Assembly (NCBI GenBank): GCA_021776825.1
Contig: JAJFFG010000040.1
Location: 1-61,188, forward strand
Source of the DNA: Planctomycetota bacterium
Lineage (GTDB): Bacteria > Planctomycetota > JAJSAM01 > JAJVHW01
Reading direction: 5' to 3'
DNA: 61,188 nt
Both the position numbers and the translations under genes were made by a program. The number at the start of each line of letters is the position of its first letter. The first letter of the stretch is position 1. Shown one piece after another: positions 1 through 61,188 of the stretch. The notes beneath the pieces were generated by a model, which made no database searches, had not been told where the DNA came from, and was given only the letters and a program-made list of their open reading frames with translations.

Positions 1-881
1 TGGCGTGGAAACTGCGGAAGCTCGTCGAGGAACAGGACCCCCCGGTGAGCGAGCGTCACCTCGCCTGGTCGAATGGGTCGGCCGCCGCCGACCATCGACG
101 CCAGGCTCGCGGTGTGATGCGGTGCTCGGAACGGTCGCACGATTCGGCTCAGGTCTCCGATGACGGGAAGTCCGCATGCGCTTCGGATCGACGCGACCTC
201 GAGGGCCTCGTCCGCAGTGAGCGGGTCGAGCTGGTTGCCGAGCCTCCGGGCGATCATCGTTTTCCCCGAGCCCAGCGTGCCGACCAGGAGCACGTGCTTG
301 CCAGCTCGGATGGCTTCGACCGCCTGCGCGAACGGCTCCATGAGCTTCGGCGTCAGGTCGTTCATGAAGGGCAGCCGAGGCACCGGCTCCGACTTCGGCA
401 GGGTGGGCACGAAGCCTTCAAGCACGTCTTTGATGTGCGAGACAGCGACAGGCTCGATGCCTTCGACGAAGCGCGCTTCGCGTATCTGATCGAAGGGAAC
501 CAGGGCACGCTCGATGCCCTGTGCCCGAGCCGCCATGAGCATCGGGATCAAGCCCCGGACGTGTCGCACCTCGCCGTTCAGCGACAGCTCGCCGACGACG
601 AGCCCATCGAAGACCGCTGCCCCGTACACCGGGGAGAGGAACTTCAGCGCGACCGCCAGGTCGATCCCTGACGACCGGAACCATGACCCGGACTGGCCCT
701 TCCCGCGCATTGCGCGCCACCAGTCACCAAGCCCGAGCGTGTCGAGCTGGTTGACCTTCAGAGACGAGAGAACCCGCACGCGGGACTCGCGTTCCTGCGG
801 GTCGCTCATGCGCTCCATCCCGACAGCTACGGTGAAGACCGTGGCGCTGACGCCCTCGCAGGATGCTGTGTAGATCGTCAT
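1..881 (-). CDS. ComM/YifB-like Mg-chelatase-type AAA+ ATPase, 3' end cut by window edge
   Basis: About 293 codons are present; the C-terminus lies beyond base 1. Walker A (GTLGSGKT) sits near residue 197 and Walker B (GVLFLDEL) near residue 283, with the family segment RPFRAPHHTAS between them. An N-terminal Lon-like part (GIDLAVALKFLS, VVGELSLNGEVR) precedes the ATPase. Known ComM proteins are hexameric helicases acting on recombination intermediates during DNA uptake. The N-terminal part is clearly more divergent than typical ComM: the usual start motifs and the RGQ motif before Walker A are not recognisable. The ATG at 881 overlaps the radC-like stop by four bases (ATGA), so the two are coupled. 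It could be an element-borne relative and not the housekeeping comM. Confidence 0.8.
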   Translation of the reverse strand, partial: MTIYTASCEGVSATVFTVAVGMERMSDPQERESRVRVLSSLKVNQLDTLGLGDWWRAMRGKGQSGSWFRSSGIDLAVALKFLSPVYGAAVFDGLVVGELSLNGEVRHVRGLIPMLMAARAQGIERALVPFDQIREARFVEGIEPVAVSHIKDVLEGFVPTLPKSEPVPRLPFMNDLTPKLMEPFAQAVEAIRAGKHVLLVGTLGSGKTMIARRLGNQLDPLTADEALEVASIRSACGLPVIGDLSRIVRPFRAPHHTASLASMVGGGRPIRPGEVTLAHRGVLFLDELPQFPR

Positions 882-1363
882 TCGTTCTCTCCCATCATCC
901 CCGAGTCGAGGAAGCTAAAGTATTTGCTCGATCCCACGATCACGTGGTCGAGCACCTTCACGCCGAGCAAGTCGCCGGCCTTGCGCAGTCGCGTCGTGAG
1001 CGCGACATCTTCGGGGCTCGGGCTCGGATCGCCGCTCGGGTGGTTGTGGACGAAGATCACGCTGCTGGCGGCGGCGCGCACCGACAGCCGGAAGGCGTCG
1101 GTCAGGTTCACGGGGCACGCGGAGACGCCGCCCTTGGCGACAGTCGACCAGCCGATCGGCCGGCTCTTGGCGTCGAGCAGGATCACGATGAAGTGCTCGA
1201 CGCACTCCTGGTGAAGCTCAAGCTCGTTGCGAACGAATCTGTCTACGTCCATCGAGGACGTGATCCTCGGGCACGGCGCCGGCGCAGCGCCCCGGTAGAC
1301 CACGCTCATCTCCCGAAGGAGGAACAGCCCCCCGTCGGGGGGCTCGTTGGTGTAGTTGGTCAC
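878..1363 (-). CDS. RadC-like JAB/MPN-domain protein
   Basis: This 161-residue protein has the RadC C-terminal JAB domain without the N-terminal HhH region, the form common in phages and plasmids. Visible motifs are RITSS, the HNHPSGDPSPSPED metal-binding signature (both His and the Asp present), and LLGVKVLDHVIVG. The role of RadC proteins is unsettled; they are not proven repair enzymes. The chosen GTG at 1363 overlaps the upstream stop by four bases (GTGA). An ATG at 1309 (MSVVYRG) is an alternative, which would leave a perfect 8-bp hairpin (1326-1344) between the genes. It is coupled to the ComM-like gene downstream. Confidence 0.85.
   Translation of the reverse strand: MTNYTNEPPDGGLFLLREMSVVYRGAAPAPCPRITSSMDVDRFVRNELELHQECVEHFIVILLDAKSRPIGWSTVAKGGVSACPVNLTDAFRLSVRAAASSVIFVHNHPSGDPSPSPEDVALTTRLRKAGDLLGVKVLDHVIVGSSKYFSFLDSGMMGENE
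1326..1344 (-). other. Perfect 8-bp inverted repeat at the start of the RadC-like gene
   Basis: AGCCCCCC and GGGGGGCT flank a 3-base loop. No T-run follows on either strand. It lies within the coding region if the RadC-like gene begins at the GTG at 1363, or just upstream if it begins at the ATG at 1309, where it could control initiation. Confidence 0.4.
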
Positions 1364-1629
1364 TGCGCTGCCAAGACGGTGGCCTCGAGTACCGAGGCCG
1401 CCCTCTCTCCCTTGGAGGTGATCGCGATGGTCCCGAGCGTCAGCTCGACACACTCCATCGCGGCGAGCGCATCTTCCGCCTCGGTGACCTCACGGTACGT
1501 GAAGCCCTTCGACTGGAACCCGACATGAAGGATGGCCCGCGTCGAGAGCGGGATCCCTTCCTTCTTGAGATCGGCGAGCGTCGTGAGCAACGCATAGCCG
1601 ATGTGCAGGACTCTTTTCTTGCTTGACAT
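1360..1629 (-). CDS. Small hypothetical protein, possibly winged-helix
   Basis: The 89-residue product has a basic N-terminus (MSSKKRV) and predicted alternating helices ending in a GTIAITSKGERAASVLEA segment, which resembles the wing and last helix of small winged-helix regulators. No family is recognised with certainty. The ATG at 1629 is chosen because the box AAGGAAGG stands five bases upstream, exactly as in the neighbouring genes; an upstream GTG at 1650 would put that box inside the coding region. The stop overlaps the RadC-like start. Confidence 0.65.
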   Translation of the reverse strand: MSSKKRVLHIGYALLTTLADLKKEGIPLSTRAILHVGFQSKGFTYREVTEAEDALAAMECVELTLGTIAITSKGERAASVLEATVLAAQ

Positions 1630-1680
1630 GTCAACCTTCCTTGAAAACACGTAGGCGCCCGGTCACCCGGACACCACCCC

Positions 1681-1941
1681 CTACGGGTTAGCCCGTGACC
1701 GGCGCGAGTTGTATGTGGTGAGCACGATCCACCTCCCGTCGCGGAGATACTCGACGAAGATCTTCTCGGGCTCCGTGTTGCCGAGCCAGACGCGGACGCC
1801 GTCGTACTCCGTTCCGTTGTGGCGGAACGTCTCGTAGTCCTCGAACTTGAGGTCATCGGCCTGGCCGACGGTGATCGTCGGCAGCGCCTCGAGCTCGGTC
1901 GCGGTGAAGAGGTGCGGGATCGTCTGTGCGCGTTTCAGCAT
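1681..1941 (-). CDS. Hypothetical protein, 86 aa
   Basis: The small acidic protein starts MLKRAQTIPHLFT and contains an aromatic-rich core (VWLGNTEPEKIFVEYL). It resembles short orphan proteins found on plasmids and integrative elements; no function can be named. AAGGAGAA lies five bases before the ATG. Its TAG stop falls inside a short palindrome (ACGGGCTAACCCGT) related to the second hairpin of the leaders farther upstream in the block. A hairpin with a T-run separates it from the preceding gene. Confidence 0.6.
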   Translation of the reverse strand: MLKRAQTIPHLFTATELEALPTITVGQADDLKFEDYETFRHNGTEYDGVRVWLGNTEPEKIFVEYLRDGRWIVLTTYNSRRSRANP

Positions 1942-1959
1942 GGGCTTCTCCTTCAGCGC

Positions 1960-1988
1960 AAAAGCCCCGACCTTCGCAGGCCGGGGCT
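1960..1988 (-). terminator. Rho-independent terminator-like hairpin
   Basis: Eleven-base arms (AGCCCCGGCCT / AGGTCGGGGCT on the minus strand, one mismatch) with loop GCGA are followed by TTTTGCG. It lies 18 bases after the stop of the gene ending at 2006 and just before the Shine-Dalgarno box of the next gene. Confidence 0.6.
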
Positions 1989-2005
1989 CGTGTTGCAGGT
2001 GTGGG

Positions 2006-2398
2006 CTAGACCCCTGTCATCATCGGCAGCCTGAACCCGGCGGCGATGGAGAAGAACTCGTCGTCGTTCCCCGGCAAGCAGTCCTCGTGGACGACGTAGA
2101 CGCAGGTGCCGACGATCTGCTCTTCGCAGATCACCGTGGCCGTCGGGTTGATGAACCTCGGCCGCTTGAACTTGCCCTCTTCGTCAATCCAGCAACCACC
2201 GGGCAGCCGGCCATCCGGGGAGATGCGCCTCTGCACCATGGTGCAGCCCATCAGCTCGTAGAGACGCTTGAAGCGGATCTCCCAGCCTGTCTCGACGTAA
2301 TGCGAGAACAGGTTCTCGAGCTCGGTTTCGGTGAGCGGGCGCGGCTTGCTGTCGATCGGCAGCAGCCACACGCGCGTGGGCTTGTTCTTGTGTTTCAT
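2006..2398 (-). CDS. Hypothetical protein, weakly DUF3846-like
   Basis: The 130-residue product begins MKHKNKPTRVWLLPID and carries an LTETELENLFSHYVE helix, a mid-region DEEGKFKRPRFINPTATV and an IVGTCVYVV strand. That order (short strand, helix, DEEG loop, then a closing GxxVVG-like strand) recalls DUF3846 proteins of phages and mobile elements, but the match is weak. The ATG at 2398 is preferred to the GTG at 2404 because the conserved leader box AAGGTAGG lies five bases upstream. Confidence 0.6.
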   Translation of the reverse strand: MKHKNKPTRVWLLPIDSKPRPLTETELENLFSHYVETGWEIRFKRLYELMGCTMVQRRISPDGRLPGGCWIDEEGKFKRPRFINPTATVICEEQIVGTCVYVVHEDCLPGNDDEFFSIAAGFRLPMMTGV

Positions 2399-2448
2399 GT
2401 TCACCTACCTTCAGTGAGGCAGCCCCCGCTGCCGAAGGCAACGGGGGC
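2399..2448 (-). repeat. Start-associated leader repeat, copy 1
   Basis: Read on the minus strand it is a GC stem (GCCCCCGTTGC ... GCAGCGGGGGC) with a TTCG-containing loop, then TGCCTCACTG, then AAGGTAGGTGAAC abutting the ATG at 2398. The stem-loop plus ribosome-binding box is shared with copies at 2911, 3215 and 3854. Confidence 0.8.
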
Positions 2449-2466
2449 CGATGAACCTGCAACCGG

Positions 2467-2910
2467 TCAGGCGCCCATCGCGCGCTCGTAGCGCGACGCC
2501 GCCTCGCAGGCCGCCTCTTCCTCTTCCTGTCGGCGCAGGCGCTCGAGCGCGTCCTTCAACTCGTCGCCGCACGCTTTCTCGTCGATGACGGGGACGACCC
2601 GCTGTCCGCTGCACGAGGGACAGGCGATGTCGTAATGGCCTCGGAAGTACGAGGAGACGAACTCGCCGTCTTCCAGGTCCGACCCGCTCAAGCCGCCGGC
2701 GTCGATGCTGGGGTTGACGACCGTCGCCGTGCCCTCGCACATCGAGCAGACGACCAGCGTCGCCGGGAAGGCGACCTCTTCTTCGCTGCCGTCGTCTTCG
2801 TAGACGGTTCGCGTCAGCGTCTTCGCCTCCGCGCTGTATCCGATCCAGAGGTCTCGCGCCCCGACGCGCGAGTCCATCTGGTAGTGGTAGTTCTCGAAGT
2901 TGATTGGCAT
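2467..2910 (-). CDS. Hypothetical zinc-finger protein with two CxxC pairs
   Basis: The 147-residue protein has CSMCEGTATVVNPSIDAGGL near residue 55 and CPSCSGQRVV near residue 97, two CxxCxG knuckles like those of DnaJ, so it probably binds zinc. The NPSIDAGGL segment is familiar from an uncharacterised family found on plasmids and in proteobacterial accessory regions. The C-terminus is a charged helix (DELKDALERLRRQEEEE). The start is set by the leader repeat ending five bases upstream. No function is assigned. Confidence 0.7.
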   Translation of the reverse strand: MPINFENYHYQMDSRVGARDLWIGYSAEAKTLTRTVYEDDGSEEEVAFPATLVVCSMCEGTATVVNPSIDAGGLSGSDLEDGEFVSSYFRGHYDIACPSCSGQRVVPVIDEKACGDELKDALERLRRQEEEEAACEAASRYERAMGA

Positions 2911-2986
2911 GTTGACCTTCCTTCAGTGAGGCAGCCCCCGCTGCCGAAGCAACGGGGGCGCGTCACCCCCTACGGGGCAGCCCGTC
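2911..2986 (-). repeat. Start-associated leader repeat, copy 2 (two hairpins)
   Basis: On the minus strand: palindrome ACGGGCTGCCCCGT, GTAGGGGGTGACGC, the UUCG-capped stem GCCCCCGTTGC/GCAGCGGGGGC, TGCCTCACTG and AAGGAAGGTCAAC before the ATG at 2910. It is almost identical to the copy at 3215 over its whole length. Confidence 0.85.
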
Positions 2987-2998
2987 AGAAGGCGATCT

Positions 2999-3214
2999 TC
3001 ATTCGTTTCTCCCGTGCGGACCTTCGTTTGCCAGCGCCGTCTCGTACAAGTCTTTTGCGTACTGCGTGCTCGGGCCATCGCAGATCAGATTCGTGGCGTC
3101 TGCCACAAGGCTCTCGACGTCACCGCTGTCGGCGGCCGAGACGCTGTTGGTCTTCATGATCATGAGCAGGTGCTCGATCGCGTCGATGGCGCTCGCGCGC
3201 TCGGGGTTGGGCAT
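2999..3214 (-). CDS. Small hypothetical protein, 71 aa
   Basis: An acidic, mostly helical 71-residue protein (MPNPERASAIDAIEHLLMIM). It has no recognised domain, signal peptide or membrane segment. Its leader is the full two-hairpin repeat; the spacing from AAGGAAGG to the ATG is nine bases, longer than in its neighbours. It is judged a real gene because of that shared leader and tight packing. Confidence 0.55.
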   Translation of the reverse strand: MPNPERASAIDAIEHLLMIMKTNSVSAADSGDVESLVADATNLICDGPSTQYAKDLYETALANEGPHGRNE

Positions 3215-3295
3215 TCAGAATCACCTTCCTTCAGTGAGGCAGCCCCCGCTGCCGAAGCAACGGGGGCGCGTCACCACCTACGGGGCAGCCCGTCA
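3215..3295 (-). repeat. Start-associated leader repeat, copy 3 (two hairpins)
   Basis: Same order as copy 2: TGACGGGCTGCCCCGTAG palindrome, UUCG-capped GC stem, TGCCTCACTG, AAGGAAGG. The TGA stop of the gene ending at 3293 lies inside the first palindrome. Confidence 0.85.
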
Positions 3296-3853
3296 GGACG
3301 GGAAGTGCTTGCTGCAGCACGGCTCGATCTCGAGCGGGCCGCTCTCGGCGTCGCCTTCGTCCGGGCCGTCGCACTCTTCCTCGTCGTGACGAAGCCGTTC
3401 GACTTCGTCCTGCCAGTCGATCGGGATCTCCCCGATCTCGTAGGCGCTGAAGAAGCCGAGGACGAACGCATCGCGCTGATGCACGCGGTACTCGTCGGGC
3501 ACGACCGGCTCGTCGTCGGCGATGTGTCGCTGATAGCCGCCGGCGTAGATGCCAGCCTCGAGCGCACGCTCCCGCTCCGTGGCGAGGTCCAGCTCGGTGG
3601 GCACGTGCTTCACGGCGAACTCGGCGAGGTGCCGAGCGTACATCGCGACGAACGCGACCTCCTCGAGGGTGAGCTCGTCGCTCACGTTGTTCTCGTCGAC
3701 CCAGGAGTCGACGGCGACGTCGGCCAGCGCGAGATCGTCCTCGCGAAAGACATCGGGCCGACCGTAGGCCGTGTTGAACACGGCCTCGGCGATGGCCTCG
3801 CCGATGCCAGGCCCCTCGCCCGGCCGAAGTCTTCTGAATAATATCTCGTACAT
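3293..3853 (-). CDS. Hypothetical acidic protein, 186 aa
   Basis: The product is strongly acidic with a tail rich in Asp and Glu, and ends EIEPCCSKHFPS. It has no recognisable domain. A helical central region (ATERERALEAGIYAGGYQRH) suggests a soluble cytoplasmic protein. The ATG at 3853 is chosen because AAGGAAGG lies five bases upstream, as in the sister genes; a GTG at 3859 is the alternative. Confidence 0.6.
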   Translation of the reverse strand: MYEILFRRLRPGEGPGIGEAIAEAVFNTAYGRPDVFREDDLALADVAVDSWVDENNVSDELTLEEVAFVAMYARHLAEFAVKHVPTELDLATERERALEAGIYAGGYQRHIADDEPVVPDEYRVHQRDAFVLGFFSAYEIGEIPIDWQDEVERLRHDEEECDGPDEGDAESGPLEIEPCCSKHFPS

Positions 3854-3903
3854 GATCACCTTCCTTCAGTGAGGAAGGCCCCCGCTGCCGAGGCAACGGG
3901 GGC
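3854..3903 (-). repeat. Start-associated leader repeat, copy 4 (one hairpin)
   Basis: On the minus strand: GC stem GCCCCCGTTGCC/GGCAGCGGGGGC, CTTCCTCACTG and AAGGAAGGTGATC before the ATG at 3853. The upstream palindrome of copies 2 and 3 is absent. Confidence 0.8.
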
Positions 3904-3910
3904 GCCAGAT

Positions 3911-4207
3911 TCACAGACAGGACGTCGCGTGAATGATCACGAGTCGCCCGGTCCTGGTGAGGGTCAGCTCGCGCTTGGACGGCTTGATGCCGTCCACGCG
4001 CGGACCATCGGTCGTGCTGAAGACTTCGAGGAACAGGCCGGAGGCGACCATCGCGGCGATGACAGCTTCGCTGTCGGCGCCACAGTCCTCGAGATTGCCA
4101 GCAAGGATCTTGGCGTCGATCTTGTTCTCGACCATGTGGTCGAGCGCTTCGGCCAGGGCAAGTGCCCCGTCCCAAAGCTCGATCTCTTGTTCTTGTGCGG
4201 TTCCCAT
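3911..4207 (-). CDS. Small hypothetical protein, first gene of the accessory block
   Basis: The 98-residue product (MGTAQEQEIELWDGALALAEALDHM) has helices and a final strand segment ELTLTRTGRLVIIH that suggests a small alpha/beta or winged-helix fold; no family is recognised. The ATG at 4207 is preferred to farther upstream starts, which would read through the large inverted repeat at 4228-4290. It lacks the leader repeat of the next genes, as expected for the promoter-proximal gene. Confidence 0.55.
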   Translation of the reverse strand: MGTAQEQEIELWDGALALAEALDHMVENKIDAKILAGNLEDCGADSEAVIAAMVASGLFLEVFSTTDGPRVDGIKPSKRELTLTRTGRLVIIHATSCL

Positions 4208-4227
4208 GGTGACTCGTTTCCCCAGCC

Positions 4228-4290
4228 TTGTCGGCCGGATCGGGCGCAGGTGTGCGCGTGCGCAGGCGTGCGCCCGATCCGACCGACAAG
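4228..4290. repeat. Large inverted repeat upstream of the accessory block
   Basis: Two 22-base arms (4228-4249 and 4269-4290; CTTGTCGG[C/T]CGGATCGGGCGCA, one mismatch) surround a 19-base GC-rich loop. It lies between the terminator of the Tex-like gene and the first gene of the block, where an operator, origin or recombination site could be. No T-run follows either arm. Confidence 0.75.
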
Positions 4291-4327
4291 CTGGCTGGCG
4301 AGCCACCACGAGCCGACGGAAGCGAAA

Positions 4328-4361
4328 AGCCCCCCGATGATCCGAAGATCGTCGGGGGGCT
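4328..4361 (-). terminator. Rho-independent terminator of the Tex-like gene
   Basis: Fifteen-base arms (AGCCCCCCGACGATC / GATCATCGGGGGGCT, one G-T pair) close a TTCG loop eleven bases after the stop at 4373 and are followed by TTTCGCTT on the minus strand. Confidence 0.85.
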
Positions 4362-4372
4362 GTTTCTGAGAT

Positions 4373-7300
4373 TCACGTGATCGGGTTGCCCTTCCTGTCT
4401 ACCTGGGTACCGGACCAGGGCCGATTCGGATCCAGGCCCAACTGGCCCCAGACGTACCCATTCACTGCGCCCCCCGTAACTCGGGTTGCGAGTGCATTCA
4501 GCGATCGAAACGAATTTCCTGAGAGCATCGTTCCGTCCGCGCAGGGACCTGTCGCAGTGACCGAGCCGTCTGCGAGAAAGCTGAACTCGACTCCACCTCT
4601 GCCGGTTCCACCGACGGATGTGATCGTCACCCCCAAGGGAGGGAGACGTTGGTCTCGCGTCTTACTGCGCAGCGCTGCCTTCGCGCCCTTCACCTTCGGC
4701 GCTTTCGCGCCAGCAGCGACCTGCACGACGGGGCGAACACCGACAAACTCTCCCGCGTTGATCACGATCGTCAGCCTGAGATCTCCCGAGGGGATCTCAT
4801 CCTTGTCGATCTTCGCGAACATGCCCCGAAGGGCACCCTCGATCCGATCGGCGAAGCCAGTGTCAGCGATCTGGCGCGTGAGCGCCACGATCGAACCATT
4901 CAAGGCTGCAGCATCCGTCATCGCTTTCTGGGCTCCGGCGAAGTCCCCCGCCCCAGAAAGGGCGGAGATCTCCGTCATCACCTCAGCAAGCGAAGCCTTC
5001 GCTTCGACCTTCGCAAGCTCCATCTTTTCGATGGGGCTGAGCACGGGCGCCTCCACGGGCGCCTCCACGGGTGCCTCCACGGGGGCCTCGGTCGCTGGCG
5101 ACACTGGCGACGCTGCCGGCGCGGCCGGCGCGGTCGTCGCAGTTGCCGCGGCGGCGGGAGCGGCCTCGACCACAGGCTCCGATGCGACGGGAGTCGCTGC
5201 TTCGACGACGGCAGCCGCCGCGGCAGTCTCGGCCTTCGGCTTGCGCGACTTCTTCGACCGCTTGGACTTCGACTTCGCCTTGGCCTCGGCGGCCCCTTGG
5301 AGGCCGAGCTGCTCGCGAAGAGCCGCGAGCTGGCGATGGAACGGATCGTTCTCGCGCGGGATGTCACGGATCGCGGGCGCCGCGCTGCGACGGGGCGGCC
5401 GCTGACCCTCCCGGCCACGTCCGCCGCGACCGCGCTCACCCGGCCGGCCACTGCTGCGCCGACCACCGGGACCGCTGGGACCTCCTGGGCCACCGGGACC
5501 TGGCGGACCACTACCACCGCGCCCACGTCCGCGCGGCGGGCCGCCGCGCCCGCGGGCACCGTCGTCGCCGCCGCCCTCGTCACGGCGAGGGGCGGGCTCG
5601 GGCATCGGCAAGAGGGCCTTGACGCTCAACGCCAGGCGGCGTTTCGCGATGTCGACGCCGACCACCTTCACGCGCACGCGATCGCCGACCGACACCACCT
5701 GAGCCGGGTCCTCGACGAACGCATGCGAGAGCTGAGAGACGTGCACCAGGCCCTGCTGACGCAGACCGACGTCGACGAATGCGCCGAACTTCGAGAGGCT
5801 GGCGACCACGCCGTCGAGCTCCATGCCCTCTTCCACGTCGCGGAAGCGGCGCAGTCCGGCATTGCGCACGGGCGGAACGAACGGACCACGTGGGTCGCGG
5901 CCCACCGCGGCGAAGGCGGCGATGACGCTCCGCACGTCCTCGATCGTGTGCACCTCGGTCGCGAACGGCTCGGGGTCGAGCTCGCGCAGACGCTCGCGTG
6001 CCGCGGGAAGTTCACTGACGCTCACGCTGAGGCTCTCGGCGATCGCGCGCGCAATGGGAAGCCCGGTCGGATGGACGCCCGTGGCATCCCACGGTTCCTC
6101 ACCGCCGGGAACGCGCAGGAACCCGCCAGCACGCTGCCAGGCCTCCTCGCTGATCGCCTCGAGGGCACGGAGGTCAGCGCGCTCACGGAACGGGCCCTGA
6201 GCCGAGCGGTGCGCGTGGATCGCGGCCGCACTCTGATCATCGAGTCCCGGCACGAGCGCGAGGAGCCGCACGTGGGCTGCGTTGAGGTCGACACCGAGCG
6301 TCGCCGCGCACTCCCCGGCTGTTTCCTCGAGCACGCGACGCAGTTCGCCCTGGTCGATGTCGCGCTGATGCGGACCGAGCGGAACGCGCGTCAGGTCCGA
6401 ACGCGTGAGCTCGATGAACGGGTCCTGCACCGTGCGGGCGAGCGAGAGAGCCGCGCGCGCCGACGAGGGCAGTTCGGCAGCGTCCGCCTTCCCGGCGTCG
6501 GAGTCGGCATACAGGACGGCCGAGACCTCGTTCACCGGCACGAGAACACACCCGAGCTCGGCGTTGGCCGCGATCATCTCGGCCACCCAGTCCCGCACCG
6601 CGCTCGCGCGCTTGCTCGCCGCAGCGGCGACGAAACGAACCCCGCTCTCCGCGACGAGATCGCGGAAGGCGGCCGCAGCCTGCTCCTTCTCTCCGCGCGG
6701 GGGGAGCGGGTGGACGGCCACGGTCGCGCCGGGTCGGCCCTGCGCGTCGACGGCCAGCAGGCGCACGGTTCCGGTCGAGCCGGGCACGGCGGCAACGATC
6801 GGGACCGCACCGACGGGCGCCGACATCAGACGGGAACGCAGCGACTCGGCGAATCCCGGAAGCAGCGCGCGATCCGCCACGCGGCGGCGCTCGTTGATCA
6901 GTTCGTTCGAGCCTGCAGGGAGCAGCACACGCGTCAGGGCGTCTTCGGTCGCAGCGCGGACGAGATCGGCATGCGGGCTTTCCGGCGCGACCGCGAGCGC
7001 TCCGTCGAGAAGGGCCGCGCGCTCTTCGTCGGAGATCTCCACACGAGCGGAGAGCGCGCCCGCCTTCTGCCCACGCCGCACGAGGAGCAGCGCGCGAGGC
7101 TTCACCTGCGTCACGGGCTCGCGCAGACCGACCGCCTTGGCGATCGCCGGCTTGGGCGTCTTCCCGGCGATGGCCTCGGTCACGAGAGCGCCGCCGCGCC
7201 GGAGCGAGCCGCGCACGGTCTGCCGGCGCGTCGCGTCGTGTCCGATCAGGTCGGCGAGGAGTTTGACGAGGCGCGCGCGCTGGTCGTCAGCCGTGGGCGC

Positions 7301-7786
7301 CGCGCCATCGGCGCCGCAGAAGGGTGCCAGCAACTCGTCGAGCGAGGGGCCGGGCTCTTCCGTCGTCGCGGCGAGAACGGCGCGAGCGACGGCGGCCATC
7401 GGGTCCTCGGTCTTCTTCGATCCGCCACGACGCGCGTCGCGGAACGGGCGGATCAGATCCTCGAGCAGCGCGAGATCTCGCGTCTGTTCGACGCGCTGAC
7501 GCAGTTCGTCGGAGAGCACCTCGCCCTGCTCCAGCGCCCGGAGCGTCGCCCCGCGCCGCTTGAGGATCTCGCGCTCCTCGCGCCATGCGTTGCGCAGGCG
7601 GCGGAACGACGGCCCGTCGAGACCGCCGAGTGCACCGCGTCGATAGCGCCAGAGGAACGCCGGCGGCTCGCCGGCGTCCAGCAGGGCCACGATGCCGGGC
7701 AGAACCTCCGCCTGTGCGGGAAGACGCTTGGCCAGGGCAGCGAGAAGGGCCTCGTCGGAATCGTGCAACGGAGAAGGTCTCGTCAA
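4373..7786 (-). CDS. Tex-like S1 RNA-binding protein with long C-terminal extension
   Basis: The first 720 residues follow Tex (YhgF): helical N-terminal part, YqgF-like nuclease fold (about 330-450, NEVSAVLYADSD), helix-hairpin-helix (LGVDLNAAHVRLLALVPGL), WQRAGGFLRV segment, and an S1 domain at about 645-715 (GAFVDVGLRQQGLVHVSQL). Tex proteins bind nucleic acid and affect transcription. Unusually, about 420 residues follow: a Gly/Arg-rich part (730-795), a Lys/Arg-rich patch, an Ala/Pro linker, a helical region (915-1000), and a terminal domain (1055-1137; GNSFRSLNALATRVTGG) resembling RAMA/DUF2924 domains. No in-frame ATG fits; the TTG at 7786 is chosen, with TTG 7768, GTG 7939 and ATG 7963 as alternatives. 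Confidence 0.8.
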   Translation of the reverse strand: MTRPSPLHDSDEALLAALAKRLPAQAEVLPGIVALLDAGEPPAFLWRYRRGALGGLDGPSFRRLRNAWREEREILKRRGATLRALEQGEVLSDELRQRVEQTRDLALLEDLIRPFRDARRGGSKKTEDPMAAVARAVLAATTEEPGPSLDELLAPFCGADGAAPTADDQRARLVKLLADLIGHDATRRQTVRGSLRRGGALVTEAIAGKTPKPAIAKAVGLREPVTQVKPRALLLVRRGQKAGALSARVEISDEERAALLDGALAVAPESPHADLVRAATEDALTRVLLPAGSNELINERRRVADRALLPGFAESLRSRLMSAPVGAVPIVAAVPGSTGTVRLLAVDAQGRPGATVAVHPLPPRGEKEQAAAAFRDLVAESGVRFVAAAASKRASAVRDWVAEMIAANAELGCVLVPVNEVSAVLYADSDAGKADAAELPSSARAALSLARTVQDPFIELTRSDLTRVPLGPHQRDIDQGELRRVLEETAGECAATLGVDLNAAHVRLLALVPGLDDQSAAAIHAHRSAQGPFRERADLRALEAISEEAWQRAGGFLRVPGGEEPWDATGVHPTGLPIARAIAESLSVSVSELPAARERLRELDPEPFATEVHTIEDVRSVIAAFAAVGRDPRGPFVPPVRNAGLRRFRDVEEGMELDGVVASLSKFGAFVDVGLRQQGLVHVSQLSHAFVEDPAQVVSVGDRVRVKVVGVDIAKRRLALSVKALLPMPEPAPRRDEGGGDDGARGRGGPPRGRGRGGSGPPGPGGPGGPSGPGGRRSSGRPGERGRGGRGREGQRPPRRSAAPAIRDIPRENDPFHRQLAALREQLGLQGAAEAKAKSKSKRSKKSRKPKAETAAAAAVVEAATPVASEPVVEAAPAAAATATTAPAAPAASPVSPATEAPVEAPVEAPVEAPVLSPIEKMELAKVEAKASLAEVMTEISALSGAGDFAGAQKAMTDAAALNGSIVALTRQIADTGFADRIEGALRGMFAKIDKDEIPSGDLRLTIVINAGEFVGVRPVVQVAAGAKAPKVKGAKAALRSKTRDQRLPPLGVTITSVGGTGRGGVEFSFLADGSVTATGPCADGTMLSGNSFRSLNALATRVTGGAVNGYVWGQLGLDPNRPWSGTQVDRKGNPIT

Positions 7787-7953
7787 GGGGGGAACGGAGC
7801 GCGCGCGATCGGACGCGCCGCGGCACCAAGCATCATATGCAATGGCGCTCGGGGAGCGAATGTTGGAGAGGACGGAGCGCCGGGAGGTCCCGCGACGGCG
7901 GCATCTGATACAAGCGGCACGATGACGCGAGATCACGGGGGCGCCCCCCTCCG

Positions 7954-10002
7954 ATGAAGGCAACGCGCTCCACGCGCGAGCACGTGCTAACGCTGCTCAG
8001 GGCGGCGGTCATCGGTCTGTGCGGCGGTCTCGCCTCGCTCGCCTTCCGGGGCGCGACCAACTCGATCCAGGAGCTGATCGGGCTCACGGACAACATCCTC
8101 GAGGGGGCGCGCACTCTGGAGTGGTGGCAGCTCCTGCTCGTGCCGACCTGCGGCGCGCTGGCCGCCGCGCTCGTCCACCGCTTCCTGGTGAAGGGCTCCG
8201 GGGGCACCGGGCTCTCCGATGTGATGGAGGCCGTTTCGCTCAAGAGCGGACCGATCTCACTCCGGTCGGCGCTCTCCCGCGCCGCGTCGTCGCTCGGCAT
8301 CATCGCCACCGGCGGGTCCGTCGGCCGCGAGGGTCCGATCATCACGATCTCCTCCGCGATGTCGTCGTGGCTCACCGGCGCGCTGCGGGCGCCGGCGCGG
8401 GACCGCGGACTCCTGCTCGGCTGCGGTGTGGCTGCGGGGTTTGCCTCGGCCTACAACGCGCCGATCGCGGGAGCGTTGTTCGCGATGGAGGTCGTCCTCG
8501 CGAACTTTGCGATCGATCTGCTGGCGCCCGTCGTCGTGGCGTCGGTCACCTCCACGCTCTTCACGTGGTACGCCAAGGGCGGCGACGCGCCGATCTACGA
8601 GATCCCGCAGTTCCACTTCAAGACGCTGATGGAGCTCGTCCCGTATCTCGCGCTCGGCGTGGCGTGCGGTGCCGTTGCCGTCGGGTTCCAGCGCCTCCTG
8701 ACCCTCACGGACCGCGGCTTCACGGCCATGCCCGGGCCGCGCTGGGTGAAGACGGCCTTCGGCGGGGTGCTCATCGGCGCGATCGCAATCTGGTTCCCGG
8801 AGGTCTGGGGCAACGGCTACGAGTCGGTGAGCGAGCTGATGAACCCGTCGCAGGAGAACGTCTACGGACGCCTGCCCTGGAGCGAGCTCGCACTGCTGTT
8901 GATCACGCTGGGGGTCGTCAAGGCCGTCGGTACCGCAATCACGGTCGGGTCCGGCGGCGCGGGCGGAGTGTTCACCCCCACGTTGTTCATCGGCGCCGGC
9001 GTCGGTGGCTCTCTCGGCGTCCTGGTGCATCACTTCGCGCCGCACGCTGCGGGCGACTACGGCGGCTACGCACTCGTCGGCATGGGGTGCATGGTCGCGG
9101 GCACGACGCGCGCTCCCATCATGGCCATCCTGGTGATCTACGAGCTGACGCGGAACTACGACATCGTGCTCCCGCTCATGCTCGGCTGCATCGTGGCGTC
9201 GCTCGTCGCCGAGGCGCTTTATCCCGAGAGCATCTATACGGAGAAGCTGCGCGCGCGCGGCGTGCACCAGCCAGTCGGGCTCGAGGAGACCGTGCTGGTC
9301 ACGACGGGGGTCGGGGACGTGATGCGCTCCGAACCGCTGACCTGGGTCGAGCGCGGTATGACGTACGGAGAGATCATCCCGCTGGCGACGGCGTCGCGCG
9401 CGTCCGTCGTCTACGTGTGCGACGAAGACCGTCGCCTGACGGGTGTGATCCGCGTCCATGACCTCATCGAACTGGCGTCACTGGGCGACCTCGGTCCGGG
9501 CATCCTCGCGACGGATCTGGCCGGGAAGGTCGAGTCGGTAAGCGCCGAGCAGCGGCTGGCCGAGGTGTTCGACATCTACGAGCGCTCCGACCTCGACGAG
9601 TTGCCGGTGGTTGACGAGACCGGCCGTCTCACCGGCGTGGTCACGCGCAGGGACGTGATGGCGGCGCTGCACCTCGAGGTGCTGAAGCGCCAGAACCTGC
9701 GCGCGAAGTTCGTACACCGCGAGGACCAGCAGCAGGCCACCGACTACGTCGAACTGCCGAAGGGCGTGGAACTCGCGAGAGTGCCCGTCCGCCCCGAGCA
9801 CATCGGCCGAACGCTCGGTGACTGCCAAGTCCGCGTAGAGCATCACGTGACGATCGTCAGCGTGGTGCGCCGCGACGAGAACGGCGGCGAGATGCGCATT
9901 CTGCCGGACGGGCAGTTCGTGATGCGGGCGGGCGACGAGCTCATCGTCCTGGGCGACCTCGACGACCTGGCGGAGTGGCGCGCGGCGGTGGAACGCGGAT
10001 GA
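7954..10002 (+). CDS. ClC-family chloride channel/transporter with CBS pair and TrkA_C domain
   Basis: This 682-residue membrane protein has the ClC signatures GSGGTGLSDV (about 81-90), GSVGREGPI (121-129, with the gating Glu at 126, so probably an H+/Cl- exchanger) and GSGGAGGVFTPTLFIG (about 331). Two CBS domains follow (about 440-575, including DLDELPVVDETGRLTGV), then a TrkA_C-like end (VRPEHIGRTL ... LPDGQFVMRAGDELIVLG), a ligand-sensing module usual in K+ transport proteins. The ATG at 7954 is the first in-frame start. The stop overlaps the mobB-like start by four bases. Confidence 0.9.
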   Translation: MKATRSTREHVLTLLRAAVIGLCGGLASLAFRGATNSIQELIGLTDNILEGARTLEWWQLLLVPTCGALAAALVHRFLVKGSGGTGLSDVMEAVSLKSGPISLRSALSRAASSLGIIATGGSVGREGPIITISSAMSSWLTGALRAPARDRGLLLGCGVAAGFASAYNAPIAGALFAMEVVLANFAIDLLAPVVVASVTSTLFTWYAKGGDAPIYEIPQFHFKTLMELVPYLALGVACGAVAVGFQRLLTLTDRGFTAMPGPRWVKTAFGGVLIGAIAIWFPEVWGNGYESVSELMNPSQENVYGRLPWSELALLLITLGVVKAVGTAITVGSGGAGGVFTPTLFIGAGVGGSLGVLVHHFAPHAAGDYGGYALVGMGCMVAGTTRAPIMAILVIYELTRNYDIVLPLMLGCIVASLVAEALYPESIYTEKLRARGVHQPVGLEETVLVTTGVGDVMRSEPLTWVERGMTYGEIIPLATASRASVVYVCDEDRRLTGVIRVHDLIELASLGDLGPGILATDLAGKVESVSAEQRLAEVFDIYERSDLDELPVVDETGRLTGVVTRRDVMAALHLEVLKRQNLRAKFVHREDQQQATDYVELPKGVELARVPVRPEHIGRTLGDCQVRVEHHVTIVSVVRRDENGGEMRILPDGQFVMRAGDELIVLGDLDDLAEWRAAVERG

Positions 10003-10499
10003 GCGTCCCGCTGCTGCTGGTGACGGCGTCGTGTAGCGACAGCGGCAAGACGACGCTGATCGAGCGCCTGATCCCGGCGCTGGCCGCGCTGGGTGTCCGC
10101 GTTGCGGCGATCAAGCGCAGTCACCACCTCGTGGACCCGGACACCCCGGGCAAGGACAGTCGCCGCTTCCGGGATGCCGGTGCTGTGACGACGGTGCTCG
10201 CGACGCCCGGCCTCGTGACGGCGTTCCACCCGACGGAGCGCGCCGGACCGGACGACCTCGCACGCATCGCCACCGCCGGCGCTGCGGCCGACCTGGTGCT
10301 GATCGAGGGCTTCCGGGACGAGACCAACCTCCCGCGCGTCGAGGTCGTCGCTCCGGGGGCAGCGCCGCTCGGCGTCGGGTCTCCGCTCGTCGCCGTCGCG
10401 GGGGCGGAGGTGGCGGGTGTCCCGTCGTTCGCTCGGGACGACGTCGCCGGGCTCGCGGCCTGCGTCGCCGCGTGGCTCGTCGACGACGACCGGACTTAG
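9999..10499 (+). CDS. mobB: MobB-like molybdopterin-guanine dinucleotide biosynthesis adaptor
   Basis: A 166-residue P-loop protein of the MobB family, which binds GTP and assists MobA in making the guanine-dinucleotide form of molybdenum cofactor. Seen: SCSDSGKTTLIERLIPAL (P-loop, with the usual first Gly replaced by Ser), VAAIKRSHH, GKDSRRFRDAGA, and DLVLIEGFRDE, all in family order. The ATG at 9999 overlaps the transporter stop (ATGA). No other cofactor gene is nearby. Confidence 0.85.
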   Translation: MSVPLLLVTASCSDSGKTTLIERLIPALAALGVRVAAIKRSHHLVDPDTPGKDSRRFRDAGAVTTVLATPGLVTAFHPTERAGPDDLARIATAGAAADLVLIEGFRDETNLPRVEVVAPGAAPLGVGSPLVAVAGAEVAGVPSFARDDVAGLAACVAAWLVDDDRT

Positions 10500-10508
10500 A
10501 CTAAGCCG

Positions 10509-12056
10509 GTGAAGCGCTTCGTCGCGGGACTGGGATTGGGATTGGCGCTGGGGGCCGGGGGTGCCATCGCCGTCGGCGTCATCGCGACACCGGAGAGCGA
10601 GCGGCGGGTCGCCAACGACGATCCGGAACCCGTGACGACGCCATCCCCGACGCGAAGCGAGACGCCACCACCGACGAGCGTCGCCCCCCCGGCCGCCGTC
10701 GCACCACCCAAGGTCCGCGTCCGGCAGCCCGTGCGACCGCCGCGCGAGCCTGGGACGGGCCCCGCAGGGAAGAAGCCGGCGAAGAACGCCGACAACGGCG
10801 ACGAAGACCTCGATCCGTTCGCGCGCTGGGGAGCCGACGACTTCCTCCAGGAGTTGATTCGCCTGGGCTCCGATGCCGGGACCTACGAGCCGGACGACGT
10901 GGCGAACACGCTCCGCGAGCGGTTCCCCGACGTCCAGGTGCCGTTCGAGACGGTGCTGGCGCTCCTCCGCCCGCTGGATGGGGGTTGGGGCGAGAAGACC
11001 TACGGAGCGACGCAGTCGATCCAGACGTGGGACGCGAAACTCGCGCGACGCGCGCTCGACCTCGCCGTGGACGAGACGGGAGAAGAGGGCGCGCTCCTAC
11101 GCCGCATCGTCTCCCGGCTCGCCGAGCGCGTGGCTCAGACGGGCGGTGGCGACGGCCCCCTGTACGCGAAGCTCGCCGGGTCGGCGGACGAGACGCTCCG
11201 GATGGCGGCCGTCGACATCGGGGCAGAGCTCGACCCGCAGCCCACGACGGACCTGATCCGGCTCGCGACGACGGACGACGACGAGTCGGTCCGGGCGTAC
11301 GCGCTCGAGACTGTCGTCGCCGCCGCGATCCACGAAGAGGAGCCGGCAGCGATCGCACGGATCACTCCACTCGTGATCCTCGCCGCGCGGGAGGGCTCGC
11401 CGCACCTGCGCCACAGCGCGATCGAGCTCCTGCCGGAGCTAGGACCGGAGGCAGCGGGCGTTGCGCTCTTGATCCTCCAGGAGGATGGGCTCGAGGAGAG
11501 CCTCTACTACTCGCTCATCGAGACCGTGAACCGAGCCGGTCGCATGGCCGAGTTTCTCACGAGTGAGCCGCCACGGGAGCAGGTGGTCCAGGCCGCGTGG
11601 ATCGTCGCCGAGACCGAGCTCGACGACGACGCCCTCGAGCGGCTTCGCCCGCACATCGGAACGCTGCTCGAGGCCCTGGGTCCAGACGAAGCCGAGAGCC
11701 TGATCTGGGCACTCGCCGTGCCTGGCAACGTCGAGCTACTCGAGGACATCGCGCGCGGTGCCGAATACTCGACCGAGGCGCGCGCGACGGCGCTGTGGGC
11801 GGTCCATGAGAGCGAGGCCAACGACGCCGGCGAGCGCTCGCTGGCGCTGGCCGCGGAGATCCTGCGCGATCCGCGCCGGTACCCCGCATCGTTGCGCCGA
11901 CGCGTCGTCACGACGTACAGCGAGTTCCTCGAGGCGGACTGGGACGGCGAAGAGATCCCGGCCGGCGTTTCCGTACTGCAGGCGGTGGTGCGCAGCGATC
12001 CGAGCTACTGGGTCCGGGCGGCAGCGGCCGAGGTACTCGAGTACTGGGAGGAGTGA
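10509..12056 (+). CDS. Membrane-anchored HEAT-repeat-like protein
   Basis: The 515-residue product has an N-terminal hydrophobic segment (residues 5-26, glycine-rich) and a Pro/Thr-rich linker (about 38-85), then about 400 residues of paired helices typical of HEAT/armadillo-like repeats (ADETLRMAAVDIGAEL, DDESVRAYALETVVAAA, GSPHLRHSAIELLPEL). It is likely an anchored periplasmic scaffold; no partner is known. The start is GTG at 10509, nine bases after the mobB stop. Confidence 0.7.
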   Translation: MKRFVAGLGLGLALGAGGAIAVGVIATPESERRVANDDPEPVTTPSPTRSETPPPTSVAPPAAVAPPKVRVRQPVRPPREPGTGPAGKKPAKNADNGDEDLDPFARWGADDFLQELIRLGSDAGTYEPDDVANTLRERFPDVQVPFETVLALLRPLDGGWGEKTYGATQSIQTWDAKLARRALDLAVDETGEEGALLRRIVSRLAERVAQTGGGDGPLYAKLAGSADETLRMAAVDIGAELDPQPTTDLIRLATTDDDESVRAYALETVVAAAIHEEEPAAIARITPLVILAAREGSPHLRHSAIELLPELGPEAAGVALLILQEDGLEESLYYSLIETVNRAGRMAEFLTSEPPREQVVQAAWIVAETELDDDALERLRPHIGTLLEALGPDEAESLIWALAVPGNVELLEDIARGAEYSTEARATALWAVHESEANDAGERSLALAAEILRDPRRYPASLRRRVVTTYSEFLEADWDGEEIPAGVSVLQAVVRSDPSYWVRAAAAEVLEYWEE

Positions 12057-12085
12057 ACCGGCTCCGCGGGATCCGCGGTACGCGC

Positions 12086-12958
12086 CTACGGCTCGCGGAG
12101 CTTCTTCAGCCGCCCCGCCAGCGTGCCGGCGGTGATCTTCGCGCCGAGGTCGAGCGGCTCCTCGGCACCCGGCGGGAACGCGACCAATCCCGGGACCTCG
12201 GTCAATCCCAGTTCCTTCGCGATGTCGGCGTGCGCGCCGTCGGCGACGTCCAGTCGCAGGAGCGTCCAGCCCTCGGCCGCTCCGACGACAGCCTTCGAGT
12301 CGAACGTCGTCTTCTCGAGGCGCCGCGTCGATTTCGCCTGAACGCGCTCGCGCTTGCCGTCGGCGATGCGGGAGGAGCGCCCGATGAAGAGCAGGACCGG
12401 CGTCTTCGCTTCGCGCGCGGCGTCGAGTTCGTCGAAGAAGACGGCCCGATCCTCGCCCTCGCCCTCAACCGAGATCGCGGCTCGCAGGAAGGGGACGCGG
12501 GAGCGGGGGAACTCGCGTTCGACGGCGTCAGCCCGTTCGGCGAGCCAACGAGCGAACGACGTCGGCGTGTACGGGTCGGGAGCGCGCTGCCGCACCGTTC
12601 CGTCAGATGACGCGACGAACGCCAGGACGGAGGGGTCCTCGTTCTCGTTGCCATTCTCCATGGTCCAGCGAATGACCTTGCCGCCGAGGCCGTCGTAGAA
12701 CCACTTCACGGACTCGAAGCGCTCGGAGTTGGCGATCACGTCGGGATCGACCGGGACGCGGTCCTCCCAGGTGTCGCAGGACGCACAGACGCCCTTCTTC
12801 CACGTGGTGATCACCAGGATCGGCTTGCCCGAACGCTTGGCTGCGGTGACGCCCTTTTCGAGCGTCCGGTGCCACTGCGGACCGTCACCGGCAAGTGCAA
12901 CAGTGGCCGTGACGGCGATCACCGCCAGCAGCGCTCCGTGTCCGGCCCCTCTTCGCAT
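12086..12958 (-). CDS. Secreted thioredoxin-fold protein with a CxxC motif
   Basis: A 290-residue protein with a signal peptide (MRRGAGHGALLAVIAVTATV). Residues 30-70 resemble a thioredoxin-like start (AAKRSGKPILVITTWKKGVC) with CASC in the redox position. A second thioredoxin-like unit appears near the end (KTPVLLFIGRSS, then GLTEVPGLVAFP with a cis-Pro-type VPG). It probably works in envelope thiol chemistry or as a redox-inert relative. Convergent with the HEAT-like gene. Confidence 0.65.
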   Translation of the reverse strand: MRRGAGHGALLAVIAVTATVALAGDGPQWHRTLEKGVTAAKRSGKPILVITTWKKGVCASCDTWEDRVPVDPDVIANSERFESVKWFYDGLGGKVIRWTMENGNENEDPSVLAFVASSDGTVRQRAPDPYTPTSFARWLAERADAVEREFPRSRVPFLRAAISVEGEGEDRAVFFDELDAAREAKTPVLLFIGRSSRIADGKRERVQAKSTRRLEKTTFDSKAVVGAAEGWTLLRLDVADGAHADIAKELGLTEVPGLVAFPPGAEEPLDLGAKITAGTLAGRLKKLREP

Positions 12959-13103
12959 GTCGCTCTCGGTCTCCGGGTCCGATCGTAGCCGTCCCCCGCC
13001 GCAGTCCGCGTAGAACGGTCAACGCGCGGCCACAATGCGTGCGCGTCCCTCGTCATCCGACGCCGTCGATCTCGCCCAGGTTCCCCGTCACCGAGACCCC
13101 GCC

Positions 13104-13616
13104 ATGCGCGCTTCCTCACTCCTCTCCCTCGTCGCGATGCTGTTCCTCGCGGCGGCCTGTCAGTCGCCACCGATCTCGTGCGGGCGGCCCGCGGCTGGGG
13201 GCGGCCCCGCCGTCATCCACTATCAGGACGAGCGGCTGTGCGAGCTCGTGCGCCACCGCGTCCTACGCTGGATGCGGACGGGATCGCGCTTCACGATCGC
13301 CGAGTCGGAGCAGCTCTGGGAGGCCTCCGACCGCTGGAAGTACGAGGACACGATCGACGAGCTCGTCCAGCGCGTGAGGAAGGACGGCGACGACGCCCTC
13401 GCGGGCGCGGTCCGCCGCGCCGCCGACGATGTGCTCGCCGAGAGCCGGCCCGCCGATCCCGATTGCCCCGAGGTCCAGAAGTGCCTGGTACTCGGCGCCG
13501 TGAAGGGCGGGCGCATGGCGTTGGCGCAGCGCGGATATCACCTCCGGTCCAGGCGCACGGGAGAGCCGCTGCCGCCGCGGAAGTTGGATAGCGGGAACGA
13601 ACTCGACCTGGACTAG
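13104..13616 (+). CDS. Hypothetical lipoprotein, 170 aa
   Basis: The start at 13104 gives a lipoprotein signal (MRASSLLSLVAMLFLAAAC) with lipobox LAAAC. The mature part is helical and basic, with two Cys pairs (CGRP/CELV and CPEVQKC). No family recognised. An upstream in-frame GTG/ATG would add a non-signal extension and was not chosen. Confidence 0.65.
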   Translation: MRASSLLSLVAMLFLAAACQSPPISCGRPAAGGGPAVIHYQDERLCELVRHRVLRWMRTGSRFTIAESEQLWEASDRWKYEDTIDELVQRVRKDGDDALAGAVRRAADDVLAESRPADPDCPEVQKCLVLGAVKGGRMALAQRGYHLRSRRTGEPLPPRKLDSGNELDLD

Positions 13617-13776
13617 GGAGTCCGGTTGCGGGGCGCCGGGGTCACGTCGCTTGCTGGCGATGGGTTGGTGACGCGGATCGGGACATGTGGCAATCGCCGC
13701 GCCTCCCATGTCTCTGGTCGGCTCCGCGGCTGCGTCGTCTCCTCCGCTCCAACCGGACCACTGCGTCACTCGCGCC

Positions 13777-13802
13777 GTAGGGGCGGGCCCCCTGGCCCGC
13801 CC
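13777..13802 (+). repeat. REP-like palindrome 1
   Basis: GTAG followed by arms GGGCGGGCC / GGCCCGCCC around a CCCT loop. Confidence 0.75.
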
Positions 13803-13989
13803 GCGCCCGCTGGGGTTGTCCGCGCGAGGCGGGTCCTCTGGCGCTCGGCGAATGGCCCCCGTGATCCGTACGAACATCGGTCGACCGCATCTGGTCTCGG
13901 CGACACGCGCGACCATCGTTCGTGCGCATCACGGTCATCGTCGACGTGCGCCAGCCACCAACGTCGCCCGCGCGATCCGTCGTCGGCGC

Positions 13990-14015
13990 GGGTGGGTCAG
14001 GAGACCCACCCCTAC
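13990..14015 (-). repeat. REP-like palindrome 2 (inverted orientation)
   Basis: Arms GGGTGGGTC / GACCCACCC around AGGA, then CTAC, i.e. the same element read on the other strand. Confidence 0.75.
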
Positions 14016-14042
14016 GACGCCGTCGACCCCGCCGACGACGCC

Positions 14043-14068
14043 GTACGGGCGGATCTCCTGATCCGCCC
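14043..14068 (+). repeat. REP-like palindrome 3
   Basis: GTAC followed by arms GGGCGGATC / GATCCGCCC around TCCT. Confidence 0.75.
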
Positions 14069-14305
14069 CGCCCGCTTTGTCTCGCTCGTGCGACCGGGGG
14101 CCAGCGGCGCTCTGCGAGCGAGGCCGCTGACGCGGGCGGCCGCCGGCGAGGGACGTCGCTGGTGTCGCAGCAGCCCGGGCGTCGGAGTCGCCGTGCGACG
14201 CGATCCACCGGACGCCCCGCCGTCGACCCATGGCCGCCCGCATCACGCGACTCGCCCGCGGCGCGCCGTCCACCCGAGTCGCCCGCGCAACCCGCGACGG
14301 CGCGT

Positions 14306-14330
14306 GCGGATCAGGAGATCCGCCCCTACG
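14306..14330 (-). repeat. REP-like palindrome 4 (inverted orientation)
   Basis: Arms GCGGATC / GATCCGC around AGGA, followed by CCCTACG. The core is the same as palindrome 3 in reverse. Confidence 0.75.
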
Positions 14331-14355
14331 AGCAATAGGGCCGCCTCCGGCGGTC

Positions 14356-14769
14356 CTAGTTCTTCCGAATCGACGTCACATACGCCGCCAGCGCGGCCAG
14401 GTCCTCGGAGTCGCCGTCCTGGGCCTTGCCGCGAGCCTTGTACTGGATCATCTCGTTGATCTTCTGCTGCAGCGTCACGACCCCGCGCTTGCGGCGGCTG
14501 TAGGCGGGATACGACCACGCCACCTGGCTGAGATCGTCCTGCGGCTTGTCCGGGTCCTCGTGGCAGGACTTGCAGGTCTTGCGCCCCAGAGACTTCGAGC
14601 CGAAGAGCTCCTTGCCGCGAGCGACGGCCTTCTCGAGCGCATCGGCCGCGACCTTGGCCTTCTCGTCATCGGTGTCTTGCGCGGTCACGGGGCTCGTGCC
14701 CGCGACTGCAAGCGTGAGCAGGAGGGCGGCGGGTACGAGGCCGGCGAGTGTCCAACGAACGAGGCGCAT
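14356..14769 (-). CDS. Secreted single-haem cytochrome c
   Basis: A 137-residue protein with an N-terminal signal sequence (MRLVRWTLAGLVPAALLLTL) and one haem-binding motif CKSCH near residue 66. A helix (LAALAAYVTSIRKN) ends it, as usual for small class I cytochromes that carry electrons in the periplasm. The distal Met ligand may lie in NEMIQYK. It stands apart from the haem-protein operon downstream but has the same orientation. Confidence 0.8.
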   Translation of the reverse strand: MRLVRWTLAGLVPAALLLTLAVAGTSPVTAQDTDDEKAKVAADALEKAVARGKELFGSKSLGRKTCKSCHEDPDKPQDDLSQVAWSYPAYSRRKRGVVTLQQKINEMIQYKARGKAQDGDSEDLAALAAYVTSIRKN

Positions 14770-14921
14770 CTGTCTCCTCCGGATGTCAGTTCGGGCGCCC
14801 TAGCTCAGGAGTCGAGCCCATGCGTCACGCGTAGAGCAACGGGGCGCCGAGGCGACAGAGTACAGCGCAAACCTCAGGCCGGAAGCGCAGGCCAGCCTCG
14901 GCACACACCGGGATACGCGCG

Positions 14922-16688
14922 TCACTCCTGCTCGGCAACGAGCGTGCCGGGCTGGACGTCTTGGTAGACGCGCTCGGTTCCATCCGGCCACTGGACCGTG
15001 ACCGCATCGGCGCCGCCGGCGTCTCCGAGCCCGAACGTCAGGGTCAGTTCGCTCTGCGACAGGTAGCTCGATCCCGTCCGGACGGAGCGCACCTGCGTGC
15101 GGTCACCCGTCGTGACCGACACACGTGCCCCGAGCGCATCCGTCGCCGGAGCCCGCCCCACCACGCGCACGCGGAGTGAGCGCGCGGCAGCGCCGTCGAG
15201 ATCACAGCGCAGCAGCGTCACGCGACCGCCGTTCGACGTGACGCACACGTCGAGGTCGCCGTCGCCGTCGGCATCGGCGACCGCTAGACCGCGCCCCACG
15301 CGTGCCTGCGTGAAGTCAGGGCCGAGCTGGGCGCTGACGTCCTCGAATCGCACGAAGCGCTTGCCGGGCACGCCTCGCAGAAGCTGTGCTGGCTGTGCGT
15401 AGGTGATGGCCTGGCTGATTGCCTGGATCGTCGGCTCGATGTGACCGTTGTTGAGCAGCAGATCTGGTCGACCGTCGAGATCGGCGTCCACGAAGAGCAG
15501 GCCGAACGTGAGGGGGTGGAACGTCGCGAGCGCGACGCCGGAGACGTCGGCGCGATTCTTGAAGTTCTCGCGTCCCTGCAACTCGAAGAACGAGAGTGGC
15601 TCGCGGCTGAAGTTACCAACCGCCAGAACGAGTCTGCCGCTGTCGGGGAGTACGACTGCGTCGATGCCCATCCCCGCGCGGGCGTTGGCGCTCAGTTCGT
15701 CGACCGCGATGCCGGCCGGGTGGCCGATCTCGGTGAAGCGCCCCCCGCCGTCGTTGCGATAGAGGTAGTCGGGCTGCGTGTCGTTCGAGACGGCGATGTC
15801 GGGACGGCCATCGTCGTTGATGTCGAGGACACAGACGCCGAGGCTCTTGCCCTCGTCGTTGCGGACGCCCGCAGCGTCCGTCACGTCCTCGAAGCGGTTG
15901 TCGCCAACGTTGCGCCAGAGCCGGCAGGACTCCCCGTCGTACAGCGTGGGGATCGCGTACGACTTGTGTGTGCCATCCATCGTGCTGAAGACGTCGGTCT
16001 CTCGCGACCAGTGCACGTAGTGCGCGACGAACAGATCGGGGCGGCCGTCGCCGTCGTAGTCGGTGAACGCGGCGGACGTGGCGAACGGCGGATGCGTCGC
16101 TCCCTCGGCGTCGGTCCACGTGCCAGGGTCGAGACCGGCTGCTGCCGTCGACTCCGTGAAGCGACCGCCGTCGTTGACGAAGAAGCGATAGCCGCCGACG
16201 CCCGCGACGAAGAGGTCAGCGTCGCCGTCGCCGTCCGTGTCGCAGGCCGCCGCGCCCATGGCGTAGAACGGCTCGGCGAGACCGGCCTCGGCCGTGACGT
16301 CCGTGAAGCGCAGTTCGCCGTCGTTGCGGTAGAGGCGCCACGAGGCGAGCTTGCCGCCGCCCTCGTGTCCCGGCCAGGCGTGTCCGTTCAGCAGCAACAG
16401 ATCCGGATCGCCGTCGCTGTCGAAGTCGAGCCACGCGCACCCAGATCCGAGGGTCTCGGGCAGGAGCTTCTCGCCGTACGCGCCGGAGTCATGGACCAGG
16501 TCGATGCCGGCAGCCTGCGTGACATCCACGTACGTGAGCGAGGCCATCGGCGGAACTTCGATCTCCGGCGCGCGCGCCTGGTCGGCACTCTTCGAATAGG
16601 TCGTCGGCGCGACGGGGATGTCGGGTGTGTCGGCGGCCGGACCACACGACACCAGAAGCAGACTCAGGACGCAGGCCACGCGCCTCAT
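14922..16688 (-). CDS. CRTAC1 family lipoprotein (FG-GAP/VCBS repeats plus ASPIC/UnbV)
   Basis: A 588-residue surface protein with a lipoprotein signal (MRRVACVLSLLLVSC). Six or more calcium-binding beta-propeller motifs are visible (DFDSDGDPDLLLLNG, DTDGDGDADLFVAG, DYDGDGRPDLFVAH, DINDDGRPDIAVS, DADLDGRPDLLLNNG, DADGDGDLDVCVT), then an ASPIC/UnbV end (VTVQWPDGTERVYQDV). Such proteins are often neighbours of TPR cytochromes in Planctomycetes. The ATG at 16688 overlaps the stop of the upstream cytochrome gene (ATGA), implying coupled synthesis. Confidence 0.9.
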   Translation of the reverse strand: MRRVACVLSLLLVSCGPAADTPDIPVAPTTYSKSADQARAPEIEVPPMASLTYVDVTQAAGIDLVHDSGAYGEKLLPETLGSGCAWLDFDSDGDPDLLLLNGHAWPGHEGGGKLASWRLYRNDGELRFTDVTAEAGLAEPFYAMGAAACDTDGDGDADLFVAGVGGYRFFVNDGGRFTESTAAAGLDPGTWTDAEGATHPPFATSAAFTDYDGDGRPDLFVAHYVHWSRETDVFSTMDGTHKSYAIPTLYDGESCRLWRNVGDNRFEDVTDAAGVRNDEGKSLGVCVLDINDDGRPDIAVSNDTQPDYLYRNDGGGRFTEIGHPAGIAVDELSANARAGMGIDAVVLPDSGRLVLAVGNFSREPLSFFELQGRENFKNRADVSGVALATFHPLTFGLLFVDADLDGRPDLLLNNGHIEPTIQAISQAITYAQPAQLLRGVPGKRFVRFEDVSAQLGPDFTQARVGRGLAVADADGDGDLDVCVTSNGGRVTLLRCDLDGAAARSLRVRVVGRAPATDALGARVSVTTGDRTQVRSVRTGSSYLSQSELTLTFGLGDAGGADAVTVQWPDGTERVYQDVQPGTLVAEQE

Positions 16689-19450
16689 CGGAGTCGCTCC
16701 AGACGATGGACGTGCACGGGCTGATCCTCGCGGTTCACGAGCGGATTGGCGCGGCGGAACTCCTCCGTCCAACGCTGCGCGCTCTCGTCGGGCTGGTACT
16801 TGCGATACGCCTTCTCGGCCTCGCGTGCGGCGATCTCGTACGACGGGTCGTCGGCAGCGAGCAACGTGTACGTCTGGAAGCGGTAGTAGTGCGCCACACG
16901 GTGCTCCGGATCGATCGCGAGAACGCGGAGTAGATCCTGCAACGCCTCCTCGAGGTCGCCGAGCTTGTAGCGGATGCGACCGAGCGCCGCGTGGATCGTG
17001 CGGTCCCCCGGGAACGCCTCGCGTGCTCGCTCGAAGGCATCGATCGCGGCCTCGAGGTCACCCGCCTTCTCGAGCGCGACCCCGAAGAAGTACGCCGTCT
17101 GCGCGTTGCCCGGATCGCGGGCGTCGGCCTCCTGCAGGAGATCGAGTGCTGCGCGCACGTTGCCGTCCCGCAGCGCGACGCGCGCGAGGTTGCGCCAGCC
17201 GTCGACGCGGTCGGGCTCGGCGTCGCGGATACGACCGAACGCATCGGACGCCCCGCGCGTGTCGCCTTGCAAGAGCAGCCCGATGCCCCAGTCGTTCCAA
17301 CGGACCCAACCCGGATAGTCGAGCTCACCGAACGGGGCCAACGGGGCCGGCTCCGGCGCGGCGCCGGACGCGACCGCGAGTTCCACCATCGAGCTCGCGA
17401 CGTCGGTGATCGGCAGCTCGGGAACGGGGCGTCCCTTCATCACACGCGACCACGTGTACTCCGTGTACTGCCGCGTGAACTTGCGCCACCTGACCGTCGC
17501 GCGGACGCGAAGTCGACGTCCGGCGAGGTCGTCGGGAACGTCGAGCGCGTAGCGAACGATGTCCGCAGTGCCGGGACCGATAACACGTGCGAATGCCGGC
17601 GTTCGGAAGTCAGCCGCGTTGCGGCGATCCGCCTCGTGCCCCTGCTCGTCGATCATGACCGTGCGGTAGCCGTGCGCCCCCGGGTCGACGCGCAGCGACG
17701 TCGGGTCGACGGCACCGCTCTCGAAGAGCACGGTCTCCGGTTCGTCGGCCGCGGTCACCTGCAGATGAACCCAGGCCTGGTTGCTGTCGGTCGTGCCGCC
17801 GGGGAACGTGTGTCCCGTCCCAGCGTTGCGCACGACGACCTGCAACTCGATCGGCCCGCCGGCCGCGACGGTGATCTCGCGATCCACCGGCGACGTGTGC
17901 ACGGCGTCGCCGTGCTTCACGGCGAACACCTCGACGCGGAGCGCCCCCTTCAGGAACTCCTCCTTCGCGCGCACCGTCTCGACATCACCTTGGATGTGCG
18001 GCAATGCGGTGTTCGGTCCGGGGAAGAGATGCGAACGCACCTTCCCGTTCTTCGCCGACACGTCGCCGAGCGGCGCATCGACCAGCGGCATGTGACAGTC
18101 CCGGCATGAACGCGCCGTCGCCGGCAGGTAGAACGTCCGCGCTGCGTTGCGCGACACACCCGAGTCGTGCCAGTTGTCGTACTCGTCCTGGCCGCGCATC
18201 CAGCGGTACTGGTTCACGGGCTCGTCGAGCGAGACCTTGTGACACGTGGCGCAGAACTCTGCGGTGCGGAACACCGGCGTGAGCATCTCGCGCTTGTGTA
18301 CGTCCGGCTTCGACTTGACGAGCAGGTCGTTGACGAGCGCGAGCGGACCGCCCTTCGCCGCGGCGAAGAGGTACGGGTCCGGCTGGTCGTCACGGATGCG
18401 GTAGTTCCCGTTCCCGCCGACCCCGTGGATCTTGTCGATCGCGTGGCACGCGAGACACGTGAGTCCGGCCTGCGACTCGGGCACCGTCGGGTCGATGTCG
18501 TCCATCCAGTTCCCGGCCATCATCACGGCGGGATCGTGGCAGCCGGCGCACCACTGCGAGCGGCGCTTCCCGTCCTCCTCGGCGCGGAGGTCTTCGATCG
18601 AGACGCGATAGAACGGGTTGTTGAACGACGAGTACCGATGCGCCGAGCGCGTCCACTGTTCGACGATGTCCTGGTGGCAGCGCGCACAGGTCGCCGCACC
18701 GAGCTGCGCGTTCACGACGAACCCGTACTTCTCCAGCTCGCGGGCGTGGAGCTCCGGATCGAGCAGGTCGTCGTCCATCACCAGGCGCGCCTCGAGGAAG
18801 TCGCCGCTGGTCGTCGTCGTCGACGCCGGAGCGAACACGCTCGCGGGGTCGGCTCCGCCCGCGCCGTGGCCCGGGAAGTGGTCCCGCCAGGGATCGACGC
18901 CATCCTCCGGACGCGGAACCTCGTCCTGCACGTCGATCGGCGCCTCGGGCAGCGTGCCGTGGTGAATCACGAGCGCGACTCCGAGCACGGCGAGCGGCGC
19001 GACAACGCCCACGAGGCGTCCGCGCAGCGTCGGCTTGTGGCGCGAGAAGATCCGGTGCGTCACGTAGCCGAGCGGCACGACGAGCGCGAGCACCTGGTGC
19101 GAGAGGAACGCCCAGCGGTTCCCGGCGCTGTTCGCCTTCTCGAAGATGAAGAGCCCGGTCACGGCCAGACCGAACATGGCGACCGTGAGAATCAGCCCGG
19201 TCCAGATGGCCCGGCGGTTCTGCATCGCGAGGGCGCGCTTCATATGCCAGACGATGAACACGCTCATCGGCGCCAGGATCAGGATGCCGACCACGACGTG
19301 GCTGACCAGCATCCACTGGTAGAAGACCGGCAGCACGACCTCGGGCTGGCGCAGCCAGAGGTACGCCGCGTTCCCGAGCAGGAACGCCGCGAGCACGAGC
19401 ACGACGAGCAGGAGCCGCCGCTGGCCGGGGGTGAGGATCGTCTTCGTCAT
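16685..19450 (-). CDS. Membrane-anchored five-haem cytochrome c with C-terminal TPRs
   Basis: A 921-residue protein starting at the ATG at 19450. Residues 11-165 hold four or five membrane helices with several His (51, 69, 118, 132) that could ligate b-type haem. Five CxxCH motifs follow: CARCH (255), CAGCH (301), CLACH (332), CATCH (400), CRDCH (449). A beta-rich part and a TPR region (about 730-890; GNAQTAYFFGVALEKAGD, HAALGRIRYKLGDLEEA) complete it. It may pass electrons from the membrane to an outside acceptor. The upstream open frame to 19624 has no signal and was excluded. Confidence 0.85.
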   Translation of the reverse strand: MTKTILTPGQRRLLLVVLVLAAFLLGNAAYLWLRQPEVVLPVFYQWMLVSHVVVGILILAPMSVFIVWHMKRALAMQNRRAIWTGLILTVAMFGLAVTGLFIFEKANSAGNRWAFLSHQVLALVVPLGYVTHRIFSRHKPTLRGRLVGVVAPLAVLGVALVIHHGTLPEAPIDVQDEVPRPEDGVDPWRDHFPGHGAGGADPASVFAPASTTTTSGDFLEARLVMDDDLLDPELHARELEKYGFVVNAQLGAATCARCHQDIVEQWTRSAHRYSSFNNPFYRVSIEDLRAEEDGKRRSQWCAGCHDPAVMMAGNWMDDIDPTVPESQAGLTCLACHAIDKIHGVGGNGNYRIRDDQPDPYLFAAAKGGPLALVNDLLVKSKPDVHKREMLTPVFRTAEFCATCHKVSLDEPVNQYRWMRGQDEYDNWHDSGVSRNAARTFYLPATARSCRDCHMPLVDAPLGDVSAKNGKVRSHLFPGPNTALPHIQGDVETVRAKEEFLKGALRVEVFAVKHGDAVHTSPVDREITVAAGGPIELQVVVRNAGTGHTFPGGTTDSNQAWVHLQVTAADEPETVLFESGAVDPTSLRVDPGAHGYRTVMIDEQGHEADRRNAADFRTPAFARVIGPGTADIVRYALDVPDDLAGRRLRVRATVRWRKFTRQYTEYTWSRVMKGRPVPELPITDVASSMVELAVASGAAPEPAPLAPFGELDYPGWVRWNDWGIGLLLQGDTRGASDAFGRIRDAEPDRVDGWRNLARVALRDGNVRAALDLLQEADARDPGNAQTAYFFGVALEKAGDLEAAIDAFERAREAFPGDRTIHAALGRIRYKLGDLEEALQDLLRVLAIDPEHRVAHYYRFQTYTLLAADDPSYEIAAREAEKAYRKYQPDESAQRWTEEFRRANPLVNREDQPVHVHRLERLR

Positions 19451-19534
19451 GGACGAGTGGAGGATGCGCGAGGCCGCGGCCCGCAACGAGCCGAAAGCGA
19501 GGCCTGGGGCTCTCTGCGAGCGGGGCCACAGCCA

Positions 19535-19566
19535 GCTACTTCTCGGCCGGGCTACTTCTCGGCGGG
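19535..19566. repeat. 16-bp tandem duplication spanning the stop codon of the metzincin fusion
   Basis: Copies at 19535-19550 and 19551-19566 (GCTACTTCTCGGC[C/G]GG, one difference). Each carries the TAG stop on the minus strand, in different frames because 16 is not a multiple of three. Confidence 0.75.
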
Positions 19567-21438
19567 CATGCGGCTGAGCCGCTTCTCCAGGATCTTCACG
19601 TGTTTTGGGATCCAGTCGGCCCACTCGAAGTCGAGGCCGGCGCCGGAGGCGACGTTCATGAGGCTGCGCGCGGCCTCGGTGTCGTGGCCGCAGCCGGCGA
19701 GGTGGCCGAGCTCGTGCGCGCCGGTGAGCGCGAGCGCCTGCGAGAAGCCGTCGACCAGCGCGCGCACGGCGCCGTTGCGGATGTTCTCGTCGGCGGAGCT
19801 ATCCCACGCGTACCCACCCAGCATGTGCTGCCGATCGGTGGCCGACATCGGCGGCGTGAGCTTGTGCTGGATGTAGAGCGTGCGCTGGATGAACGTCGAG
19901 AACACCCACGCCGTCTTGCCGCCGGCGCGCCCGCCGGCGACCGGATCGTCCCCACCAATGAGCATGTCCCACTGGCGTGACGCCCGCACGTCCTTCGACG
20001 GCGGGTCGGTGGTGAAGCTGATGCGATGGGAGACACCTGGGATCGAGGTGCCGTCGGGGTTGCGCAGGAACAGCCGGTTGAGCTTCGACAGCGCGCGCCC
20101 CATCAGATCGTCGAGCACGCGATCCTCGAGGTCGGCCTCGTAGCCCTTCGTGTTCAGGCCGATGACGTACATGTCATTGGCGATCGTGTTCATCTCGTCC
20201 TTGCGCCAGCGCACCCAGACGTGATGCGTGCCCGGCTCCCACTTGAACTTCTTCGCGGAGTAGAAGCCGACGTGCGGGATGCCCTGCACCGGAACGCGCG
20301 TCTCCGGTCGGCGGTGACAGGGTCCGAGTCTCTCGATCTTGCTCGGCTCCGACTTCCAGAGTTCCAGCCGCGCGAGCGACGCATGGCCGTACGGCTGGAA
20401 GACGGGCTTGCCCGCTGCCGCCTCGCGGTCCAGCGCCCGGAGTGTCGCGACGAAGGTCTTCGGCTTGCCGTCCCAGGTCTCGAGCGCACGCCGGATCCAG
20501 ATCATCGTCCGGTGGCCGCGTTCGTGACCGGAGAGGACCTCGGCGCCCGTCTTCGCGAGCGCGTCGACGAGCGGGTAGCGGTCATCCTTGCCCTGGCGGC
20601 CACGGTCCTCGAGCCAGCGCGCCTCGATCGCCCACGCGTTCTTTGCCTCACCCGAGTGGAAACGCGGGACGGCCGCGGAGGCGAGACCCTGCCCCAAGAG
20701 CACGGGCACCTTGGCCTCGGCGGCAGCCAGCGCAGCGAGCACGCGGTTGGCGCCGTCGGGCCCACCGAAGTAGACGACGCCATCGGCTCCATCGGCGACC
20801 AACGACGCGGCGGCCTTGCCGTCGAACGCCCCCCCCACCTCGACCGGCGTCCCGGGCGTCTGCGAGACGTGCGTGAAGAACTCACAGGCTTTGACGCAGG
20901 CGAGTCCACGCGGGCTCCCGTCATGCAGGATCGCCGGGCGCTTCGAGCCGAGCGGCTGGATCAGGTAGTCCATCGCCTGGAGCGCTTCGTCCTGCGGGGG
21001 CACGCCGCCCGCCCAGAAGACCGCTCGCTGCGGGTCGAGGTCCGGGCGCGTCGGCTCGGGCGATACGACGAGCAGCGGCAGCTTGGCCTTCTGCGCTGCG
21101 GCCTCGACGTTCGCCGTCGAGCCGTGCGGGACGTGGGCGAGGACAAGCGCCACGCCGTCCTTGCGCCACGCGGTGAACGACTTCGCGAGAGCCGTGGCGT
21201 CGCCGACGGCCAGCGACGCGGGGACGAACGTCACCTTCGGCGGGGACTTCCCCGGCAGCGCGTACTCCGCGGCGATGCGTGCGCCCGCGAAGAGCTCGGC
21301 CGCAGCCACAGCGTCCGCGCCGTCGGGAGCCGCGAGGAGCAAGATCTTCGTCCCATCGGCGTCGTCGGCGCCGACGGCGGCTGACGGGCCCACGACGAGC
21401 ATCGTGAGCAGCAGAACCGGGAGAAGGGCGCCTCTCAT
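19552..21438 (-). CDS. Periplasmic-binding-protein-like/metzincin metalloprotease fusion
   Basis: A 628-residue secreted protein (signal MRGALLPVLLLTMLVV). Residues 28 to about 345 resemble type 1 periplasmic binding proteins of branched-chain amino acid transport (AELFAGARIAAEYA ... LPLLVVSPEPTRP ... DGVVYFGGPDGANRVL). The C-terminal part ends with HELGHLAGCGHD (575-586), the extended HExxHxxGxxH zinc site of metzincins, and a Met-turn candidate SLMN at about 592. The ATG overlaps the stop of the preceding lipoprotein gene. Substrate unknown; the binding domain may select it. Confidence 0.75.
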   Translation of the reverse strand: MRGALLPVLLLTMLVVGPSAAVGADDADGTKILLLAAPDGADAVAAAELFAGARIAAEYALPGKSPPKVTFVPASLAVGDATALAKSFTAWRKDGVALVLAHVPHGSTANVEAAAQKAKLPLLVVSPEPTRPDLDPQRAVFWAGGVPPQDEALQAMDYLIQPLGSKRPAILHDGSPRGLACVKACEFFTHVSQTPGTPVEVGGAFDGKAAASLVADGADGVVYFGGPDGANRVLAALAAAEAKVPVLLGQGLASAAVPRFHSGEAKNAWAIEARWLEDRGRQGKDDRYPLVDALAKTGAEVLSGHERGHRTMIWIRRALETWDGKPKTFVATLRALDREAAAGKPVFQPYGHASLARLELWKSEPSKIERLGPCHRRPETRVPVQGIPHVGFYSAKKFKWEPGTHHVWVRWRKDEMNTIANDMYVIGLNTKGYEADLEDRVLDDLMGRALSKLNRLFLRNPDGTSIPGVSHRISFTTDPPSKDVRASRQWDMLIGGDDPVAGGRAGGKTAWVFSTFIQRTLYIQHKLTPPMSATDRQHMLGGYAWDSSADENIRNGAVRALVDGFSQALALTGAHELGHLAGCGHDTEAARSLMNVASGAGLDFEWADWIPKHVKILEKRLSRMPAEK

Positions 21439-21821
21439 CCGTCGTCGCGGGCGGCGACCGGCTCGAGCACGACGTCGATCGGCACGCGGCCGACGTCGTC
21501 ACGCGGGAGGTCGGCCAGATCTTCCGGCCATCGCAGGCGGCGCTCGGTGTGTCCCGGCGCCTCGAAGACGATCTCGAAGCGCGCGCCCGGCTCGATGCCG
21601 GCCACCGACCACGTGCCGTCCGGCAACTGCCGCAGTTCGGGTGGCGGACCCTCCAGCGGCTCGATGCTGGCGAGCCCGGTGAGGCTCCCGAGTCCGGAGC
21701 CGACACTGCTGAACAGACTGAAGAGCAGCTGGAGCGGCGTCATCAGGAGGCCCAGGATCGAGCATCCCGTGAGAGCCAGAGGGAGCATCAGGGCCACGAG
21801 GGGCAGTCCACGCGTTCGCAT
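21435..21821 (-). CDS. Small lipoprotein, 128 aa
   Basis: Starts MRTRGLPLVALMLPLALTGC, a lipoprotein signal with lipobox ALTGC. A hydrophobic stretch follows (ILGLLMTPLQLLFSLFSSVG), then a small beta-rich part (GTWSVAGIEPGARFEIVF) like a one-domain carboxypeptidase-regulatory fold. GTG at 21827 is an alternative start. Its stop overlaps the start of the metzincin fusion, so the two are probably made together. Confidence 0.65.
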   Translation of the reverse strand: MRTRGLPLVALMLPLALTGCSILGLLMTPLQLLFSLFSSVGSGLGSLTGLASIEPLEGPPPELRQLPDGTWSVAGIEPGARFEIVFEAPGHTERRLRWPEDLADLPRDDVGRVPIDVVLEPVAARDDG

Positions 21822-21933
21822 GGCCACAGACTAACCGGCATCGTTCACGAGGACGCCAGGACACCGTGCGACGCGGGCCGCCCTCCCGCAGCGGGTCGGG
21901 AATACGACGCCGGGCCATATCCTTCCTCGCCAC

Positions 21934-22206
21934 ATGGCAATCCTCGTCGACGGCGCACGCTGGCCCCACCGCGGCCGACTCTGGGCACACCTCGTGAGCG
22001 ATCGGAGCCTTGACGAGCTCCACCGGTTCGCGGCGGGCATCGGCGTGCCGCGTCGTGCGTTCCAGGGGGACCACTACGACGTGCCCGCGGAGATCCGTGA
22101 GCGCGCACTCGCGGCCGGTGCGCGACCCGTCCCGTCACGCGAGATCGTGACCGGACTGCGCAGCGCAGGTTTCCGAGCCCGCCGGCGCACGAGGAGAACC
22201 GGATGA
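21934..22206 (+). CDS. DUF4031 domain-containing protein
   Basis: A 90-residue protein with the DUF4031 pattern: [20 protein letters not shown], then a loop [15 protein letters not shown]. The function of DUF4031 is unknown. Its stop overlaps the msrB start by four bases, so the two form an operon. Confidence 0.8.
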
Positions 22207-22673
22207 GCGACCAGCCCGAGACACCCGAGAGCCCGCAGACGCCCGAGAAGCCCGAGAAGATCGTCAAGACCGAGTCCGAGTGGCGCACGCAGCTCACGCC
22301 CGAGCAGTACCGCGTGGCGCGCACAGCGGGCACGGAGCGGGCGTTCACCGGGGAGTTCTGGGACACGAAGACGGCCGGCACGTACCGGTGCGTCTGTTGT
22401 GAGACAGCGATCTTCCGTTCGGACGCGAAGTTCGACTCCGGCTGCGGATGGCCGAGCTTCTTCGAACCGCTCGAGGGCGCCCGCCTGCGCGAGATCCAGG
22501 ATCGGAGCCTCGGCATGCTCCGCACCGAGGTCACCTGCCGGACGTGCGACGCGCACCTCGGCCACGTCTTCACCGACGGACCACCGCCGACGGGACTGCG
22601 CTACTGCATCAACTCCGTCTCGCTCTCGCTCGACCCCGCGACCGACTCCGACTCCGACTCCGACTCCGACTGA
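22203..22673 (+). CDS. msrB: Peptide-methionine (R)-S-oxide reductase MsrB
   Basis: Repairs methionine-R-sulphoxide in oxidised proteins. The 156-residue product shows the zinc Cys pairs (C63/C66 in [11 protein letters not shown] and C112/C115 in [13 protein letters not shown]), [10 protein letters not shown], and the catalytic Cys135 in [12 protein letters not shown]-terminal Pro/Glu-rich tail (about 20 residues) is extra. The C-terminus ends in alternating Asp-Ser encoded by a hexanucleotide repeat. No thioredoxin-type resolving Cys is obvious outside the core. Confidence 0.92.
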
Positions 22674-23103
22674 CCGCGTCGCAGCGTCAGCACGACCGCG
22701 AGCGCGACCAGTCCGACGCCGCAGAGCTTGCGCGCGTCGAACCGTTCACTGAGCAGCAGCGCTGCGAACAGCGCTGCGAAGACGGGCTCGCCGGCGAACA
22801 GCACGGCGGCGCGCGTCGGTGCCACCCGCTTCTGCCCCCAGATCTGCAGCGTGTACGCCGTGGCGCAGGAGACCAGGCCGAGAGACATAGCCCTGCGACG
22901 ACCCCGGCGCGCCACTCGAAGCGGGACGCCCGGCGCAGCCCGGCCCCCGCCACGAGCGCCAGGGCCGCCGCGCCGAGGGTCATCCGGAGCGCCGTCAGGC
23001 TGACAAACCCGACGTCGCGGAGCGCCCACTTGACGATCACAAACGAGAGTCCCCAAAGGACCGTCGCGCCGAGCAGGGCCGCCTCGGGGATGGGAAGTCG
23101 CAC
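22601..23103 (-). pseudogene. Broken EamA/DMT-family exporter (frameshift and internal deletion)
   Basis: The 5' part from the ATG at 23103 reads as the first helices of an EamA permease (LLGATVLWGLSFVIVKWALR, LTALRMTLGAAALALVAGAG) as far as RAGVVAGLCLS. The frame then changes near 22890, and the second frame resumes with the last helices (LVSCATAYTLQIWGQKRV, GEPVFAALFAALLLSERF). Together they give about 165 residues where functional members have about 300, so the middle helices are missing. The end overlaps msrB. A full gene probably decayed by deletion between the similar halves. Confidence 0.7.
22644..22670. repeat. (GACTCC)n microsatellite at the 3' end of msrB
   Basis: Four exact GACTCC units plus GAC immediately precede the msrB stop and encode Asp-Ser repeats; the other strand encodes Ser-Glu repeats in the remnant EamA gene. 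Confidence 0.85.
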
Positions 23104-23250
23104 GGACCGCCAGGATCAGGCCGCAGCCTCGCGGCGTCCAGCGACGGCCCTCGCGAGTCCTTATTCCTCCCAGGACGCCACCGGGGGCTCTGTAGAATGC
23201 CGGGTCGCGCGGCGCATTCTGCCTCGCGACCCCCTGTGAGGACGCGCGCG

Positions 23251-23748
23251 ATGGGTGACAGCACGGAGTTCCTGGCTCTCGAACGAGCCATCGCACCGTT
23301 CGCCGAGGGATTCTCGGTGCGGAGCGGGAACGACGGCGCTCTGTCCGGCGTGTTCCTCTACCGCAACGGGGGCGACCAGGAGATCGGCGTCTTTGCCGGC
23401 CTGCTGCTCGACGCCGATCCGTATCCGCACATGGTGCGGTTCCGTGGCGACCCCGAGGGGCTCGTCATGGCGTACGTCAATCCCATCGACGGCAGCGCAC
23501 GCGCCGAGCTCGTCTCCGACGAGGAGAGCGTGTTCGAGACCGCGCACGAGACGCTCATGCCGCTCGCCAGCCCGGAGCCGTTCGAGCTCTTCGAGTCCGA
23601 GCCCGGCGCCCTCGTGCGCCGTCGTCGTCTGCCCGAGGGTGCCGACGAGTTGACGGATCGACGCCTCCTCGAGTTCTGCCGTGGCAGTCTCGCGCTGCTC
23701 GGCCAGGTCGACCTGCTCGACGCGCTCCGCGAATACGACCTCGACTGA
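23251..23748 (+). CDS. Hypothetical protein, 165 aa
   Basis: A soluble acidic alpha/beta protein (MGDSTEFLALERAIAPFAEG). No recognised family. A strand-rich centre (SGVFLYRNGG, EIGVFAGLLLDADPYPHMVRF) is followed by a helical end. The ATG at 23251 is chosen; upstream in-frame sequence is low-complexity. It lies just ahead of the SUF promoter region. Confidence 0.6.
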   Translation: MGDSTEFLALERAIAPFAEGFSVRSGNDGALSGVFLYRNGGDQEIGVFAGLLLDADPYPHMVRFRGDPEGLVMAYVNPIDGSARAELVSDEESVFETAHETLMPLASPEPFELFESEPGALVRRRRLPEGADELTDRRLLEFCRGSLALLGQVDLLDALREYDLD

Positions 23749-23840
23749 GCCCGCGCGATCCGTCCGTTTCGGCGCCGCGCGAGAGAGCGCACAAGTGCCG
23801 ACTCAGCAAGGACTTGCAGCAGAGCTCAGCGGAGCGATCC

Positions 23841-23874
23841 GAAAACTTGAAATCCTTCTAGGGTTTTCTACGCT
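23841..23874 (+). promoter_or_regulatory. Candidate SUF operon promoter with overlapping inverted repeat
   Basis: TTGAAA (23847-23852) and TACGCT (23869-23874) are spaced by 16 bases, a plausible sigma-70-type promoter. GAAAAC (23841-23846) and GTTTTC (23863-23868) form an inverted repeat overlapping it, a reasonable operator for the Rrf2 regulator encoded at the operon end. No experimental consensus was matched. Confidence 0.4.
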
Positions 23875-23989
23875 TCCCAGAGAGAAGACGGGCATCACAG
23901 AGGGTGTCGGGCGCATGCGCCCCGCCGCTGTGAGCTGAACGCGAACCCGCCTGCGAACGGCAGAGACGGGCCGCCATGGAAGACCGGGA

Positions 23990-24050
23990 CACTGCCGGGC
24001 CGGAACACTGCCGGGCCGGAAGACCAACCGGGCCGGGACATCACCGGGCC
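23990..24050. repeat. 16-bp tandem repeat in the SUF leader
   Basis: CACTGCCGGGCCGGAA occurs twice exactly (23990-24005, 24006-24021), followed by two diverged copies sharing ACCGGGCC. Confidence 0.75.
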
Positions 24051-24080
24051 ATGACGGCGAACGAGGAGAGGTCCATACGG

Positions 24081-24842
24081 ATGAGTGACGAGACGAACAC
24101 CCCGGTGCTGGAGGTCAGCGACCTCCACGTGTCTGTTGGCGGCAAGGAGATCCTCAAGGGTCTGAACCTGACCGTCGGAGCGGGCGAGACGCACGCGATC
24201 ATGGGTCGCAACGGCAGCGGCAAGAGCACGCTCTCCGCCGCGATCATGGGCAACCCGCGGTACGAGATCACCAGCGGCACGATCGTCTACGGCGGTCAGG
24301 ACATCGCGGAACTCGCGGTCCACGAGCGCGCCCGCGCCGGCGTGTTCCTGTCGTTCCAGTACCCCGTCGCGCTGCCGGGCGTCTCCGTCGTCAACTTCCT
24401 GCGCCAGGCCGTACGGGCCGTGCGGGGCGACGATGTCCCCATCAAGGCCTTCCGGCCGCTGGTGAAGGAGAACCTCAAGATCCTGGACATCCCGCAGACG
24501 TTCATGACCCGCTACGTGAACGACGGGTTCTCCGGCGGTGAGAAGAAGCGCCTGGAGATGCTCCAGATGCTGATGCTCCAGCCCACCCTCGCGATCCTCG
24601 ACGAGACGGACTCCGGCCTCGACATCGACGCCTTGAAGGTCGTCTCGACGGCGATCAACGGCCTGCGCTCCGAGAAGCGCGCGCAACTCGTGATCACCCA
24701 CTACCAGCGCATTCTCCAGTACGTGACACCGGACCACGTGCACGTGCTCCTCGACGGACAGATCGTGAAGAGCGGGGGCCCCGACCTCGCCCACGAGCTC
24801 GAGAAGCACGGGTACGAATGGCTCGAGAAGGACGCCGCCTGA
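24081..24842 (+). CDS. sufC: SufC, Fe-S assembly ABC ATPase
   Basis: The 253-residue cytoplasmic ATPase powers the SufBCD scaffold. Walker [11 protein letters not shown] (41-50), the ABC signature [12 protein letters not shown] and Walker [13 protein letters not shown] are complete. GAGGAGAGG nine bases upstream supports the ATG at 24081; an in-frame ATG at 23976 would translate the tandem repeat and is rejected. The stop overlaps the sufB start (TGATG). Confidence 0.95.
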
Positions 24843-26287
24843 TGTCAGACACCACCGTAGACCGCCCGAAGGGCGCCGCCGGCACCGCCGGACTCGGCGA
24901 CGATTACGACACCAAGTACGGGTTCCACGACGACGAGAGCGCCTACGACTTCAAGTCGAAGAAGGGCGTCGACCACGAAGTCGTCGAGATGATCTCGCGG
25001 TACAAGAAGGAGCCCGACTGGATGCGCGAGGTGCGCCACAACGCCCTCGACGTCTTCCTCTCCAAGCCGATGCCCACCTGGGGCAGCACGGAGCTCCTCA
25101 ACTCGATCGACTTCGAGAACATCCACTACTACGTCCGCGCCAGCGAACGGCAGGCACAGGACTGGGACGACGTTCCGGAGTCCGTCAAGAACACGTTCGA
25201 GAAGCTCGGCATCCCGGAGGCGGAGCGGAAGTTCCTCGCCGGCGTCACCGCGCAGTACGAGTCCGAGGTCGTCTACCACTCGCTCCGCGAGGACCTCGAG
25301 AAGCTCGGCGTGATCTTCACGGACATGGACACCGGCCTGCGTGAGTACGAGGACGTCGTCCGCGAGCACTTCACGTCGGTCATCCCCGCCGAGGACAACA
25401 AGTTTGCTGCGCTGAACACGGCGGTCTGGTCCGGCGGCTCGTTCGTGTACGTGCCGAAGGGCGTCGAGGTGGCGATCCCGCTGCAGGCGTATTTCCGGAT
25501 CAACACCGAGAACATGGGCCAGTTCGAGCGCACGCTGATCATCGCGGACGAGGGAAGCAAGGTGCACTACATCGAGGGCTGCACGGCCCCGACGTACAGC
25601 TCCGACTCGCTGCACAGTGCGGTGGTCGAGCTGATCGCCCGGCCGGGCTCGACGATCCGCTACACGACGATCCAGAACTGGTCGAAGAACGTCTACAACC
25701 TCGTCACGAAGCGCGCCATCGCAGAGGCCGGCTCCCGCGTCGAGTGGATCGACGGCAACCTCGGCTCGAAGCTGACGATGAAGTACCCGGCCGTCTACCT
25801 GGTCGGCGAGGGCGCGCACGCCGAGATCCTCTCGGTCGCGTTCTCGAGCAGCGATCAGCACCAGGATGCCGGCTCGAAGGTCATCCACGCCGCGCCGCGG
25901 ACGACCTCGGTCATCACGTCGAAGTCGATCTCGAAGGACGGCGGTCGCGGCACGTACCGCGGGCTCGTCAAGGTCCACGAGGGCGCCGAGGGCTCGAAGG
26001 TCAACGTCAAGTGCGATGCCCTTCTGCTCGACGACCGGTCCCGCTCCGACACCTACCCGACGATGGAAGTGGACGACGAGGCCGTGTCCATCGAGCACGA
26101 GGCCACGGTGTCGAAGGTCGGCGAAGAGCAGCTCTACTACCTCATGAGCCGCGGCCTCGATCAGGACGCAGCCACGACGCTCATCGTGAACGGCTTCATC
26201 GAGCCCTTCACGAAGGAGCTCCCCATGGAGTACGCGGTGGAGCTGAACCGCCTGATCCAGCTCGAGATGGAGGGCGCGATCGGCTGA
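24842..26287 (+). CDS. sufB: SufB, Fe-S cluster scaffold protein
   Basis: The 481-residue scaffold component on which [4Fe-4S] clusters are built with SufC and SufD. Diagnostic stretches are [39 protein letters not shown], and near the end [20 protein letters not shown]. The ATG at 24842 directly overlaps the sufC stop, so synthesis is coupled. Confidence 0.95.
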
Positions 26288-26318
26288 TCGCCCCGGACAG
26301 AAGAAGAGCACCGACGAG

Positions 26319-27641
26319 ATGAGCACCGACCACATGAACGTAGACGCAGGCCCCGAGACCTCCCTCCGCGACGTCGTCACGACGCGCGGAGGCAACGACC
26401 CGGCCTGGCTCGCGACCGCCCGACAGGACGCGCTCAGCGCGTACGAGGCGAGCAGCCTGCCGGACCGCGTGCAGCACCTCTGGCGCTACACGGACCCCCA
26501 GAGGTTCCTGCCCGGCGAGCGCACGCCAACGACTCCGGACAGTCACTTCGGCGATCTGCCGGCGGACTGCCAGGACGCGACGTACGAGCACGTCGCCGGC
26601 TATGCGCTGGCGCGTGACGGTCGCGTCCTGCGTTCGGCGCTCGACCCGTTGATCGCCGACAAGAAGGTCGTGCTGACCGACCTCTGCACGGCAGCGCGCG
26701 AGCACGAGGATCTCGTGCGTCCGCGGCTCTTCTCGCTGCTCGATGCGGGCGGCGACAAGTTCGAGCAGCTATCGGCGGCCACGTTCGCCGGCGGCACGTT
26801 CTTCCACGTGCCGCGCAACGTCACGATCGACCGGCCCTTCGTCGTCGCCCACCGCGTCGGCGGAGACGGCCTGATCGCGTCGCGTTCGTTGCTGGTCGCC
26901 GGAGAGGGCTCAGAAGCGACGATCGTCTTCGACCTGACCTCGGTGGGCGACGACGACGCGCCGCTCAGGCACGAGGGCCTCGAGATCCACGTGGAGCCGG
27001 GCGCGCGTCTGCACGTCGCGTTCGTCCAGGCTTGCGGGAAGCGCGTCACGCACGCGCCGGTCATCCGTTGCCGCGTCGAACGCGATGCCGCGCTCGAGAC
27101 CGTCTCGGTCGCGCTCGGCGGCGCTCTCGTCAAGAGCCTCCAGACCACCGAGCTGGTCGGCAAGGGCTCGGACGTCCGCGTGCTCGGCATCGTCTTCGCC
27201 AACGGCCGTCAGCACATCGATCACCACACGCTTCAGGACCACGTGATCGGGCGCAACACGTCGAACCTCGACTACCGCACGGTGGTCGCCGATCGCGCGC
27301 GCTCGTCCTACACGGGCAACCTGCGCATCGGTCTCGACGGCGTCGGCGCCGACGCTCACCAGAGCAATCACAACATGCTCCTGAGCAAGAAGGCGCGCGC
27401 CGACACCATCCCCGAGCTCGAGATCCTCACGAACGACGTCACGTGCTCGCACGCGGCGGCGTGCGGTCCGATTGACGAGGAGATGATCACGTTCTGCCAG
27501 AGCCGCGGGATCTCGCCGCGCGACGCGCGCACGCTGATCGTCACCGGGTTCCTCGAGCCGATCGTCGAGCGCGTGCCGGGTCAGCAGTTGCGCGAGCGTG
27601 TTCGCTCCGCCGTTGCGGACCGTCTGGATCGCGTCGTCTGA
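26319..27641 (+). CDS. sufD: SufD, Fe-S assembly scaffold subunit
   Basis: A 440-residue SufD-type paralogue of SufB. The C-terminal beta-helix shows family motifs: FANGRQHIDHHTLQDHVIG, SSYTGNLRIG, DAHQSNHNMLLSKKA, and CSHAAACGPIDEEMITFCQS. It forms the SufBC2D complex. A 31-base gap separates it from sufB and its stop overlaps the Rieske start by one base. Confidence 0.95.
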   Translation: MSTDHMNVDAGPETSLRDVVTTRGGNDPAWLATARQDALSAYEASSLPDRVQHLWRYTDPQRFLPGERTPTTPDSHFGDLPADCQDATYEHVAGYALARDGRVLRSALDPLIADKKVVLTDLCTAAREHEDLVRPRLFSLLDAGGDKFEQLSAATFAGGTFFHVPRNVTIDRPFVVAHRVGGDGLIASRSLLVAGEGSEATIVFDLTSVGDDDAPLRHEGLEIHVEPGARLHVAFVQACGKRVTHAPVIRCRVERDAALETVSVALGGALVKSLQTTELVGKGSDVRVLGIVFANGRQHIDHHTLQDHVIGRNTSNLDYRTVVADRARSSYTGNLRIGLDGVGADAHQSNHNMLLSKKARADTIPELEILTNDVTCSHAAACGPIDEEMITFCQSRGISPRDARTLIVTGFLEPIVERVPGQQLRERVRSAVADRLDRVV

Positions 27642-27970
27642 TGGCGTTCGAACGTCTCTGTGCACTGAGCGACCTTCCCGAGGGCGAAGCGCGCGTGTTC
27701 ACGGTCGGCGAGTGGCGTCTTGCCGCTGCGCGCTCCGGGACCGCGGTGTTCGTGGTCGAGGACCGTTGCAGTCACGACGACGGCGAGCTCGGACAGGGCG
27801 TCGTGCACGGCCTGACCGCCGACGGCTGCGAGATCGAGTGCCCGCGCCACGGCGCTCGGTTCGACATGGCCACGGGACGCGCGACCCACATGCCCGCCGT
27901 CGCACCGATCGAGACGTTCGAATCCAAGGTCGAGGACGACACCATCTGGGTGGACGTCCCGCAGTGGTAG
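27641..27970 (+). CDS. Rieske [2Fe-2S] ferredoxin-like protein
   Basis: A 109-residue Rieske protein of the dioxygenase-ferredoxin type. Ligands are complete: C43-x-H45 (DRCSHDDGEL) and C67-x2-H70 (CPRHGARFD). A Rieske gene inside the SUF operon is known from Actinobacteria; its role there is presumed to be electron supply for assembly. Translation is coupled to sufD (TGATG). Confidence 0.9.
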   Translation: MAFERLCALSDLPEGEARVFTVGEWRLAAARSGTAVFVVEDRCSHDDGELGQGVVHGLTADGCEIECPRHGARFDMATGRATHMPAVAPIETFESKVEDDTIWVDVPQW

Positions 27971-27972
27971 AC

Positions 27973-29793
27973 GTGACCGCGCAACAGACCAAACCGGCCC
28001 TCGACGCCGCGGCGATCCGCGAGGACTTCCCGATCCTCCAGCACGGGGCGTGCGGGAAGCGCCTGGCGTATCTCGACAGCGCCGCCACGTCGCAGAAGCC
28101 TCAGAGCGTCATCGATGCCCTGACCGAGTACTACACGCGCTCGAACGCGAACGTGCACCGGTCGGTCCACTACCTCGCCGAGCGCGCGACGACGCTGTAC
28201 GAGACGGCGCGGACGCGGGTAGCGCGCTACGTGAACGCACCGGCCACGGAGAACGTCGTGTGGACGCGCGGCACGACCGAGGCGCTGAACCTCGTCGCCG
28301 CGTCGTGGGGACGCCGCAACGTGGGCGCCGGCGACACGATCCTGCTCACCGAGATGGAGCACCACTCCAACCTCGTACCGTGGCAGATGCTCGCGAAGCA
28401 GGTCGGCGCGAAGCTGCGCTTCGTGCCGGTGACCGGCGACGGCCGGCTCGACCTCGACGTCGCCCTGGCCGAGCTCGCCAAGGGACCGAAACTGTTCGGC
28501 TTCACTGCCAAGTCGAACGTGCTCGGCACGGAGAACCCGACGGCGGAGCTCTGCCGCGTCGCACGCGAGCACGGAGTGGTCAGCGTCGTCGACGCCGCGC
28601 AGGCCGCGCCGCACGGAGCGTTCGACGTCCAGGCGCTGGGCTGTGACTTCGTCGCGTTCTCCGCACACAAGATGCTCGGCCCGATGGGGATCGGCGCGCT
28701 CATCACGCGCTCGGAGCGCTACGCCGAGATGGACCCGTACCACGGCGGCGGCGAGATGATCCTGCGCGTCGGGCTCCACGAGAGCACGTACAAGGAGGCG
28801 CCGCTCAAGTTCGAAGCCGGCACCCCCGCGGCCGGCGACGCCATCGCGTTCACCGCCGCGCTCGACTACCTCGAAGCTCTCGACCTCGACGCGGTGCACG
28901 CCCACGAGGCCGCCCTCACCCGGCGCACGCTGGATGCGCTGCACGACCTCGGGATCAACACCTTCGGCCCGGCCAACGCCGACGAGCGGGCCGGAGTCGT
29001 CAGTTTCGAGGTGCCGGGCATCCACCCGCACGACGTTGCCCAGGCACTCGACAACGCAGGCGTTGCCGTCCGCGCGGGGCACCACTGCTGCCAGCCGCTG
29101 ATGCAGCGGCTCGGCGTCGTCGCCACGGCACGCGCGAGTTTCTACGTCTACAACACCGACGAGGACGTCGACGCGCTGCACGCCGCGCTGGCAAAGCTGA
29201 CGTCGAAGTCCGCGCGCGCAGCGGTCCCGGAGGTCGTCTTCGACGATCTCTACCACCGCGACATCATCAGCGAGCACTACGGCGAGCCGCGTGGGCGCGA
29301 TCCGATCGCGCGCACCGACGCGTCCGCCGACGGCATGAACCCGATCTGCGGCGACGAGTCCGAGGTCGCGCTCTCCCTCGAGGGCGAGCGCATCTCCGGC
29401 CTCCACGTCGGCGGTCGCGGCTGCTCGATCTCCGTCGCGTCCGGCTCGATCCTGCACGACCTCGTCGACGGCGTGACCCGCGCCGAGGCGCGGCAGACGA
29501 TCGCCGCTGTCCGCGAGGTCATGCACGGCGGGAAGATGCCCAGCGACCTCGGCGACTTCGAGGCGCTCGAAGGCGTGCAGAAGCTGCCCGTGCGCGTCAA
29601 GTGCGCGCTCCTGCCGTGGACTACGTTCGAGCAGGCCCTCGGCTCCCTTGCCGAGCACCCTTCCCCGGACAAGCCCGAAGACGTCACGCTCGAAGACAGC
29701 ACGCCCGAAGACGTCACGCCCGAAGTCGGGCCAAGAGACATCCCCGAAAACAGCACTGTGCCGCAGGATGCGGCGACCGGAGAGACGACATGA
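27973..29793 (+). CDS. SufS-SufU fusion: cysteine desulfurase with its Zn-dependent sulphur acceptor
   Basis: Residues 1-410 are SufS: PLP lysine 233 in FSAHKMLGPMG, substrate Cys372 in RAGHHCCQPLM. Residues 421-560 are SufU: DDLYHRDIISEHYGEPRG, with zinc Cys459 (NPICGDE), Cys484 (GGRGCSISVASGS) and Cys544 (VKCALLPW). Normally two proteins that transfer persulphide sulphur; here they are one chain. A 45-residue Glu/Asp/Thr tail with PEDVT repeats follows. GTG at 27973, two bases after the Rieske stop, gives VTAQQTKPALDA; GTG 27964 is an alternative. The stop overlaps sufT. Confidence 0.92.
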   Translation: MTAQQTKPALDAAAIREDFPILQHGACGKRLAYLDSAATSQKPQSVIDALTEYYTRSNANVHRSVHYLAERATTLYETARTRVARYVNAPATENVVWTRGTTEALNLVAASWGRRNVGAGDTILLTEMEHHSNLVPWQMLAKQVGAKLRFVPVTGDGRLDLDVALAELAKGPKLFGFTAKSNVLGTENPTAELCRVAREHGVVSVVDAAQAAPHGAFDVQALGCDFVAFSAHKMLGPMGIGALITRSERYAEMDPYHGGGEMILRVGLHESTYKEAPLKFEAGTPAAGDAIAFTAALDYLEALDLDAVHAHEAALTRRTLDALHDLGINTFGPANADERAGVVSFEVPGIHPHDVAQALDNAGVAVRAGHHCCQPLMQRLGVVATARASFYVYNTDEDVDALHAALAKLTSKSARAAVPEVVFDDLYHRDIISEHYGEPRGRDPIARTDASADGMNPICGDESEVALSLEGERISGLHVGGRGCSISVASGSILHDLVDGVTRAEARQTIAAVREVMHGGKMPSDLGDFEALEGVQKLPVRVKCALLPWTTFEQALGSLAEHPSPDKPEDVTLEDSTPEDVTPEVGPRDIPENSTVPQDAATGETT

Positions 29794-30221
29794 GCGACCC
29801 CACCGACGCGACGCCCGGAGCGGGCATGCCCCCCGGCGCCGGGATGCCCGGCATGCCACACATGAGCATGGAGGTCCACGAGGGCCCCGCCCTGGAACTC
29901 GCCGAGGGCGAGGTCATGACCCCGGAGCTCGTCATCAAGGCGCTGCGGCCGATCCAGGACCCGGAGATCCACCTGTCGCTGGTGGACCTGGGCCTGATCT
30001 ACGGCGTCGACGTCACCGAGGACGGCAAGAAGGTCACCGTGCGAATGACGCTGACCGGTCCCGGCTGCCCCGTCGGACCGCAGCTCCTGGCGGCCGTGCA
30101 CTCGACCGTGGGGAAGCAGCCTGGCGTCGAGGTCCCGGACGTGCAGCTCGTCTGGGATCCGCCCTGGAACCCCGTCGTCCACGCCAGCGAGGACGCGAAG
30201 GACGCCCTGGGAATCTGGTAG
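29790..30221 (+). CDS. sufT: SufT/DUF59 (MIP18 family) Fe-S maturation protein
   Basis: A 143-residue protein with a Met/Gly/Pro-rich N-terminus (about 30 residues) and the DUF59 core IQDPEIHLSLVDLGLIYGVDV ... MTLTGPGCPVGPQL ... LVWDPPWNP. DUF59 proteins assist cluster delivery. The ATG at 29790 overlaps the SufS-SufU stop. The stop codon is part of a 17-bp tandem triplication. Confidence 0.9.
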   Translation: MSDPTDATPGAGMPPGAGMPGMPHMSMEVHEGPALELAEGEVMTPELVIKALRPIQDPEIHLSLVDLGLIYGVDVTEDGKKVTVRMTLTGPGCPVGPQLLAAVHSTVGKQPGVEVPDVQLVWDPPWNPVVHASEDAKDALGIW

Positions 30222-30257
30222 CGCTGGGAATCTGGTAGCGCGGTGCATCTGGTAGCG
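30207..30257. repeat. 17-bp tandem triplication spanning the sufT stop codon
   Basis: Copies at 30207-30223, 30224-30240 and 30241-30257 share the core ATCTGGTAGCG. Because the period is 17, the three TAGs fall in all three frames. Confidence 0.85.
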
Positions 30258-30322
30258 CGCTAGTGCCGGTGGTTCTGGGTGCGCGGTGTCCGTGACGGCC
30301 ACGGGTCGCGAGGAGTGATGCG

Positions 30323-30802
30323 ATGAAGATCTCGGCGCTGGAGGAGTACGGGCTGCGATGCCTGGTCCAGCTCGCCCGCGAGAGCGCGGAGCCGGGCTCT
30401 TCGATCACCATCTCCACGCGCCAGATCGCCGAGCGCGAGGGTCTCGGCGTGGAGAACGCGGCGCAGATCATGACGACGCTCCGCAAGGCGGGATTCGTCT
30501 CGTCGATCCGCGGCGTTCACGGCGGCTTCCGGCTGGCGCGACCTGCCGCAGCGACCACGGTCGGTGCCATCTTTCGCGCGTTCGAAGCGCCGTTCGCTGA
30601 CTCGATCTGCGACAGCTTCACCGGTCAGCTCGAGACCTGCGCCAACGCCGACGATTGCAGCGTCGCGCCGATCTGGCAGGAGCTCTCCCGCCGGATCTAC
30701 GGCTTCCTGGACTCGATCACGCTCGCCCACATTGCGGCCGGCAACGTCCAGCGCGCGCCGCAGGTCGTGCCCTTGGCGACCCTCGGCAAGATGACGAACT
30801 AG
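30323..30802 (+). CDS. Rrf2/IscR-type Fe-S regulator at the end of the SUF operon
   Basis: A 159-residue winged-helix regulator. The N-terminus (MKISALEEYGLRCLVQLARE) and the wing region (RKAGFVSSIRGVHGGFRLARP) are typical of Rrf2. Three Cys (96, 106, 112) lie where IscR binds its [2Fe-2S] cluster, but with wider first spacing. It probably senses Fe-S supply and controls the operon. The start is supported by AGGAG seven bases upstream. Its TAG stop is the end of a palindromic element. Confidence 0.88.
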   Translation: MKISALEEYGLRCLVQLARESAEPGSSITISTRQIAEREGLGVENAAQIMTTLRKAGFVSSIRGVHGGFRLARPAAATTVGAIFRAFEAPFADSICDSFTGQLETCANADDCSVAPIWQELSRRIYGFLDSITLAHIAAGNVQRAPQVVPLATLGKMTN

Positions 30803-30861
30803 CAGGCTGTCGCCGTGTCGGCGTCGACGGGCGATCGACCGCCGGCGCGACAGCCTGCTAG
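30799..30861. mobile_element. CTAG-ended MITE-like palindrome, copy A
   Basis: Perfect 15-bp inverted ends CTAGCAGGCTGTCGC (30799-30813) and GCGACAGCCTGCTAG (30847-30861) flank 33 bases. The left CTAG holds the stop of the Rrf2 gene. Confidence 0.65.
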
Positions 30862-31104
30862 TTATACCGCCCGGCGGGCGCCGGTACGTGACCGGCATGG
30901 GCGATCATCTCGGCATGACTGCGACGGCACCTCGTCCGTAAGACGGCGTGCGCACTCTTGGACCTGAGTGCGATCTTCCGGCGCTGCCTCCAGCGGCAGG
31001 AACGCCGTGCAATCGGCCGCCGCTCGATCACCCAATCGGACTATAGCTAGCAGGCTGTCGCGCCAACCTGCGTGGCCCGTCGAGGCCGAACGACCGACAG
31101 GCTG
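30803..31104. other. Gene-free interval between two palindromic elements
   Basis: Apart from the elements at 30799-30861 and 31046-31109 nothing is recognised in the 184 bases between them. Confidence 0.6.
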
Positions 31105-31109
31105 CTAGC
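31046..31109. mobile_element. CTAG-ended MITE-like palindrome, copy B
   Basis: Ends GCTAGCAGGCTGTCG (31046-31060) and CGACAGGCTGCTAGC (31095-31109), one mismatch, related to copy A. The right CTAG supplies the TAG stop of the SRPBCC gene on the minus strand. Confidence 0.65.
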
Positions 31110-31662
31110 CGCCGTCATCGTCGCCGCCCTCGACAGCCGTCTTGATCTCGACCAGCGTGCCGTGGAAGAACTCCTCGAGGACGTAGTTGATGCCGACACC
31201 CACGAGGCCGCCGACGACCGGCATGTCGAGCGTGCCCTTGTCGTCCCACGTGACGCGCGTGCGACCGTCGCCGAGATCCTCCATCAGGATCGAGCCGTGG
31301 CTGTTGACCACCTCGGACTGGATCTTGCCCTCGTACCACATGCCCTCGGCGGGCTCGGCCTTGGTGATCTCGATGTGAACGTTGGAACCCTCGGACGTGG
31401 CGGTCCACCAGGCCCCGGCGCCCTGCTCGACGTCACCGAGTTCGAACGTCGTGAGACCGCCGCGGTCCGTCTTCACCGCGTAAGACTCGGTGTGCGCGGT
31501 GAACAGCCTCGGCGTGGAGATGTGGGGGTAGACCTCGGCCAAGGACGCGTCGATCTCGACCGACGTGTTGACGGTCCACTCGCTCGGGAGCAAGAGCCCG
31601 ATGCCACAGCAAAGGACGAGCAGCGCCGCAAACGCGATTCCGAGCCTCTTGATCCACTTCAT
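31105..31662 (-). CDS. Membrane-anchored SRPBCC (START/polyketide-cyclase-like) protein
   Basis: The 185-residue product has an N-terminal membrane segment (IAFAALLVLCCGIGLLL), then a ligand-binding SRPBCC fold (VNTSVEIDASLAEVYPHIS ... RTRVTWDDKGTLDMPVVG) and an acidic end. The substrate is unknown. The stop codon comes from a palindromic element end. Confidence 0.75.
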   Translation of the reverse strand: MKWIKRLGIAFAALLVLCCGIGLLLPSEWTVNTSVEIDASLAEVYPHISTPRLFTAHTESYAVKTDRGGLTTFELGDVEQGAGAWWTATSEGSNVHIEITKAEPAEGMWYEGKIQSEVVNSHGSILMEDLGDGRTRVTWDDKGTLDMPVVGGLVGVGINYVLEEFFHGTLVEIKTAVEGGDDDGG

Positions 31663-31731
31663 CGGGGTCCCCTCCTGGGCGAGTGAGGCGCAGAGCGTAG
31701 CGAGACCGTGGGCCCAACGCCAACCTGCCTT

Positions 31732-32037
31732 CTACTTCTGTAGAAGACGCGCGTCGTTCACGGCGGCGGCGCGCACTCGCTGGTTGTAGGCATCGACGTG
31801 CGCAGCGTTCTCCTCGGAGTACGCGCAGTCGGCGCTCTGCAGTGGCAGTCCGGTGGCTTCATCCACCCGCGGTGCCTCGGGTCCGAGTCGACCGATGACG
31901 AGGATCCGAGCTTCCCCCGCCGCGAGGTCACGATCGGCCGCGGCGCGACCGCTCCGTGTGGCGTCGGGCTGAGTGAGCGGTCGGACGGCGGTGCAGGCGG
32001 CCAGCAGGAGTAGCGGGACGAGGGCGAGGGTCCGCAT
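31732..32037 (-). CDS. Small hypothetical lipoprotein, 101 aa
   Basis: Starts MRTLALVPLLLLAACTAV with lipobox LLAAC. The mature 85 residues are helical and acidic with no known domain. The ATG at 32037 is chosen for the signal peptide; the longer open frame upstream is antisense to the permease gene. A 7-bp hairpin (CTTCTAC/GTAGAAG) contains its stop. Confidence 0.65.
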   Translation of the reverse strand: MRTLALVPLLLLAACTAVRPLTQPDATRSGRAAADRDLAAGEARILVIGRLGPEAPRVDEATGLPLQSADCAYSEENAAHVDAYNQRVRAAAVNDARLLQK

Positions 32038-32072
32038 CGGGGATCTCCAGGGACGACGCCTCATGGCGCAAC

Positions 32073-33230
32073 TCAAGGGGTACCTCGAGGGGCGGCGGGC
32101 GTGTCGTCGTGGGACGCGGAAGGGGACGCGGAGTTTGCCGCGTCGTCTGCCGCGTCGTCTGCCACCGCTGCCGCCTTGGCCTTGGCCGACAGGCCCTCGC
32201 CTCCGGGCCCGAGCAGCACGCCGACCCAGCGCAGATCGTCGCTGTGCTCGAAGAGCAGTTTCACCATCATCGTCAGCGGGACCGAGAGGAGCATCCCGAC
32301 CGGCCCCCAGACCCAGCCCCAGAAGACCAGTGACAGCCAGACCACGAGGCTCGAGAGCCCTAGCCGACGTCCCATCAGCCGCGGCTCGATGACGTTGCCG
32401 ATCACGAGGTTGATCGCGGTGTACGTGATGGCGATCGCCACGGCCGTCTGCCAGCCATGCTCCACCAGCGCGAGCAGGATCGGCGGCACGGCCGCGACGA
32501 GCGAGCCGACCGTCGGCACGAAGTTCAGCAGGAACGCCGCGACGCCCCAGAGGATCGCGTAGCGCACGTCCCCCATCGCACACGTCAGCGCCGCCAGGGC
32601 TCCGGTGGCCAGGCTGACCTCCGTCTTGATCCGCACGTACGACCGCACCGACTCGACCATCTCGTCGTGCCCGTCGGACGCGGTGCGGTTGCCGAACGCC
32701 TCGCGCAGCTTGCGCGGGAAGCCCGCGGCCTCGCCCAGCATGAACGCGACGGTCAGCAGCACGAAGAGCGTGTTCGAGAGCAGGTCCGCGATCGCGCCGG
32801 CCGCGGTCCCCACCGCCGAGAGGACACCGCGCGGGTCGAACGCGTCGTGCAACTCGGCGGAGACGTCGATGTTCTTCGACGCCAGCCACAAGGTCGTCTC
32901 CTCGCGCAGCCCCTCGAGGCGCTCGTTCAGATCCGACGTCGGCTCTCGTACCTCGGCGTTGAAGTCGGCGACCGACGATCCCACGAGCGTGGAGAACCCG
33001 ACGACTGCCACGAGCACCACGAGGAACACGGTCGTCACGGCCGCCCACTCGGGCAGTCGCCGCCGCTGCAGCCACAGGATGGCCGGCATGCAGAGCACCG
33101 CGATCATGGCGGAAGCGAGGATCGGGATCAGTACGGACGACGACGCCTTGAGGCCCGCGATCACGACGACCGTCGCCGCCACGCCCAACAGTGCGCGCAG
33201 GCCGGCTCCCGGTCGCGTTTGCTCCCCCAT
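32073..33230 (-). CDS. AI-2E family transporter (permease)
   Basis: A 385-residue membrane protein of the AI-2E/PerM family: early helices (LLGVAATVVVIAG, VTTVFLVVLVAVVGFS), a long soluble loop (DLNERLEGLREETTLWL), and the late helices with VGSLVAAVPPILLAL and NVIEPRLMGRRLGLSSLVVWLSL. The family exports small molecules or exchanges ions; substrate here unknown. The tail is Ala/Asp-rich. ATG 33230 (MGEQTRPG) is preferred to 33269. Confidence 0.88.
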   Translation of the reverse strand: MGEQTRPGAGLRALLGVAATVVVIAGLKASSSVLIPILASAMIAVLCMPAILWLQRRRLPEWAAVTTVFLVVLVAVVGFSTLVGSSVADFNAEVREPTSDLNERLEGLREETTLWLASKNIDVSAELHDAFDPRGVLSAVGTAAGAIADLLSNTLFVLLTVAFMLGEAAGFPRKLREAFGNRTASDGHDEMVESVRSYVRIKTEVSLATGALAALTCAMGDVRYAILWGVAAFLLNFVPTVGSLVAAVPPILLALVEHGWQTAVAIAITYTAINLVIGNVIEPRLMGRRLGLSSLVVWLSLVFWGWVWGPVGMLLSVPLTMMVKLLFEHSDDLRWVGVLLGPGGEGLSAKAKAAAVADDAADDAANSASPSASHDDTPAAPRGTP

Positions 33231-33320
33231 CGCGGGCAAGGTAACCCATGGGTACCCTGGACGCTTCACGTGCGCAGCGAACGGACGGGGCGCTCATGCG
33301 TCCTAGAACGTAGAAACCCC

Positions 33321-35882
33321 ATGCGAAGCATCCTCCTGCTGGCCGGCCTCACGCTGGCTCTGTCCATCCCCGCGCCGGTGGCACGCGCCGACGGCGACGA
33401 GAACGCGCGCGCTCTGCTGCCCGAGGGCGACGACCGCACCGCGCTCTTCGCCTACGTGGACGGCCTCGGCTACCCGGACACACGTGACCTCGACGTCGTC
33501 ACGCTGCGGCGTTGGGGCAGTGACGTCATCGCGTTCGTCATCGAACGCGACGGCCCGCGCTTCGACGTCCTGACCGCCGAACTCGGCCGCATTCGCGGCG
33601 AGGTGAAGACCGGCCCCGACCTGAAGCCGCACGAGGTCGTGGAACTGCGGTCCGCGGATCTCGTCTCGGCCGCGCGATCCCAACTGCGTGCCCATCTCGA
33701 TGAGCCGCCGAGCTGGAACCGATGGGCGCCTCAGTGGATCGAGCTGGCACCACGGACCGAGCTCGTCGTACTTGCCGGGGCGCTGACCGCCCGGGACCGA
33801 ACACCGGACCTCGTTACGGAGCTGCTTGATCTCGCGTGCCGCATGCCCGGCGCCGTCGAGTGGCCAGGGGATCGCAAGGACCAGCCGCTCCTGAAGCTGG
33901 TCGCGAAGGACCTCGAACTGCACCTGCGGCGCATCGCGTTCCTCTACGGCAGCTGGAACCCGGACTACTCGTTCACCGACCACAAGCTGCGCTTCGAGCA
34001 CTACGTCGAGCACTTCCCCGAGGTCGACCCGAACTACCCGCACCTCACCTGGGCCAAGTGGGCCCGGGAACACATCGCAATCCTCGAGCGGATGATTGCC
34101 GAGGAGCCGGAGATCCCCTCCGAGGAGGACCTGAGCGACCTGGAAGGCGATGCCCTGATCGCCGCGCTCATTCGACGGCTCCGCTACCAGACGCCCGACG
34201 GCCGTAGCGTGATGGGCGGACCCGGGATGTACTTCGGCCAGGGCGGGAACACGCCGGCCGACCGTCTCCTCGCCATCGGACGCGACGCGCTGCCGCGGCT
34301 GATCGATGCGATGCACGACGACACGCTCACTCGCATCACGTCCGAGGGGCGCGTCAGCATCTCGCCACGGATCATCAGCGTGGGCGACGTGGCGATCTCG
34401 CTGATCCGCGAGCTCACCGGTCAGCACTTCATGACTCCCGAGGACGGCCATGCCTGGTTGGCGCGACTGAGTGCGGAAGGCGAGCTGCCGCTCCTGCTGG
34501 AGGAGATCCGCGGCGGCGGGTACTTCAGCGTGCAGCGGGCCACGGACCTCGTCGAGCGCTTCCCCGAGGCCGCCTTCGAGCCGCTGCAGGAGTTGCTGGT
34601 CGCCGAGACGACGAAGCCGCACGAGCGGTGCACCGTCATCGACCTGCTCGCGAAGCTCGAGCATGACGGTGTCGACGCCGTGCTCCGCACGGCGCTCGCC
34701 GAGAACGTGACGCTCGTCCGGGTCGCCGCCGCCCGGACGCTCCGTGCTCGCGGAGCCGAGGGCATGACCGAGGCGCTGCTCGCGATCTGGAGCGCGTCCC
34801 CCGGTCCGTCGCTGGCTGGAGGCCGCATGCAGTCCGACGCGTGGCAGGCACTCGAGAACGAGCACACCGGGTGGGAGCAGTTGGTCGCCTACCTGGCCGC
34901 GCACGGCGACGAGGCCGTGTTCGCCGCGCTCCACGACGGGCTCGCCGACCGCCCGCCGCACGTCCGCTACTGGGTCATGCGCGACGTCGCCGCCAGTGCG
35001 CCTGGCGTGCTCGCCGCTCCCCTCACCGGACGCGAGCTCACCGCGGCGGAGCGCATCGTGCGGGCCGGTCTGCTCGACGACGGACGCGGTGCCGAAGCCG
35101 CGAGCGCGAGCGTCGGAGACAGCGGCCGCGAGCCGATCCGTGACCGCGTCGCCGAGCGACTCGCAATGCGATTCCCCGGCCGATTCGAGTTTCGGAAGGA
35201 CACCGCACCGCACGTCCGCGATGCGTATCGAGAGCGGATGTCGAACGCCTTCCGAGCGATCACCGGAGAGCCGCTCCGTCCGGAGGCACCGCTGCCCTCG
35301 TTCGAGCCTCTCGACGCCGACGCCGTGCGCCCCTTCGTCACCGCCCTGCTCGCCGCGACCGGCGACGAGGAGCGGCAGGCGGCCGAGGACGCGTTCGCCA
35401 ATGCAGGCCTCCCGGCCGTCCCTGCTCTGCGCGCGATGCGAGACGACAGCGCCATGAGCCCGGAGCTCGAACGCGCCTACGCGAGGGCGTACCGACGGCT
35501 CACGCTGACGATCCGGGAGATCGTCGTTCGCGAGGGCCTGCCCGAGGCCACCGTCGAACCGCTGCGTGCATTCGATGACATGAGCGGGACGCCCCTCGAC
35601 GCGGCGGCGTTGCAGTCCGCCGTCCAGGGCGTGGCGCGCGTGGCCGACGAACAGGGCCTGCAGATCGAGCTCTACTATCCCGCGAACGACACCGGCTGCT
35701 CGATCGTCGTCGGGCCGGCCGGCCCGCGTGGGCAGTACCGCTTCGACCTGCACGGCTTCGCGTCGCAGTCGGGCGGCAAGGACCTGCCCAGCATGATGCT
35801 GAGTTACTGCGACGACGTGCTCGAGCTGTTCGCACGACGGCCGGAGAGGTCGCTCTCCTCCCGACTTCGCATCTGGCCATGA
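33321..35882 (+). CDS. Secreted HEAT-repeat-like protein, 853 aa
   Basis: A signal peptide (MRSILLLAGLTLALSIPAPV) precedes a large, mostly helical protein. Repeats of paired helices with Asp-Gly-Val/Ala turns (LLAKLEHDGVDAVLRTALAE, VTLVRVAAARTLRARG) are HEAT-like. No catalytic motif is seen. The ATG at 33321 is chosen because of the signal peptide; a long open frame upstream is antisense to the permease. Its stop overlaps the methyltransferase start by four bases. Confidence 0.7.
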   Translation: MRSILLLAGLTLALSIPAPVARADGDENARALLPEGDDRTALFAYVDGLGYPDTRDLDVVTLRRWGSDVIAFVIERDGPRFDVLTAELGRIRGEVKTGPDLKPHEVVELRSADLVSAARSQLRAHLDEPPSWNRWAPQWIELAPRTELVVLAGALTARDRTPDLVTELLDLACRMPGAVEWPGDRKDQPLLKLVAKDLELHLRRIAFLYGSWNPDYSFTDHKLRFEHYVEHFPEVDPNYPHLTWAKWAREHIAILERMIAEEPEIPSEEDLSDLEGDALIAALIRRLRYQTPDGRSVMGGPGMYFGQGGNTPADRLLAIGRDALPRLIDAMHDDTLTRITSEGRVSISPRIISVGDVAISLIRELTGQHFMTPEDGHAWLARLSAEGELPLLLEEIRGGGYFSVQRATDLVERFPEAAFEPLQELLVAETTKPHERCTVIDLLAKLEHDGVDAVLRTALAENVTLVRVAAARTLRARGAEGMTEALLAIWSASPGPSLAGGRMQSDAWQALENEHTGWEQLVAYLAAHGDEAVFAALHDGLADRPPHVRYWVMRDVAASAPGVLAAPLTGRELTAAERIVRAGLLDDGRGAEAASASVGDSGREPIRDRVAERLAMRFPGRFEFRKDTAPHVRDAYRERMSNAFRAITGEPLRPEAPLPSFEPLDADAVRPFVTALLAATGDEERQAAEDAFANAGLPAVPALRAMRDDSAMSPELERAYARAYRRLTLTIREIVVREGLPEATVEPLRAFDDMSGTPLDAAALQSAVQGVARVADEQGLQIELYYPANDTGCSIVVGPAGPRGQYRFDLHGFASQSGGKDLPSMMLSYCDDVLELFARRPERSLSSRLRIWP

Positions 35883-36502
35883 GCGGCGACGATCACCGCA
35901 TCACGCGCACCAGCTACGACGCGGGCGCCGAGGCGTTCCGTGAGCGCACGCGCGATCGCAGTCGCGTCGGGCCGTACGTCGATCTCTTCGCCGACGCACT
36001 CGATCGCACGGGGCGTGTCCTCGATGCCGGCTGCGGACCGGGGCACGACCGCGTGCTCCTCGAGGATCGCGGCCTGCACGTGATCAGCATGGATCTGTCG
36101 CACTCCATGCTCACGCTCGCACGCGAGACTTCCGCGGGCCCGCTTGTGCAGGGCGACCTCCGCGCGTTGCCGTTCCGCGGCCCCGTCGACGGCGTCTGGG
36201 CCAACGCCAGCCTGCTGCACGTCCCGCGCGAGTTCGCCCCCGCAGCCGTCGGTCGGATGGTCGCTGCGCTGCGTCCGCACGGTGCGCTGCTCGTCACGCT
36301 GAAGAAGGGCGAGGGCCAGGGCGTCATGGACCCGACCTATCAGGGCATGGGACCGCGTTGGTTCACCTACTGGGACGACGCCGGGCTCGACGCGCTGCTG
36401 CGCGACGCCGGTTGCACCATCCAGACCGCGTTCACCAATCCGTCGTCCCGGGGCGGCAACGATCACGACTGGCTGGTCCGTCTCGCGCGCCGTTCGGCGT
36501 AG
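35879..36502 (+). CDS. Class I SAM-dependent methyltransferase
   Basis: A 207-residue enzyme with motif I VLDAGCGPGHDRVLLEDRG, motif II-like VISMDLSHSMLTLAR and the post-core segment LRPHGALLVTLKKGEG. Closest in style to small-molecule methyltransferases. The substrate cannot be predicted. ATGA overlap with the HEAT-like gene; the DNA glycosylase follows nine bases later. Confidence 0.85.
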   Translation: MSGDDHRITRTSYDAGAEAFRERTRDRSRVGPYVDLFADALDRTGRVLDAGCGPGHDRVLLEDRGLHVISMDLSHSMLTLARETSAGPLVQGDLRALPFRGPVDGVWANASLLHVPREFAPAAVGRMVAALRPHGALLVTLKKGEGQGVMDPTYQGMGPRWFTYWDDAGLDALLRDAGCTIQTAFTNPSSRGGNDHDWLVRLARRSA

Positions 36503-36511
36503 CCTGGTGCG

Positions 36512-37399
36512 ATGCCCGAGCTGCCAGACGTCGTCGTCTACGTCGAGCGTCTGAACGCGCTCGTCGCCGGCCAGACGCTCACGGGCATCCGCATGCACAG
36601 CCCGTCACTGGTCAAAACCTACGATCCGCCGCTGCGGTCACTGATCGGCCGCAAGGCGCTCGCGTTCACGCGGAGCGGCAAGCGCATCATCTGGGAGATG
36701 GAGGGCGATGACTTCGTCGTGCTCCACCTCATGATCGCGGGGCGCCTGCGGTGGCGGGAGAAGCTGACCAAGCTGACGCGCAAGCGCACACATGGCGCGT
36801 TCGACTTCGAGCGGGGCTCGCTGGTCCTGACCGAAGCGAGCAACCAGAAGCGCGCTGCGCTCCACGTCGTGCACGGAGCGGATGCACTCGTGAACTTCGA
36901 CCGTGGCGGGCTTGACGTCTTCGCGGCGAGCGACGCCGAGTTCGCCGAACGCATGCGCTCGGGGCGTCACACGCTGAAACGGTCGCTCACCGACCCACGG
37001 ATGTTCGACGGCATCGGCGGCGCGTACTCCGACGAGATCCTGCACCGGGCCCGGGTCTCGCCCGTGCAGCTCTCTACCAACCTCTCCGACGATGCCATGA
37101 CCACACTCCACGCCGCCTGCCGCGACGTCCTGACCGAGTGGACCGAGCGAACGCGCGAGGAGGTCGGCGACGGGTTCCCGGAAAAGGTCACCGCGTTCCG
37201 TCCGGGCATGGCGGTGCACGGCCGCTTCGGCAAGCCCTGCCCCGACTGCGGCACGGCTGTGCGTCGCATCGCGTACGCGACGCGCGAGACGAACTACTGC
37301 GCGCGCTGCCAAACGGACGGACGGCTGCTGCGCGATCGCGCGCTGTCCCAGCTCTTGAAGGCCGATTGGCCGCGCACCATCGACGAGCTCGAAGCGTGA
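36512..37399 (+). CDS. Formamidopyrimidine-DNA glycosylase family (Fpg/Nei) protein
   Basis: A 295-residue base-excision repair enzyme. It has the catalytic N-terminus MPELPD (Pro2 nucleophile, Glu3), the H2TH region (LTDPRMFDGIGGAYSDEIL) and a C-terminal zinc finger (CPDCGTAVRRI ... NYCARCQTDGRLLRD). Asp in place of the usual Glu at position 6 (PELPD) and the finger style place it among Nei-like members. The stop overlaps the next start (GTGA). Confidence 0.9.
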   Translation: MPELPDVVVYVERLNALVAGQTLTGIRMHSPSLVKTYDPPLRSLIGRKALAFTRSGKRIIWEMEGDDFVVLHLMIAGRLRWREKLTKLTRKRTHGAFDFERGSLVLTEASNQKRAALHVVHGADALVNFDRGGLDVFAASDAEFAERMRSGRHTLKRSLTDPRMFDGIGGAYSDEILHRARVSPVQLSTNLSDDAMTTLHAACRDVLTEWTERTREEVGDGFPEKVTAFRPGMAVHGRFGKPCPDCGTAVRRIAYATRETNYCARCQTDGRLLRDRALSQLLKADWPRTIDELEA

Positions 37400-38100
37400 C
37401 CCGCGCGCGTCTCGGCTGGGTGTTGCTCCCCGACGACCAGACGACCGAGGGGGACGTCGCCCGGCTCGCCCCGTCCGGAGTCCAATCCAGTTTCGCGCGG
37501 GTGGCGATGGACCCGGACGTGAACGTCGACAACCTCCGCGGGACGCGAGCCCACTTGGCCGCTGCGGCCGCCGAGTTGCACGCCACCGACACGCCGAACG
37601 TGATCTGCTTCGCGTGCACGTCCGCGAGCATCGTCATCGGTCCGGAGGTCGTCGCGAGCGAGCTGCAGAGTGGCGCACCGGCGTGTCGCGTCATCTCCGT
37701 CGCGGATGCCGTGGTCGCCGCGCTCGCGTCGCTGGACGTACGCCGCCTCGCGATCGGAACGCCGTACGTCCCCGAGATCGACCGGATCGAGGCGGGCTTC
37801 CTCGCCGCATTCGGCGTGCAGGTCGTGGCCTTGCGCGGACTGGGCCTCCACACCGACCCCGAGATCCGCGCCGTGACTCTCGACGAGATCATCGCCCTCG
37901 CCGAATCCGTTGATCGACCCGACGCCGACGCCGTCTTCCTGAGCTGCACCGGCCTGCGCGCAGCCGAGGTGATCGTCGAGCTCGAGGATCGGCTCGGCAA
38001 ACCCGTCATCACGAGCAACCAAGCCGCCCTCTGGCACGCACTCCGCCTCGCCGGTTGCGACGACACCATCCCCGGCGCCGGAGTCCTGCTCCAATCCTGA
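37396..38100 (+). CDS. Maleate isomerase/Asp-Glu racemase superfamily protein
   Basis: A 234-residue enzyme starting with GTG at 37396. Two cysteines in family positions, ICFACTSASIVIG and VFLSCTGLRAAEVI, match the paired catalytic Cys of maleate cis-trans isomerases and arylmalonate decarboxylases. The C-terminus (NQAALWHALRLAG) is also typical. Exact substrate unknown. Translationally coupled to the glycosylase gene. Confidence 0.8.
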   Translation: MTRARLGWVLLPDDQTTEGDVARLAPSGVQSSFARVAMDPDVNVDNLRGTRAHLAAAAAELHATDTPNVICFACTSASIVIGPEVVASELQSGAPACRVISVADAVVAALASLDVRRLAIGTPYVPEIDRIEAGFLAAFGVQVVALRGLGLHTDPEIRAVTLDEIIALAESVDRPDADAVFLSCTGLRAAEVIVELEDRLGKPVITSNQAALWHALRLAGCDDTIPGAGVLLQS

Positions 38101-38151
38101 GACTGGCGAGCCTCGTCGTCGAGTAGGAAGGCTCACCGGTCTCCGAACTCG

Positions 38152-40347
38152 CTAGTCCGCGACCGGGATCCACGACCCGCCGCAGCCGTTGAAGGCTCCG
38201 ATCCGCTCGGGGTCGATCTCGATCGTGACGCGGGACGCACCACGGCGAACGGTCCAATCGACGCGGCCCGCTTCCCGCGCGGCGCGTGTGGCCAATTCGA
38301 GGGTGTTGGGCGCGGTGATGTCCCGCTCTCCGACGCGCTCGATGATGTCGCCGAGCCGGAGACCAGCACGGTCGAGAGCCCCGCCGTTCACGAGTTCCAC
38401 GATGCGCATGCCGGAGATGGTCTGTGGCGTGAACGTGACGTCGCGGTCCCCCGGCAGTTCGATGAGCATGTGCTGCGTCGCGTCCCCGGCTCGCACCGAG
38501 ACGAGGTAGTGCCCCGCGCCCAGGCCCTCGACCGCGGCGACGCGATCCGCGTCGGTCGATACGCGGTAGTTCGCGTAGTACATCCCCGGCGCGCGCGCCG
38601 GATTGACGGTCACGTTCTTCGTGCTGAGGTCCGGCGGCAGCGTCACGCGTAGGTCGATCAGATGCGGCGCAGGCACCGTCAACTCCTGGTCGCCCGTGGT
38701 GAGCGAGACGGCTTGACGCGCGAGCAGCCGGGCCGTGCTGTGGCGTCCAGTGGTCACGACGACCTCGTACTCCCCCGGCTTCATCGCCGGAGCCTCCCAC
38801 GTCCCGCCGACATCGACCGCGCCTGCGTCTCGGCGACGCTGGAACAAATCCGCGTGGCTCCATCCTCGCGGAAGGAGGGCGATCGAGACGCCGCCGCTCG
38901 GCCACGTACCGGGGCCCGGCAGGAGCCGGACGCGCAGGCGCCCAGCCTCCGCGAAGCGCACCTCGCGCACGCGGGTGTCCGAGGGGTCGATCTCGACCGC
39001 CTGCGTCCCGTAGCGCTCGGTGCTCACCTCGAGGCTCAGAGTCCCCGGACGCTCTCGGAGGTCGCGCGGGAGGTGGATCGCGTGCATGCCGTCCCCGAGC
39101 TCCGTCGAACGCGCACCCTGCGAGCCCGATCCGTTGTTCCCGCGGTGGATGAGGGACAACGACGTGAACTCCACGGCGTTGCCGTCCGGACCGAAGCAGC
39201 GGAAGCGCAGCGCGGCTGCGGGTTCGTCCCGTGCGTGAACCACGCGCACCGTGTTCTCGCCCGCGACGACTTCGATGACCTCCACGTCGCGGAACTCTCG
39301 TCCGTCGGCACTCGCGCCGATCGCGTAGCGGCCCGGCTCGAGTTCCTCGACGTCGAACGTCCACTCGGGCGGTCGCGCGCCTTTCCGGTGAGCCGCGCCG
39401 ACGAGGACCTCGGGAGATGCCTCCGCGCCCGGCGCGAGCGACGCGAGATGCACCCACAGGTACTTCCACGGCGTGCCCTCTGGAACGTCGACGGTGCCGG
39501 AGAGACGGGTCAGCACGTCGAGCCGCAAGCGGACGACCGGGACGTCTCCCGACGCGGGAACGGTCACGTCGACCTCGTCGCTCTTGAGCGGCTCGTCGCG
39601 GTCGACGCGCACGCTGACCGTGTAGTCACCCGGCGGTACGCGGCACACGGGGTCGTCCGGCGTCCACCTCTCCTGGGTTCCTCCGCCGCGTGGGCGGCCG
39701 CGGAACGAGATGCTCACGCGCTCGGGCAACGCCACGCCATTCGTGTCGATCTCGACCGTGACCGGGACGATGGCGTTGGCGTAGAGCGTGACCTCGGCGC
39801 CAGCGCGATGCGGTCCCCGCCCGTCACGCGCCGTGCGCATGCGGAAGCGATCGTGACGCGCCGAGATCTGGTACGCGGCCGTGCCGAGCTCGTCGACTAC
39901 GAACGTGCCGTCCGTGCCCGATCGGGCCGTGCGCTTCGCCGCCGCTCTCCACTCGAGCTGGGTGCGGAACCGAGCCACATGGTCCTCGATCGTGTCGTCT
40001 GGCGACCCGCGCGAGAGGCCGCGCGACTCGGGGTAGGCCGTGATCTCCGCGTCCGCGACGGGGATGCCGTCCTCGGTGACCACGCGGCCAGTGATCACGC
40101 CGTCGCCCGTCGCGGGCGGCATGTCCGCGCGCAGACGATCGACGCGCTGGCGGCGCGGGGCGGACTCGTTCTCGACGGACGCCGGAACCGTTTCCGGGGC
40201 GACGCCCGCGGTCGCTTCCGCGCGCGGCGTCTTCCGCGCTGTCGCGGGCGGCGGCGCGGGCGCATCTCCGCTGGTGAGATGCGCCCCGAGCGCACCGAGG
40301 AGCAGTCCGAGCAGCAGTCCCGCAGCGAAGGTCCCGAATCCGCGCAT
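38152..40347 (-). CDS. Membrane-anchored protein with carboxypeptidase-regulatory-like and PDZ domains
   Basis: The 731-residue product starts MRGFGTFAAGLLLGLLLGAL (membrane anchor) after the strong box GAGGAGGTGGG. A carboxypeptidase-regulatory-like domain (ITGRVVTEDGIPVADAEITAY) and several further beta-sandwich units (GRYAIGASADGREFRDVEV) follow. A PDZ-like domain ends it (MRIVELVNGGALDRAGLRLGDIIERV). Probably a surface or periplasmic binding protein; no protease domain is present. The GTG at 40368 is the alternative start. Confidence 0.75.
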   Translation of the reverse strand: MRGFGTFAAGLLLGLLLGALGAHLTSGDAPAPPPATARKTPRAEATAGVAPETVPASVENESAPRRQRVDRLRADMPPATGDGVITGRVVTEDGIPVADAEITAYPESRGLSRGSPDDTIEDHVARFRTQLEWRAAAKRTARSGTDGTFVVDELGTAAYQISARHDRFRMRTARDGRGPHRAGAEVTLYANAIVPVTVEIDTNGVALPERVSISFRGRPRGGGTQERWTPDDPVCRVPPGDYTVSVRVDRDEPLKSDEVDVTVPASGDVPVVRLRLDVLTRLSGTVDVPEGTPWKYLWVHLASLAPGAEASPEVLVGAAHRKGARPPEWTFDVEELEPGRYAIGASADGREFRDVEVIEVVAGENTVRVVHARDEPAAALRFRCFGPDGNAVEFTSLSLIHRGNNGSGSQGARSTELGDGMHAIHLPRDLRERPGTLSLEVSTERYGTQAVEIDPSDTRVREVRFAEAGRLRVRLLPGPGTWPSGGVSIALLPRGWSHADLFQRRRDAGAVDVGGTWEAPAMKPGEYEVVVTTGRHSTARLLARQAVSLTTGDQELTVPAPHLIDLRVTLPPDLSTKNVTVNPARAPGMYYANYRVSTDADRVAAVEGLGAGHYLVSVRAGDATQHMLIELPGDRDVTFTPQTISGMRIVELVNGGALDRAGLRLGDIIERVGERDITAPNTLELATRAAREAGRVDWTVRRGASRVTIEIDPERIGAFNGCGGSWIPVAD

Positions 40348-40540
40348 CCCACCTCCTCGCGTGCCCACCGGAGAGTAGCACCCCGCGTGCGACGGCGCCG
40401 GGTCAGGCGATCGGCCGGTGTCAGGCCGACCGAGTCGGCGTCAGCACCAGTGACGACGACGCACGTGCGCAGGCCGAGACGAGTGGCTCGTTTCCGGGCC
40501 ATGAGATTCGCCGGTCTTCGCACTCACTCGCCGTCCCGGA

Positions 40541-41302
40541 TCATCGGCGAGGTCGGACGGCGATCTCGTCGAAGTGCAGACCTTCCTGCTTCCAGCCGTG
40601 ACGGCCGCCGGGCGCGGCTTCGAGCACGAGGAGGATCTCCTTGCCGGAGAACCGCTCGAGGTCCGCCGTGAGCGCGCGCCACTGCTCCTCACGCCGCTCC
40701 TTGTTGCCCCCGATCGTCTCCGAGAGCAGCGGGTGTAACTCGCCGTCGAAGGCCGAGACCTTCAGCACCGCATCGACGTCGCCGGACGTCCTGGGAACGG
40801 AGGAGACGCGGATGCGCAGTTCCGAGACGACCTCCGGGACACGCACCTTCCAGTACGCGAACGCGGATCGATCGCGCCAGGGAGCATGGAGCGCCATGCG
40901 GCCGAACGTCCCCGGGTTGGGAAGGTAGTCCTTCGACTTCGCAGGATCGTCCGGGTCGGCTCCGCGCCAGAACGGGTAGGTCAGCGACCAGTCGTGCGGT
41001 CCGCCGCGGCCACCGAGTTCCAGCTCGGGACGAAGGCTGCGATACGTGCGCCACCGCAGGCCGCCGGTGGTGGAACCGTTCCGCGGCGCGAGACTGGCAA
41101 CGGCCACCTTCGGTTCGTCGAGCAGGGCGTCCTTCGGATTGTCGAACGGGCCGAGATGGAGCCAGCGGCGGATGAACGGCACGTCCCGTGACGGAGCCTT
41201 CGGGCGCTTGACCTTGGTCGCGGGCGCGGCTTCGCCCTCGCCGTCGATCACTCGCGGGGCGCGCTCCATCGTCGTGAATGTCGCTCGCCGCAGGAAGAGC
41301 AA
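40541..41302 (-). CDS. 3' part of a frameshifted squalene/prenyltransferase-repeat protein
   Basis: This 253-residue frame continues the gene at 41248-42258. Reading upstream of its Met, the same frame gives HLISAQEKDGRWRTAHDTC and FALLFLRRATF, the expected next repeat after WYEQVRA of the other frame. The rest is a hypothetical beta-rich domain (WRTYRSLRPELELGG ... VLKVSAFDGELHPLL) with no recognised family. One missing base near 41361-41372 explains the break; it could be a real mutation or an assembly error. Confidence 0.65.
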   Translation of the reverse strand: MLFLRRATFTTMERAPRVIDGEGEAAPATKVKRPKAPSRDVPFIRRWLHLGPFDNPKDALLDEPKVAVASLAPRNGSTTGGLRWRTYRSLRPELELGGRGGPHDWSLTYPFWRGADPDDPAKSKDYLPNPGTFGRMALHAPWRDRSAFAYWKVRVPEVVSELRIRVSSVPRTSGDVDAVLKVSAFDGELHPLLSETIGGNKERREEQWRALTADLERFSGKEILLVLEAAPGGRHGWKQEGLHFDEIAVRPRR

Positions 41303-42258
41303 CGCGAAGCACGTATCGTGCGCCGTCCGCCAGCGGCCGTCCTTCTCCTGCGCCGAGATGAGATGGCGCGCACCTGCTCGTACCAGTCGTGCTCACCGAT
41401 GCGTTCGCGACCGCCCGCGATCGCGGCCAGTCGCTCGATCCCGTAGAGGTAGTAGTACGTCCAGTCCGACGAGAGCGCGTACTCGCCAACCGGGTTGGCA
41501 TCCACGACGAACCGACGTTCGAGGTACTTCCAGCCCCTCGCCAGCGCCTTCTTCGCGACCTTGCGAGCTGCGCGATAGTTGACGTCGTTCTTGGGGACGC
41601 GCTCCAGCGCGACCTCCAGAACCGTGACCCCCGCGACGGTCATGGAGCCGGTCGTCCCGCGATCGGGTCGGTACCCAAAGCCGCCGCCCTCCTGTTGGAA
41701 GGTCGGGATCGACTCGAGCAGCCCACCCCAGACCTCGCGACGGGCAGTGAACCCGTGCTTCTCGGCGATCCACAACCCGAGCACCGCGTACTGCGTGTTC
41801 GAGAGGTCGGTGTTCTTGCCCGGGTAGTTCCAACGCTTCGACGTCGGGTGGAACTGGTCGTCCAGCCACTGAGCGGCGCGCCGGATCCACTCGTCGTGCG
41901 CCGCATCACCGTGAGCGTCGAGCGCCATGATCAAGCAGCCGACGCTGTACGTCTTCTTGAACTCCTGATAGCGCACGTACTCGATCGCCTTCTTCACCTG
42001 CGGATCGTTGTCGCGGACGCCGGACTTGAGCAGCGTGTAGAGCTCCAGCGCGGTGACCCCGGCGGTGTAGCCCTTGGCGTACTTGCTCTTGAACGAGCCG
42101 TTCGCGTTCTGGTACGTGCGGACCTTCGTCACGCCGCGCTCGATCGCTCGGTTCACCTGAACTTCCAGCGACTCGGCCGACGCTCGCGGGCTGCCCATCA
42201 GCAGCGACGCGATGCACGTCAGCATCGTCACCATCACGCGCAGTCGCCGCCGGCTCAT
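41248..42258 (-). CDS. 5' part of a frameshifted squalene/prenyltransferase-repeat (alpha/alpha-toroid) protein
   Basis: Signal peptide (MVTMLTCIASLLMGSPRASA region), then repeats of the terpene-cyclase/prenyltransferase type: KVRTYQNANGSFKSKYAKGY, TDLSNTQYAVLGLWIAE, FQQEGGGFGYRPDRGTTGSM, SSDWTYYYLYGIERLAAI. Secreted proteins of this type are common in Planctomycetes; their function is unknown. After about residue 300 the frame is wrong (Arg/Ser-rich tail) and the true continuation lies in the frame at 40541-41302. Confidence 0.7.
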   Translation of the reverse strand: MSRRRLRVMVTMLTCIASLLMGSPRASAESLEVQVNRAIERGVTKVRTYQNANGSFKSKYAKGYTAGVTALELYTLLKSGVRDNDPQVKKAIEYVRYQEFKKTYSVGCLIMALDAHGDAAHDEWIRRAAQWLDDQFHPTSKRWNYPGKNTDLSNTQYAVLGLWIAEKHGFTARREVWGGLLESIPTFQQEGGGFGYRPDRGTTGSMTVAGVTVLEVALERVPKNDVNYRAARKVAKKALARGWKYLERRFVVDANPVGEYALSSDWTYYYLYGIERLAAIAGGRERIGEHDWYEQVRAISSRRRRRTAAGGRRTIRASRCSSCGERHSRRWSAPRE

Positions 42259-42563
42259 GCCTCCACGCTAGGGGGCTTGACGGCGACGCGGCGGAGAAAT
42301 GATGAAGCTCCCGAGCACGGACGCCTCGCGTGCCGAGTCTCCACGCGGAGCGTGCCGGATGGAGTCGGGGGCGAGTCAGAGTTGGACGCGTTCACCACGG
42401 TCGCCGCCAGAGCGCGAACGCTGCGGATCCTGTCCTGACTCCGTGCGGACTTGACTCCGATCCGCGAGGATCGCGCGCACCGTGACGAGCGTGCCGTGAG
42501 GGTCGGCTTCAGCCGCTGTCCGCACTCCCGCCCCGGGGAGCGCATCCCGCGCGGCGTGCTGAC
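42259..42563. other. Gene-free interval of 305 bp
   Basis: Between the toroid-type gene and the sialidase-like gene. No hairpin, repeat or open frame with coding character was recognised. Confidence 0.5.
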
Positions 42564-43784
42564 CTACTCCGCCGTGTGCTTCAGCGTGAGTCGCACGACC
42601 CAGCAGCTGTTCGTCTCGGTCGAGTCCTCGGGGATCGCGTTCCAGCCGGACGGGATGCGGTCGTAGATCACAAGGAGATGGGTGTCGTCGAGCGCGACGA
42701 TCTCCGTGTAGCCGCTCGTCGTATCGAGTTTCTCGTCCGGCAGCGAGTCGTTGTGATTGGCCACGAGATCGACGCTGTGCCAGGCGATCCCGTCACCCTT
42801 GGGGTCCAGCCAGACGGAGACCCCCGGCCGGCCGGAGGACAGCGCGAGCGTCCCGTCGGTCATGCAGACGAGTCCCGGCATGACGGAACGTGGCCCGTCC
42901 ATCACCGAGCGCGTCCAGGTTGCGCCGTCGTCGTCGCTGTATGCCTGCCCGAGCGGCGAGCCGCCGCCGAGTCGGAACACACACAGCAGGCGACCGTCGG
43001 CGAGGCGCACCGTCGCAGCTTCGCCGGGACCGTCCCCCCCGGGCAGCGAGCACGCGGAGTCGGCAACGATGGACCGGAACTTCCAGGCGGTGCCGTTTCT
43101 CGACGTGGCGGTCACGAGCGAGAACCGCGGGTCGCCTTCGAACTTCCCGTAGAGCGTCGTCAGATACGCCCCGCTCTTGAGGACGACGGTCGAGCCGTTG
43201 AAGAAGAAGCCCGCGTGCCCGAGCTTCGGCGCCAGACTCCGGTCCTTCCGGGGCAGGCCGCGGAAGGTCACGCCCTTCCTCACCTTGAGCACGCGCCGAC
43301 CCTTCGGGTTGACGACGTACTCGCCGCCGAGCACTCCCTTGGACACGGTCCGAAGGTGGAACGGCAGGAACACCTGGTCACCGGCCTTGCGACGGAGGTT
43401 GCAGTCGCCGTAGGGCGCCACGACCGACGCGCTCCACGTCAATCCGCCGTCGCGCGACCAGGTGGCATCGCCGGTCGACTGCTTCACATGCACGTCTGCG
43501 TGGTTCTGCATCAACGCGACGAGGTCACCGTTGGCGAGCCGCACGACGGTCGGGAACCACAGGTAGCCGCGAGAGCGCGCCACCAGGACCGGCTCCGATG
43601 CGGTGACCTCCAAGCCCGGGAGCTTCAGCGTCGGCCGGTTCACCCAAGCCGGCGGCTTCTCCTCTGTCGATGAGTCCTGAGAGCGGGCGACGTCGGTCCC
43701 TGGTCCACCAACGAGACACAGCAGCGCTGCGGCGCCGATGAGGAGTGGGCAGTTCAGGTGACGGCGGAGGTTGGCGGGACGCAT
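42564..43784 (-). CDS. Secreted sialidase-like (BNR/Asp-box) protein
   Basis: A 406-residue protein from the ATG at 43784, with an N-terminal membrane/signal segment (LLIGAAALLCLVGG). Asp-box motifs SRDGGLTWS and SDDDGATWT mark a six-bladed sialidase-type propeller (YLWFPTVVRLANGDLVAL, GEAATVRLADGRLLCVFRLG, SGYTEIVALDDTHLLVIYDR). Probably a glycan hydrolase or binding protein; the catalytic Arg triad was not confirmed. Confidence 0.75.
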   Translation of the reverse strand: MRPANLRRHLNCPLLIGAAALLCLVGGPGTDVARSQDSSTEEKPPAWVNRPTLKLPGLEVTASEPVLVARSRGYLWFPTVVRLANGDLVALMQNHADVHVKQSTGDATWSRDGGLTWSASVVAPYGDCNLRRKAGDQVFLPFHLRTVSKGVLGGEYVVNPKGRRVLKVRKGVTFRGLPRKDRSLAPKLGHAGFFFNGSTVVLKSGAYLTTLYGKFEGDPRFSLVTATSRNGTAWKFRSIVADSACSLPGGDGPGEAATVRLADGRLLCVFRLGGGSPLGQAYSDDDGATWTRSVMDGPRSVMPGLVCMTDGTLALSSGRPGVSVWLDPKGDGIAWHSVDLVANHNDSLPDEKLDTTSGYTEIVALDDTHLLVIYDRIPSGWNAIPEDSTETNSCWVVRLTLKHTAE

Positions 43785-43889
43785 GGCACGTGCCTCGAGG
43801 CCCTCGTAGCCTACCGGCACGGGGTGTCGATACCGAGACGGGGGAGTCTCTTGGCTCCTCGCAGATCGGCGGCGGCCCCGGGCAAGTCA

Positions 43890-43903
43890 GTTAGGCCAAC
43901 CTA
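43890..43903. promoter_or_regulatory. DtxR/IdeR-box-like palindrome upstream of the peroxiredoxin-kinase gene
   Basis: GTTAGGCCAACCTA differs at two positions from the core of the iron-regulator box GTTAGCCTAACCTA. It lies 77 bases before the ATG at 43980 in the divergent region. No such regulator gene is in the window, so this is only a candidate. Confidence 0.25.
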
Positions 43904-43979
43904 GTCGCAGTCTCCGTGCACCCCGTACCTCTCCACGTGGACGGCATGACCGCTACCGCTGGGCGGTGTGGTTACATTG

Positions 43980-46469
43980 ATGCTGATGTCCTCGTATGCC
44001 CGCGTCGGTCGCTCTGCCCCGACATTCGACCTGCCATCCACGCGGCAAGGCGAGCGCGGGAGAGTCACCAACGCCGACTTCGCCGGTCGGTGGCTGTTGC
44101 TCATGTTCTACCCGCGGGACTTCTCGCTGGTCTGCCCGACGGAGATCGGTTCTCTCGCCGCGCGAATCGACGAGTTCGCGTCGCAGGAGTGCGAGATCGT
44201 CGCGGTGAGTGTCGACGACCTCGACACGCACGAGCGCTGGATGGCGACACCGCAGAACGAAGGTGGCGTCGGCACACTGCCGTTCTCGCTGGCGTCGGAT
44301 CCTCACGGTAAGACCGCGGAGCGCTTCGGCGCATACCTCGCCGATTCCGCCGTCGCGCTGCGTGCCATGTTTCTGATCGATCCGGACGGCGTGATCCAGT
44401 TCGCCCAGAGCCAGGGACTCGCCGTCGGTCGCGGCTCGGACGAGACGCTTCGTGTGCTCGCCGCTCTGCGTGCCGGCGGTCTCTGCGCCGTCAACGCGAA
44501 GGGAGGAGCGCTGCAGATCGACCCGGAACGCGCGCTCCGTCCCGGCTCGGTGATCTCGCGCTACAAGATCAAGAGCCGCGTGGGCGTCGGCGCGTTCGGT
44601 TCGGTTCTGCGCGCCGAAGACACGAAGCTCGGTCGAGAGGTCGCGCTGAAGGTTCTGCGCCACGCGAGCACGGATGCCGTGCGCGACATGCTCGTCGAGG
44701 CCCGGACCGCCGCCTCGATCGGGCACGAAAACATCGCCACCGTCTATGACGTGGAAGACCGCGAGGGTGTGCCCCTGATCGCGATGGAGTATCTGTCAGG
44801 CGGCAACCTGGAGACCGTTGCCGACGGAGCGGCGGCCTCGCCGGAGGACATCCTGCGCTACGCGGCAGACGTCGCGGCCGGACTTGCCGCCGCGCACGCG
44901 CGGGGTCTCGTCCACGGCGACATCAAGCCGTCGAACGTGATGCTGACCGACGAGGGGCGGGCCAAGATCGTCGACTTCGGGCTGGCGGTGCACGCCAGCG
45001 CCTTGTTGACGGAGGCCGTCGGGGACTCGGCCGACGGCATCGTGAGCGCCGGGCTGCCGGCGGCCTGCGTCCCGGAGCGACTGACGGCCGAACTCGACCT
45101 GGAGCGGTCGACGGCTGCGATCGAGAGCGTTGTCGGCAGCCTGCGCGGAAGTCCGCGGTACCTGGCTCCGGAGCGCTGGCAGGGACAGCCACCGTCGGCG
45201 GCGTCGGACGTCTGGGCACTCGGTCTGATGCTCGCAGAGCTCGCCACGGGGCGTCCGTTGATCGACTGCAGTTCCGTCGCCGCGCTCATCCCCTCCATCA
45301 TCTGCCTCGATGGCGCCGCGATCGGCGCAGCGCTGCCCAGCGCCCTCGAGGGTGTCATCGAAGGCTGTCTTCGCCAGGACCCGGCTGCGCGCACGGATGC
45401 CGCGACGCTCGCGCACGAGCTCACCGGCGCGTCGGGAGTGTCCCGGAGAGGGACCGGCAGCAGAGGCGAACCGTCCGTCGCGGCATCGTCCGGTCTCTAT
45501 CTCTCGCAAGCCGAGGAGCACTGGCTCGCCCCCGAGACGCTCGACGACGATCCCAGGCTGGGGGGTGCGCAGCGCGAGATGTTCCTGGGCGAGGAGCGCC
45601 CAGTCGTCGGCGGTGTCGTCCTGCTGCGCCGCCTGGGCGAGGGTGGCATGGGTGTGGTGTTCTACGGAGTGAACCCGCGACTGGGCCACGAGGTGGCCGT
45701 GAAGCTCCTGCCGCAGCGCGGCACCGCCGACGAGTCCCTTGCCGCGCGGTTCCTCCGCGAGGCGCGCTGCGCCGCCCGCGTGCGGAGCCCGCACATCGTC
45801 GCCGCCATCGACGTCGGGTACGACGAGAGCAGCGGCTGCCGCTACATCGTGATGGACTACGTTGCCGGGGTCACCGCGCACGACTGGGCACGCTCTGTGC
45901 GCGCGGGCGGCGCTGAACCCGACGAGCAGTCATCGCTCATCGTGGGGAGAGCGCTCGCAACCGGCTTGGCGGCGGCGCACGAAGCGGGGATCGTCCACCG
46001 GGATGTGAAGCCGGCCAACCTGCTCATTCCGGTCGTCGACCAGATACCGCGCATCGAAGCCGCCAGGCTCGCCGACATGGGACTCGCGCGGGCCGTCGAG
46101 GACCTGGCTCACCTCACCGGCACGTTGGACTGCCTCGGGACGCCCGGCTACATGGCTCCCGAGCAGATCGGGAGAGCCCGGGAGGCCACGCCCGCGGCCG
46201 ATGTGTTCGGGTGGGGGGCCACGCTGCACTCCGTGCTCACCGGGCGGCCTCCGTTCTCCGGGAAGGGCGCCGCCGACCTGATCGGTCGGACGCTCGCGAA
46301 TCGTCGCACCCCGCTCGCAAAGCTGCGTCCCGATCTCTCCGAGGCCGCGTGCTCGCTAATCGAGCGCTCACTCCACCCGATCCCGGAGCGTCGTCCGGCC
46401 CACGGCGCCGCCCTGCTCGCCGAGCTCGCGCGGTTCAGGTTGCCCGAAGCTCCGAACAGCCCCGCCTAG
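43980..46469 (+). CDS. Peroxiredoxin fused to two tandem Ser/Thr protein kinase domains
   Basis: An 829-residue soluble protein. Residues 7-175 are a Prx1/AhpC-type 2-Cys peroxiredoxin: peroxidatic Cys52 in FYPRDFSLVCPTEI and a candidate resolving Cys169 in GGLCAVNAKGG. Kinase 1 (195-485) has Gly loop GVGAFGSV, Lys224, HGDIKPSN (Asp314) and DFG (332). Kinase 2 (545-820) has GEGGMGVV, Lys575, HRDVKPAN (Asp675), DMG in place of DFG (699) and GTPGYMAPE. Both appear able to bind ATP. It is likely a peroxide-responsive signalling kinase. Starts at 43986 (ATG) or 43968 (GTG) are possible. No membrane segment is seen. Confidence 0.9.
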   Translation: MLMSSYARVGRSAPTFDLPSTRQGERGRVTNADFAGRWLLLMFYPRDFSLVCPTEIGSLAARIDEFASQECEIVAVSVDDLDTHERWMATPQNEGGVGTLPFSLASDPHGKTAERFGAYLADSAVALRAMFLIDPDGVIQFAQSQGLAVGRGSDETLRVLAALRAGGLCAVNAKGGALQIDPERALRPGSVISRYKIKSRVGVGAFGSVLRAEDTKLGREVALKVLRHASTDAVRDMLVEARTAASIGHENIATVYDVEDREGVPLIAMEYLSGGNLETVADGAAASPEDILRYAADVAAGLAAAHARGLVHGDIKPSNVMLTDEGRAKIVDFGLAVHASALLTEAVGDSADGIVSAGLPAACVPERLTAELDLERSTAAIESVVGSLRGSPRYLAPERWQGQPPSAASDVWALGLMLAELATGRPLIDCSSVAALIPSIICLDGAAIGAALPSALEGVIEGCLRQDPAARTDAATLAHELTGASGVSRRGTGSRGEPSVAASSGLYLSQAEEHWLAPETLDDDPRLGGAQREMFLGEERPVVGGVVLLRRLGEGGMGVVFYGVNPRLGHEVAVKLLPQRGTADESLAARFLREARCAARVRSPHIVAAIDVGYDESSGCRYIVMDYVAGVTAHDWARSVRAGGAEPDEQSSLIVGRALATGLAAAHEAGIVHRDVKPANLLIPVVDQIPRIEAARLADMGLARAVEDLAHLTGTLDCLGTPGYMAPEQIGRAREATPAADVFGWGATLHSVLTGRPPFSGKGAADLIGRTLANRRTPLAKLRPDLSEAACSLIERSLHPIPERRPAHGAALLAELARFRLPEAPNSPA

Positions 46470-46527
46470 GAGCCTGGCCGGGAGGGACGCTCGAGAAGAC
46501 GAGGCCGTATCTCGGACAGGCTCCTAG
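46466..46527. mobile_element. CTAG-ended palindrome, copy C, between convergent stops
   Basis: Perfect 11-bp ends CTAGGAGCCTG (46466-46476) and CAGGCTCCTAG (46517-46527) around 40 bases. The left CTAG contains the kinase stop and the right CTAG the peptidase stop. It may also act as a bidirectional terminator. Confidence 0.6.
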
Positions 46528-48320
46528 TACTCCAAGTCGGTCTTCGTGAACGGCCGCTTCGGCGGGCGCCCCAGGATGCGCCGCAGCGCGCGGTTCATCG
46601 TGGTGGGGTCGTTGTCGAATCCGCCGTGGCTGGTGCTGCGCGTGTAGGGGCCGCGAGAGCCGTCGGAGTAGCGGATCGTCGCCTTCCCGTCTGCGAGGTC
46701 CACCTGGTCAGCGAACTCGGCCATCCCGAGGAGCGGCCGCTTCGCGACGCGCTCGCACGCGTTCGACACCAGGAACAGGAGCGACTTGCGGTAGACGAAG
46801 GCGACGTTGTCGTCCAGCTCGAGGCGCTTGTTCAGGTTCAGGACCTCAAGGCTTCCGAGCTTCAGCTTCGTCTTCCCGCGGAGTACGGGCACGTACGCTC
46901 GGTCGTAGAGATCGACGCTGCACGCGGGCGCGAGCAGCGTGCACGTCTCGATCGTCCAGGACTGTCCGGCGAACGCCTTGAGCATGTGCGCGAAGAGCAC
47001 CGCACCCGTGCTGTGCCCAACCAGATGGATCTTCTTCTTCGTCGCACCCTTCGCGGACATCTCGTCGACGAAGATCTGCGCCGTACGAGTGGCCGCGCCT
47101 CGCTTCGCGAACGCCTGGCGGGCGTCCCGCTTCATCTCATCCCAGACCTTCGTGCCAAGTCCGCCCACGAGCGATTCGATGCGCCGGTCCGACCAGTCGA
47201 CAAGCCCACCGACGCGCGCCTTCGCGGCGCTGCCACCACGCCGAACGAGGTCCTTCAGCTGTTCCGCAAGTCCGGTGTCGTACATCACGTGGTACGGGTA
47301 GATGCGGTTGGCCTTGAAGACATCGCGCATGGCGCGTACGCGACGCGCGGAGGCCTTCGGGGCGTTCAGACCGCCGTGGCCGTAGATCAGCAGATGGTCG
47401 TACTTGGTGCTCTTGGCGACGAGCTTGGCCGTGTCGCGCACATCGTCCTCGTCGCTGTGATAGCGGCCGCTCGACTTGAACTTCCCGTCGTCGATGTGGA
47501 CGAAGTGGCCGGCGATCTCGATCCGCGGAACGCTCGGCTTCTTCTCGACGGCCTGCTCGTCGATCAGCGCGGCGCGAGGCCGGACGCCGAAGATCTGCGG
47601 CGTCGGAAGCGCCAGGCGCACGACCCACGCATCCATGAGGTTTCGCGCCCAGTCCTCATACGCCCAGAGGGCCGTGCCGCCCTTGCCCCAATCAGTGCCC
47701 CAGGAGTTCTGGATCCAGAATCCACGGGCGTCGTACCCGACGATCGCGAACGCGTGACCGCCGTCGATGGTCTTCCGGAAGGGGATCCTCCCGGACGCTG
47801 CGACGTTGTCCCAGCCGGCATGAACGTTGGCGCTGCACGCGATGACACCGACCTCGTTGAGCGCGGCGTGGAAGTCCGCGATCTCCGGGCGAACCCGGTA
47901 GTACGCGCCGATGGTGATGCTGCGCGCCTCCTCGGCGCGGGCGATGGTCAGTCGGCCCTTCTGCGTCGTGTACGGCCAGCTCTGATCGCGGCACACGCCG
48001 TTGTTCTTCCACCCGCGGATCGCGCCCCGGATGCTCGAGCCTTCGTAGTTGACGCCATCCCACTCGTCGAAGCGCTTCGCCATCTCGTAAAGCATCCGCG
48101 CGCTCACGCGGACCTCCGGCCGCCCGCGTAGTCGCTGCAGACGGTTGATCGTCGCCGCCGCCGCGAACCCCGTGCACGCGCCCTCGCGCCCTTGATTGAG
48201 GACCTCGCCCGTCGGGACGTCAGGATCGAGCGTCTCGGAGAGCGGCACGAGCGCCGGCTCGTAGATGCGATCCCGGAGGTCCGGTACGTCTTGCTTCGCG
48301 TTCTTGATCCAAGTGGGCAT
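46524..48320 (-). CDS. Papain-like (C1A) cysteine protease fused to an alpha/beta-hydrolase-like domain
   Basis: A 598-residue protein; ATG 48320 follows AGGAGA. Residues 30-235 form a papain fold with Cys49 (QGREGACTGFAAA), His189 (DGGHAFAIVGYD) and Asn205 (QNSWGTDWG). From about 305 an alpha/beta-hydrolase-like unit follows: LLIYGHGGLN and the nucleophile elbow HLVGHSTGAV (Ser437), with a possible catalytic His near the end (STSHGGFDND). No signal peptide is seen. It probably cleaves a peptide substrate and a second ester or amide; the pairing is unusual. Confidence 0.75.
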   Translation of the reverse strand: MPTWIKNAKQDVPDLRDRIYEPALVPLSETLDPDVPTGEVLNQGREGACTGFAAAATINRLQRLRGRPEVRVSARMLYEMAKRFDEWDGVNYEGSSIRGAIRGWKNNGVCRDQSWPYTTQKGRLTIARAEEARSITIGAYYRVRPEIADFHAALNEVGVIACSANVHAGWDNVAASGRIPFRKTIDGGHAFAIVGYDARGFWIQNSWGTDWGKGGTALWAYEDWARNLMDAWVVRLALPTPQIFGVRPRAALIDEQAVEKKPSVPRIEIAGHFVHIDDGKFKSSGRYHSDEDDVRDTAKLVAKSTKYDHLLIYGHGGLNAPKASARRVRAMRDVFKANRIYPYHVMYDTGLAEQLKDLVRRGGSAAKARVGGLVDWSDRRIESLVGGLGTKVWDEMKRDARQAFAKRGAATRTAQIFVDEMSAKGATKKKIHLVGHSTGAVLFAHMLKAFAGQSWTIETCTLLAPACSVDLYDRAYVPVLRGKTKLKLGSLEVLNLNKRLELDDNVAFVYRKSLLFLVSNACERVAKRPLLGMAEFADQVDLADGKATIRYSDGSRGPYTRSTSHGGFDNDPTTMNRALRRILGRPPKRPFTKTDLEY

Positions 48321-48652
48321 GACGTCGATCTCCTGTTCGCCTCGCGTGCGGGGCTGGTCACTCGGAAGGAATGAACGACGGAGATGTGGTTCATCCGCCA
48401 ACCGGAGACGTGGCGAGGACCGGGCGGGTTCGGAGCGCGGTGGAGCCCGGCGGCGGTCCGCGTGCTCGATTCAGTTTCGACGCTCGCAGGGAGACGAACT
48501 CGTCGCGGCCTCCCCCGCCGATGCGCAGCGCTTCACTCGGTCTCGAACAAGACCCCGGTGTTCCCGCTCGATGGACACCGACCGGTGAAGCAGGATCGGC
48601 AACACGTGCGCCGCCGCGGATGCGGCCACGGCGGCGCCGGTCGGCGCGCGAG
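48321..48652. other. Gene-free interval of 332 bp
   Basis: Upstream of the protease-hydrolase start; a promoter for it must be here, but no motif stands out. Confidence 0.5.
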
Positions 48653-49054
48653 CTACGTGACGGCGGCTGCGCCGGCCTCGGCAACGGTGTGGTCATTCTC
48701 AACCGAGCTGCCCGACACCCCGATCGCTCCGATGACGGTGTCGCCGCTCCGGATCGGAATGCCGCCCGGGAAGGTGATCAGACCGCCGTTGGAGTGCTCG
48801 ATGTTGAAGAGCGGGCCGCCCGGCTGCGAGAGGCCGCCGATGTCGCCCGTGTTCATGTCGAAGTAGCGCGCCGTGCGGGCCTTCTTCATGGCGATATCGA
48901 TCGACCCGAGCCAAGCACCATCCATGCGAACGAACGCCTTGAGATTGCCACCGGCGTCGACCACCGCGATGTCCATTTTGGTGTCGATCTCGGCACTCTT
49001 CTCCAGTGCGGCTGCAACGGCCGCCTTGGCCTGGCTGAGGGTGATATCGCTCAT
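48653..49054 (-). CDS. GlcG/HbpS-type heme-binding protein
   Basis: A 133-residue protein ([20 protein letters not shown]). The family order is complete: [49 protein letters not shown]. HbpS-like proteins bind haem or sense oxidative stress; others of this family act near glycolate genes. AGGTGG-like box (GGAGACC) precedes the ATG at 49054. Stand-alone, with no oxidase gene nearby. Confidence 0.88.
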
Positions 49055-49384
49055 GGTGGTCTCCATCTGACGGGTCGTTTGGGGGGCCGGTTGGGGGGTG
49101 ACGGTGACGGCGCGTCCGGGCGCTGCTGCCACGACACGCGTTGGAGAGCGAGAGGCTATCGCGAGGGATGGAAGACGCGCGCAAGTCCCGGTCAGGACAG
49201 CCGGGGGCCGGACGAGCGCGCGACGCACGGACACCGCCGGATACCGAGATCGGTGAACGTCTCCCCGCGGTGATGACGTCCACCGGTCCCCGTACGCCGT
49301 AAGGGCCCGGACGGCTTCTGCCGGCGCGCCGGGAGCGGCGGTGCCCAGCGTGACGACCCCTACAGGTCGGGCATCAACCCCTCG
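49055..49384. other. Gene-free interval of 330 bp
   Basis: No coding character, repeat or clear promoter was seen. Confidence 0.5.
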
Positions 49385-52300
49385 CTACCGAACGATGCGC
49401 TTGACGCGAACGTCCCGGTCGCCCGCCATCACCCCGCCGGCGCGTCCGGCGAGGTCATGGCTGGCGTCGCCGGGCCCCTTCCAGCGCACGTCGAGTCGAT
49501 ACGGTCCGGCCTGGCTCGCCCGGACCAGGAGCAGGAAGCGTCCGTCCCTGTCCGTCACCGCGTTGGCGAACACGAGGCCCGAGCGCGCGGTGACGCGCGC
49601 TCCGGAGATCGGTGTGCCGTCGGTGTCGACGAACGTGCCGGTGATCTCCGCCGCCGCCTCGAGCTGCATCACGATCTCCTGGCCGTCCGGCACACCGCGC
49701 GCGGGCGACGGCGCCGCGTACCGATCGCTGATGCAGGCTCCGCCGCTCGCCCCCGACAGCCAGTACCCGAAAAAGTCGAGATCGACGCGTGGCAGTCCGG
49801 TGAAGTGCGCGCGCCCGGTCGCATCCGTCTCCTGCCTGACCCACCTCCTCCCCCCCGGCGGGTTCGTCATGATTTTCTCGTTCGCGAGGGGGGTCCCGTC
49901 CGGCGCGAGCAGCAGCACGGTGATCGTGCCGTCCATGACGGGCAGCGACATCTCGACGCGCACGTCGGTGGTGCCCGCGGTCACTCCACGCAGGCTGCCG
50001 CTCAGGGTGTCGGGCTCGTCTACGTCGCGATCCATGACCTGGGCGCGTAGCTCGGCGGTCACACCGCGCGGGACGGTGAGCGTGAAGCGACCGTCCGCCT
50101 TCGTGTAGCCCTCGCGGGGGAACGCGTAGCCGTCGGTCCAGTGCGCGCTGACCTGGACCTTCTCGACCGGCTGGCCATCGCGATCGACGGCGACGCCGGA
50201 GATCGTCTCGCCGCGCCGGAGGATCAGTTCCACGCCGGCCGATCCCCTCGCGGGATGGACGGGGTCCGCGCGGACGAACCGCTGAGATCGATCCACGTAC
50301 GGCGAGACGAGCACGACGGCGCCCGGCACGTCGGCGCGCGCGACTCCGTCGGCGTTCGTCGAGACGTTCTTACCCTGTGCGCCATCGAACTCGAGCGAGA
50401 GTCGCACGTCCGGGACGGGCATGCCGGACTCGTCGATCACTCGGACGGTGAACGTCCCCGCGGCGAGTTCGGGTGCGTACTGCAGGACGACCGGTCCCGA
50501 CTCGGCGCCCGCGACAATCTCAACGACGGCGCGGACCGCGCCGTACGTCTCGTCGGCGGCCGACACCACGTAGGTGCCCGGGCCGAGGTCCGAGAAGGCG
50601 AAGCGTCCGAGATCGTCGGTTGCGATCCTCGCGGAGTCGGCGTGATCGCCCGCGGCGGCGGGCACGGGCAGCTTCAGCGTGACGTCCCGACTCGGGAGCG
50701 GGAGGGCGTCTGGACCCAAGACCTGGCCGACGATCGCACGTGCCTGCGGAGGCCGCAGGACACCGAGATCGATCTCGCCCGGACCGGCCGCCCGCGGGCC
50801 GAACTCGGCGACGTACCGCCCGTGGCCGCGCGCGATGACGAAGAGAGCGTGCGGGAACTCGCGCGAGAGCCCCTCGATGCGGAAGGCACCGTCGGCGTCG
50901 GTGCGCGCAGAGCCGACGCTCAGCGCCTGTTGCTGTCTCGGACCGCGCGTCCCGATCGCGTGCACAAACGCCCCTACGACGGTCGCACCGTCCCGGTCGA
51001 CGACCGTGCCGACGATGACGTCGCCGCTCTGGAGCTCGATCCGGAGCTCCTGCCCCTCCGCGACGATCGCGCTGCCCCGAGCGTAGTCGGCATGCGTCGC
51101 ATGCACGTCGCGGACGGCGCCAGCTCCGGGGATCGTGAAGCGCCCCTCGTCATCGGACGTGACGGCGTGCTGCTGCACCCAGTGCCGCCCGACGACCGCG
51201 CCGACGACCGGCGCCGCCGTGACCGCGTCGACGATCACGCCCGAGATGTCGAACCCGCGCTCGAGAACGATGTCGATCCGTTCCTGCTCGCCGCTGGCGA
51301 CCGTCTGGGGTGGGGCGTCCACGAAGCCGTTCGCCGTCACGCGCAGCCACGCCTCGGAACCGGCCGGCAGGTGCGGGACGTGCAGATGACCGTCCGCGTC
51401 GGTCATCGCGTTCAGCTCGATCTGCGGGCCTGTCCGGCCACGCCGCCGCCCCCGAACGAGAGCGCCGGCGACCGGCGTGCCGTCGGCGTCGCGAACGTAC
51501 ACGTCGAGCGGCGCCGCGGGAGGCAGCACGATCCGCACGCGCGCCCCGGCCTGCACACGCGGCAGCAACACCTCCGCGCGGCCGTCGGCGGTCACGCGCA
51601 GGTCGACGGTCTCGCCCCGCGCGAGACGCAGAGCGAAGCGCCCTCCGGCATCCGCGATCGTCGCCGGACCCGCGACCTCCAGCTCGTAGAACGCCAGATC
51701 GAGCAGGTCCCACTGCCAGCCGGGTCGCGTCACGGCTGCGACGGACGCGCCGGCCACCGGGGCGCCGTTCTCGTCCACGACGAGCCCGTGAAGATCGAGC
51801 TGGCGGTCGATCTCGGAGAAGTCGACACGCGCTCCGACCTCGACGCCCGGAGGAGGCTCCGGGTCCGGGATCTGCTCGGCCCGCGCCGTGTGCACGCGGC
51901 CGCCACCGTCGCCGTCGCCATCCGCCACGGCGGCGCCCGGCCGAGGAGCCTTCCCACCGCCGGACGTCGCGAGCATCGTGCCGCCGACCACGAATCCGAG
52001 CAGCGCCACCGCCGCCACTATGAGCTTCTTCAGACCGGTCATGACGAGCACTCCTCCCCAGCCCGCGGCGACCGCGGTCTCCAGTCCGGGCGACGTTCGC
52101 TCGAGCGCCGGTCCCGCGAGCAGCAGCAGGGCCGCGCGGCCTCCGCGTCGCTCCTCGAGCTTCGTGCGCAGCATGGCGAACGCGCGCCGCTGCCGCGTCT
52201 TCACGGCCTCCTCGGAGACCCCCTGGCGCTCGGCCGTCTCGGCACCCGTCAGGCCCTCGAAGAAGCGCAGGAGAACGGTCTCGCGGTACGGCTCGTCCAG

Positions 52301-52636
52301 CGCGAGCACGGCCTCGACGGTGCGCTGACGCACCTCCCACTCCGCGGCGAGATCATCCGGCGACCGCGGTCCGCGAGCGGGAGGCGTGGCGTCCTCGTGC
52401 GCGCGCCGTCGCGTCGATCCGCGCAGCCGATTGAGACCGAGGTTGCGCACGACACGGGCAAGCCACGATCGGGCGGCGGCCGGCTCGAGCGGCGGTCGCG
52501 TCATCGCGATGACCGCCGCGTCCTGCACCACGTCCTCCGCGATCTCGGGATCGACGACGATCCGGCGCGCGAGCGCCACGAGCCATGCGCGGTCGCGCAG
52601 GAGTCGGTCGAGAGTGGGATGCGTCACGTCGTGCAC
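49385..52636 (-). CDS. Sigma-70 family (ECF-like) factor with membrane helix and large carboxypeptidase-regulatory-like part
   Basis: A 1083-residue protein. Region 2 (about 15-75, DPEIAEDVVQDAAVIAM) and region 4 (112-160, LDEPYRETVLLRFFEGLTGAETAERQGVSEEAVKTRQRR, seen as a helix-turn-helix) make an ECF-type sigma factor. A membrane helix (204-224, IVAAVALLGFVVGG) follows, then about 850 residues of repeated beta-sandwich domains (LHGLVVDENGAPVAGASVAA; PLDVYVRDADGTPVAGALV). The sigma part would stay in the cytoplasm and the rest outside. The GTG at 52636 is chosen; a GTG at 52627 also fits. No anti-sigma gene is adjacent. Confidence 0.85.
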   Translation of the reverse strand: MHDVTHPTLDRLLRDRAWLVALARRIVVDPEIAEDVVQDAAVIAMTRPPLEPAAARSWLARVVRNLGLNRLRGSTRRRAHEDATPPARGPRSPDDLAAEWEVRQRTVEAVLALDEPYRETVLLRFFEGLTGAETAERQGVSEEAVKTRQRRAFAMLRTKLEERRGGRAALLLLAGPALERTSPGLETAVAAGWGGVLVMTGLKKLIVAAVALLGFVVGGTMLATSGGGKAPRPGAAVADGDGDGGGRVHTARAEQIPDPEPPPGVEVGARVDFSEIDRQLDLHGLVVDENGAPVAGASVAAVTRPGWQWDLLDLAFYELEVAGPATIADAGGRFALRLARGETVDLRVTADGRAEVLLPRVQAGARVRIVLPPAAPLDVYVRDADGTPVAGALVRGRRRGRTGPQIELNAMTDADGHLHVPHLPAGSEAWLRVTANGFVDAPPQTVASGEQERIDIVLERGFDISGVIVDAVTAAPVVGAVVGRHWVQQHAVTSDDEGRFTIPGAGAVRDVHATHADYARGSAIVAEGQELRIELQSGDVIVGTVVDRDGATVVGAFVHAIGTRGPRQQQALSVGSARTDADGAFRIEGLSREFPHALFVIARGHGRYVAEFGPRAAGPGEIDLGVLRPPQARAIVGQVLGPDALPLPSRDVTLKLPVPAAAGDHADSARIATDDLGRFAFSDLGPGTYVVSAADETYGAVRAVVEIVAGAESGPVVLQYAPELAAGTFTVRVIDESGMPVPDVRLSLEFDGAQGKNVSTNADGVARADVPGAVVLVSPYVDRSQRFVRADPVHPARGSAGVELILRRGETISGVAVDRDGQPVEKVQVSAHWTDGYAFPREGYTKADGRFTLTVPRGVTAELRAQVMDRDVDEPDTLSGSLRGVTAGTTDVRVEMSLPVMDGTITVLLLAPDGTPLANEKIMTNPPGGRRWVRQETDATGRAHFTGLPRVDLDFFGYWLSGASGGACISDRYAAPSPARGVPDGQEIVMQLEAAAEITGTFVDTDGTPISGARVTARSGLVFANAVTDRDGRFLLLVRASQAGPYRLDVRWKGPGDASHDLAGRAGGVMAGDRDVRVKRIVR

Positions 52637-52741
52637 GGAGAAGGAGACACCGCCCGGAGAGGGACGGAGTCAAGAACGTAGCGAACTCCTCGTGGAAGGC
52701 GGGACAGCGATCCCGAACCCGGTCGCCGTACCCCGACTGCC

Positions 52742-54472
52742 TCAGTCCAGCGGGCGCATGTCGACGAGCGTCAGGCCGCCGGGTCCGAGGTCGAGTTCAG
52801 CCTGGCCCGGAGCAGTGGAGCCGCGGCCGCCGCGCGGAGTCAGGATGCGGCGGCGGCTCGCGGAGGCGGCGTCCTTCGGGCGGGCGGTGACGTAGAGACC
52901 GAGGTTGTCCGCGACGCGGCGTACGAGCTTGAACTCCAGATCATCGCCCACCCGCGCGGCCTGCGTCTTGCCGTCCGGGCCGACGACCTGTGACGGCGAC
53001 GCGCGGACCTGGGCCGGGACGTTCGAACCGTCGCTGTGCACGAGCAGGGCCACCTGGTGAGCCGGGACGGCGATGAGTTCAGCGCCGCCGGCGAGATCGG
53101 GAACGAGGCCACCGGTCGCGAGTCCGTGACCCGCGACGCGCAGGACAGCATGGGTCGTCGGCGGAAATCGAAACGTGACGTGTCCGTCGTCGTCCGTGCG
53201 CACCGCCGCACCGAAGCCGCGGTCCGCAATCCCGCGGAAGCTGTCGCCGGCGGCTTCGATCGCGATGTCCACTCCGGCCAGCGGCTCGCCGTCCACGCCG
53301 ACGAGGCGCAGGGTCATCTCGCGATCGAGTGCGGCAGGCGGCTCGGCCAGCCCGGCGCGCTCGGGCGACGACAGTGCCTCGATGAACGCGTGGAGTTGGT
53401 CTCGCTCCTCGGCGCTGAGTCCGAGCGGCGAGAGGGCCGGATCGAGACCGCGATGACGCGCCGCGCCACCGTCGTAATACGCGATGACATCGCGGAGCGT
53501 CGCGAACGAGCCGTCGTGCATGAACGGCGCGCGCTTGCCGACGTCTCGGAGTGACGGTGTCTTGAAGCGCATGGCGTTGCGCCGACGCTCCTTCGTGTTC
53601 GCGCCATGACGCCCGTGCCCGGTGTCGGCGTCGCGCATCGGGTTGCGTGACCCCTGCGCCTGCGCGGAGCGGTACGCCACCCCGGTGTTGTGGAAGAGTT
53701 CGTCGCGCAGCAGCGCCCGACCGTCGGCCGGCTCCGTCACATGACACGTAGAGCAGCCGGCCTTGCCATCGAAGAGCGCCATCCCGGCGCGAGCCTCCGC
53801 CGAGAGCGCCGTGGCGTCTCCGGCGAGATGTCGGTCGAACGCGTTGTCACCCGAGCGGATGGACGCGCCATGCGCCTCGAGCGCGGCGATGATGCGGTCG
53901 GTCGTCGCCTCCGCGTCGCCGAACGCCGCACGAAAGCCCGCGGCGTAGAGATCACCGAGCGCGACGCGCTGCGCCGCGGACGCAAACGCAGGGTCCGGGC
54001 TGACGATATTGTAGCGACTCGTCTCCGAGCCCAGGCGGCGCAACGCGTCCGCGTCGCCTCCCTCCATCACGTCGCGCAACGGGACGAGACGCGCCGAGAG
54101 CAGGTCGCGCTGATCCGCGAACTCCCCATCGGAGTGCAACGGCCCCGCGACGAGATCGGTCAGCGGCATGGTGCGTCGCGTCGCGTTCCCGAACTCGTCG
54201 AGGGATGGATGCGCAGGGTCGCTGAAGCCATGAGTGGGATCGTGGCACGACGCGCAGGAGGTCTCCCCCACCCGGCTCACGCGCGGGTCGAAGAAGAGCC
54301 GGCGACCGAGTTCCACGCGGGCCATCTGCAGGGGGTCGAGAACGGCGGGCTCGGTTCCCTCCGTGTCGGGCGCGCCCAGCGCGGAAGGCAGGGCGTCAGG
54401 CCACGTCGCAAGGCACACCACGAAGACCGCCGCGGCGGTTGCCGCAGCCGCGAAGTTCGCGCGCAGCGTCAT
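52742..54472 (-). CDS. Dihaem cytochrome c peroxidase (MauG/CcpA family) with extra C-terminal domain
   Basis: A 576-residue secreted protein starting MTLRANFAAAATAAAVFVVC. Two haem motifs, CASCHDPTHGFSDP (about 80) and CSTCHVTEP (about 245), and the segment FKTPSLRDVGKRAPFMHDGSF are typical of bacterial dihaem peroxidases. After about residue 395 a carboxypeptidase-regulatory-like domain follows (MTLRLVGVDGEPLAGVDIAI), probably for binding to the cell surface. The long open frame to 54610 lacks a signal, so ATG 54472 is chosen. Confidence 0.85.
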   Translation of the reverse strand: MTLRANFAAAATAAAVFVVCLATWPDALPSALGAPDTEGTEPAVLDPLQMARVELGRRLFFDPRVSRVGETSCASCHDPTHGFSDPAHPSLDEFGNATRRTMPLTDLVAGPLHSDGEFADQRDLLSARLVPLRDVMEGGDADALRRLGSETSRYNIVSPDPAFASAAQRVALGDLYAAGFRAAFGDAEATTDRIIAALEAHGASIRSGDNAFDRHLAGDATALSAEARAGMALFDGKAGCSTCHVTEPADGRALLRDELFHNTGVAYRSAQAQGSRNPMRDADTGHGRHGANTKERRRNAMRFKTPSLRDVGKRAPFMHDGSFATLRDVIAYYDGGAARHRGLDPALSPLGLSAEERDQLHAFIEALSSPERAGLAEPPAALDREMTLRLVGVDGEPLAGVDIAIEAAGDSFRGIADRGFGAAVRTDDDGHVTFRFPPTTHAVLRVAGHGLATGGLVPDLAGGAELIAVPAHQVALLVHSDGSNVPAQVRASPSQVVGPDGKTQAARVGDDLEFKLVRRVADNLGLYVTARPKDAASASRRRILTPRGGRGSTAPGQAELDLGPGGLTLVDMRPLD

Positions 54473-54812
54473 GTTCACGCCCTCGATCCGATCGTCGCCC
54501 CCAACCGGGATGCGGCCGGATGACCGCGATCCCGAGTAGACCACCGCGACCCGCAACGTCAACGGCCGAGAGGGGGCGGAAGAGCGTCCCGTCGCCCGTA
54601 AGCGGGACACGCTGGTCGGGGACGATCACGCCATGCTGCGCCAAGTTCGGTTCGGCGGGAGGATGCGGAGACCCGTGAACGTCTTCAGCCGGTGGTGCGA
54701 TTCACCGGTCTCGGTACTCCATGCACCGACTCCGTCGACAGGCGGATCGCGCTGGTTCCCGGGAGGACAGTGCACCGATTCCTGCCGCGGCGGCATCTTT
54801 GTCTTGGACACT
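54473..54812. other. Divergent promoter region of 340 bp
   Basis: Separates the dihaem peroxidase from the sigma-sensor fusion; promoters for both must lie here. No consensus was recognised. Confidence 0.5.
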
Positions 54813-56633
54813 ATGACGACCGCCATGACCGCGATCACCCCCGAGGCCCTGCTGGCGCACCACCAGTGGGTGCGCTCGCTGGCGCGGAGTCTCGTGCGGG
54901 ATCCCAACGCTGCGGACGACCTGGTGCAGGAGACCTGGCTGGCGGCGCTCCGCAGCCCGCCCCGCAACGCATCATCCATCCGCGCCTGGCTGGGCCGCGT
55001 CCTGCGCAACACCGCTCGGCAGAACGCACGCGGCGAGAGTCGGCGTCGCGCTCGTGAGCGCGCCGTCGCGCTGCCGGAAGGACTCTCTCCTGCGGCGGCG
55101 GAAGTCGTGGCGCGGGCGGACGCGCAGCAAATCGTGGTGCAGACGGTGCTCGCGCTCGACGAACCGGGCCGCTCGGCGATCCTCCTGCGCTTCTTCGATG
55201 AGCTGCCCCCGCGTGAGATCGCCAAGCACCTCGACGTGCCCGTGGAGACAGTTAGGGCTCGGATCCGGCGCGCCCTCGATCGGATGCGCGCCGACCTGGA
55301 CCGGGAGCACGGCGGTCGTCGCGAGTGGGCGCTCGTGCTGGCGCCGGTGCTCGGCCCGATCCCCACACAGCGAGCCGGATCAACAGATGCGCGAACGGCG
55401 GTGCGCGCGCTGCTCCCTGCCGCGGCCGCGGCAACGGTGGTCGCAACAGTCTGGTTCGTCGCGGACCACTTCGTCGCGTCGGCGCGTCGGGACCGACTCA
55501 GCCACGAACGTGAGCGTGCGACGGCGCTCGTAGCCGCCACCCGGTCCGACGTCGCGCACATCGACGCGCTCGTCGAGCGCGAGCGGCTCCAGCGGCGTCG
55601 GATGGATGCGGAGACCGCCCGACTGCAGAACGCCGTCGACGCCATCAACGTGCGGCTCGAGCGCCGTGCGACCGCAGATGTGTCGGGGACGGAGTCCGCC
55701 GGGGACGCGCCGGCCGGATCGGGGGCGCCTCGGTTCCCGTTCGTCGAGTACGCCGACGCCTTGGACGCCGTGGACTGGACCGCCGCCGGCCGCCACATTC
55801 ACGCGCTGATCCGTCTCATGTCCGAGTTCGTGCCGTACGTGGCGCAGGACGAGACCGCGCCGCCCGACCTCGTGGGCCGCAAGCAACGGCTGACCGGCCC
55901 GGTACTCGGCCTGGTCTTCGAACTCCGGAACGGGAGTTTCCCGGAGTGCCACGGCAACGGCCAACTGGCGCACCCGGCGGTGGCGTGCCAGACCATCGCC
56001 GCTGTCCTGGACGCGGCAGGCCTGCCTCTGAACGCGGAGCAGTCCACAGCCCTGGAGGCGGTCGCGCGGAACTACGACGCAGAGGACCGGCGCGTGCGTC
56101 GCGAGCGCACCGGCGACGAGCCCGCTCTGCTGGTCGGCGCAGCCGAGGCGGACGCACGCCGCCGCTTCCTCGTCGACGCGACGGCTGTTCTCACCGAGGA
56201 GCAGCACGACACTCTCCGGCCGCCCAACTCGCGCGGGCTCCTCGGCCCCGACATGTTCTCTGCCACCCTCGTGTGGCAGGGGCGACGCACGACGCACGTC
56301 GTCATCGAGAGCCGAGACGCCTATGGCGCGCAGCTCTGGTCACGGCTGACGAGAGAGACGGACTTTCGCGACGCCGCTGCGCGCGAGGCCGTCCGCGCCG
56401 TGTTCGACACGTGGCTCGCGCGACTCCCCGACGACGAGCTCACGGTGCCACTCACACCCCTGGCGGCCAACGGTTGGTATCGCGACGAGCGCGTGGCGTC
56501 GTGGACGGATCGCACCGTTGCGCTGTATCGCGGCCTGGAGCGTGTCGCCGATGCCGGGCCTGTGCTCGACCGGCTGGGGCTGGGGGCACTGCTCATTCCC
56601 TACGTCGCCGGCGACCGCACCGAAGAACGATAA
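54813..56633 (+). CDS. ECF-like sigma factor fused through a membrane helix to an unknown sensor domain
   Basis: A 606-residue protein. Sigma region 2 (about 15-75, DPNAADDLVQETWLAALR) and region 4 (112-160, LDEPGRSAILLRFFDELPPREIAKHL) are clear. A membrane helix (198-216), a predicted coiled coil (222-285) and a 300-residue extracytoplasmic domain follow, with GNGQLAHPAVACQTIAAVL, AGLPLNAEQ and DMFSATLVWQG. That domain is homologous to the next gene product. ATG 54813 is chosen; ATG 54825 is possible. The stop is 32 bases before the next ATG. Confidence 0.85.
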   Translation: MTTAMTAITPEALLAHHQWVRSLARSLVRDPNAADDLVQETWLAALRSPPRNASSIRAWLGRVLRNTARQNARGESRRRARERAVALPEGLSPAAAEVVARADAQQIVVQTVLALDEPGRSAILLRFFDELPPREIAKHLDVPVETVRARIRRALDRMRADLDREHGGRREWALVLAPVLGPIPTQRAGSTDARTAVRALLPAAAAATVVATVWFVADHFVASARRDRLSHERERATALVAATRSDVAHIDALVERERLQRRRMDAETARLQNAVDAINVRLERRATADVSGTESAGDAPAGSGAPRFPFVEYADALDAVDWTAAGRHIHALIRLMSEFVPYVAQDETAPPDLVGRKQRLTGPVLGLVFELRNGSFPECHGNGQLAHPAVACQTIAAVLDAAGLPLNAEQSTALEAVARNYDAEDRRVRRERTGDEPALLVGAAEADARRRFLVDATAVLTEEQHDTLRPPNSRGLLGPDMFSATLVWQGRRTTHVVIESRDAYGAQLWSRLTRETDFRDAAAREAVRAVFDTWLARLPDDELTVPLTPLAANGWYRDERVASWTDRTVALYRGLERVADAGPVLDRLGLGALLIPYVAGDRTEER

Positions 56634-56665
56634 CCCGGGCCCGAGCGGCCCGAAGAGGTGATCAG

Positions 56666-57895
56666 ATGAGACGGAACACAGTTGTGCTCGCGATCCTCGG
56701 TCTCGGTGTCGGGCTCGCCGGCGGACACGTCCTCACGCCATCGCACGAGAGTGACCTCGCGCAGATCGCGGCCCAAGCCGAAGAGGCGATCGCCGACGCG
56801 GCGCAGCTTGAGGACTCGCGCCAACAGTCGCTGGTCCAACTGACCGAGTTGCGCGGCAGCAACCGGCGTCTGGACCAGCAGAACACGGCTCTCGAGCAAC
56901 GCCTCAGCGAGTTGCGGGACCAGGTCGAGAGTCTCGAGGCGGCAAACGCCGCGTCGCAGGCAACCGCCGATGCCGAGGCGCCGCGCGTCGGCAGCGAAGC
57001 GCCGATCCCGTTCCCCACGTGGGAGAAGGTGCTGGCGCGCGTGGACTGGAAGAAGGACGTCGGCGAGAGCATGTCCGCGATCGTGCCGATGGTTGCGCAG
57101 ATCGCCGGCGCCATCGAGCGGGGCGAGACACCCCCCGCCGAGGCCATGGGGGTCGTGCAGCAGCACAACGGCCCGCTCGTCGTCGTCGCGATGAAGCTCC
57201 TTGAGGAGGGTGTCCCCGGCACCCGGGGCAACGGCGCCCTGACCCACCCCGTCATCATGGTCAACTCCGTCGCGTCCACACTCGAAGTGGCGGGGCTGCC
57301 CCTCAACGCAGAGCAGGTTCGGGACCTCGCGCGGATTGGCAGCGACTTCGCCGCGCGCGACGAGCGCCGCCTCACGGGTTACGACGATCGCAGGTTCCGC
57401 CTCGAAGTCACCGCGGACGAGACCGACCTGAAGCGCGACTTCTTCGACGCCGTGTTCGCGACTCTGAGCCAAGAGCAGGGCGAGACGCTCAGCCCGCAAC
57501 TGACCCGCCGTCGACAGAAAGCTGACATGTTCTCCGAGGTGCTCATCTGGACGAAGCGCACGCGCCCGATGGTGTCCTCTGACCGCGCTGACTTGACGGC
57601 GCAAGCGCAGGAGTTCGTTCCCCAGCTTCTCTCGCTACCCGTCGACTCACGGGCGGCCGCGAACCGGATCATCGCGGACTGGGTCGACTCGATTCCGGAG
57701 ACGTATCTGACCACGGAGATGGACGCTCTCGACAAGGTGGGGATGTTCCGGTCGGAGCAGATCAGCGCCGGTGCGGAACACACGCTCCGGTTGCTCAAGA
57801 ACCTCGTAAACGGTCTGGACCTCTCGGAGGCCGAGGAGACGCGGATCCGCCGCTTCAGGAAGACGATGGTGCTGTACCGCGCATCCGACTCGTAG
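56666..57895 (+). CDS. Stand-alone paralogue of the sigma-fusion's sensor part
   Basis: A 409-residue single-pass protein (helix 5-20), then a coiled coil (30-95, LDQQNTALEQRLSELRDQVESL). The rest aligns by eye with the sensor of the preceding gene: VDW segment, RGNGALTHPVIMVN, AGLPLNAEQVRDL, LSQEQGETLSP, and DMFSEVLIWTKR. No sigma domain is present. It probably forms heteromers with, or controls, the fusion protein. GAAGAGGTG before the ATG at 56666 supports the start. Confidence 0.8.
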   Translation: MRRNTVVLAILGLGVGLAGGHVLTPSHESDLAQIAAQAEEAIADAAQLEDSRQQSLVQLTELRGSNRRLDQQNTALEQRLSELRDQVESLEAANAASQATADAEAPRVGSEAPIPFPTWEKVLARVDWKKDVGESMSAIVPMVAQIAGAIERGETPPAEAMGVVQQHNGPLVVVAMKLLEEGVPGTRGNGALTHPVIMVNSVASTLEVAGLPLNAEQVRDLARIGSDFAARDERRLTGYDDRRFRLEVTADETDLKRDFFDAVFATLSQEQGETLSPQLTRRRQKADMFSEVLIWTKRTRPMVSSDRADLTAQAQEFVPQLLSLPVDSRAAANRIIADWVDSIPETYLTTEMDALDKVGMFRSEQISAGAEHTLRLLKNLVNGLDLSEAEETRIRRFRKTMVLYRASDS

Positions 57896-58331
57896 GTCGC
57901 AGGTTCGTTAGCCGCGGATCACTGGCCCCAGGTGCTGCTGGCTGTGGCGTCGGTCGCGAACGCGGAGCCGTCGGGGCCCACGAGTTCCACCGCGTCGATC
58001 TCGTGCCAGCCGGTGTGGCGCGCGGTGTCGAGGGTGACGCGGACCGCGTGGAACTGGGCACACTGGAACTGGGGACACTCCACGCGCCTGCTGGCTCAAC
58101 ACATCACGCGGCCTGGACGTGGCTGCACAAACTGCGAAACGCCGTCGCCGGGCGATCCACGACCCCCCTGGGCGGCCACCTCGCGATCGACGAGACCTGT
58201 TCCAATGCCGCCTCAACTGCGCCGTGCGCGGGTGTCCCCCATTACAGAGGGAGATCGTCGGACGACTGGATGCGCGCACCCCACTCGCCGGCGCAGCCTG
58301 ACCTGAGCGAACGGGGGAGCCCTTGTCCGGG
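57896..58331. other. 436-bp interval with a gene fragment
   Basis: Contains the short remnant at 57919-58083; nothing else recognised. Confidence 0.5.
57919..58083 (-). pseudogene. C-terminal remnant of a galactose-binding/F5-8-like domain gene
   Basis: About 54 codons read VECPQFQCAQFHAVRVTLDT and then GWHEIDAVELVGPDGS before a TGA at 57919. The pattern recalls the end of discoidin-like carbohydrate-binding domains. A TGA closes the frame upstream, so no complete gene exists. Confidence 0.4.
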
Positions 58332-60902
58332 TTAGCGGAGATCCAGGATCGTCTCCGCTCCGACGCGGATCGTCACAGAGTGAGTTCCGACGACCGCTCC
58401 ATCGCGAACGACCTCGAGTGTGAAGGCACCCGCGGGCAGTCCGCGTACGCGGTGATTGCCATCGTCGGTCACGCGGGCCTGCGGCGCCTGGTCCTGCCCC
58501 TGAACGACGCGATACGTCGACATGTCGCCAGACTTGGGAACGACGAGGACTGAGCCGCCCGCGCGCAGCCGCACTGCGAGCGGTTCGGGATCCGTCGCCG
58601 CGGCGACATCTACTCGCACGATCTCGGTGACGAGATCTCCGCCAGCGGAGAAGCTGATCGTCATGCCGCCGGAGAGTGCGCCACCGAACGAGAACCGCCC
58701 GTCGCGATCCGTCCAGAGCAGCAAGAAGCGCCCGGTGTCGTCGGTGACGAACACCCCAACTCGATGGGCCGACTGCTCGGTATCGGCGACGACGACACGG
58801 CCGCTCACCCTCCGCTCGCCGCCAACGACCCGCACGTGCGCAGGCGAGCCCGTCGCAATGACGACGTCCCGCTTCGCGATCCACTCCGTGGCGTCGTCGC
58901 CGTTCTGTACGTGCACGCTGTACGCCCCTGCGGGCAGTCCCTCGAAGATCACGCGGCCCTTCTCGTCGCTCAACAGGTCCTTCACCAGCGGGCCATGGAT
59001 CTCCACGTGCATATCCGCGAGGGGAGCGCCGTCGCTCCGGACCACGTCCACCGTCATCTGCGCCGCAGCGGGCAGGACTCCAAGTCGCAGAAGGTGTTCC
59101 CCGCCGGCAACGACATCGACCATCTCGGTCAGCGCCGTGTCGGCCGGTGCCGCGTCCCCGGCAAGCACATGCTGGACCCAATCCCCGATATCGAGGGCCG
59201 CCGCCTGGAGCCCGACGGGGATCTCGTCGAACCGGCAGCGGCCGGTCGCGTCGATGGTACCGACGCGGTCTGTGTCCCGACCCGTGACGCTCAGGTTGAC
59301 GCGCTGCCCGACGGCCGCGCTGCCGTCAGGAGCCCGGACGTCAACGATGATCGAGCCGATCGCGCGCTGCGGCACCATCTTCACGACGGTCCCCCCGCGC
59401 ACGGCGACGTTCTCGAGCACGCGCGCCGCGTATCCCCGTGCGCGCACCTCGACCTCGTGCGGCCCCTCGCCGAGCCCGCTCACGACCGCACGCCCGGAGG
59501 CGTCGGTGAGGCCGATACCTGGGGCCGGTGCCGGCGGCGGCGTCGCCGCGTCGATCTCGCGCCGATCGAGCTCGGTCAGAAAGAGGATCTCGGCCCCTGC
59601 GACGGGACCGCCGCTCTCAGCGTCTACGACAGATAGTGCCGCGTTGCGCTCCGGCACGACCACGACGCGAATCGTGGCACCGGCCCCCACCGCTAGCTTC
59701 GCCGTCCGCAGCCGCGCGGGCGCGAACCCGGGAACAGTCGCGCCGGCCTCGATCTCGATCCCGTGGGCGAAGTCGGGGAGCCCCTGGACCACGATCGGGT
59801 TCGCGTCGGCGAGGGACTGCGGGTCGAGCAGCGACTTCCAGGGCGCGAGGCGCTCCATCACGTCGAAATCGGGGAGACCGGCAACGTTGAGATGAGCGTG
59901 ACCCGTGCGAACCAGATTGCCCGCCTCGTCCACGACCTCAACCGTCAACGTGATGGATCCGGCCTCCAAGTTCGCCAACGCAGCAGCGTCAGCCCCGTCG
60001 GGCTCGGCGTCCGGCTGTGTCACCGCGGCGGGATCGATCGTCACACGTCGCCGCTCGCCGGGAACGCCCGCACGCCCGTCGTTGCCGTCGGCGGCTCGGA
60101 CGGTTGCGACCGCTTGAAGCGCGTCGTCTCCGCTCGACGCAGACACCATCCATCCGAGCCCACCGATCGCAAGCACCAGGGCGCCGATAACGGCGAGAGC
60201 CATCCAGCGTTGACCGGATCGTTGGTTCCACGTGGACAACGGCTCGGCAGCGATCCGCGCGGCCTCGACGCCCTCGGCCGCGAGGAGCTCGAGCTTCGCT
60301 AACAGCGCGCCGGTTGGCTGCGGGTCGGTAACGCCGGAGACGGACGACTCGGCCGCGACGTAGGCAAGCGTCACGCCGTAGCGCACGTCGGTGAGACGTG
60401 TGCGCAAGACGACACGGGCCTCCGCGAGCCTCGTCTTTGCCGTCGTGAGTGATACATCGAGCGCACGGGCCAATTCGGCCAGGTGCAGTCCACCGAAGTA
60501 GCGCAGTTCCACCGGACGGCGTAGGCCCTCCGGCAAGCTGTCGACGGCGAGCCGCACGCGTTCGAGGTCGTCACCCCCCAGTCCCACACGAGTCTCGGCG
60601 CAGCGACTCTCGGCCGAGATCTCTTCGCGCATTCGGCGCCGCACATCGGAGCGAATGCGCATCTTCGCCAGGTTGACCGCCGTAGCAGCGAGTAGCGCGC
60701 GTCCACTGCGGATCTCCCCCGCGCTCCAGGGCGGGTTGAGGCACTTCAGGAAGACGTCCTGCGTAACATCCTCCGCGGCAGCTCGGTCTCTCAGCACGCG
60801 AAACGCGGCGCGGAGAACGTCGTCACGGGTGCGAGCCACCAGGGCTGAGAAACTCGCCTGATCACGACGCTCGAGGAACTGGATGAGGGGATCGGCTGAC
60901 AT
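58332..60902 (-). CDS. Sigma-70 family (ECF-like) factor with membrane helix and carboxypeptidase-regulatory-like domains
   Basis: An 856-residue protein. Region 2 (about 15-85, RDRAAAEDVTQDVFLKCL) and region 4 (120-172, LPEGLRRPVELRYFGGLHLAELARALDV) precede a membrane helix (233-254, WMALAVIGALVLAIGGLGWM). Some 600 residues of beta-sandwich repeats follow (ITLTVEVVDEAGNLVRTGHA; GRAVVSGLGEGPHEVEVRAR; VSGRVVVADTEQSAHRVGV). The ATG at 60902 follows AGAGGTAG. Same architecture as the gene at 49385-52636 but only distantly similar in sequence. Confidence 0.85.
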   Translation of the reverse strand: MSADPLIQFLERRDQASFSALVARTRDDVLRAAFRVLRDRAAAEDVTQDVFLKCLNPPWSAGEIRSGRALLAATAVNLAKMRIRSDVRRRMREEISAESRCAETRVGLGGDDLERVRLAVDSLPEGLRRPVELRYFGGLHLAELARALDVSLTTAKTRLAEARVVLRTRLTDVRYGVTLAYVAAESSVSGVTDPQPTGALLAKLELLAAEGVEAARIAAEPLSTWNQRSGQRWMALAVIGALVLAIGGLGWMVSASSGDDALQAVATVRAADGNDGRAGVPGERRRVTIDPAAVTQPDAEPDGADAAALANLEAGSITLTVEVVDEAGNLVRTGHAHLNVAGLPDFDVMERLAPWKSLLDPQSLADANPIVVQGLPDFAHGIEIEAGATVPGFAPARLRTAKLAVGAGATIRVVVVPERNAALSVVDAESGGPVAGAEILFLTELDRREIDAATPPPAPAPGIGLTDASGRAVVSGLGEGPHEVEVRARGYAARVLENVAVRGGTVVKMVPQRAIGSIIVDVRAPDGSAAVGQRVNLSVTGRDTDRVGTIDATGRCRFDEIPVGLQAAALDIGDWVQHVLAGDAAPADTALTEMVDVVAGGEHLLRLGVLPAAAQMTVDVVRSDGAPLADMHVEIHGPLVKDLLSDEKGRVIFEGLPAGAYSVHVQNGDDATEWIAKRDVVIATGSPAHVRVVGGERRVSGRVVVADTEQSAHRVGVFVTDDTGRFLLLWTDRDGRFSFGGALSGGMTISFSAGGDLVTEIVRVDVAAATDPEPLAVRLRAGGSVLVVPKSGDMSTYRVVQGQDQAPQARVTDDGNHRVRGLPAGAFTLEVVRDGAVVGTHSVTIRVGAETILDLR

Positions 60903-61188
60903 GGCGCTACCTCTGAAGTCGGTCTTCCGAGGGGAGTTGCCGTGCGCGGGCAAGACGGCCGGAGAATTCCGAAACGGCCCGTCGAACATACCGCGGCTCG
61001 TTCGCCTGAGCCTCGCCCGGAGTCATGGGCACATCCCCGCAGGGGGGCAATGCCATCAACCTCTAGTCTCGCGTGAGACCGCTTCGGCCGCGTGCGCCGT
61101 GCGCCATGTCGGGGTCCCAATCTCGCGCGATCAGACGGGCTCTCAGCGCGTCCGGCGAGAGCGTTCGAGAAGCGTGTTCCACGCTCAC
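60903..61188. other. Region upstream of the last sigma-fusion gene, to the window edge
   Basis: No gene is supported. A near-palindrome GGAGAATTCC (about 60961-60970) is the only notable feature; it could belong to the promoter of the minus-strand gene. Confidence 0.4.

What the first reader, a model, noticed from the sequence alone, without database searches (positions are those of the whole stretch)
43980..46469. Peroxiredoxin fused to two tandem Ser/Thr kinases in one protein
The peroxiredoxin keeps its peroxidatic cysteine in the exact AhpC context (DFSLVCPTE) and a C-terminal second cysteine. Both kinases keep lysine and catalytic aspartate, although kinase 1 has HGD in place of HRD and kinase 2 has DMG in place of DFG. 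A thiol peroxidase joined to its own kinases would convert peroxide level directly into phosphorylation. In eukaryotes peroxiredoxins relay oxidation to kinases; one-polypeptide versions with two kinases are, to my knowledge, not described. The unequal kinase motifs suggest one regulates the other.
Basis: partly seen in the sequence, partly recalled or inferred. Interest (0 to 1): 0.92.

Follow-up and report, generated by a model that had tools for sequence, protein, structure and literature searches.

The report
Peroxide sensor fused to two kinases
One bacterial protein joins a peroxiredoxin (a peroxide-reducing type of enzyme) to two signalling kinases, and since all 202 family sequences compared, nearly all with one kinase, keep both redox cysteines and the core kinase residues, the peroxiredoxin likely acts as a built-in peroxide sensor that would switch the kinase.

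Summary
In detail: window 43980-46469 (+) is one intact 829-aa frame with AhpC-TSA and two Pkinase domains. An 815-aa protein on another contig has the same layout, 57% identical end to end, so a frameshift or assembly join is ruled out in practice.

The novelty moves. The real object is a conserved one-kinase peroxiredoxin-kinase family, already in databases under automatic names, found full-length in 11 of 392 genomes of the phylum. In 202 sequences the peroxidatic Cys, resolving Cys, catalytic Arg, kinase Lys, HGD Asp, Asn and DFG Asp are each kept 202/202, and resolving Cys to P-loop is 33 residues in 189/202. The two-kinase form (two proteins found) has gained a second kinase from another, RD-type kinase line. 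HGD and DMG are lineage marks, not evidence that one kinase regulates the other.

Best reading: a 2-Cys peroxiredoxin whose redox-mobile C-terminal tail runs straight into a non-RD kinase, so disulfide formation likely switches that kinase. Nothing here measures redox control; direction and targets are unknown. Ten paper searches listed no description of the family.

The parts
43980..46469 (+). Whole gene, 829 aa plus stop: peroxiredoxin - kinase 1 - kinase 2
   Evidence: Single open frame; Pfam; same layout in P0002
43980..44534 (+). Peroxiredoxin domain with its C-terminal tail (residues 1-185); Pfam AhpC-TSA 9-141 = 44004-44402
   Evidence: aligned to Prx4 over residues 5-184
44133..44135 (+). 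Peroxidatic Cys52 (FYPRDFSLVCPTE)
   Evidence: 202 of 202
44262..44273 (+). GGVG (residues 95-98), the place of the GGLG motif of hyperoxidation-sensitive peroxiredoxins
   Evidence: GGLG 127, GGIG 11, GGVG 10 of 202
44361..44363 (+). Catalytic Arg128
   Evidence: 202 of 202
44484..44486 (+). Resolving Cys169 (GGLC)
   Evidence: 202 of 202; in register with Prx4/Prx2
44487..44582 (+). Joint between resolving Cys and P-loop (residues 170-201)
   Evidence: Cys to P-loop Gly 33 residues in 189 of 202, four lengths in all; pLDDT under 50 at 175-177
44556..45419 (+). Kinase 1 (about residues 193-480); K224, HGD 312-314 (non-RD), DFG 332-334
44973..45173 (+). Kinase 1 activation segment (332-398), 66 residues from Asp332 to Glu398; family mode 37
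   Evidence: 38 different lengths in 202 rows; largely pLDDT under 50
45447..45524 (+). Low-confidence linker between the kinases (residues 490-515)
   Evidence: pLDDT under 50
45525..45620 (+). N-terminal extension of kinase 2 (about residues 516-547), resembling that of stand-alone kinases
   Evidence: Matches from 511-526 onward in other genomes; read by eye
45621..46403 (+). Kinase 2 (Pfam 548-808); VAVK 572-575, HRD 673-675, DMG 699-701
   Evidence: groups with stand-alone kinases

Best explanation
The protein carries a complete typical 2-Cys peroxiredoxin, a non-RD Ser/Thr kinase directly behind it and a second, RD-type kinase, and it likely works as a one-chain peroxide switch in which oxidation of the peroxiredoxin would change the activity of the adjoining kinase. 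Inferred steps: peroxide would oxidise Cys52; the sulfenic acid would form a disulfide with Cys169 of the partner chain in the usual peroxiredoxin dimer; this would unfold the C-terminal tail, which in this family runs straight into the first strand of kinase 1, so kinase 1 would be repositioned and switched, more probably on; thioredoxin-type reduction would reset it. Because kinase 1 lacks the Arg of HRD, it likely does not depend on activation-loop phosphorylation, which leaves control to the peroxiredoxin. In the two-kinase form, kinase 2 would be activated by phosphorylation within the dimer and act as an added output. Shown: architecture, residues, spacing, family, and the separate lineage of kinase 2. 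Not shown: peroxidase activity, kinase activity, redox coupling, its direction, targets.
For: In 202 sequences P45, C52, R128, C169, K224, H312, G313, D314, N319, D332 are each 202 of 202, as expected if peroxidase and kinase are both used. Resolving Cys to P-loop is 33 residues in 189 of 202 (four lengths), against 38 lengths for the activation segment. The tail matches Prx4 past the resolving Cys, and the kinase starts where a free C-terminal helix follows in those enzymes (the helix itself from general knowledge and PMC8300647). Low model confidence sits exactly at this tail: 175-177 here, 167-172 around Cys168 in P0037. The gene is kept beside many other AhpC-TSA genes, 21-31 matches in each of 11 genomes, so bulk peroxide removal is unlikely to be its only use. 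Precedents: Tsa1 represses PKA by redox modification (PMC7392609, abstract); PknG and SpkB kinases respond to redox state through N-terminal Cys-containing parts.
Against: No assay exists. pTM 0.49 and 0.67: domain orientation is not determined, and only monomers could be modelled. A constant link may reflect packing rather than signalling, and its low pLDDT could mean a plain flexible tether. The window protein has Ala173 where 200 of 202 have Trp, and GGVG instead of GGLG. No neighbouring gene family is shared by more than 3 of 22 loci, so there is no hint of a target. Conservation was counted on top-ranked hits, and searched with patterns containing HGD and the approach to Cys52.
Confidence: 0.55

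Rival explanations
1. Assembly module: the peroxiredoxin dimer or ring simply holds kinases side by side for trans-phosphorylation; its redox chemistry matters little for signalling.
For: Typical 2-Cys peroxiredoxins form dimers and rings (general knowledge); the domain matches that class.
Against: A pure scaffold need not keep C52, R128 and C169 in 202 of 202.
Confidence: 0.2
2. Reverse flow: the kinase phosphorylates its own peroxiredoxin and so turns a local peroxidase up or down in answer to another signal.
For: Phosphorylation of animal peroxiredoxins is known (recalled, no call). Kinase and peroxidase in one chain make it easy.
Against: No separate sensor domain was found on the protein by Pfam; cytosolic kinase 1 would lack an input.
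Confidence: 0.12
3. Local scavenger: the peroxiredoxin protects the kinase or its client from oxidation, without regulating it.
For: Catalytic residues are complete.
Against: The fixed 33-residue link is not needed for mere protection; many other peroxiredoxin-like genes exist in these genomes.
Confidence: 0.08
4. Artefact: separate genes joined by an assembly error or frameshift.
For: The genome is a draft in 133 contigs.
Against: P0002 has both junctions on another contig at 57% identity; the peroxiredoxin-kinase 1 joint is in 202 sequences.
Confidence: 0.01

Closest known systems
One-kinase AhpC-TSA/Pkinase proteins of Planctomycetota (e.g. P0037, 'Serine/threonine-protein kinase PknL' of Aquisphaera giovannonii; loci in Tautonia, Blastopirellula marina, Rhodopirellula)
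   Same: Peroxiredoxin plus kinase 1 align end to end; same catalytic residues, same link length
   Different: They lack kinase 2; P0001 and P0002 form a fully supported pair on a long branch
Prx1/2/4-type typical 2-Cys peroxiredoxins
   Same: Active site, resolving Cys and GGxG loop; 33-40% identity in the structural matches
   Different: Kinase in place of the free C-terminal tail; YF helix absent at that place
Mycobacterial PknG (rubredoxin domain before the kinase) and Synechocystis SpkB (Cys-rich N-terminus)
   Same: Bacterial Ser/Thr kinases with a redox-sensitive N-terminal part (passages of PMC6069109 and PMC10651672)
   Different: No rubredoxin or TPR match here; the sensor here is an enzyme fold with its own peroxide chemistry
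Yeast Tsa1-PKA relay
   Same: Peroxiredoxin controls a Ser/Thr kinase (PMC7392609, abstract)
   Different: Two separate proteins; acts by modifying kinase cysteines
Stand-alone planctomycete RD kinases L004-L009
   Same: Same clade as kinase 2 (SH-aLRT 98), similar N-terminal extension in the five read
   Different: No peroxiredoxin in the stretch printed; L004 and L005 carry a membrane-like segment after the kinase (by eye)

Membership tests
Typical 2-Cys peroxiredoxin (Prx1/AhpC subfamily) | PxxxS/TxxC active site with catalytic Arg | tested here: met
   P45, S49, C52, R128
Typical 2-Cys peroxiredoxin (Prx1/AhpC subfamily) | Resolving Cys near the C-terminus in register with Prx4/Prx2 | tested here: met
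   C169, 117 residues after C52; alignment; spacing
Typical 2-Cys peroxiredoxin (Prx1/AhpC subfamily) | NCBIfam equivalog cut-offs for AhpC or PrxU | tested here: not met
   102.7 against 272 (AhpC) and 119.3 against 270 (PrxU): related, not an AhpC or PrxU ortholog
Typical 2-Cys peroxiredoxin (Prx1/AhpC subfamily) | Peroxidase activity; disulfide-linked dimer or ring | not testable with these tools
   Needs protein
Hanks-type Ser/Thr kinase, kinase 1 | Lys, alpha-C Glu, HxD Asp, Asn, DFG Asp | tested here: met
   K224, E240, D314, N319, D332
Hanks-type Ser/Thr kinase, kinase 1 | RD type (HRD) | tested here: not met
   HGD in 202 of 202
Hanks-type Ser/Thr kinase, kinase 2 | Lys, Glu, HRD, Asn, DxG | tested here: met
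   VAVK 572-575, FLREAR 591-596, HRDVKPAN 673-680, DMG 699-701
PASTA kinase PknB/Stk1 | NCBIfam NF033483 cut-off and PASTA repeats | tested here: not met
   360.9 against 450; no PASTA domain
PknG-type redox kinase | Rubredoxin domain and TPR | tested here: not met
   Neither is among the Pfam matches
Planctomycete one-kinase peroxiredoxin-kinase family | Peroxiredoxin and kinase 1 matched end to end with constant link | tested here: met
   Profile positions 4-455 of 461, E 1.8e-163; link 33

The most novel reading that the evidence does not exclude
A self-contained peroxide-to-phosphorylation cascade in one bacterial chain: disulfide-driven unfolding of the peroxiredoxin tail drives a non-RD kinase, which in the two-kinase form activates the captured RD kinase beside it. 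This would be a phylum-level bacterial counterpart of the eukaryotic peroxiredoxin-kinase relay, built by gene fusion.
Probability: 0.25. Interest if true: 0.87.

Novelty: new variant of a known kind. Interest (0 to 1): 0.64.

Why it matters
How peroxiredoxins hand an oxidation signal to kinases is hard to study in eukaryotes because the partners meet only briefly (general knowledge). Here both are one chain with a constant link, so whether and how peroxiredoxin oxidation changes kinase activity becomes a simple in vitro test, with over a hundred natural variants at hand. If true, it gives bacteria a direct H2O2 input into Ser/Thr phosphorylation.

Tried and rejected
Rejected: assembly join or frameshift; kinase 1 as a pseudokinase (core residues kept); 'unequal motifs mean hierarchy'; operon partner as target: among 22 loci plus the window no neighbour family is shared by more than 3 loci, and some of the shared ones are between near-duplicate loci.

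Led nowhere: promoter/terminator scan (no promoter-like site, one terminator-like site on the other strand against 0.5 expected). The top Foldseek hit, the TYK2 pseudokinase-kinase pair, has rmsd 20.6 and TMq 0.27 and probably reflects only that two kinases are present. The models leave domain orientation open.

Literature: ten paper searches were answered. Searches found no paper; the others were judged by title and start of abstract in the listing, and several listings were shorter than the number of papers found (20 of 33, 12 of 24, 6 of 38). None listed a peroxiredoxin-kinase fusion. The 2024 planctomycete kinase survey PMC11032199 (abstract, passages and section 20 seen) has no 'redoxin' or 'AhpC' in its main text, but its supplementary list of 105 accessory domains was not seen and may contain the domain.

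Limits: the protein searches scored 7,996 candidates and listed 120 of 236 and 120 of 286. One search scored 4 candidates per genome, so a fusion could be missed. A1 used 30 of 120 listed proteins, A2 45 of 120, A4 144 of 175. Rows dropped before the 202 count: window copy L041 and near-duplicates L063, L067, L073; truncated L078 never entered. Some rows are probably the same gene met twice (L065 and P0124 are both Tautonia sociabilis), so 202 is not 202 independent genes. P0161 is labelled a deltaproteobacterial MAG and was not checked.

Full report
What is there. Window 43980-46469 (+) is one open frame of 829 aa. Pfam finds AhpC-TSA at 9-141 and Pkinase in three stretches, best 548-808. The most hydrophobic 19-residue stretch (mean 1.9, from 433) lies inside the kinase 1 fold, so the protein is probably soluble.

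It is not an artefact. In a collection of about 5.8 billion clustered proteins one other protein of this layout was found, P0002, 815 aa, 57% identical over the whole length. A profile of the two scores 1699 and 1674 bits on them and then drops to 474 bits for one-kinase proteins. Each search scored 7,996 candidates, so 'two' means two found.

The family behind it. The other 118 proteins listed are 455-540 aa long: peroxiredoxin plus one kinase. Candidates had to be at least about 0.55 of the query length, so stand-alone peroxiredoxins were excluded by design. A profile of 30 one-kinase proteins (A1) against 392 genomes of the phylum gives full-length matches (E 1.8e-163 or better) in 11 of 392, and then falls to 2.7e-77 for matches without the full peroxiredoxin part. 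Eight of the eleven lie in one family (f27), two in the window's family, one in f41; only the window's genome shows the longer, two-kinase frame. In the window's family 2 of 5 genomes hold a fusion. A scan of one genome for each of 84,980 species kept the best 80 of 504 loci; the 21 loci L061-L081 carry the peroxiredoxin part. Of these 20 are titled as planctomycetes (among them Tautonia sociabilis, Blastopirellula marina, Rhodopirellula solitaria) and one, L068, as an uncultured bacterium. Of 36 loci examined, 31 hold a complete fusion frame (one of them the window's own), one (L078) is cut by a contig end, two (L114, L121) hold a stand-alone peroxiredoxin and two (L042, L093) show none.

Conservation. 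In 202 sequences P45, C52, R128, C169, G202, K224, H312, G313, D314, N319, D332 and D410 are each present in 202; S49 is Ser in 197 and Thr in 5; E240 and E398 are each kept in 201. The lists favour strong matches, and searched with patterns containing HGD and the approach to Cys52; the profile search had no such pattern, and its eleven fusions also keep these motifs. The step from resolving Cys to P-loop is 33 residues in 189 of 202, with four lengths in all, while the activation segment has 38 lengths.

Anatomy of the joint. The PDB search aligns residues 5-184 to Prx4 with the resolving Cys in register and the match running past it. In those enzymes a C-terminal helix with the YF motif follows; PMC8300647 (passages) describes GGLG and YF as marks of hyperoxidation-sensitive, almost only eukaryotic enzymes. 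Here the family has GGLG in 127 of 202, GGIG in 11 and GGVG in 10, with other letters in the rest, and the kinase begins where the YF helix would be. AlphaFold gives mean pLDDT 81.1 for the window protein and 87.1 for P0037, with low confidence at 175-177 and, in P0037, at 167-172 around its resolving Cys168; pTM is 0.49 and 0.67, so domain orientation is not determined. The link is thus constant in length yet predicted mobile, as a peroxiredoxin redox tail would be.

The second kinase. Kinase 1 of the two-kinase proteins falls with fusion kinases (19 rows, SH-aLRT 97; 18 are fusion kinases and one, L050, is not). Kinase 2 falls in another set of 8 rows (98) with six kinases of other genomes. 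In that set all six show HRD and five show DLG; the sixth was not caught by the pattern. Upstream sequence was printed for five of the six (L004, L005, L006, L008, L009): each has a similar N-terminal extension and no peroxiredoxin in the stretch shown, and L004 and L005 have a membrane-like hydrophobic stretch after the kinase (by eye). So a kinase with its own N-terminal extension was added behind a peroxiredoxin-kinase; DMG is one step from DLG. The tree of peroxiredoxin plus kinase 1 (64 of 150 rows after thinning) pairs P0001 and P0002 at 100 on a long branch among one-kinase proteins, without resolving their sister.

Setting. The window's genome has 23 AhpC-TSA matches, and each of the 11 fusion genomes has 21-31. 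Eight of the 23 have an in-frame TGA; in the four read (L144, L145, L147, L149) it stands at the active-site Cys position, and a tRNA-Sec scores 68 bits against a cut-off of 47, a cut-off passed in 5 of 14 control genomes. These are probably selenoproteins, while the fusion keeps Cys. Other peroxiredoxin-like genes make a sensor role more likely but do not prove it. Nearby window genes include a formamidopyrimidine-DNA glycosylase, an HbpS-like protein and a CCP_MauG protein, but neighbours are not conserved between loci, so I draw nothing from them.

How it likely works: see the best explanation. The choice of 'on' rather than 'off' is a guess. That a non-RD kinase fits control by something other than loop phosphorylation is general kinase knowledge.

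Known versus new. Redox-sensing bacterial kinases are known (PknG, SpkB; passages), and peroxiredoxin control of a kinase is known in trans (Tsa1-PKA; abstract). A peroxiredoxin built into a kinase was not listed by any of the ten paper searches answered, although databases hold the sequences under automatic names and one survey's supplement was not seen. Hence a new variant of a known kind, with the one-kinase family as the real object and the window's protein as a rare elaboration.

Noticed in passing
L144, L145, L147, L149 (window's genome, contigs C1, C107, C30, C65): Redoxin genes with an in-frame TGA at the active-site Cys position, one of them AhpC-like (L145); the genome has a tRNA-Sec at 68 bits. 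Probably a selenoprotein-using organism with several seleno-peroxiredoxins (8 of 23 AhpC-TSA matches carry a TGA; four were read).
   Followed up: partly
44496-44498 (residue 173): The window protein has Ala where 200 of 202 relatives have Trp, four residues after the resolving Cys; its nearest relative P0002 keeps Trp. Unexplained.
   Followed up: no
44973-45173: Kinase 1 activation segment is long in the two-kinase proteins (66 and 55 residues, family mode 37) and very variable in the family (38 lengths).
   Followed up: partly
49388-52636 (-): A 1083-aa frame with an ECF-type sigma-70 start (regions 2 and 4) followed by several carboxypeptidase-regulatory-like repeats.
   Followed up: no
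36512-37399 (+), 48656-49234 (-), 52745-54610 (-): Fpg-type DNA glycosylase, HbpS-like and CCP_MauG genes lie within 10 kb of the fusion, all from oxidation- or haem-related families; possibly coincidence, since neighbours are not conserved in other fusion loci.
   Followed up: partly
P0161: A one-kinase fusion labelled Deltaproteobacteria (MAG); could be transfer or misbinning.
   Followed up: no
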